Part shown: positions 1 through 22,594 of the stretch, in pieces
Position numbering within the stretch: the first letter of the stretch is position 1
Layout: every line of letters starts with the position of its first letter
IMG/VR virus record: IMGVR_UViG_3300046777_000040
Coordinates: 1 to 22,594 of that record
DNA from: a virus
Length of the DNA: 22,594 bases
Reading direction: 5' to 3' (one strand)
The notes under the pieces: generated by a model
The model's database searches: none
Told to the model about the DNA's origin: nothing
Seen by the model: only the letters and a program-made list of their open reading frames with translations
Program-made: the position numbers and the translations under genes

Positions 1-27
1 GCCATTAGCAGCAGGAATAGTGCGTGA
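1..27 (+). other. Possible 3' end of an upstream gene
   Basis: In the frame starting at base 1 the sequence reads open until a TGA at 25-27, which overlaps the ATG at 27-29 by one base (TGATG). That is the junction style used between other genes of this window, for example at 8939-8943. Another frame stays open to a TGA at 35-37, so the true frame of any upstream gene is uncertain. Too little is present to name a product. Confidence 0.3.
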
Positions 28-1238
28 TGCAAATTGAGCAAATCGGGATCGCCACCCTGATCCCGTTCGCTAAAAACAGCCGAACCCACGACGACGCGCA
101 GGTTGCCCAGATCGCGGCCAGCATCCGCGAGTTTGGATTTACCAACCCGATATTGATAGACGAGGCTAACGGCATCATCGCCGGTCATGGGCGAGTTATG
201 GCCGCCCGCAAGCTGAAGATGGCCGAAGTGCCTTGTATACGGCTATCCCACTTGTCGGACGCCCAAAAGCGGGCTTACGTTATCGCTGACAACAAACTTG
301 CCCTCAACGCCGGTTGGGACGAGGCAATGCTGAAGCTGGAGTTGGCCGATTTAAAGGCGCTGGACTTTGACCTAGACCTGACCGGCTTCAACACCGCCGA
401 AATAGACGCCCTATTAGCCGAGAAAGGCACGGAAGGGCTAACTGACCCCGACGATACGCCAGAGCCGCCCGTGGAGCCTGTCACGCGCCTTGGTGACGTA
501 TGGGTATGCGGCGAACACCGGGTGATGTGCGGCAGCAGCCTTGACCAAGCCCAAGTAGAACTTTTGTGCGCGGGCCAGCGGGTAGACATGCTGCTGACCG
601 ACCCGCCGTACAACGTGGCATATGAGGGCAAAACCAAAGACGCGCTAACAATTCAAAACGACAGCATGGGCGACTTGGACTTTAGGACTTTTTTGCGCGA
701 TGCCTTTGTTTCAGCCGATACGGTAATGAAGCCGGGTGCGGTGTTTTACATTTGGCACGCAGACTCGGAGGGTTATAACTTCCGAGGGGCTTGTCACGAC
801 GCGGGCTGGAAAGTGCGCCAATGCCTCATTTGGAAAAAGAGTCACATGGTTATGGGACGGCAGGACTACCATTGGCAGCATGAGCCGTGCTTATACGGAT
901 GGAAAGAGGGCGCGGGCCACTTATGGGCAAGCGACCGTAAGCAAACCACCATCCTCAACTTTGATCGCCCTTCCCGAAACGGCGAACACCCGACGATGAA
1001 GCCCGTCGCGTTGTTTGAGTATCAAATGCTTAACAATACGAAGGGCGGCGATATTGTGCTGGATTCGTTTGGAGGTAGCGGCACAACCCTGATTGCAGCC
1101 GAAAAGAACGGACGCATCGCCCGCATTATGGAACTAGACCCCAAGTACGTTGACGTGATCGTCAAACGCTGGGAAGACTTTACGGGCCAGAAAGCCGTGT
1201 TAGAGGCCACCGGCGAACCGTTTAAGGCTGCGGCATGA
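27..1238 (+). CDS. ParB-like domain fused to a DNA (N6/N4) methyltransferase
   Basis: This protein of about 403 residues probably methylates adenine (N6) or cytosine (N4) in DNA using S-adenosylmethionine. The N-terminal part is a ParB/Srx-type domain with the motif GHGR at about residues 54-57 (counted from the GTG at 24). The C-terminal part carries the catalytic DPPY at about 193-196, and the SAM-binding motif DSFGGSGTT at about 347-355. Catalytic motif before SAM motif is the beta-class order. An SD (AGGAA, 13-17) serves either the GTG at 24 or the ATG at 27; I chose the ATG because it overlaps an upstream stop as TGATG. The stop overlaps the next start as ATGA. ParB-methyltransferase fusions are common in phages near terminase genes. 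Protection from host restriction is a reasonable inference, but the recognition site is unknown. Confidence 0.93.
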   Translation: MQIEQIGIATLIPFAKNSRTHDDAQVAQIAASIREFGFTNPILIDEANGIIAGHGRVMAARKLKMAEVPCIRLSHLSDAQKRAYVIADNKLALNAGWDEAMLKLELADLKALDFDLDLTGFNTAEIDALLAEKGTEGLTDPDDTPEPPVEPVTRLGDVWVCGEHRVMCGSSLDQAQVELLCAGQRVDMLLTDPPYNVAYEGKTKDALTIQNDSMGDLDFRTFLRDAFVSADTVMKPGAVFYIWHADSEGYNFRGACHDAGWKVRQCLIWKKSHMVMGRQDYHWQHEPCLYGWKEGAGHLWASDRKQTTILNFDRPSRNGEHPTMKPVALFEYQMLNNTKGGDIVLDSFGGSGTTLIAAEKNGRIARIMELDPKYVDVIVKRWEDFTGQKAVLEATGEPFKAAA

Positions 1239-1630
1239 GAAATCGTCGCAAGGAGCAAACCATTAGCCAGCGCACCGGCCAACCCAAACAGGGCAATCAG
1301 GGGGAAGGCGGTGGTCGCCCCCGCTTTGAGATTGATTATGAGGCGGTCAAGAAGCTGGCGGGTATTCAATGTACGCAAGCCGAGATTGCCGCTTGGCTAG
1401 GCTGTAGCGTGGATACGCTGCTGCGAGACGAGAAGTTTTGCGAAATCTATAAAAGCGGTGTGGAGAACGGGAAGATGTCGCTACGCCGACACCAATGGCG
1501 TGCGCTAGAGGACGGCAACACCACGATGCTTGTATGGCTTGGGAAGCAATACCTCGGCCAGCGGGAAAAGAACGAGCTAACCGGGGCAGACGGTAAAGAC
1601 TTGGTGATCACATGGCTGCCGCCCCAGTAG
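1235..1630 (+). CDS. terS: Terminase small subunit (helix-turn-helix DNA-binding protein)
   Basis: A 131-residue protein directly before the large terminase. Residues 1-30 are polar and basic, probably flexible. Residues about 44-65 (from IQCTQAEIAAWLGCS on) read as a helix-turn-helix, as expected for the subunit that recognises phage DNA and hands it to the motor. The C-terminal half has many charged residues and ends in a segment (LTGADGKDLVITWLPPQ) of a kind seen at the end of phage small terminases. It starts at an ATG overlapping the methyltransferase stop (ATGA), with a weak SD (AAGG, 1224-1227). Its end overlaps the large-terminase start by 19 bp, which suggests translational coupling. 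The assignment rests on position, size and the HTH; a transcription regulator is the less likely alternative. Confidence 0.82.
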   Translation: MRNRRKEQTISQRTGQPKQGNQGEGGGRPRFEIDYEAVKKLAGIQCTQAEIAAWLGCSVDTLLRDEKFCEIYKSGVENGKMSLRRHQWRALEDGNTTMLVWLGKQYLGQREKNELTGADGKDLVITWLPPQ

Positions 1631-2952
1631 TTATTCCTTACGCGCCACGGAGGGTGTTTATGCCCTTTCATGAGCGCAATAAGCGGTGGGCGTGTTTGGT
1701 AGCTCACCGCCGCGCAGGTAAGACGGTCGCCGCGGTCAACGACATTATCCGAGCGGCTATGTTCGCCAAGTCGCCAAACCCGCTATACGCCTACATTGCC
1801 CCGTACCGATCACAGGCAAAGGCGGTGGCGTGGGATTATTTTAAGTATTACGCCCAGCCCATTACGAAAGACGTTAACGAGTCCGAGCTAACAATTGAAT
1901 TGGTGAACGGTGCGAAGGTGCGGCTGTTCGGCGGCGACAACGCCGATGCGATGCGTGGCTTGGGCTTTGATGGCGTTTACATGGACGAGTATGGCGATTT
2001 CAAGCCGTCCGTATTTGGGAATGTAATTAGACCGGCCATGAGCGACAAGCAGGCATGGGGCGTGTTTGCTGGTACACCAAAGGGAAAGAACCAGTTTTGG
2101 GAGATATATGAAACTGCCACTCGTCTCCCTAGCGAGTGGTTCCTGTTGCGCTTACCCGCGTCAACCAGCGGGCTTCTCCCGGCGACAGAGCTAGCCGCCG
2201 CTAAAGCGCAGTTGGCCGAGGATCAGTACCTACAGGAGTACGAATGCTCATTTGAAGCGGCAATCCTCGGCGCTTTTTTCGGAAAAGAGATGCGAGAGGC
2301 GCAAGATCAGGGCCGCATCACCAACGTACCGCACGACCCCAACCTGCCGACGTACACCGCATGGGACTTGGGTTTCCGCGACGACACGGCCATTTGGTTC
2401 TATCAGGTCAGCCGTGGTGAGGTGCGCGTCATAGACTTTTACGCCGTCTCGGGCGAGGACATCCACGCGATTGCCGATGTGGTACGCAACAAGCCGTACC
2501 GCTATGCCAAGCACTACCTACCGCATGACGCTCGGGCCAAGAGCTTACAGACCGGGCGCAGTATCGTGGAGCAACTTGCCGCGCAATTGGACATCGCCAA
2601 ACTTGCCGTTGTTCCCGACATCGGTGTGCAGTCAGGCATCCAAGCGGTACGCATGATGTTGCCGCGTGTGTGGTTTGACGCGACCAAGTGCAGCGATGGC
2701 ATTGAGGCGCTGCGGCAATATCAGCGCGAGTACGACGAGGACAAGAAAGCCTACCGTCAGTCACCGCGACACGATTGGACATCTCACCCTAGTGACGCAT
2801 TTAGAATGGTTGCGGTATCATGGAGTGAAGTCGCTGACAAGCCCCCAGCGCCAGAGGTTAAGCCGCTGATGGTGGGGCCGCAGAACACAGTCACGCTAAA
2901 CGATATGTGGGCGGTTCACGACCGCACGACGTCAAGGAGAGCAAGGATATGA
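1612..2952 (+). CDS. terL: Terminase large subunit (packaging ATPase and nuclease)
   Basis: The motor that pumps DNA into the prohead and cuts it, acting at the portal vertex. In the 446-residue product the N-terminal ATPase has Walker A AHRRAGKT (31-38) and Walker B GVYMDEY (about 121-127) with the catalytic Glu126. GTPKGKNQFW follows and fits the coupling region. The C-terminal RNase H-like nuclease shows acidic residues Asp252 (in AWDLGF), Asp306 (in PHDAR) and Asp395 (in HPSDAF), the usual metal-binding pattern. All motifs are intact. The start at 1612 is chosen because IPYAPR at 8-13 resembles the N-terminus of related terminases. A stronger SD (GGAGGG, 1649-1654) precedes an in-frame ATG at 1660, so a 430-residue form is possible. 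The stop overlaps the next start (ATGA). Confidence 0.97.
   Translation: MAAAPVVIPYAPRRVFMPFHERNKRWACLVAHRRAGKTVAAVNDIIRAAMFAKSPNPLYAYIAPYRSQAKAVAWDYFKYYAQPITKDVNESELTIELVNGAKVRLFGGDNADAMRGLGFDGVYMDEYGDFKPSVFGNVIRPAMSDKQAWGVFAGTPKGKNQFWEIYETATRLPSEWFLLRLPASTSGLLPATELAAAKAQLAEDQYLQEYECSFEAAILGAFFGKEMREAQDQGRITNVPHDPNLPTYTAWDLGFRDDTAIWFYQVSRGEVRVIDFYAVSGEDIHAIADVVRNKPYRYAKHYLPHDARAKSLQTGRSIVEQLAAQLDIAKLAVVPDIGVQSGIQAVRMMLPRVWFDATKCSDGIEALRQYQREYDEDKKAYRQSPRHDWTSHPSDAFRMVAVSWSEVADKPPAPEVKPLMVGPQNTVTLNDMWAVHDRTTSRRARI
1649..1654 (+). promoter_or_regulatory. Shine-Dalgarno site inside the terL 5' end
   Basis: GGAGGG lies five bases before the in-frame ATG at 1660. It is a better ribosome site than the GGTGA (1603-1607) before the 1612 start. 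It sits just downstream of the terS stop (1628-1630). Translation of terL from 1660, or from both sites, is therefore possible. Confidence 0.5.
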
Positions 2953-3251
2953 GCATTGTCAGCCCGAATCGCTACCCCTACGAAACAGTCGCCGCCTCGC
3001 AGACCGCACAGGTACTCGGTGGCACAGGTGCCGTGGGTGACTACCTTCATCGCATCGTGGTTACGGTCACGACGACCGGCAGCAGCACGTTAAGCGTTCT
3101 GGACGGCAGCACGACCGTCCTGACGATGGCTGCAAACACTCCGGTGGGCGTCTACAGCATTGAAATCAACGCCGCCTCGGCTACCGGCCCGTGGGCAATC
3201 ACGACCGGCGCAGGGCTTGCGGTCATGGCTGTCGGATTCTTCACGGCCTGA
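2949..3251 (+). CDS. Small beta-rich phage protein of unknown function
   Basis: A 100-residue protein between terminase and portal. The ATG at 2949 overlaps the terL stop (ATGA) and has a good SD (AAGGAG, 2934-2939). The longer reading from 2907 would lie inside terL and is rejected. The sequence is rich in Thr, Ser, Val and Gly, has almost no charged residues after the first 60, and alternates in a way that suggests a beta-sandwich (for example HRIVVTVTTTGSSTLSVLDG). It has no cysteine and no signal peptide. Small proteins of this look are common in the head modules of environmental phages; head decoration or an accessory structural role is an inference only. The portal gene begins two bases after its stop. 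Confidence 0.75.
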   Translation: MSIVSPNRYPYETVAASQTAQVLGGTGAVGDYLHRIVVTVTTTGSSTLSVLDGSTTVLTMAANTPVGVYSIEINAASATGPWAITTGAGLAVMAVGFFTA

Positions 3252-3253
3252 TC

Positions 3254-5275
3254 ATGGAAGGCGTACTGCAACCGGAACTGGAAAAGTATCTCCGTACTAT
3301 CGCGCAGTACGACAACGAGTTTGCCAAATGGCAGGCGCGTACCAAGAAGATCGTTAAGCGTTACCGCGACGATAGCCGTGGGCAGGGTGGCAACGAGGCC
3401 GCTCGCTTCAACATCCTTTGGTCAAACGTCCAAACGCTAAAGCCTGCTGTCTACGCCAAACTGCCGAAAGCCGACGTATCGCGCCGATTTGGTGATAACG
3501 ACCCGGTAGGCCGCGTGGCGGGTTTGCTCCTTGAGCGGGCCATTGATTTTGAAATTGAGCATTACCCCGACTTCCGCTCCACCATGTCGTACAGCGTGGA
3601 GGATCGCTTCCTCGGTGGGCGTGGCACGGCATGGATACGGTATGAGCCGCACGTTGCCCCCATTGGCATTGAGGACGATGGCGTATCCATCACCTCCAAC
3701 ATTGAGCAGGGTGAGGGTGCGCCGCCTAACCTAGAGCAGATTGAGTACGAGTGCGCCCCAACCGATTACGTCCATTGGAAGGATTTTGGTCACTCACAGG
3801 CTCGCACATGGGAAGAAGTCACCTGCGTGTGGCGCTGGGTGTACATGAGCCGCGAGGCGCTAGCAGAGCGGTTTGGCGACGAGATGGCGCGGAAGATTCC
3901 GCTAGACCAAGGCCCAGAGCCGCTGAACGCTTACAACGAGGCCAAGCGCACCTATAACCGTGCCAAGATTTGTGAACTGTGGGACAAAGAAACCCAGAAG
4001 GTTTACTGGTTCTGCAAGGGAATGCCGCAGATCATTGACGTTCGTGATGATCCGCTCGGCCTTGAAGGGTTCTTCCCCTGCCCGAAACCGCTCTTTGCCA
4101 CGACGACTAGCGACACGCTGGTGCCGGTGCCTGATTTCCTGCTGTACCAAGATCAGGCAATGGAGTTGGACATCCTGTCTGACCGCATTGATGGTTTGGT
4201 GAAGGCGCTGCGTGTGCGTGGCGTGTACGACGCCAGCCAGCCTGCGCTGCAACGCTTGATGACGGAGGGCGACAACAATGCGCTTATTCCAGTTGATAAG
4301 TGGATGGCTTTCAGCGAGAAAGGCGGCCTTAAAGGCAGCATTGACCTTCTCCCGCTGGACACGCTCGCCAACGCCCTCCTCAACTGCTACCGAGCAAGAG
4401 AGGACATCAAGTCCCAAATCTACGAAATCACGGGCATCTCGGACATCATCCGTGGGACATCCTTCGCGTCGGAGACTGCAACGGCGCAACAAATCAAAGG
4501 GCAATACGCGGGATTAAGACTGCGTTCCATGCAGGAGGACGTAGCCCTCTACGCCTCTGAATTGATACGCCTCAAGGCACAGGTGATGTGCCGCCACTAC
4601 CAGCCCGAGACGATCCTTGCCTACGCCGCTGCGGGGCAGATGTCGCCAGCGGATCAGCAGTTGATCCCGCAGGCGCTGGAACTGCTCAAAGACAAGCCGC
4701 TGCGTAACTTCCGCGTGGACATTGCTGCCGACAGCCTTGTGATGCTGGACGAGAACCAGATGAAGCAAGACCGTATGCAGTTCTTGCAGGCATTTGGTGG
4801 CTTCCTCGCACAAGCCCTGCCGGTTGGTCAGGCCAGCCCGCAGATGGTGCCGATGATGATGGAGTTGCTGCGCTTTGGTATGCAGGCGTTTAAGGCCGCA
4901 CGACCGATTGAAGGGCAGATTGACTCCACGTTGCAGCAGTTGCAGCAAGCCGCCGCCCAACAGCAACCGGATGGCGAACAACAAGGCAAGCAAGCCGAGT
5001 TGCAGGCCAAGGGTCAAATGGAAGCGTCCAAGATGCAGATGGAATCTGCGCTCACGCAGGCCAAGATGCAGCATGAGATGCAGATGGAACAACTGCGTAA
5101 TCAAGCCAAAATGGCGATGGAACAGCAGAAAATGGACTTTGAGGCACGCTTAAAGGCGGCAGAACTGCAACAGAAGCAGGCTGCTGACCGTTACAAGGCT
5201 GACCTTGACGCCCAGACCAAGCTCATCATCGCGCAGATGGGCAAAACCATGCCAACACCCTCATTTGAGCAATGA
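3254..5275 (+). CDS. Portal protein
   Basis: A 673-residue protein of the size and style of P22-type portals, the dodecameric ring through which DNA enters and leaves the capsid. It follows terL and precedes the scaffold and capsid genes, as portals do. The region around FNILWSNVQTLKPAVYAKLP (about residues 53-72) and the segment ending DIIRGTSFASETATAQQIKG are typical of this family. From about residue 550 to the end the chain is Gln-, Met-, Ala- and Lys-rich with heptad-like spacing, suggesting a long helical region like the C-terminal barrel of the P22 portal. The ATG at 3254 is two bases after the previous stop; the upstream GTG at 3191 lies inside the preceding gene and is rejected. No strong SD is seen, so expression is probably coupled to the gene before. 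Confidence 0.92.
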   Translation: MEGVLQPELEKYLRTIAQYDNEFAKWQARTKKIVKRYRDDSRGQGGNEAARFNILWSNVQTLKPAVYAKLPKADVSRRFGDNDPVGRVAGLLLERAIDFEIEHYPDFRSTMSYSVEDRFLGGRGTAWIRYEPHVAPIGIEDDGVSITSNIEQGEGAPPNLEQIEYECAPTDYVHWKDFGHSQARTWEEVTCVWRWVYMSREALAERFGDEMARKIPLDQGPEPLNAYNEAKRTYNRAKICELWDKETQKVYWFCKGMPQIIDVRDDPLGLEGFFPCPKPLFATTTSDTLVPVPDFLLYQDQAMELDILSDRIDGLVKALRVRGVYDASQPALQRLMTEGDNNALIPVDKWMAFSEKGGLKGSIDLLPLDTLANALLNCYRAREDIKSQIYEITGISDIIRGTSFASETATAQQIKGQYAGLRLRSMQEDVALYASELIRLKAQVMCRHYQPETILAYAAAGQMSPADQQLIPQALELLKDKPLRNFRVDIAADSLVMLDENQMKQDRMQFLQAFGGFLAQALPVGQASPQMVPMMMELLRFGMQAFKAARPIEGQIDSTLQQLQQAAAQQQPDGEQQGKQAELQAKGQMEASKMQMESALTQAKMQHEMQMEQLRNQAKMAMEQQKMDFEARLKAAELQQKQAADRYKADLDAQTKLIIAQMGKTMPTPSFEQ

Positions 5276-5619
5276 AACGCACCTACGTTTACGTTGACGG
5301 CGAGTTTGTAGAGCGTAAGAAGGACGCCAAGGGGCGTTATCACTACGTCATGCCTGACATCGTGCCGTACAAAAGCATGATTGACGGCAAAATGGTCACT
5401 TCACGCTCGGAACACCGACGCCACCTCAAGGCCAACAACTGCATTGAGGTCGGCAATGAAGATCCGAGCAAGCATGTTCGGCGCGAAAAGCCGGTAGACA
5501 CGCGCCTTGAGCGCATCAAGCACATGGTCAATACCCGACTGACCAACGAGCAAGCAGATCGCATACTGCGCGACTTGCGCCAACAAGCCAATTTCACCAA
5601 TCCCCACAGGAGAGGCTAA
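5272..5619 (+). CDS. Conserved small phage protein of unknown function
   Basis: A 115-residue, strongly basic protein (many Lys, Arg, His) whose ATG overlaps the portal stop (ATGA). The N-terminus reads as a short beta-hairpin (TYVYVDGEFVERK), followed by a segment with SRSEHRRHLKANNCIEVGNE at about residues 44-63. A similar 'HR-HLK..N..EVGN' stretch occurs in hypothetical proteins located between portal and scaffold in other phages, as far as I recall. The C-terminus is predicted helical (LTNEQADRILRDLRQQ). It has only one cysteine, so a zinc finger is unlikely. A nucleic-acid-binding or assembly role would suit the charge, but I do not recognise a function. Confidence 0.8.
   Translation: MKRTYVYVDGEFVERKKDAKGRYHYVMPDIVPYKSMIDGKMVTSRSEHRRHLKANNCIEVGNEDPSKHVRREKPVDTRLERIKHMVNTRLTNEQADRILRDLRQQANFTNPHRRG
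5608..5612 (+). promoter_or_regulatory. Shine-Dalgarno site that decides the GTG start of the scaffold gene
   Basis: AGGAG sits eight bases before the GTG at 5621. It is part of a 12-base block (5601-5612) that recurs exactly at 9769-9780, with the same eight-base spacing to the start at 9789. Confidence 0.75.
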
Positions 5620-5620
5620 C

Positions 5621-6628
5621 GTGGACGAGCAGATTGAACGAGAAGAAGCCCCACAGGCTGATGTCGTAGACCGCCGAGCGATTCTTGAGCAGAGTTTAGA
5701 AGCGGCAGAGCGTGGCGAACCGATTGAACCCGTTGCCCGTGACGGCAAGGGGCGTTTTGCTACGCCAAAAGCAGCAGAACCCGCTGACGAACCGCAGGTG
5801 GAGGAAGAACCGCCCGTCTGGAAGCGTCCCCCGGCGTCGTGGAAAAAGGATTATCACGAGGTTTGGCAGAAAGCCGACCCCAAGATGCAGGAATACGCAT
5901 GGCAGCGTGAGGAGCAGATGCGTGCGGGCGTAGAGCCGCTGCTCTCCAAGGCGCAATTTGCCGATGCGATGCAGGAAGCCATCTCCCCGTATATGCAGAC
6001 CATACAGGGGCTTGGCTTAACGCCTGACAAGGCGGTGGCCGCGTTGATGGACGCTGACCACAAGTTGCGTAACAGCGACCCGCAAGCCAAGTTGCAGTAT
6101 TTTTATCAACTGGCGCAGTCCTACGGCATCAACCTCGGTGCGATGCAAGGCCAACCCGCCCAACAGGGTCAGGCAGCATCGCAATCGGTTGATCCGATGG
6201 TGTGGCAGTTGCAGAACGAATTGAACAAAGTCCGTGGCGAGGTCATGGGCTGGAAACAACAGCAGGAGATGGCCGAAAACCAGACCCTGCTCAACGAGAT
6301 CAACCAATTTAGTTTGAAGGCCGAGCATTTTGAGGATGTCCGACCGGCGATGATCCAACTCCTACAGAGTGGGATGGCGCAGACGTTGGATGAAGCCTAT
6401 GAGAAGGCCATCAGACTTGACCCTAACTTGTTTGAGCAGGTGAGCAAGGCCCAACAGGCCGAGATCGTTGCCAAACAAGCCAAAGAGGCCAATAAGGCTG
6501 CGAAAGCGGCCAGAGCAGCAGCGGTGAGTGTCAGAAGCGCCACACCCGGCGTGAACACGGCTCCCAAGGCGGCAAATCGTCGCGCACTCCTAGAGGAAGC
6601 ATTTTCCGAAACAGAGTCGCGTTTGTAA
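5621..6628 (+). CDS. Capsid scaffolding protein
   Basis: A 335-residue, highly charged, cysteine-free protein just before the major capsid gene, the standard place for a scaffold. Scaffolds line the inside of the prohead and leave before or during packaging. The first 65 residues are acidic and probably disordered. PPASWKKDYHEVW at about residue 70 and WQREEQM shortly after resemble conserved segments of phage scaffolds. The rest is mostly helical with Gln-rich stretches. The C-terminal part is Ala/Lys-rich and basic (KQAKEANKAAKAARAA), fitting a capsid-binding tail. Translation starts at a GTG with a good SD. No catalytic protease motif is visible, so removal of the scaffold would need exit or another protease. 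Confidence 0.88.
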   Translation: MDEQIEREEAPQADVVDRRAILEQSLEAAERGEPIEPVARDGKGRFATPKAAEPADEPQVEEEPPVWKRPPASWKKDYHEVWQKADPKMQEYAWQREEQMRAGVEPLLSKAQFADAMQEAISPYMQTIQGLGLTPDKAVAALMDADHKLRNSDPQAKLQYFYQLAQSYGINLGAMQGQPAQQGQAASQSVDPMVWQLQNELNKVRGEVMGWKQQQEMAENQTLLNEINQFSLKAEHFEDVRPAMIQLLQSGMAQTLDEAYEKAIRLDPNLFEQVSKAQQAEIVAKQAKEANKAAKAARAAAVSVRSATPGVNTAPKAANRRALLEEAFSETESRL

Positions 6629-6638
6629 TTAACTGATG

Positions 6639-6644
6639 AAGGAG
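6639..6644 (+). promoter_or_regulatory. Strong Shine-Dalgarno site of the major capsid gene
   Basis: AAGGAG lies seven bases before the ATG at 6652, in an AT-richer leader with no overlap with the preceding gene. This fits high translation of the most abundant virion protein. Confidence 0.7.
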
Positions 6645-6651
6645 TAATCAA

Positions 6652-7671
6652 ATGGCATTTGCCAACTCAAGCATCAGCGACATCATTGCCACGACTATTC
6701 AGAGCCGTAGCGGTGAACTCGCTGACAACGTGACGAACAACAACGCGTTGCTTCGTCGCCTCAAGGAGCGCGGGAACGTCAAGACGTTCTCGGGCGGTAA
6801 CGTGATTTTGCAAGAAATCATGTACAACGACCCGACCACCAACAACACGAATTCCTACTCGGGATACGAGGTGTTGAACGTCGGCCAGAACAGCCCGATT
6901 TCGTCGGCGCAGTTCAGCATCACGCAGTACGCTTCTGCCGTGACCATTTCGGGTCTGGAGATGATCCAGAACTCGGGCAAGGAGGCCATCATTGACCTTC
7001 TTGACGGTCGCATGGAAGTTGCGGAAGCCCAGCTTGCTAACCGCATCTCGGGCGACTTGTACGGCGACGGCACGGGCAACGCGGGTAAGAACCTCACGGG
7101 TCTTGCTGCGGCTGTTCCCGATGACCCGACTACCGGCACCTACGGCGGCATCAACCGCGCCGTGTGGTCGTTCTGGCAGTCCAAGGTGTTTGATGCGTCG
7201 GTCAGCGGCTCGGGCGTTGTGTCGTCCACCACGATTCAGGGCTACATGGACGCTCTTGCTGTCCAGCTCGTTCGTGGCACCGACAAGCCTGACCTGATCG
7301 TTGCTGACAACAACTACTACCGTTATTACTTGCAGTCGTTGCAGGCCATCCAGCGTATCACCGAGTCAGGTTCTGGCTTGGCGGGCGCGGGCTTTGCTTC
7401 GCTCAAGTACTACGGCGCTGGCATGGCGTCTGACGTTGTGCTGGACGGTGGTATCGGTTCCTCGTCGTATAACAGCGGCGCTGGCAACGCGAACCATATG
7501 TGGTTCTTGAACACCAAGTACCTGCATTTCCGCCCGCACAAAGATCGTAACTTCGTGCCGATTGGCGGCGAGCGACAGGCCGTTAACCAAGACGCCATTG
7601 TGAAACTGATTGGCTGGGCGGGTAACTTGACCTGCTCTGGCTCGCAGTTCCAAGGCGTGTTGATTGACTAA
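6652..7671 (+). CDS. Major capsid protein
   Basis: A 339-residue protein following the scaffold, with the best-placed ribosome site in the head module and strongly biased C-ending codons (AAC, ACC, GGC, ATC), both signs of high expression. The start (MAFANSSISDIIATTIQSR) and the stretch NNALLRRLKERGNVKTFSGG resemble the N-arm and early strands of HK97-fold capsid proteins in environmental phages. The middle has the long-helix-like GKEAIIDLLDGRMEVAEAQL followed by a Gly/Thr-rich loop. The C-terminal region (NTKYLHFRPHKDRNFVP) is typical of the P-domain end of such proteins. There is one cysteine near the C-terminus. No N-terminal delta domain is present, consistent with the separate scaffold. 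Confidence 0.92.
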   Translation: MAFANSSISDIIATTIQSRSGELADNVTNNNALLRRLKERGNVKTFSGGNVILQEIMYNDPTTNNTNSYSGYEVLNVGQNSPISSAQFSITQYASAVTISGLEMIQNSGKEAIIDLLDGRMEVAEAQLANRISGDLYGDGTGNAGKNLTGLAAAVPDDPTTGTYGGINRAVWSFWQSKVFDASVSGSGVVSSTTIQGYMDALAVQLVRGTDKPDLIVADNNYYRYYLQSLQAIQRITESGSGLAGAGFASLKYYGAGMASDVVLDGGIGSSSYNSGAGNANHMWFLNTKYLHFRPHKDRNFVPIGGERQAVNQDAIVKLIGWAGNLTCSGSQFQGVLID

Positions 7672-7685
7672 GGGAGTAACGCAAA

Positions 7686-8162
7686 ATGGCTATTTCTACG
7701 AGTAATCTGATCGGCGTTGCTCTGACCTACACCGACACTTCTCCTTCGTTCAAGACCGGCACGACCGTGAACTTGGATGACGGCGGTCAGGCTGTGTATG
7801 TGCAGGCGGCTTCTACCGTCAGCACCTATATGGCGGTGTCCGTGAAAGGCGACAACACCGTTGTCCCGTTGACCACGACCAATTCGGCCAACAGCAAGGT
7901 CATTGGCTTTGCACAGGCTTCCATTGCGTCGGGTTCCTACGGTTGGGTGCAGATCGGCGGTAAGCCGGTTGTGAACCTTGCCGCATCGTGCCTCCCGGCT
8001 GTGCCGCTCTTTACGACGGCGACGGCGGGAACGCTTGACGATGCCACGGTAACCGGCGGTCTGGTGGAGGGCATCGTTGCCCTTACCACGGCGTCGGGTG
8101 CTACCGCTCTGACCTGCGTTGCGGGCTACCCGCACGTTGCGACGGGCGTCGTGGGCTTCTAA
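7686..8162 (+). CDS. Probable capsid decoration protein
   Basis: A 158-residue protein immediately after the major capsid gene, with its own SD (GGGAG, 7672-7676) and the same highly expressed codon style. It is rich in Thr, Val, Ala, Gly and Ser and poor in charge, with alternating hydrophobics suggesting an all-beta fold. The stretch GSYGWVQIGGKPVVNLAAS at about residues 80-98, followed by LFTTATAGTLDDATVTGG, resembles small head-stabilising or decoration proteins encoded next to capsid genes. Two cysteines could pair but need not. The role is inferred from position and composition; a head-fibre base is another possibility. Confidence 0.78.
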   Translation: MAISTSNLIGVALTYTDTSPSFKTGTTVNLDDGGQAVYVQAASTVSTYMAVSVKGDNTVVPLTTTNSANSKVIGFAQASIASGSYGWVQIGGKPVVNLAASCLPAVPLFTTATAGTLDDATVTGGLVEGIVALTTASGATALTCVAGYPHVATGVVGF

Positions 8163-8164
8163 CG

Positions 8165-8941
8165 ATGCAACCTCTGGAAATCACGGTTCAAGCGGCGGGT
8201 ACGGCAGAGGAACTTTGTTCCAATATCCGCTCGGCGCTTGGCCGTGGTTTACCAGAACTGACCCTCGCTCCCATCAAGCACGATGGCAACATGGTGTTGG
8301 TGGCGAGCGGGTGGTCTATGCCCGATTACATTGACGAGATTAAGGCGCACCGCCGAGCCGGTCGCCCGATTGTGGCTATCAAGGCCGCACACGACTTTCT
8401 GGTGGAGAACGGGGTTGAGCCTGACCTGTGGGTTAACCTTGACCCGCGTGACCGTACAAGCGGCATACAGCGGCTGAATAAGCACACGGTGTATATGCCC
8501 TCGTCACGCTGCCCACCGACTACGTTTGATTACCTCAAGGATCACAAGGTGCTGCTGTGGCACTCATGGGCAGAAGGCCCAGAGATGCAGGCTATCGGCC
8601 CCGGCAAACTCGCCATCGGCGGCGGCACCACATCAGGATTGCGAGCCATCAACATCGGCTACATTCTCGGATTCCGACACTTCACGCTGTACGGCTATGA
8701 CTCCTGCAACCGTGCTGACGGCGTAAAGCGGTTCACGGGCGACAAGGCAGGCCAAACCATAGACATCTGGGTAGGCGGCCCGACCGGCAAGAAATTCAAC
8801 TGCAACCTTGCTATGGCCCAGCAGGCCAACGAGTTCCAGAAGATTTACGATGTCATGGGCGATGTACAAATTGAAGCCCACGGCCCCGGTCTGATTGCAG
8901 AGATTCTGCGTGTCAGGCGCGAACGCGCGATGGCAGCCTGA
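8165..8941 (+). CDS. MptE-like (DUF115-type) protein
   Basis: A 258-residue soluble protein resembling the 6-hydroxymethylpterin diphosphokinase MptE-like / DUF115 family. Seen here: VASGWS at 46-51 where the family has a nucleotide-binding-type strand-loop; PDLWVNLDPRD around Asp93; the glycine loop GGGTTSG at 152-158; and LYGYDS ending at about 180. Archaeal MptE makes a pterin diphosphate, and relatives include bacterial flagellin-glycosylation (Maf) proteins, so the activity here could be on a pterin or on a sugar nucleotide. It starts two bases after the decoration gene without a clear SD, and its stop overlaps the next start (TGATG). It lies inside the virion block, so it may modify virion proteins or be carried in the particle; both ideas are inference. 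Confidence 0.8.
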   Translation: MQPLEITVQAAGTAEELCSNIRSALGRGLPELTLAPIKHDGNMVLVASGWSMPDYIDEIKAHRRAGRPIVAIKAAHDFLVENGVEPDLWVNLDPRDRTSGIQRLNKHTVYMPSSRCPPTTFDYLKDHKVLLWHSWAEGPEMQAIGPGKLAIGGGTTSGLRAINIGYILGFRHFTLYGYDSCNRADGVKRFTGDKAGQTIDIWVGGPTGKKFNCNLAMAQQANEFQKIYDVMGDVQIEAHGPGLIAEILRVRRERAMAA

Positions 8942-9768
8942 TGGCGATTCCTTCCCGAGTATTGGGGTCGGGCGTTAACCAACTCTCCACGGTATCTATC
9001 TGCGGGGACGGTAACGCTGCGGTGACGGCTGCTGGCACCTCAGCAGGCGATGCGACGACGCTGACGTATGTTTACAACAACATTACGACGGTAGGCTCGG
9101 GCGCAGGCGTTAAGCTGCCCAAGGCCGAAATGGGCGAGACGATTATTATTCGTAACGGCGGCGCAAACCCTTTAACGGTATACCCGTACAGCGCAACCGA
9201 CACGATCAACACGGCAGGATCAGGAACAATCAATGTGGATTGCTCGGCCATGTTTTATGCCGTTAGCAACACGCTGTGGGAAGAACTGCAAGGCTTTGGC
9301 CGTTCGGTGCCGATCCTGCATTACGGTGCGTTTAGCGACACTACGCTTCAAACGGTGGCATCTATCAACACCGCCTACGCCATGACGTTTAACACAACGG
9401 ACGCGGCTAATGGCGTCAGCATTGGCTCGCCCACCTCTCGGCTTGTGGTGGCTAACCAAGGCGTTTACAACGTGCAGTTTTCGGCACAGTTAGACGAAAC
9501 GTCGGGCGGCACGGCCAATGTCTACATTTGGCTACGCAAAAACGGCACTAACGTCGCCAACACCGCCAGCACCGTTGCCATCCAAGGCACCGCAGCGCGT
9601 ACCGTGGCTGCGTGGAACTTTGTCATTCAGCTTGAACCCACTAATTACGTTGAGTTGATGTGGGCAAGCGATTCAACAAACACTAGACTACTCGCTGCCA
9701 GCGCCACAAGCGTATGGCCTGCGATTCCCTCGGTCATTTGTACCATCACACAGGTCAACAACCTGTAA
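8941..9768 (+). CDS. C1q-like adhesin or fibre-type structural protein
   Basis: A 275-residue, beta-rich protein with its ATG overlapping the previous stop. Residues about 20-115 contain a strand-rich domain with GAGVKLPKAEMGETIIIRNGG, a pattern common in phage fibre and structural proteins. From about residue 127 to the end the chain looks like a C1q/TNF-type jelly roll: YNVQFSAQLDETSGG, then VYIWLRKNGTNVANTAS, then AAWNFVIQLEPTNYVELMW. That fold forms trimers and often binds surface ligands. Its place in the head module, far from the tail fibres at 19202 onward, suggests a head fibre or neck appendage rather than the main receptor fibre. No enzyme motif is visible. Confidence 0.8.
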   Translation: MAIPSRVLGSGVNQLSTVSICGDGNAAVTAAGTSAGDATTLTYVYNNITTVGSGAGVKLPKAEMGETIIIRNGGANPLTVYPYSATDTINTAGSGTINVDCSAMFYAVSNTLWEELQGFGRSVPILHYGAFSDTTLQTVASINTAYAMTFNTTDAANGVSIGSPTSRLVVANQGVYNVQFSAQLDETSGGTANVYIWLRKNGTNVANTASTVAIQGTAARTVAAWNFVIQLEPTNYVELMWASDSTNTRLLAASATSVWPAIPSVICTITQVNNL

Positions 9769-9775
9769 TCCCCAC

Positions 9776-9780
9776 AGGAG
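9776..9780 (+). promoter_or_regulatory. Shine-Dalgarno site that decides the start at 9789
   Basis: AGGAG eight bases before the ATG at 9789 favours that start over an in-frame codon at 9714 inside the preceding gene. It belongs to the 12-base block also found at 5601-5612. Confidence 0.7.
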
Positions 9781-9788
9781 CAAGGACA

Positions 9789-10337
9789 ATGCCACTAGAT
9801 AGCGATGTTTCTAACGCCGACGCACAGTTGCACGTTGAGTTTTACGTCAAGGACGATGGCCCCGGTAAAGGCAAAACCTACTGCCGCATCATGGCCCCCG
9901 GCGATAAAACCAACATCATTGACCAGCCTGCACGCGATGACCATAAAGCACGGTTCCCGCGTCAATGGCTGTACTTCCAGACGCAACAGAGCGATGGCGT
10001 AGCCGCAGAGATCGGCACCCCGCTGTCGGAGTGGCACAAAGACGCTCCCGAGGAAATTACACGCGACCAGATCGCAGAACTGGTGATTTTGAAGTTTGTG
10101 ACGGTAGAGCAGTTGGCTCTGGCGTCGGACGCGCAACTACAGCGCATTGGCATGGGTGGAGTTGGCTTGCGTGAGCGGGCAAAACTGTACCTGAACCGCA
10201 AGAACCGCGCCGAAAGCAGCGCAGAACTTGAGGACACCAAGCGCCAGTTAGCCGAGTTGCAAGCACAGATGGCGGCTCTGATGGAGGACAAACCTCGTCG
10301 TGGCCGCCCGCCGAAAGAGGTTTTAGCGGAGGCATAG
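9789..10337 (+). CDS. Phage protein with helix-hairpin-helix-like segment and AT-hook-like tail
   Basis: A 182-residue protein of a type often found next to head-completion genes. Residues 1-90 include GDKTNIIDQPARDDHKARFP, then RQWLYFQ and GTPLSEW, a pattern I recall from phage hypothetical proteins of this position. Residues about 105-138 (TVEQLALASDAQLQRIGMGG and the following helix) resemble a helix-hairpin-helix. Residues about 145-165 are a short coiled coil. Residues 168-176 read KPRRGRPPK, which matches the AT-hook core (RGRP) that inserts into the minor groove of AT-rich DNA. The combination suggests DNA or nucleoid contact, perhaps near the portal, but this is inference. It has its own SD, and the next gene's SD overlaps its 3' end. 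Confidence 0.8.
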   Translation: MPLDSDVSNADAQLHVEFYVKDDGPGKGKTYCRIMAPGDKTNIIDQPARDDHKARFPRQWLYFQTQQSDGVAAEIGTPLSEWHKDAPEEITRDQIAELVILKFVTVEQLALASDAQLQRIGMGGVGLRERAKLYLNRKNRAESSAELEDTKRQLAELQAQMAALMEDKPRRGRPPKEVLAEA

Positions 10338-10338
10338 T

Positions 10339-11250
10339 ATGGGCAGCACGATGATTCAACTCATTCAGCAATGCACGAATGAGTTAGGCATCCCGACGCC
10401 AAACACGGTGGCTGGTAACGCCAGCCAAGAAACCGTGCAGTTGTTGGCGTTGATGAACGCAGCAGGCTATGAGTTGCTTCGTCGTGCTGATTGGCGTGAA
10501 CTGACGCGCCAGCATACTTTTTACACCGAGGCGACAACCGCCACGGGTAACTGGGTCAATGGGGTGGCTGCGATCACCGGCCTTGCCTCTACAACAGGGC
10601 TGGATACGACGTATCAGGTGCAGGGCGTTGGCATTCCCAATGCGACCTACATCACATCCGTTGGCCCCACCTCGGTTGCGCTCAATTATCAGGTCACCGA
10701 GACGCAGGTCGGCGGGCAGGTCATCTTCCAAAAGGTGAAATATTCCATGCCTGCTGACTACTACAGCACGGTCAATCGCACGCATTGGGATAAGAGCAAG
10801 CGTTGGGAAATGCTTGGCCCCGAGTCACCGCAGCAATGGGAATGGCTGCTCTCGGGCTATATCAGCACCGGCCCCCGTATCCGCTGGCGTCTACTCGGCC
10901 AGTATTTCCAGATTTGGCCGGGTATGAACGCGGGCGAGTTGCTCGGCTTTGAGTACCGCAGCAAGGGCTGGGCGTATAGCCCGACCGGCTTGGTGCAAAA
11001 CAGTTTTACCGCTGACAACGACACCTGCATTTATCCAGATCGCGTGATGGTGTTGATGACCAAGCTCAAGTACTTTGAGGCCAAGGGCTTTGACACCACC
11101 GCCCTGTATCGGGATTTCCTGATGGAGCTAGAAACAGCGGTGGCGCAGGATACGGCCGCCGCAAACCTTTCGTTTGCACCACGACCGGGAACTGTTCTCA
11201 TTGGATACGACAATATCCCCGACTCGGGCTACGGCACGGGTAACAACTAA
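10339..11250 (+). CDS. Head-tail adaptor (P22 gp4 / tail tubular protein A-like)
   Basis: A 303-residue protein, probably forming the ring under the portal to which the tail attaches. The start (MIQLIQQCTNELGI, then MNAAGYELLRRADWREL) is the helical pattern of adaptor proteins. At about residues 70-130 a beta-rich insert containing VQGVGIPNATYITSVGPTSV resembles a small module seen in many phage proteins. The helical/beta core resumes at KYSMPADYY and ends with FLMELETAVAQDTAAA. The ATG at 10339 has SD GGAGG (10328-10332, six bases away), placed inside the end of the preceding gene. The stop TAA directly abuts the next ATG. Alternative start: the in-frame ATG at 10351. Confidence 0.85.
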   Translation: MGSTMIQLIQQCTNELGIPTPNTVAGNASQETVQLLALMNAAGYELLRRADWRELTRQHTFYTEATTATGNWVNGVAAITGLASTTGLDTTYQVQGVGIPNATYITSVGPTSVALNYQVTETQVGGQVIFQKVKYSMPADYYSTVNRTHWDKSKRWEMLGPESPQQWEWLLSGYISTGPRIRWRLLGQYFQIWPGMNAGELLGFEYRSKGWAYSPTGLVQNSFTADNDTCIYPDRVMVLMTKLKYFEAKGFDTTALYRDFLMELETAVAQDTAAANLSFAPRPGTVLIGYDNIPDSGYGTGNN

Positions 11251-12825
11251 ATGGCTTCGCCCACTCGCCGCCGTCTCATCCAGCGCACACAAGCCAATGT
11301 GGCGTCCCTCCCCGCCCCTGTGGGCGGCTGGAACGCACGCGATGCGCTTGCCAACATGGCCCCCACGGATGCCGTCACGTTAGACAACCTGTTCCCCGGC
11401 GTCAGCAGCGTGACGCTGCGCGGTGGCTACGACAAACACGCCACCGGCATGACCGGCCAGATAGAGACGCTGATGACTTACAGCGCAGGCACAACAGACA
11501 AACTGTTTGCCATCGTAGGCGGGAGCATTTTTGACGTTACATCGGCAGGCCCGGTTGGCGCGGCAGTCGTAACGGGGCTGTCTAACAGCCGCTGGGAATA
11601 CACCAACATTACGACCGCAGGCGGAAGTTACCTGTATGCCGCGAACGGCGCTGACAAACCACGCCTTTACAACGGCTCATCGTGGACGGCCATTGACGGC
11701 GCATCCACACCCGCCATTACAGGCGTCACCACCACCACGCTTACCTCGCCCACCCTGTTTAAAAACAGGATGTGGTTTATAGAAAAGGACACCTTAAAAG
11801 CATGGTATTTGCCGACCGCATCGGTGGGCGGTGCAGCTAACGCGCTAGACCTGTCGTCGGTCGCGCATTTGGGAGGCAGCCTTGTAGCAATGGCGTCGTG
11901 GACGATTGACGCGGGTTACGGCGTGGACGACAACCTTGTTTTCGTCACCGATCAGGGCGAGGTCATCGTTTATCGCGGCACCGACCCCTCTAGCGCCTCC
12001 ACATGGGCGCTGATTGGCGTGTGGATCATCGGTGCGCCAATTTCCAAGCGTTGCTTGCTGAAATACGGCGGTGATTTGCTGGTTTTGACGCTTGACGGCC
12101 TAATTCCAATGGCATCGGCGCTGCAATCGTCACGCCTTGATCCCAACGTGGCGCTGTCGGACAAGATTCAGGGCGCGTTTGCCGTTGCTGCCAAGACATA
12201 TAAGAACAACTTTGGTTGGGGGATGCTGTATCACCCGCTAAACAATGCTTTGATTGTCAACATTCCTGTTGCCACTAACGCACAAGTGCAGTTTGTGATG
12301 AACAACATCACCAAAGCGTGGTGTCGGTTCACCGGCTGGTACGCAAACTGTTGGTCATCGCTCAACGATGAGCCATATTTTGGCGCTGATGGATACGTTG
12401 CAAAGGCTTGGACGACCGGAACCGGATCGGCGGGCTACAACGACAACAATCAGGCCATCAATAGCAAGGCGCTACAGGCGTTCAACTACTTTGACACCCG
12501 TGGCGTCATCAAATACTTCACCCGTGGCCGCACAACCACCTACTCCAACGGTCAACCGACCATTGGCGTGGGTATTGCGGTGGATTTCCAGACTGATGAC
12601 TTCCTCGGTGCGCTGTCGTTTGTCGGCACCAACTATGGTCTGTGGGACGTTGGTCTATGGGATCAGGCCATCTGGGGCAGCAACACGATTGCGAGCAACA
12701 CGGTTGTAGGATTGAGCGGTGTGGGTTATTGCGGCGGCATTATTTTTAACAGCAGCAGCAAGAACGTATCGCTTGAGTGGGCATCAACTGACATCGTTTA
12801 TCAACTCGGATGGGCTGGAATATAG
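11251..12825 (+). CDS. Tail stabilisation protein (P22 gp10 / tail tubular protein B-like)
   Basis: A 524-residue beta-rich protein. Its opening (APVGGWNARDALANMAPTDA, then NLFPGVSSVTLRGGY) is characteristic of the large tail 'tubular B' or stabilisation proteins of short-tailed phages. Repeated strand pairs such as DKLFAIVGGSIFDVT and DNLVFVTDQGEVIVYRG fit a beta-propeller-like body. Such proteins extend the short tail below the adaptor and hold the spikes or fibres. It starts at the base after the preceding stop, and its last 16 bases overlap the acetyltransferase start. No enzymatic motif is apparent. The family assignment is firm as a tail structural protein, less so for the exact equivalent in P22 or T7. 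Confidence 0.86.
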   Translation: MASPTRRRLIQRTQANVASLPAPVGGWNARDALANMAPTDAVTLDNLFPGVSSVTLRGGYDKHATGMTGQIETLMTYSAGTTDKLFAIVGGSIFDVTSAGPVGAAVVTGLSNSRWEYTNITTAGGSYLYAANGADKPRLYNGSSWTAIDGASTPAITGVTTTTLTSPTLFKNRMWFIEKDTLKAWYLPTASVGGAANALDLSSVAHLGGSLVAMASWTIDAGYGVDDNLVFVTDQGEVIVYRGTDPSSASTWALIGVWIIGAPISKRCLLKYGGDLLVLTLDGLIPMASALQSSRLDPNVALSDKIQGAFAVAAKTYKNNFGWGMLYHPLNNALIVNIPVATNAQVQFVMNNITKAWCRFTGWYANCWSSLNDEPYFGADGYVAKAWTTGTGSAGYNDNNQAINSKALQAFNYFDTRGVIKYFTRGRTTTYSNGQPTIGVGIAVDFQTDDFLGALSFVGTNYGLWDVGLWDQAIWGSNTIASNTVVGLSGVGYCGGIIFNSSSKNVSLEWASTDIVYQLGWAGI

Positions 12826-13250
12826 TCAGCGGCCCCCATGTGGGCCATTGGGTCATGTCACGCACCGATGGTGCGTATAACCCCGACCGCTCGGTTGCCA
12901 TCGGGCTTGAGCGAGACGGCGAGCTTGTCGCCGGTACGGTTTACGAGATGTGGAACGGCAGATCGGTCGTTTGCCACATCACTTGGGATCAAATCACACC
13001 GGCTTACCTTGCCGCTGTGTACGACTATCCCTACAACGTCGCAAATGTTGATAAGATAATAGGGCCGATTTCCAGCAACCATACCCGGGCGCTGAAACTG
13101 GTCACGAAAATGGGGTTTTCGGAGGAAGCGCGTATTAAGGACGGCGCACCTGACGGAGACATTGTTTTTATGACGCAGACACCAGACAGGTGTCGTTTCT
13201 TGGAGCCGAGGTATGGGCAAAAAATCACCAGCACCGCCGCCAGCGCCTGA
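12810..13250 (+). CDS. GNAT-like N-acetyltransferase
   Basis: A 146-residue protein matching the C-terminal half of GNAT folds. Strands RSVAIGLERDGELVAGTVYE are followed by a helix/strand region (VVCHITWDQITPAYLAAVYDY). The acceptor-side helix NHTRALKLVTKMGF (from about Asn90) is the usual 'N..A..L..K.GF' end of RimJ/RimL-type enzymes. GDIVFM then supplies the last strand. A full Q/R-x-x-G-x-G/A acetyl-CoA loop is not evident, which is also the case in several phage relatives, so activity is uncertain. The gene overlaps the tail gene before it by 16 bp and the gene after it by 38 bp. Similar acetyltransferases are known beside tail genes of P22-like environmental phages; the target is unknown. 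Confidence 0.83.
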   Translation: MGWNIVSGPHVGHWVMSRTDGAYNPDRSVAIGLERDGELVAGTVYEMWNGRSVVCHITWDQITPAYLAAVYDYPYNVANVDKIIGPISSNHTRALKLVTKMGFSEEARIKDGAPDGDIVFMTQTPDRCRFLEPRYGQKITSTAASA

Positions 13251-15636
13251 CTACACCACCCTAGCCATCAAGCAGGGTGAGGCGAACTTGGCCGCTGCCA
13301 AGCAGTCGGCATATATGTCCAATCCCAACATCTACGGCCCCACCGGGTCGCAGACGGTGACTTGGCAGAAAACCCCGACTGTAGACACCGACGCTTACAA
13401 CAAGGCATTAGAGGCATACCAGCAACGGCTGTTCTCTAATCCCGAATTTGCTGGCGCAGAGCCGACGCAAGATCAGTTCACGACGTACATTGAACAGCCG
13501 ACCGTTCGGCAAACCATTAACCCAAACGCAGAAGCTGCGCTGCGTCAGCAAGAACTAGCGCAGTTGTATATGTCGCAAGCGGCATCGGGCGCTGCACAGG
13601 GGCTCGGCAACCTTGGAATCGCATCAGCCTTTGACGCCCGAAGCATCCCCGGTATTCAGTACACCGCTGGCAACGTCGGAGCAATGCAGCGTGCGCTAAC
13701 GCCGCCGAGCGAGTCTGTCGGTTACACCCCGCAATCGTATGCAGAATCTGGCATCGCCGGTGCGCCCACGGGTTCGTATGTGCCAATGGCCGGGTACAAC
13801 GTAGAAGGTTTGCCGGGGCCGATTGGTACTGGCCCCGCTGCAAACACCAACCTTATCCCTGTGCAGGGCGCAAGCACCGCACAGAATCAGTATTTCGGCA
13901 TGGCGCAGGGTGGCCCTGCCGCTCCGACGAACCTTGGTACGTTTGATGCCAGCCAATTTACCTCGCAAGCCGCCCCAAGTGGTCAGGCGTTTGGCACCGC
14001 AGGCGGCGGCCCATTTGCCGGTTTGTTTGGGTTTGCCGGTGGTGGCCCGCAGGGCTTAAATCTGCAAGGACTTGACCTGTCAGGGCTTGGCGGCGTCGCT
14101 GGTGGCCCACAGCAGGGTCAATTCGGCTACGCCCAGCGGTTCGTTCAAGGCCCGCAGTTACAGGGCCAAATTGACGTATCTAACATTGCTCAAGGCCCGA
14201 TCAACGCGGGCATGACGGCACAGACGGCATTGTTGTCGCGTTTGTCGCCGCAGTTGCAGGGCGAGCGTCAGCAGTTACAGACGCAACTGATTAACCAAGG
14301 TTTGCGACCGGGTGGCGAGGCGTATAACGCTGCCATGTCGGCACAGATGCAGAAGGAAAACGACCTTCTGTTGCAGGCGGCCGCGCAGGGTATCAGCCTT
14401 GATCAAGCCGCACGCCAACAGCAATTTGCCGAGCAACAATCCCGTGCGATGTTCGCCAACCAAGCCGCGCTGTCGGGCTTTGGTGCGGGTATGGAGCAGG
14501 CGGGGTTGTTCAACCTCGGAGCGCAACAGGACTTGCAGTCCTCACTTGCCACGCAAGCCGCGCAAAACCAAGCCCAGCAGCAAGCGTTCCAACAGCGGTT
14601 GCAAGCGGGTGAGTTTGGCCGTGAAGCGCAATTGGCGTCGTTCGGCACACAGCAGCAAGCGCAGGAAGCTCAAAACCAAGCCATCGCACAGAATTTTGCA
14701 CAGGCTCAAGCCGCACAGCAGATGCAGAATCAGGCTGTCGGCCAGAACTTTGAGCAGGCGCTGGCGGCACAGCAAGCGCAGAACGCCGCCCTCGGTCAGA
14801 ACTACCAGCAAGCCCTCGGCGCGGCTGGATTCAACCGTGAAGGCTTGTTACAGCAGTTTGGCATGGGTCAGTCAGCGCAAGAGCTTGCCAATCAGGCGTT
14901 GGCGCAGAACTACCAGACGACGTTTGATCAGGCGCGACTGCAAAACGAAGCGTTGCAGCAAATCTTCAATCAGTCGCAAGCCCAGCAGCAGTTGTACAAC
15001 CAAGGCATCGGGCAGAACTTCCAGCAAGCATTAGCAGCGCAGGAAGCAAACCTTGCACGGCAAGCCCAACAAACCGGTCAATCGCAGGAAGCCGCGCAGT
15101 TTTACAACCAAGCGCAGGCACAGGCATACCAGCAGGAGTTGGCGCGTCAGGCGGCACAGAACCAAGCCATCGCACAACGCTTTAGTCAGGTCATGGCGCA
15201 ACAGGATCAGCGCAACGCCGCTATCGGCCAAGGCTTTGACATCGGCGCACAGCAGGCAGCGTTCCAAAACGCAGCACAACAGCAGGCGTTCCAACAGAGC
15301 ATGGCGCAGCAGCAGTTCTACAACACCGCTGTGCAGCAGGCACTTGCTCAACAGGCGGCTATCCGCTCGTTGCCGGTCAACGAGATCAGCGCCTTGTTGT
15401 CAGGCGGTCAGGTCAGCATCCCGCAGTTCCAAGGCTATCAAGGCGTGTCGGTCGCACCTGCACCGATATTCCAAGCCGGTCAGGCGGCGGGCGATTTCGC
15501 ACAACGCAATTACCAGAACCAAATCGGTTCTTACAACGCTGGCATGGGATTGCTCGGCAGCCTTGCTGGAGCCGCTGGCACCGCGCTTGGCGGCCCGTTG
15601 GGCGGCGCAATCGGTAAAGGATTATTCGGAGGCTAA
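13213..15636 (+). CDS. Large Gln/Ala-rich internal virion (DNA ejection) protein
   Basis: An 807-residue protein with a start (MGKKSPAPPPAPDYTTLAIK) typical of a phage family placed after tail genes. Residues about 15-110 are conserved-looking (SNPNIYGPTGSQTVTWQ). Residues about 120-320 are Gly/Pro-rich and probably disordered. Residues about 340-720 are Gln/Ala-rich helices, including three 18-residue repeats at 487-540. The last 31 residues (777-807) form a glycine zipper (GMGLLGSLAGAAGTALGG and onward) able to insert in or span a membrane. This suggests a protein stored in the head or tail and injected ahead of the DNA. An SD (GGAG, 13202-13205) supports the ATG at 13213, within the acetyltransferase gene. 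There is no cysteine and no lysozyme or protease motif. Confidence 0.85.
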   Translation: MGKKSPAPPPAPDYTTLAIKQGEANLAAAKQSAYMSNPNIYGPTGSQTVTWQKTPTVDTDAYNKALEAYQQRLFSNPEFAGAEPTQDQFTTYIEQPTVRQTINPNAEAALRQQELAQLYMSQAASGAAQGLGNLGIASAFDARSIPGIQYTAGNVGAMQRALTPPSESVGYTPQSYAESGIAGAPTGSYVPMAGYNVEGLPGPIGTGPAANTNLIPVQGASTAQNQYFGMAQGGPAAPTNLGTFDASQFTSQAAPSGQAFGTAGGGPFAGLFGFAGGGPQGLNLQGLDLSGLGGVAGGPQQGQFGYAQRFVQGPQLQGQIDVSNIAQGPINAGMTAQTALLSRLSPQLQGERQQLQTQLINQGLRPGGEAYNAAMSAQMQKENDLLLQAAAQGISLDQAARQQQFAEQQSRAMFANQAALSGFGAGMEQAGLFNLGAQQDLQSSLATQAAQNQAQQQAFQQRLQAGEFGREAQLASFGTQQQAQEAQNQAIAQNFAQAQAAQQMQNQAVGQNFEQALAAQQAQNAALGQNYQQALGAAGFNREGLLQQFGMGQSAQELANQALAQNYQTTFDQARLQNEALQQIFNQSQAQQQLYNQGIGQNFQQALAAQEANLARQAQQTGQSQEAAQFYNQAQAQAYQQELARQAAQNQAIAQRFSQVMAQQDQRNAAIGQGFDIGAQQAAFQNAAQQQAFQQSMAQQQFYNTAVQQALAQQAAIRSLPVNEISALLSGGQVSIPQFQGYQGVSVAPAPIFQAGQAAGDFAQRNYQNQIGSYNAGMGLLGSLAGAAGTALGGPLGGAIGKGLFGG
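14671..14832 (+). repeat. Three tandem 54-bp repeats coding 18-residue units
   Basis: Three units start at 14671, 14725 and 14779. Their proteins begin QNQAIAQNFAQAQAAQQM, QNQAVGQNFEQALAAQQA and QNAALGQNYQQALGAAGF. Looser copies of the QN-x-A-x-x-Q-N/R-F/Y core continue up to about 15200. The periodicity fits five helical turns per unit, so a long helical rod is likely. Confidence 0.85.
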
Positions 15637-15639
15637 TGC

Positions 15640-16023
15640 ATGAACGGATTTACCCCTGACCGAAAGCCGCAGCAGATGGCGCGTATGCTGGCAATGCAGG
15701 AGCGGAATCTGTCGCTCAACAGCCCCGGCAACAATATGCGGAACGTTCCGCAGCCTAACCTGATGTACTCGGGCGCTACGCCTAACACCAACCCCGGTGT
15801 GCCGCCGCAGGCCATGAATTTTAACGGCCCACCGCAGGCCATGCAGGGCGGTCGTCCGATGGGTTACGGCCCACCGATGAGCGGCATGGGCAGCCCGCAG
15901 ATGGGGCCGCCTCGCTCACCGCAAGTGGGCGGCATGATGCAGCGCCCGCGTATGCCCGCTCCCGCAGGTATGACTACGCCGCAGGGAGGCTCATACAGAG
16001 GAGACTTTGAAAATGCCGGTTAA
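15640..16023 (+). CDS. Small Pro/Met/Gly-rich low-complexity protein
   Basis: A 127-residue protein with SD GGAGG (15628-15632) seven bases before its ATG. After a short helical start (KPQQMARMLAMQERNLSLN), the rest is dominated by Pro, Gly, Met, Gln and Asn, for example GGRPMGYGPPMSGMGSPQMG, and is almost certainly disordered. It has no cysteine, membrane segment or known motif. It lies between two probable internal virion proteins and its end overlaps the next gene by 11 bp, so it is probably co-expressed with them. A role as a packaged or linker component is inference; I do not recognise the family. Confidence 0.78.
   Translation: MNGFTPDRKPQQMARMLAMQERNLSLNSPGNNMRNVPQPNLMYSGATPNTNPGVPPQAMNFNGPPQAMQGGRPMGYGPPMSGMGSPQMGPPRSPQVGGMMQRPRMPAPAGMTTPQGGSYRGDFENAG
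15999..16003 (+). promoter_or_regulatory. Shine-Dalgarno site deciding the start at 16013
   Basis: AGGAG lies nine bases before the ATG at 16013. An in-frame TTG at 16007 is only three bases away from it, too close for normal initiation, so 16013 is the preferred start. Confidence 0.7.
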
Positions 16024-17320
16024 GTACACGCAAACTTTCCGCGCACCGACTGAATACGAGCGCCAGTTAGAGGAAGCGCGTCGGCGTGCCGCATTGGCAG
16101 AAGCCCTTGCACAGCAGGAATATCAGCCAATGGAAGGCAACGCAGCCCCGATCCCCAAGGCTGCGCCGCTCGTAAAAGCATTGCAGAGCTTTATGACCGC
16201 CCGCGCAGGTCGGCAGGCAGAAGAAACCAAAGCTGCCGCCGAAAAAGCGGGTCGCACCGAGGCGGTGGACTATATCCGTTCGTTTGATCCCGAGCAGCGC
16301 AACGTCAACATGGCGCAACTTGCTGCTATGGAAGCGCCGATGCCAATGCTGGAGGATGGCCGCATCTCGTATGCGCCGCCGAGCGCCGTGGCAGCGCCTA
16401 ACCAGCGTTTGATGCCAATGATGGGGGCAGACGGACAGCCTGATTTTAGCCAGCCGATGCAGATGCAGGTTGGCGGCCCGCTGACAGCAGCGCAGAAGCG
16501 TGCGCGAGCATTGGAAGGTTTGGAAAGCGGCAACCCGATGGTGCAGCAGTTCGCCATGTCGCAGTACGAGGCGACAACGCCCAAACCGACCAATCTCAAG
16601 ATTGGCGACATTGATCCCAGCAAGTTCACGCCTGCAAGCGTGGCTGCGGCCACTCGGGCTGGCGACGTCAGCAAATTGGTTGCGATTGAAAAGCCTGCCG
16701 AATCTATGGTTGGTAAACCGTCACCGGCTGACTTTACGCCTGCCAGCATTGCCAAATTCTCACAAACGGGTAATTACGCTGATTTGGTTGCCGTTCCCAA
16801 ACCAGCGCCCGTTACCAACATTGACCTTGGCCCAAAAGACACTTTTAAGTTAGAGGCTGACTTACGCAACGAGGTCAAAGACAAATTAAAAGATTACGAC
16901 GCGGTTAGAAGTTCGTATCAAAAGATTGAAAACGCACTAAAAACCGGCGCAGGTGACATCGCGGTGGTATATGCGTTTGCCAAATTAAATGATCCAACCT
17001 CGGTGGTGCGCGAATCCGAATTTGCCACAGTTGCCAAATCAGGATCGCTCGGCCAGCGCATCAAAAATCTGGTTGAACAAGCGCAGTCAGGCAAAATGAA
17101 CCCGGAATTGCGTGAAAATCTGCGTCAACAAGCGCGGCAAATGTATTTGTCGCAACAAGCCAATGCAGAAAGCATTGTGAATCAATACCGCGATTTGGCT
17201 GGCACTTATAAGTTAGACCCAAACAAGGTATTGGCGGGCATCAACATCAATAACCTTGCAGCCAAGGAAGATGAAGATGTCATTGATTTGCCGCCTCGCC
17301 CGCGTGGTCGTGGGAGATAG
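16013..17320 (+). CDS. Phage internal/minor virion protein of unknown function
   Basis: A 435-residue protein. Residues 1-100 are charged helices (EYERQLEEARRRAALAEALA). Two similar segments follow: KFTPASVAAATRAGDVSKLV at about 204 and DFTPASIAKFSQTGNYADLV at about 240, each followed by a Lys-Pro linker. Residues about 290-400 form a helical domain with DIAVVYAFAKLNDPTSVVRE, a stretch I recall from minor structural proteins of many tailed phages. The tail is Pro/Arg-rich (LPPRPRGRGR). The last 500 bp are visibly more AT-rich than the genes before. The position between likely ejection proteins suggests it belongs in the virion interior or tail tip. The function is not known. Confidence 0.83.
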   Translation: MPVKYTQTFRAPTEYERQLEEARRRAALAEALAQQEYQPMEGNAAPIPKAAPLVKALQSFMTARAGRQAEETKAAAEKAGRTEAVDYIRSFDPEQRNVNMAQLAAMEAPMPMLEDGRISYAPPSAVAAPNQRLMPMMGADGQPDFSQPMQMQVGGPLTAAQKRARALEGLESGNPMVQQFAMSQYEATTPKPTNLKIGDIDPSKFTPASVAAATRAGDVSKLVAIEKPAESMVGKPSPADFTPASIAKFSQTGNYADLVAVPKPAPVTNIDLGPKDTFKLEADLRNEVKDKLKDYDAVRSSYQKIENALKTGAGDIAVVYAFAKLNDPTSVVRESEFATVAKSGSLGQRIKNLVEQAQSGKMNPELRENLRQQARQMYLSQQANAESIVNQYRDLAGTYKLDPNKVLAGININNLAAKEDEDVIDLPPRPRGRGR

Positions 17321-17322
17321 CA

Positions 17323-19191
17323 ATGCCAAAATATCGCGTTGAAGGCGAAGTTTACGAAGCCAATAGCCCAGATGAAGCGTATGCCAAGCATGATGCTGCT
17401 ATGGCAATGCGTCAGGGCGCACAAATGTCGCCTGTGGCTCAAGGCGCATTGACTGCCGCGCAAGGAGCCACGTTTAACTTTGCCGATGAAATGGCAGGGT
17501 TAGTAAACCCGCGATACCGCGATGTAGTGCGTGGCGCTACGCAAGAGTTTGCACAACAGAACCCCATGAGCGCGGCTGGGCTTGAGTTAGCGGGCGGCCT
17601 TGCAACGGCTCCGTTTACCGGCCCGCTGTCATTTGGTCGTGGCATAACTACAACGGGCAAGATTTTACGCACCGGAGGCGACATTGCCGCCCAAGGCGCA
17701 TTGGCAGGCGCGGGTGCTGCTGACGAAGGCGACCGATTAGCGGGAGCTGCCGAGGGTGCTGCGATGGGCGCAGCCGTTGGCGGTGGCGCAAACGTCGCGG
17801 GTCGCATGATTCGCAGCGGCATCATTACGCCCGCTATGTCACGTTTGCCAGAAGGCGTGATGGGCATGGTTCCCGAAACTGCTGGCGGTTACAACGTGCG
17901 CCCTGATTACGCCCGCGAGCGCCTCGCAGAATTGCTTGAGCGTGACGCACAGGCCCGAATCATGACGGGCGTGGAACCGGGGCAAGAGGCTGTGATGAGC
18001 GCAGCCCGGTTGCGGAAACTTGGCCCAGAGGCTCCGATTGCCACGGCGGGCGGTAACACGCTGGCCGAGATAGATATGCTTGCCAATCTGCCGGGATCGG
18101 CAGGTCGGCAACTGACCATGCAACAGCGTCGTATTGCAGCAGGTCGTGGCGGCGCGATTACCGAAACCGCTGAACGTGCTACGGGCGTCACCCGATCCGC
18201 AGAAGATGAATTGACCGACCTTGCCAAGCGTCAAGCAGATGCGGCAGGGCCGTTGTACGACAAGTTGCGGAGCGCCACGTTCCCCGTTGATGACGAATTG
18301 CAAAGCATCCTTGGTCGCGCACGACTTGACCTTGGTGCGGCACAGCGCACGGCTACCCGACGCGGTGAGCCACAAGTTTCGTTGCGTCAGTTGAAGCAAG
18401 GCGACCAGTTGCCGTTTGCTGCTGCTGATCAACTCAAGCGCAGCCTGTGGGATAAGGCGCAAGCCGCTCGCCGCAAAGGCTCAAACAATGAGGCTGCTGA
18501 CCTTGACCGCCTGCGGTTGGATTTGGTCAAAAAACTAGACTCGTTGTCACCTGATTACGCCAAAGCCCGCGAAACATTTGCAGGGTTTGCCGAGTTGGAA
18601 ACAGCGGTGGATTTGGGTCGCTCGGCGCTGTCAGAAACGTCAGAGTCATTATCCAAATTAACCAAGGAAATGACGCCATCCGAGTTGGAGGCGTTCCGCG
18701 TTGGCGCGGTGGATTCGCTGCGTCAGGTCGCGGGTTCGCAGGCAGGGCAAACGCGCTTGCTGAATATGTACAAGGAGCCAGAGCTTAAAGGCAAACTCCG
18801 AGCCATATTTGGCAACGATTTCCGTGAATTCCAGCGCATGATTTTGTCGCAGGAAGAATTGAAGAAATTAGAGCGTGTGGGCGGCGGTTCCCAGACGTTT
18901 AAGCGTTTGGCGCAAGCGCAAGACCAGAAAGATACGTTTGATTTTGTGCAGGCATCGCAAGCAGCAACTAATCCTGTTGGCACGCTTCAGATGTTGCAGC
19001 AGAAAGCCACGCAATACGGAATGCCAGAACAGCAGCGCAATAAACTAGCGCGGTTGCTTATGTTGCGCGATCAACCCGCACAAGATGAGCTGCGAAATAT
19101 GCAGGAATACATGCGCCGCCGTGCGATGGGGCAGGCGTTGGGTCGGCAAACGTCAGGCCGTGTCGGCGCGTTTGGCGCGGGTCAGGAATAG
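17323..19191 (+). CDS. Probable membrane-active internal virion (ejection) protein
   Basis: A 622-residue protein, started two bases after the previous stop with SD GGGAG (17312-17316). The opening PKYRVEGEVYEANSPDEAYA is a short domain common at the N-terminus of phage internal proteins. GATFNFADEMAG at about 48-60 is a motif I know from large internal virion proteins. Residues about 122-165 form a glycine/alanine zipper (GALAGAGAADEGDRLAGAAE, then GAAMGAAVGGGANVAG), suited to a membrane pore or to helix packing. The remainder is helical and charged, with no catalytic motif that I can identify. With the 807-residue protein it could form the channel for DNA across the envelope, like P22 gp7/gp16/gp20 or T7 gp14-16. 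That role is inference. Confidence 0.84.
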   Translation: MPKYRVEGEVYEANSPDEAYAKHDAAMAMRQGAQMSPVAQGALTAAQGATFNFADEMAGLVNPRYRDVVRGATQEFAQQNPMSAAGLELAGGLATAPFTGPLSFGRGITTTGKILRTGGDIAAQGALAGAGAADEGDRLAGAAEGAAMGAAVGGGANVAGRMIRSGIITPAMSRLPEGVMGMVPETAGGYNVRPDYARERLAELLERDAQARIMTGVEPGQEAVMSAARLRKLGPEAPIATAGGNTLAEIDMLANLPGSAGRQLTMQQRRIAAGRGGAITETAERATGVTRSAEDELTDLAKRQADAAGPLYDKLRSATFPVDDELQSILGRARLDLGAAQRTATRRGEPQVSLRQLKQGDQLPFAAADQLKRSLWDKAQAARRKGSNNEAADLDRLRLDLVKKLDSLSPDYAKARETFAGFAELETAVDLGRSALSETSESLSKLTKEMTPSELEAFRVGAVDSLRQVAGSQAGQTRLLNMYKEPELKGKLRAIFGNDFREFQRMILSQEELKKLERVGGGSQTFKRLAQAQDQKDTFDFVQASQAATNPVGTLQMLQQKATQYGMPEQQRNKLARLLMLRDQPAQDELRNMQEYMRRRAMGQALGRQTSGRVGAFGAGQE

Positions 19192-19201
19192 GAGATAAGC
19201 A

Positions 19202-21118
19202 ATGAGCTTTAACGGCAGCGGCGTATTTGTCATCAATTCGGCAGGCCAGCCGGTCGTTGCCAACACGGTTATCTCGTCAACCGTTTTCAACGCTCTGACG
19301 GCTGACCTTGCTACCGGCTTGACCAACTGCATTACCAAGGACGGTCAATCCACGCCCACGGCTAACATCCCGATGGGCAACAACAAGATCACGGGTCTTG
19401 CGGTGGGTACGCTGGCGTCCGACGCCGCTAACCTCTCACAAGTACAGTCCACCTCGGTCAAACTGATCACGGTCAGCGGTGCAGATACCGTTACCGGCAC
19501 GCTTTCGCCTGTCCTTGCGGCGTATGAAGCAGGCCAGATGTTCTATTGGGTGGCCGCTGGCACCAATACCGGCGCTGTCACGCTCAACATCAACAGCCTT
19601 GGCGCAAAGGCGGTCACGCGAGACGGCAGCACGGCGCTAATCGCGGGTGACATCCAATCTGGCGAAATCGTGATGGTCGTCTACGACGGCACGCGGTTCC
19701 AGATGATTAACGCCGCCAACTCGTTCGGCAACACAACAATCAACGGCACCCTGACGGTCACCGGCAACGCAGGTTTCCAAGCCAACGTCAGCATCACCTC
19801 GGCGCTATCGGTCGGTGGCACGCTGACGGTTACCGGCAAATCTGATCTACCGACCGTATCTACCGCCTCCATGAACGCAGCGGTGGCTGTGGTTACCGAT
19901 TTGCGTGCGACCAGCGCCTCTATTACCTCCGCAAACGTCGGCACGGCGGTTATCTCCACAGGAACGGTGACTAACCTCACCGCAACCAGCGCCTCTGTGG
20001 CGTCGGTTAATGCGGGCGTGGCGCTACTGACAACGGCCACGGTTACTAACTTGTCGGCTACCAGCGCATCTATCGCATCGGCCAACCTGACGAACGCTAA
20101 CATTACCAATCTCACGCTCACGGGCGTGTCGGTGGCGTCGGCTAACTTTGGTGTCGCCAACGTCACGGACTTGCGTGCAGCGGGAGCCTCGGTCACCTCT
20201 GCTAATGTCGGCACAGCGGTCATCACGACCTTGACAGCCACGGGAGCCTCGGTCGCATCGGTTAACGTCGGCACCGCAGCGGTTACCCGATTAGATGCTA
20301 CGGGCGCATCGGCTGCCTCCATCAACGCGGGTGTGGCGTTAATCACCACCGGCACGGTCACTAACCTTACATCCACTAGCGCGAGCATCGCCTCGGCTAA
20401 CCTCGGTACGGCCAACATCACGGCGCTGACGCTGACGGGCGTATCGGTCGCCTCGGCTAATGTTGGAGTCGCCAACATCACCGACCTGCGAGCGGCAGGC
20501 GCGTCGGTTACCTCGGCCAACGTCGGCACGGCTGTCATCACCACGCTCACCGCCACAGGGGCGTCTATTGCCTCTGCCAATGCGGGGCGGTTGGATGTTA
20601 CGGCAGCCTCGGCAGCGTCCATCAACGGTGCGGTGGCGCTCTTTACGACCGGCACGGTGACCAACCTCACCTCTACGTCGGCCAGCATCGCCTCTGCCAA
20701 CCTCGGTAACGCACAGGTCACCGGAGCGAGCATCGCATCGGCCAATGTCGCGGCATTGACGGCAACGGGAGCGAGTATCGCCTCGGCCAACATTGGCACG
20801 GCGGTGATCAGCACGATTGCCTCGGTATCTATCGGCTCGGCCAACATTGGTACAGCGGCAGTTTCCACGCTGACCGCAACCAACGCATCTATCGCCTCGG
20901 CAAACGTGGCAGCGATGCGCTTTATCGGCGCATCCTCTGGATACGTCGGCTTTATCGCTCAAACATCAGCAGGCTCTGCAACGTATACTTGGCCCAATGC
21001 CGATGGCATCAATGGGTATGTGTTGCAAACCAACGGATCAGGAAACTTGTCTTGGGTCGCACAATCTGGCGGCGGTGGGGGCGGTGGCTCCAATGCCTTC
21101 GCTTGGTTTATCTCTTGA
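19202..21118 (+). CDS. Tail fibre with pentapeptide-repeat-like shaft
   Basis: A 638-residue fibre. Residues 1 to about 170 form the attachment part, with ITKDGQSTPTANIPMGNNKI and GLAVGTLASDAANLSQVQS, phrases typical of phage fibre N-termini. Residues about 175-218 are a beta-rich transition. Residues 219-576 are a five-residue repeat shaft. Residues about 577-620 carry GYVGFIAQTSAGSATYTWPN, then ADGINGYVLQTNGSGNLSWV, a common fibre C-terminal module. Seven glycines (21068-21088) and a short tail NAFAWFIS close it. SD AGGAG (19190-19194) overlaps the preceding stop. The protein is almost free of charge and cysteine in the shaft. It probably projects from the short tail and contacts the host surface directly or carries the next adhesins. 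Confidence 0.9.
   Translation: MSFNGSGVFVINSAGQPVVANTVISSTVFNALTADLATGLTNCITKDGQSTPTANIPMGNNKITGLAVGTLASDAANLSQVQSTSVKLITVSGADTVTGTLSPVLAAYEAGQMFYWVAAGTNTGAVTLNINSLGAKAVTRDGSTALIAGDIQSGEIVMVVYDGTRFQMINAANSFGNTTINGTLTVTGNAGFQANVSITSALSVGGTLTVTGKSDLPTVSTASMNAAVAVVTDLRATSASITSANVGTAVISTGTVTNLTATSASVASVNAGVALLTTATVTNLSATSASIASANLTNANITNLTLTGVSVASANFGVANVTDLRAAGASVTSANVGTAVITTLTATGASVASVNVGTAAVTRLDATGASAASINAGVALITTGTVTNLTSTSASIASANLGTANITALTLTGVSVASANVGVANITDLRAAGASVTSANVGTAVITTLTATGASIASANAGRLDVTAASAASINGAVALFTTGTVTNLTSTSASIASANLGNAQVTGASIASANVAALTATGASIASANIGTAVISTIASVSIGSANIGTAAVSTLTATNASIASANVAAMRFIGASSGYVGFIAQTSAGSATYTWPNADGINGYVLQTNGSGNLSWVAQSGGGGGGGSNAFAWFIS
19856..20929 (+). repeat. Pentapeptide-type repeat array of the fibre shaft
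   Basis: From 19856 to 20815 the protein divides into 64 consecutive five-residue units with no phase break (residues 219-538). A three-residue unit (IAS, 20816-20824) interrupts, and seven more units follow (20825-20929). Typical units are ASIAS (seven times), ANVGT, AVITT and LTATG. The first and third residues are mostly small or aliphatic and the fifth is mostly Ser, Thr or Gly. Repeated blocks are 15, 20 or 25 residues long. Four units make 20 residues, one turn of the four-sided helix known for pentapeptide-repeat proteins. Confidence 0.88.
19991..20620 (+). repeat. Two 315-bp super-repeats within the shaft
   Basis: Units 6-26 (19991-20305) and 27-47 (20306-20620) of the pentapeptide array correspond at a distance of 21 units. 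Within them, 20171-20245 and 20486-20560 encode the same 25 residues, yet 18 of the 25 codons differ at synonymous positions. Agreement is strongest in the middle and weaker at both ends. Confidence 0.75.
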
Positions 21119-21129
21119 GGTAACTAAAA

Positions 21130-21930
21130 ATGGGCATTCTTGTACTTGACGCAACTACCAAATCCATCGTCGTCGCCATGTCGGGCGCGGCGGCCACGAC
21201 CAACCCTGATTTCACGGCTGCATGGGCCGATGACACGGGATCGGCGTTTACCGAGGGCGCATCAGACGGTGCGCTAAACGGCACCAGCAGCGTCACCTTG
21301 GTGGCTGCGCCGGGGTCATCTACCCGCCGCGTCATCAAAAACATCACCATTGAGAACAAGGACACGGCAGCCGTCACGCTGACCATCTCCTACAACAACA
21401 ACAGCACCTTGCGAACTATTGCCAAGGTCACGTTGAACGTAGGCGACACTTGGACAACAGACGGCACGTTTGACACCAACGGCTCGTTTAAGCAGACCCT
21501 TGGCAGCATCAACCTGTCCTCGGGCGTCACCGGCACGTTGGGAACGGCCAACGGCGGCACAGGAACAACGACCGGCAGCCTCGCAAACTGCACCGTAGAT
21601 GGCACTAACCCGGTTGGTTACCGCAACATCCCGCGCTCGGGATCGGCCAAGACCACCTCGTACACTCTGGCTACCGGCGATGTGGGTGAGTTTATTGAAG
21701 TCGGATCGGGCGGCTCGGTGACGATTCCTGACGCCACGTTTGCTATGGGCGATGTTGTGTCGGTGTTTAACAACACTTCGGGCGCTATCACGATTACTTG
21801 CACGATTACGACGGCGTATATCGCGGGTACGGATGCGGACAAGGCGAGCGTGTCATTGGCTACAAGAGGCGTGGCGACAATACTGTTCTTATCAGGTACG
21901 GTTTGCGTTATTAACGGCAACGTGAGTTAA
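21130..21930 (+). CDS. Second fibre-like or tail-tip structural protein
   Basis: A 266-residue beta-rich protein with an SD-like GAGGT (21117-21121) overlapping the fibre stop. Residues 1-120 contain a domain with SSTRRVIKNITIENKDTAAV, then TLTISYNNNSTLRTIAKVTL, which reads as a beta-sandwich. The middle has LGTANGGTGTTTGSL, a 'GGTG' hinge typical of phage tail fibres and collar proteins. The C-terminal 90 residues (GYRNIPRSGSAKTTSYTLAT, then GDVVSVFNNTSGAITIT) match a small beta domain common at the tips of phage fibres. It contains no catalytic motif. It probably assembles with the fibre before it or with the glycine-rich adhesin after it. Confidence 0.85.
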   Translation: MGILVLDATTKSIVVAMSGAAATTNPDFTAAWADDTGSAFTEGASDGALNGTSSVTLVAAPGSSTRRVIKNITIENKDTAAVTLTISYNNNSTLRTIAKVTLNVGDTWTTDGTFDTNGSFKQTLGSINLSSGVTGTLGTANGGTGTTTGSLANCTVDGTNPVGYRNIPRSGSAKTTSYTLATGDVGEFIEVGSGGSVTIPDATFAMGDVVSVFNNTSGAITITCTITTAYIAGTDADKASVSLATRGVATILFLSGTVCVINGNVS

Positions 21931-21933
21931 GCC

Positions 21934-22594
21934 ATGAGCGGCATTATGAGTTTGCTGCTCGCTGCCAAAGTTGCGGGCGGCGGAGCGTTTACCGAATACA
22001 AGATTTTTACCGCATCGGGTAACTGGACCGCCCCGACCGGCGTGACGCAAGTTGAATATCTTGTCGTTGCCGGTGGCGGCGGCGGTGGAAATAACGGCGG
22101 CGGCGGTGGAGCGGGAGGGTTTCGTACTGGAACCGGATTATCTGTTACTGCAGGAACTAATTATTCAATAACTGTTGGAGCGGGAGGCGCTGGAGGAACA
22201 ACCGCCGCGCCAAGTTATGTTGATGGCGTAAAAGGTAGCGATTCCGTATTCAGCACTATTACGTCTACTGGAGGCGGTTTTGGCGGCGGCGCTATTGGCA
22301 GTAATTCTGGGAATGGCGGCGCAGGCGGTTCAGGCGGCGGCGGCGGCTGGGGCGTTTCTAATACAACTGGCGGGGCTGGTAACACGCCAAGCACTTCTCC
22401 ATCTCAAGGAAACAACGGAGGAAATGGACAAACTGGTAGCACCGCTGGCGGCGGAGGCGGTGGCGCAAGCGCCGTGGGTGGCAATAATTCAAGTGGAGTT
22501 GGCGGCTCCGGTGGCAACGGAACCGCATCAAGTATTAGCGGCTCTTCTGTTACTTACGCTGGTGGCGGCGGTGGTGGTGGCGGCGGCGCTGGCC
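21934..22594 (+). CDS. Glycine-rich tail adhesin, truncated by the window end
   Basis: Open from the ATG at 21934 to the last base, at least 220 residues, with no stop. After MSGIMSLLLAAKVAGGGAFT, the segment YKIFTASGNWTAPTGVTQVE and then YLVVAGGGGGG is the hallmark of the glycine-rich fibre-tip domain. This is followed by GAGGFRTG, then NYSITVGAGGAGG, and runs of Gly, Ser, Asn and Thr. Proteins of this kind stack polyglycine helices and display variable loops for receptor binding. The start has only a weak SD; the in-frame ATG at 21946 is an alternative. From about 22130 the non-glycine codons become A/T-ending (TTA, ATA, TAT, TCA), unlike all genes before, suggesting exchange. The C-terminal end lies outside the window. 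Confidence 0.85.
   Translation, partial: MSGIMSLLLAAKVAGGGAFTEYKIFTASGNWTAPTGVTQVEYLVVAGGGGGGNNGGGGGAGGFRTGTGLSVTAGTNYSITVGAGGAGGTTAAPSYVDGVKGSDSVFSTITSTGGGFGGGAIGSNSGNGGAGGSGGGGGWGVSNTTGGAGNTPSTSPSQGNNGGNGQTGSTAGGGGGGASAVGGNNSSGVGGSGGNGTASSISGSSVTYAGGGGGGGGGAG

Follow-up and report, generated by a model that had tools for sequence, protein, structure and literature searches.

The fibre gene and its setting

The window, i.e., the whole stretch of DNA analysed here, is 22,594 bases long and represents a single virus record, whose gene content points to a tailed and probably short-tailed phage. Upstream of the fibre gene it codes for a large terminase, a portal, a major head protein and a virion structural protein, and further genes encode an amidase-like protein and a ParB-methyltransferase fusion. 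In this last protein (24-1238, + strand), whose gene lies beside that of the terminase, a ParB-like N-terminal domain is fused to an N6/N4 DNA methylase (PF02195 and PF01555). The closest portals are those of the Bradyrhizobium phage ppBjS10J-1, the Stenotrophomonas phage BUCT555 and the Myxococcus phages Mx8 and Mx9, among others, with the nearest cultured relatives showing 28-38% identity; it is from these portal relatives and the gene set that we would assign the virus to the short-tailed phages.

At the right end of the record lies the gene for the tail-fibre protein P0001 (19202-21118, + strand; 638 residues), which was recognized from its ORF, from 62 related loci in viral contigs and from relatives that are S74-bearing fibres. 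Its N-terminal domain (residues 1-171; 19202-19714, + strand) recurs at 71-100% identity in 61 of the 68 distinct shaft ORFs described below, with another N-terminus in two of them (L103 and L112). Proteins annotated as tail fibres in Pseudomonas phages match at residues 78-169, and phage BUCT555 matches at residues 1-163; this domain is presumed to mediate attachment to the virion. It is followed by a pre-shaft region of TLTVTG-type beta repeats (residues 172-223; 19715-19870, + strand), common to 45 of the 68 relatives, and by the shaft proper (residues 224-571; 19871-20914, + strand), which is delineated as 69 pentads in blocks of 15, 20 or 25 residues by a unit-by-unit parse, the block spacing and the grammar of the blocks. 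The shaft is dominated by alanine, threonine, serine and valine (together 66%) and has just 10 charged residues in 348. The distal C-terminal region (residues 572-638; 20915-21115, + strand), ending in GGGGGGGSNAFAWFIS, is matched in only 26 of the 68 relatives, the others ending in S74 chaperones or other tips, and presumably forms the tip or a part that anchors it. Given the conserved N-terminus and the variable C-terminal region, the shaft therefore joins a conserved base to exchangeable tips. The pentads give the DNA a base pattern of period 15, and a 400-residue open frame antisense to the shaft (19681-20883, - strand), in which this pattern is mirrored, is in all likelihood an artefact.

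Phase and block grammar of the shaft

Scans of viral sequences with the whole of P0001 recovered 62 loci and those with a shaft alignment 79, leaving 68 distinct shaft ORFs after the removal of duplicates. They contain 4,034 units in total, a figure that, like the tallies of off-phase pieces below, does not stand for independent events, as the ORFs are related. The five-residue phase of the window's shaft is confirmed. The parse of P0001 scores 368, whereas none of 500 composition shuffles exceeded 22.5; the score is a measure of regularity rather than of independent significance because the unit profile was trained on the same shaft family. An untrained measure, the autocorrelation of hydropathy, gives +0.42, +0.50, +0.42 and +0.50 at lags 5, 10, 15 and 20, and lags 1, 4, 6, 9, 11 and 14 have values of roughly -0.33 to -0.42. 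Residue identity reaches 37% at lag 20, 28% at lag 25 and 21% at lag 15, whereas lags other than multiples of five give 5-18%. In 2,000 pooled units, position 1 is mainly A (0.62) or L (0.22), position 2 is N, S or T, position 3 is V (0.34), I (0.25), A (0.25) or L (0.09), position 4 is T, A or G, and position 5 is S, T, G or N. Positions 1 and 3 are of the inward type and positions 2, 4 and 5 mostly polar, as in the pentapeptide-repeat proteins (PRPs).

These results bear out much of the preliminary description of the locus. It had reported 64 in-phase pentads over 320 residues, and the in-phase run ahead of the break spans residues 219-538, which is exactly this number when the weak unit VSTAS (219-223) is counted. 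It had named a single exception to the phase, a three-residue unit at 20816-20824, and the parse places the sole off-phase element, IAS before VSIGS (residues 539-541; + strand), at just this point, with six pentads after it. Its account of positions 1 and 3 as aliphatic or small and of position 5 as Ser, Thr or Gly agrees with the pooled units, and its statement that the length changes are whole numbers of pentads is borne out by the block lengths given below. The break is no random slip, because the same kind of element recurs in relatives: an IAS or LGA element precedes VSIGSANIGT, and in L011-L014 it does so elsewhere in the array. Off-phase pieces inside the shafts proper of the relatives have lengths of 3, 8 or 13, all of which equal 3 modulo 5, and pieces of 11, 12 and 14 residues occur in four ORFs where the parse overruns the shaft into the distal domain. 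One subgroup (L111, L118, L121, L136 and others) has its pentad arrays broken by a 13-residue pair, SIADxTGVVTLNS ... GTASMTIDDATGK.

Cutting at the motif xSxxS[AIVM]N divides the window's shaft into blocks of, in order, 25, 25, 20, 20, 20, 20, 25, 20, 20, 20, 15, 25, 15, 15, 18 and 20 residues, and yields 332 distinct inter-anchor segments across the relatives. Lengths of 20 (158 segments), 25 (129) and 15 (30) dominate, nine segments together have 10, 35, 40 or 45 residues, and the six whose lengths (13, 18 or 53) are not multiples of five are all 3 modulo 5. The 15-residue type reads ASIAS ANIGN LxxTG, the 20-residue type ASIAS ANVGT AVITT LTATG and the 25-residue type ASVAS xNAGV ALITT GTVTN LTATS. 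Thus, in the 317 distinct blocks of these three lengths the first two pentads and the last are common, and zero, one or two pentads stand between them. The second pentad varies with block length, with N-A-[AGN]-[AV] found in 81 of the 129 25-residue blocks, in 17 of the 158 20-residue blocks and in none of the 30 15-residue blocks, and the extra pentad of the longest type conforms to [AG]T[VIFA]T in 118 of 129 cases. Each block has an invariant Asn, although this residue is part of the anchor motif used for cutting. Such a grammar is predicted if the block is the unit, and not by a uniform helix with four pentads per turn. The earlier conversion of 64 units into 16 turns assumes uniform units and is not supported, the array being made up of 15-, 20- and 25-residue blocks with position-specific pentad types.

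The blocks also carry hydrophobic residues at restricted outward sites. Position 2 of the third pentad is V, I, L, M or F in 64% of the 20-residue and 95% of the 25-residue blocks, as against 0-7% for position 2 of every other pentad in any block. For hydrophobic residues at position 5 of the second pentad the corresponding figures are 30% and 73%. Beyond these two sites outward hydrophobics amount to at most 10%. We infer that the single patch per block may form a line of contact between chains, but the stripe could serve other contacts.

Relatives, selection and the trimeric chaperones

Over its 348 codons the shaft differs from each of seven near relatives by about 46-53 synonymous and 7-13 non-synonymous codons, and is under purifying selection. 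Tandem Repeats Finder detected no DNA tandem repeat in the array, and the seven copies of ASIAS have seven different DNA spellings; the lack of a detectable tandem repeat and the varied codon spellings of the same pentads rule out a recent DNA-level duplication as the origin of the array. The fibres also vary in length: between L008 and the window's fibre the difference is a single clean insertion of 60 residues, and 318 of the 441 aligned gaps among 13 fibres are multiples of five, while the others include the break, the distal end and noise in the alignment.

No instance of the same shaft was found in cultured phages by tblastn, a search in which BLAST masks low-complexity sequence; its weak matches (E 0.6-10) comprise one Bacillus phage tail fibre and pentapeptide proteins from phages of Caulobacter, Rhizobium and Rheinheimera. 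Five PHROG families lacking an assigned function (16267, 31265, 12514, 7713 and 15350) match weakly within the shaft (E 1.9e-7 to 2e-3), which suggests that similar shafts exist in catalogued phage proteins, with composition perhaps contributing to these matches. A further weak match to the shaft, with 53% in its best segment, lies on L064, a contig from a Planctomycetota MAG that is possibly a prophage or a binned phage contig.

The evidence for a trimer comes from the distal ends of the relatives. Seven of them (L033, L122, L139, L107, L105, L081 and L098) score above the curated cut-off for Peptidase_S74 at the C-terminus; their N-terminal domain and type of shaft are those of P0001, the ORF of L107 being cut at its start, and their tails are coiled-coil-like. 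In the T5 protein pb1 and the K1F endosialidase the S74 chaperone forms a trimer (PMC4690869), and because relatives of the shaft end in this chaperone we read the window's fibre as probably trimeric too. In contrast to the S74-chaperoned fibres and tailspikes, P0001 itself ends short, and no Peptidase_S74 was found in it, leaving it outside the S74-type fibres as such. To our knowledge, the shafts of the T5 and K1F proteins are not pentad-periodic.

Structural modelling and candidate folds

The AlphaFold2 model of full-length P0001, built from 14 sequences, had a pLDDT of 43.7 and was set aside as unusable; Foldseek returned nothing for it at E <= 0.001. A fragment of 114 residues spanning five blocks (residues 285-398; 20054-20395, + strand), run as a single chain on 51 in-phase rows, attained a pLDDT of 91.7 and a pTM of 0.82, with its strands (6-23, 26-43, 46-63, 66-83 and 86-103) breaking every 20 residues to give a beta-solenoid of this period. 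The alignment, being made from in-phase repeats, favours a solenoid, the five models range from 63.6 to 91.7, and the 25-residue block at the fragment's end lost confidence. Both runs predict strands for the shaft, repeating every 20 residues. Foldseek matched the fragment to no structure at E <= 0.001 and did not recover the square PRP fold; the best PDB match was the beta-helical C-terminal domain of the cyclase-associated protein (probability 0.90, TM 0.55, E 0.25), with the luminal domain of SV2A, a quadrilateral helix, at TM 0.51 and the PRP 5dns_B low in the list at TM 0.31. A search of BFVD with the same model gave weak matches, none at E <= 0.001. Confident beta-solenoids for repeats are a known failure of AlphaFold2, which assigns a pLDDT of about 90 even to a permuted 20-residue mucin repeat (PMC11795689); the imperfect repeats of this shaft lessen the concern without removing it. 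The fragment model thus hints at a 20-residue coil and says nothing on the number of chains, and this bias, together with the lack of a good solved-structure match, rules it out as proof of a monomeric solenoid.

Taking these strands together, we consider it fairly probable that this phage, itself probably short-tailed, has a homotrimeric tail fibre with the pentads as its shaft, where they would serve as a mostly uncharged beta spacer linking the conserved N-terminus, which would bind the virion, to an exchangeable distal end. Each pentad would supply a short strand and a turn, with positions 1 and 3 directed inward, and three chains would associate along the shaft, trimerization here being carried over from the relatives. 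The likely site of chain contact would be the hydrophobic patch of each block, namely position 2 of the third pentad with position 5 of the second, and gain or loss of 15-, 20- or 25-residue blocks would set the length of the fibre. As to the path of the chains within such a trimer, it is about as likely as not that every chain coils on itself with some 20 residues per coil, as three beta-solenoids side by side, whether PRP-like or not; a triple-stranded beta-fibre with one coil common to all three chains is a serious possibility.

A fibre of this second kind, with three chains in each layer, would resemble the triple-stranded beta-helix of T4 gp5 in principle, with five- rather than eight-residue steps and with blocks as layers holding zero to two extra strand units. 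We regard this version as possible, if somewhat doubtful. The S74 trimer chaperones of the relatives point toward it, as do the fixed ends and optional middle of the blocks, the mostly small interior residues and the near-absence of charge. Like gp5 (VxGxxxxx), this is a repetitive phage shaft of short regular beta units with a recurrent Asn in a trimeric context, taken for this shaft from its relatives; the invariant Asn of each block, albeit part of the cutting anchor, recalls the Asn/Asp ladder on the gp5 surface (PMC4576200). Against it, PDB searches gave no sequence match to gp5 or any other solved trimeric fibre, and the single-chain fragment model is confident. Furthermore, we know of no triple beta-helix with five-residue steps. 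The regular 15-residue triple beta-spiral of the adenovirus fibre and reovirus sigma1, offered earlier as an alternative, is not the pattern seen here: 15-residue blocks make up 30 of 332 segments, and identity at lag 15 is 21% versus 37% at lag 20.

It is rather unlikely that each chain, alone or three side by side, forms the right-handed four-sided pentapeptide helix with four pentads per turn, in which Val, Ile or Ala would replace the central Leu/Phe. The shaft does share with PRPs (PF00805/PF13599; e.g., HetL 3du1, Alr5209 6omx and the designed beta1 4yc5) the five-residue phase, inward-type positions 1 and 3, Asn/Ser at position 2 and Thr/Ser at position 4. The peak of identity at lag 20, the strand breaks of the AlphaFold2 model and the quadrilateral SV2A domain among the Foldseek matches are likewise in its favour. 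Moreover, the side chains at positions 1 and 3 of a pentad add up to 249 cubic angstrom in the 20-residue blocks, close to the 254 of the designed beta1, so that a square coil would be compatible with the packing. PF13599 matches the shaft in register at 22.3 bits (28.1 in the best relative), and solved PRPs, again in the same register, are its sole significant sequence matches in the PDB (best 36.6 bits). However, no curated pentapeptide cut-off is reached, that of PF13599 being 38 and that of penta_Alr5209 (NF052603) 125 against 24.2 bits for the shaft. A shuffle among pentads that preserves position lifts the best PDB match to 55.4 bits and, in one try out of two, leaves a Pfam match of 19.3 bits, whereas after full or within-pentad shuffling there is no Pfam signal, nor, in the within-pentad case, any PDB match. 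As the position-preserving shuffle matches PRPs better than the native shaft, the matches reflect position-wise composition and are ruled out as proof of kinship.

PRPs are defined by at least eight contiguous consensus pentads with a central Leu/Phe (PMC8145042, PMC7337050). In the shaft a central Leu/Phe occurs in 8 of 69 units and never in two successive ones, the position being otherwise V/I in 42 and A in 16, and a single unit fits all five positions of the 2019 consensus. The scarcity of charge, the distinct pentad types of the 15- and 25-residue blocks, the poor fit of the confident model to PRP structures and the setting in a phage fibre with trimeric relatives also separate the two. 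Thus, the shaft resembles PRPs in pattern and, as far as its sequence goes, lies outside the family by definition. Of the preliminary description's PRP proposal, then, the phase, the pattern at positions 1 and 3 and the remark that Ile/Val/Ala replace Leu/Phe have held, and profile matches fall in register; family membership and a four-sided helix of the PRP type are not supported. The HMM search and the monomer prediction it suggested gave, respectively, a sub-threshold match and a 20-residue period with little likeness to PRP structures.

A single-chain beta-solenoid with a coil of roughly 20 residues and a shape other than that of PRPs is improbable to a like degree. The confident fragment model with its 20-residue strands and the resemblance to the cyclase-associated protein's beta-helix argue for it; the lack of any Foldseek match at E <= 0.001, the mucin precedent, the spread of the five models, the solenoid-favouring alignment and the failing terminal block weigh against it. 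That the pentads are a compositional artefact of low-complexity drift with no structural role is scarcely credible despite the four residues that make up two-thirds of the shaft, being ruled out by the strong synonymous excess and by a phase held over about 4,000 units, with the different DNA spellings and the position-specific block grammar also against it.

Phage fibres need long, stable and non-sticky shafts whose length can change without unfolding, and the rule shown by this family is that the five-residue phase is kept, block ends are fixed and whole blocks are added or dropped. We tentatively propose a trimeric fibre built on a five-residue strand unit, either as bundled pentad helices or as a triple beta-helix with five-residue steps, whose length would evolve by insertion of 15-, 20- or 25-residue blocks. 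Neither architecture was found in the solved structures or literature searched, and the literature search returned no paper joining pentapeptide repeats with fibre shafts. A solved fold would either extend the pentapeptide helix to fibres devoid of the hallmark Leu/Phe or yield a new trimeric beta-fibre, which, if true, could be cut to length for protein engineering; the shaft also lends itself to testing how structure predictors deal with repeats.

Two genes adjoin that of P0001 on its downstream side. The next gene (21130-21930, + strand) codes for a protein whose C-terminal half (...ASVSLATRGVATILFLSGTVCVINGNVS) is close to the C-terminus of the shaft fibre of L018 (L018:675-3059), a likeness which suggests that distal domains may be swapped between neighbouring fibre genes. 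The gene after it (21934-22593, + strand), which is cut by the end of the record, encodes a glycine-rich domain (PF21722, E 1.2e-16), and its product is possibly a second receptor-binding protein.
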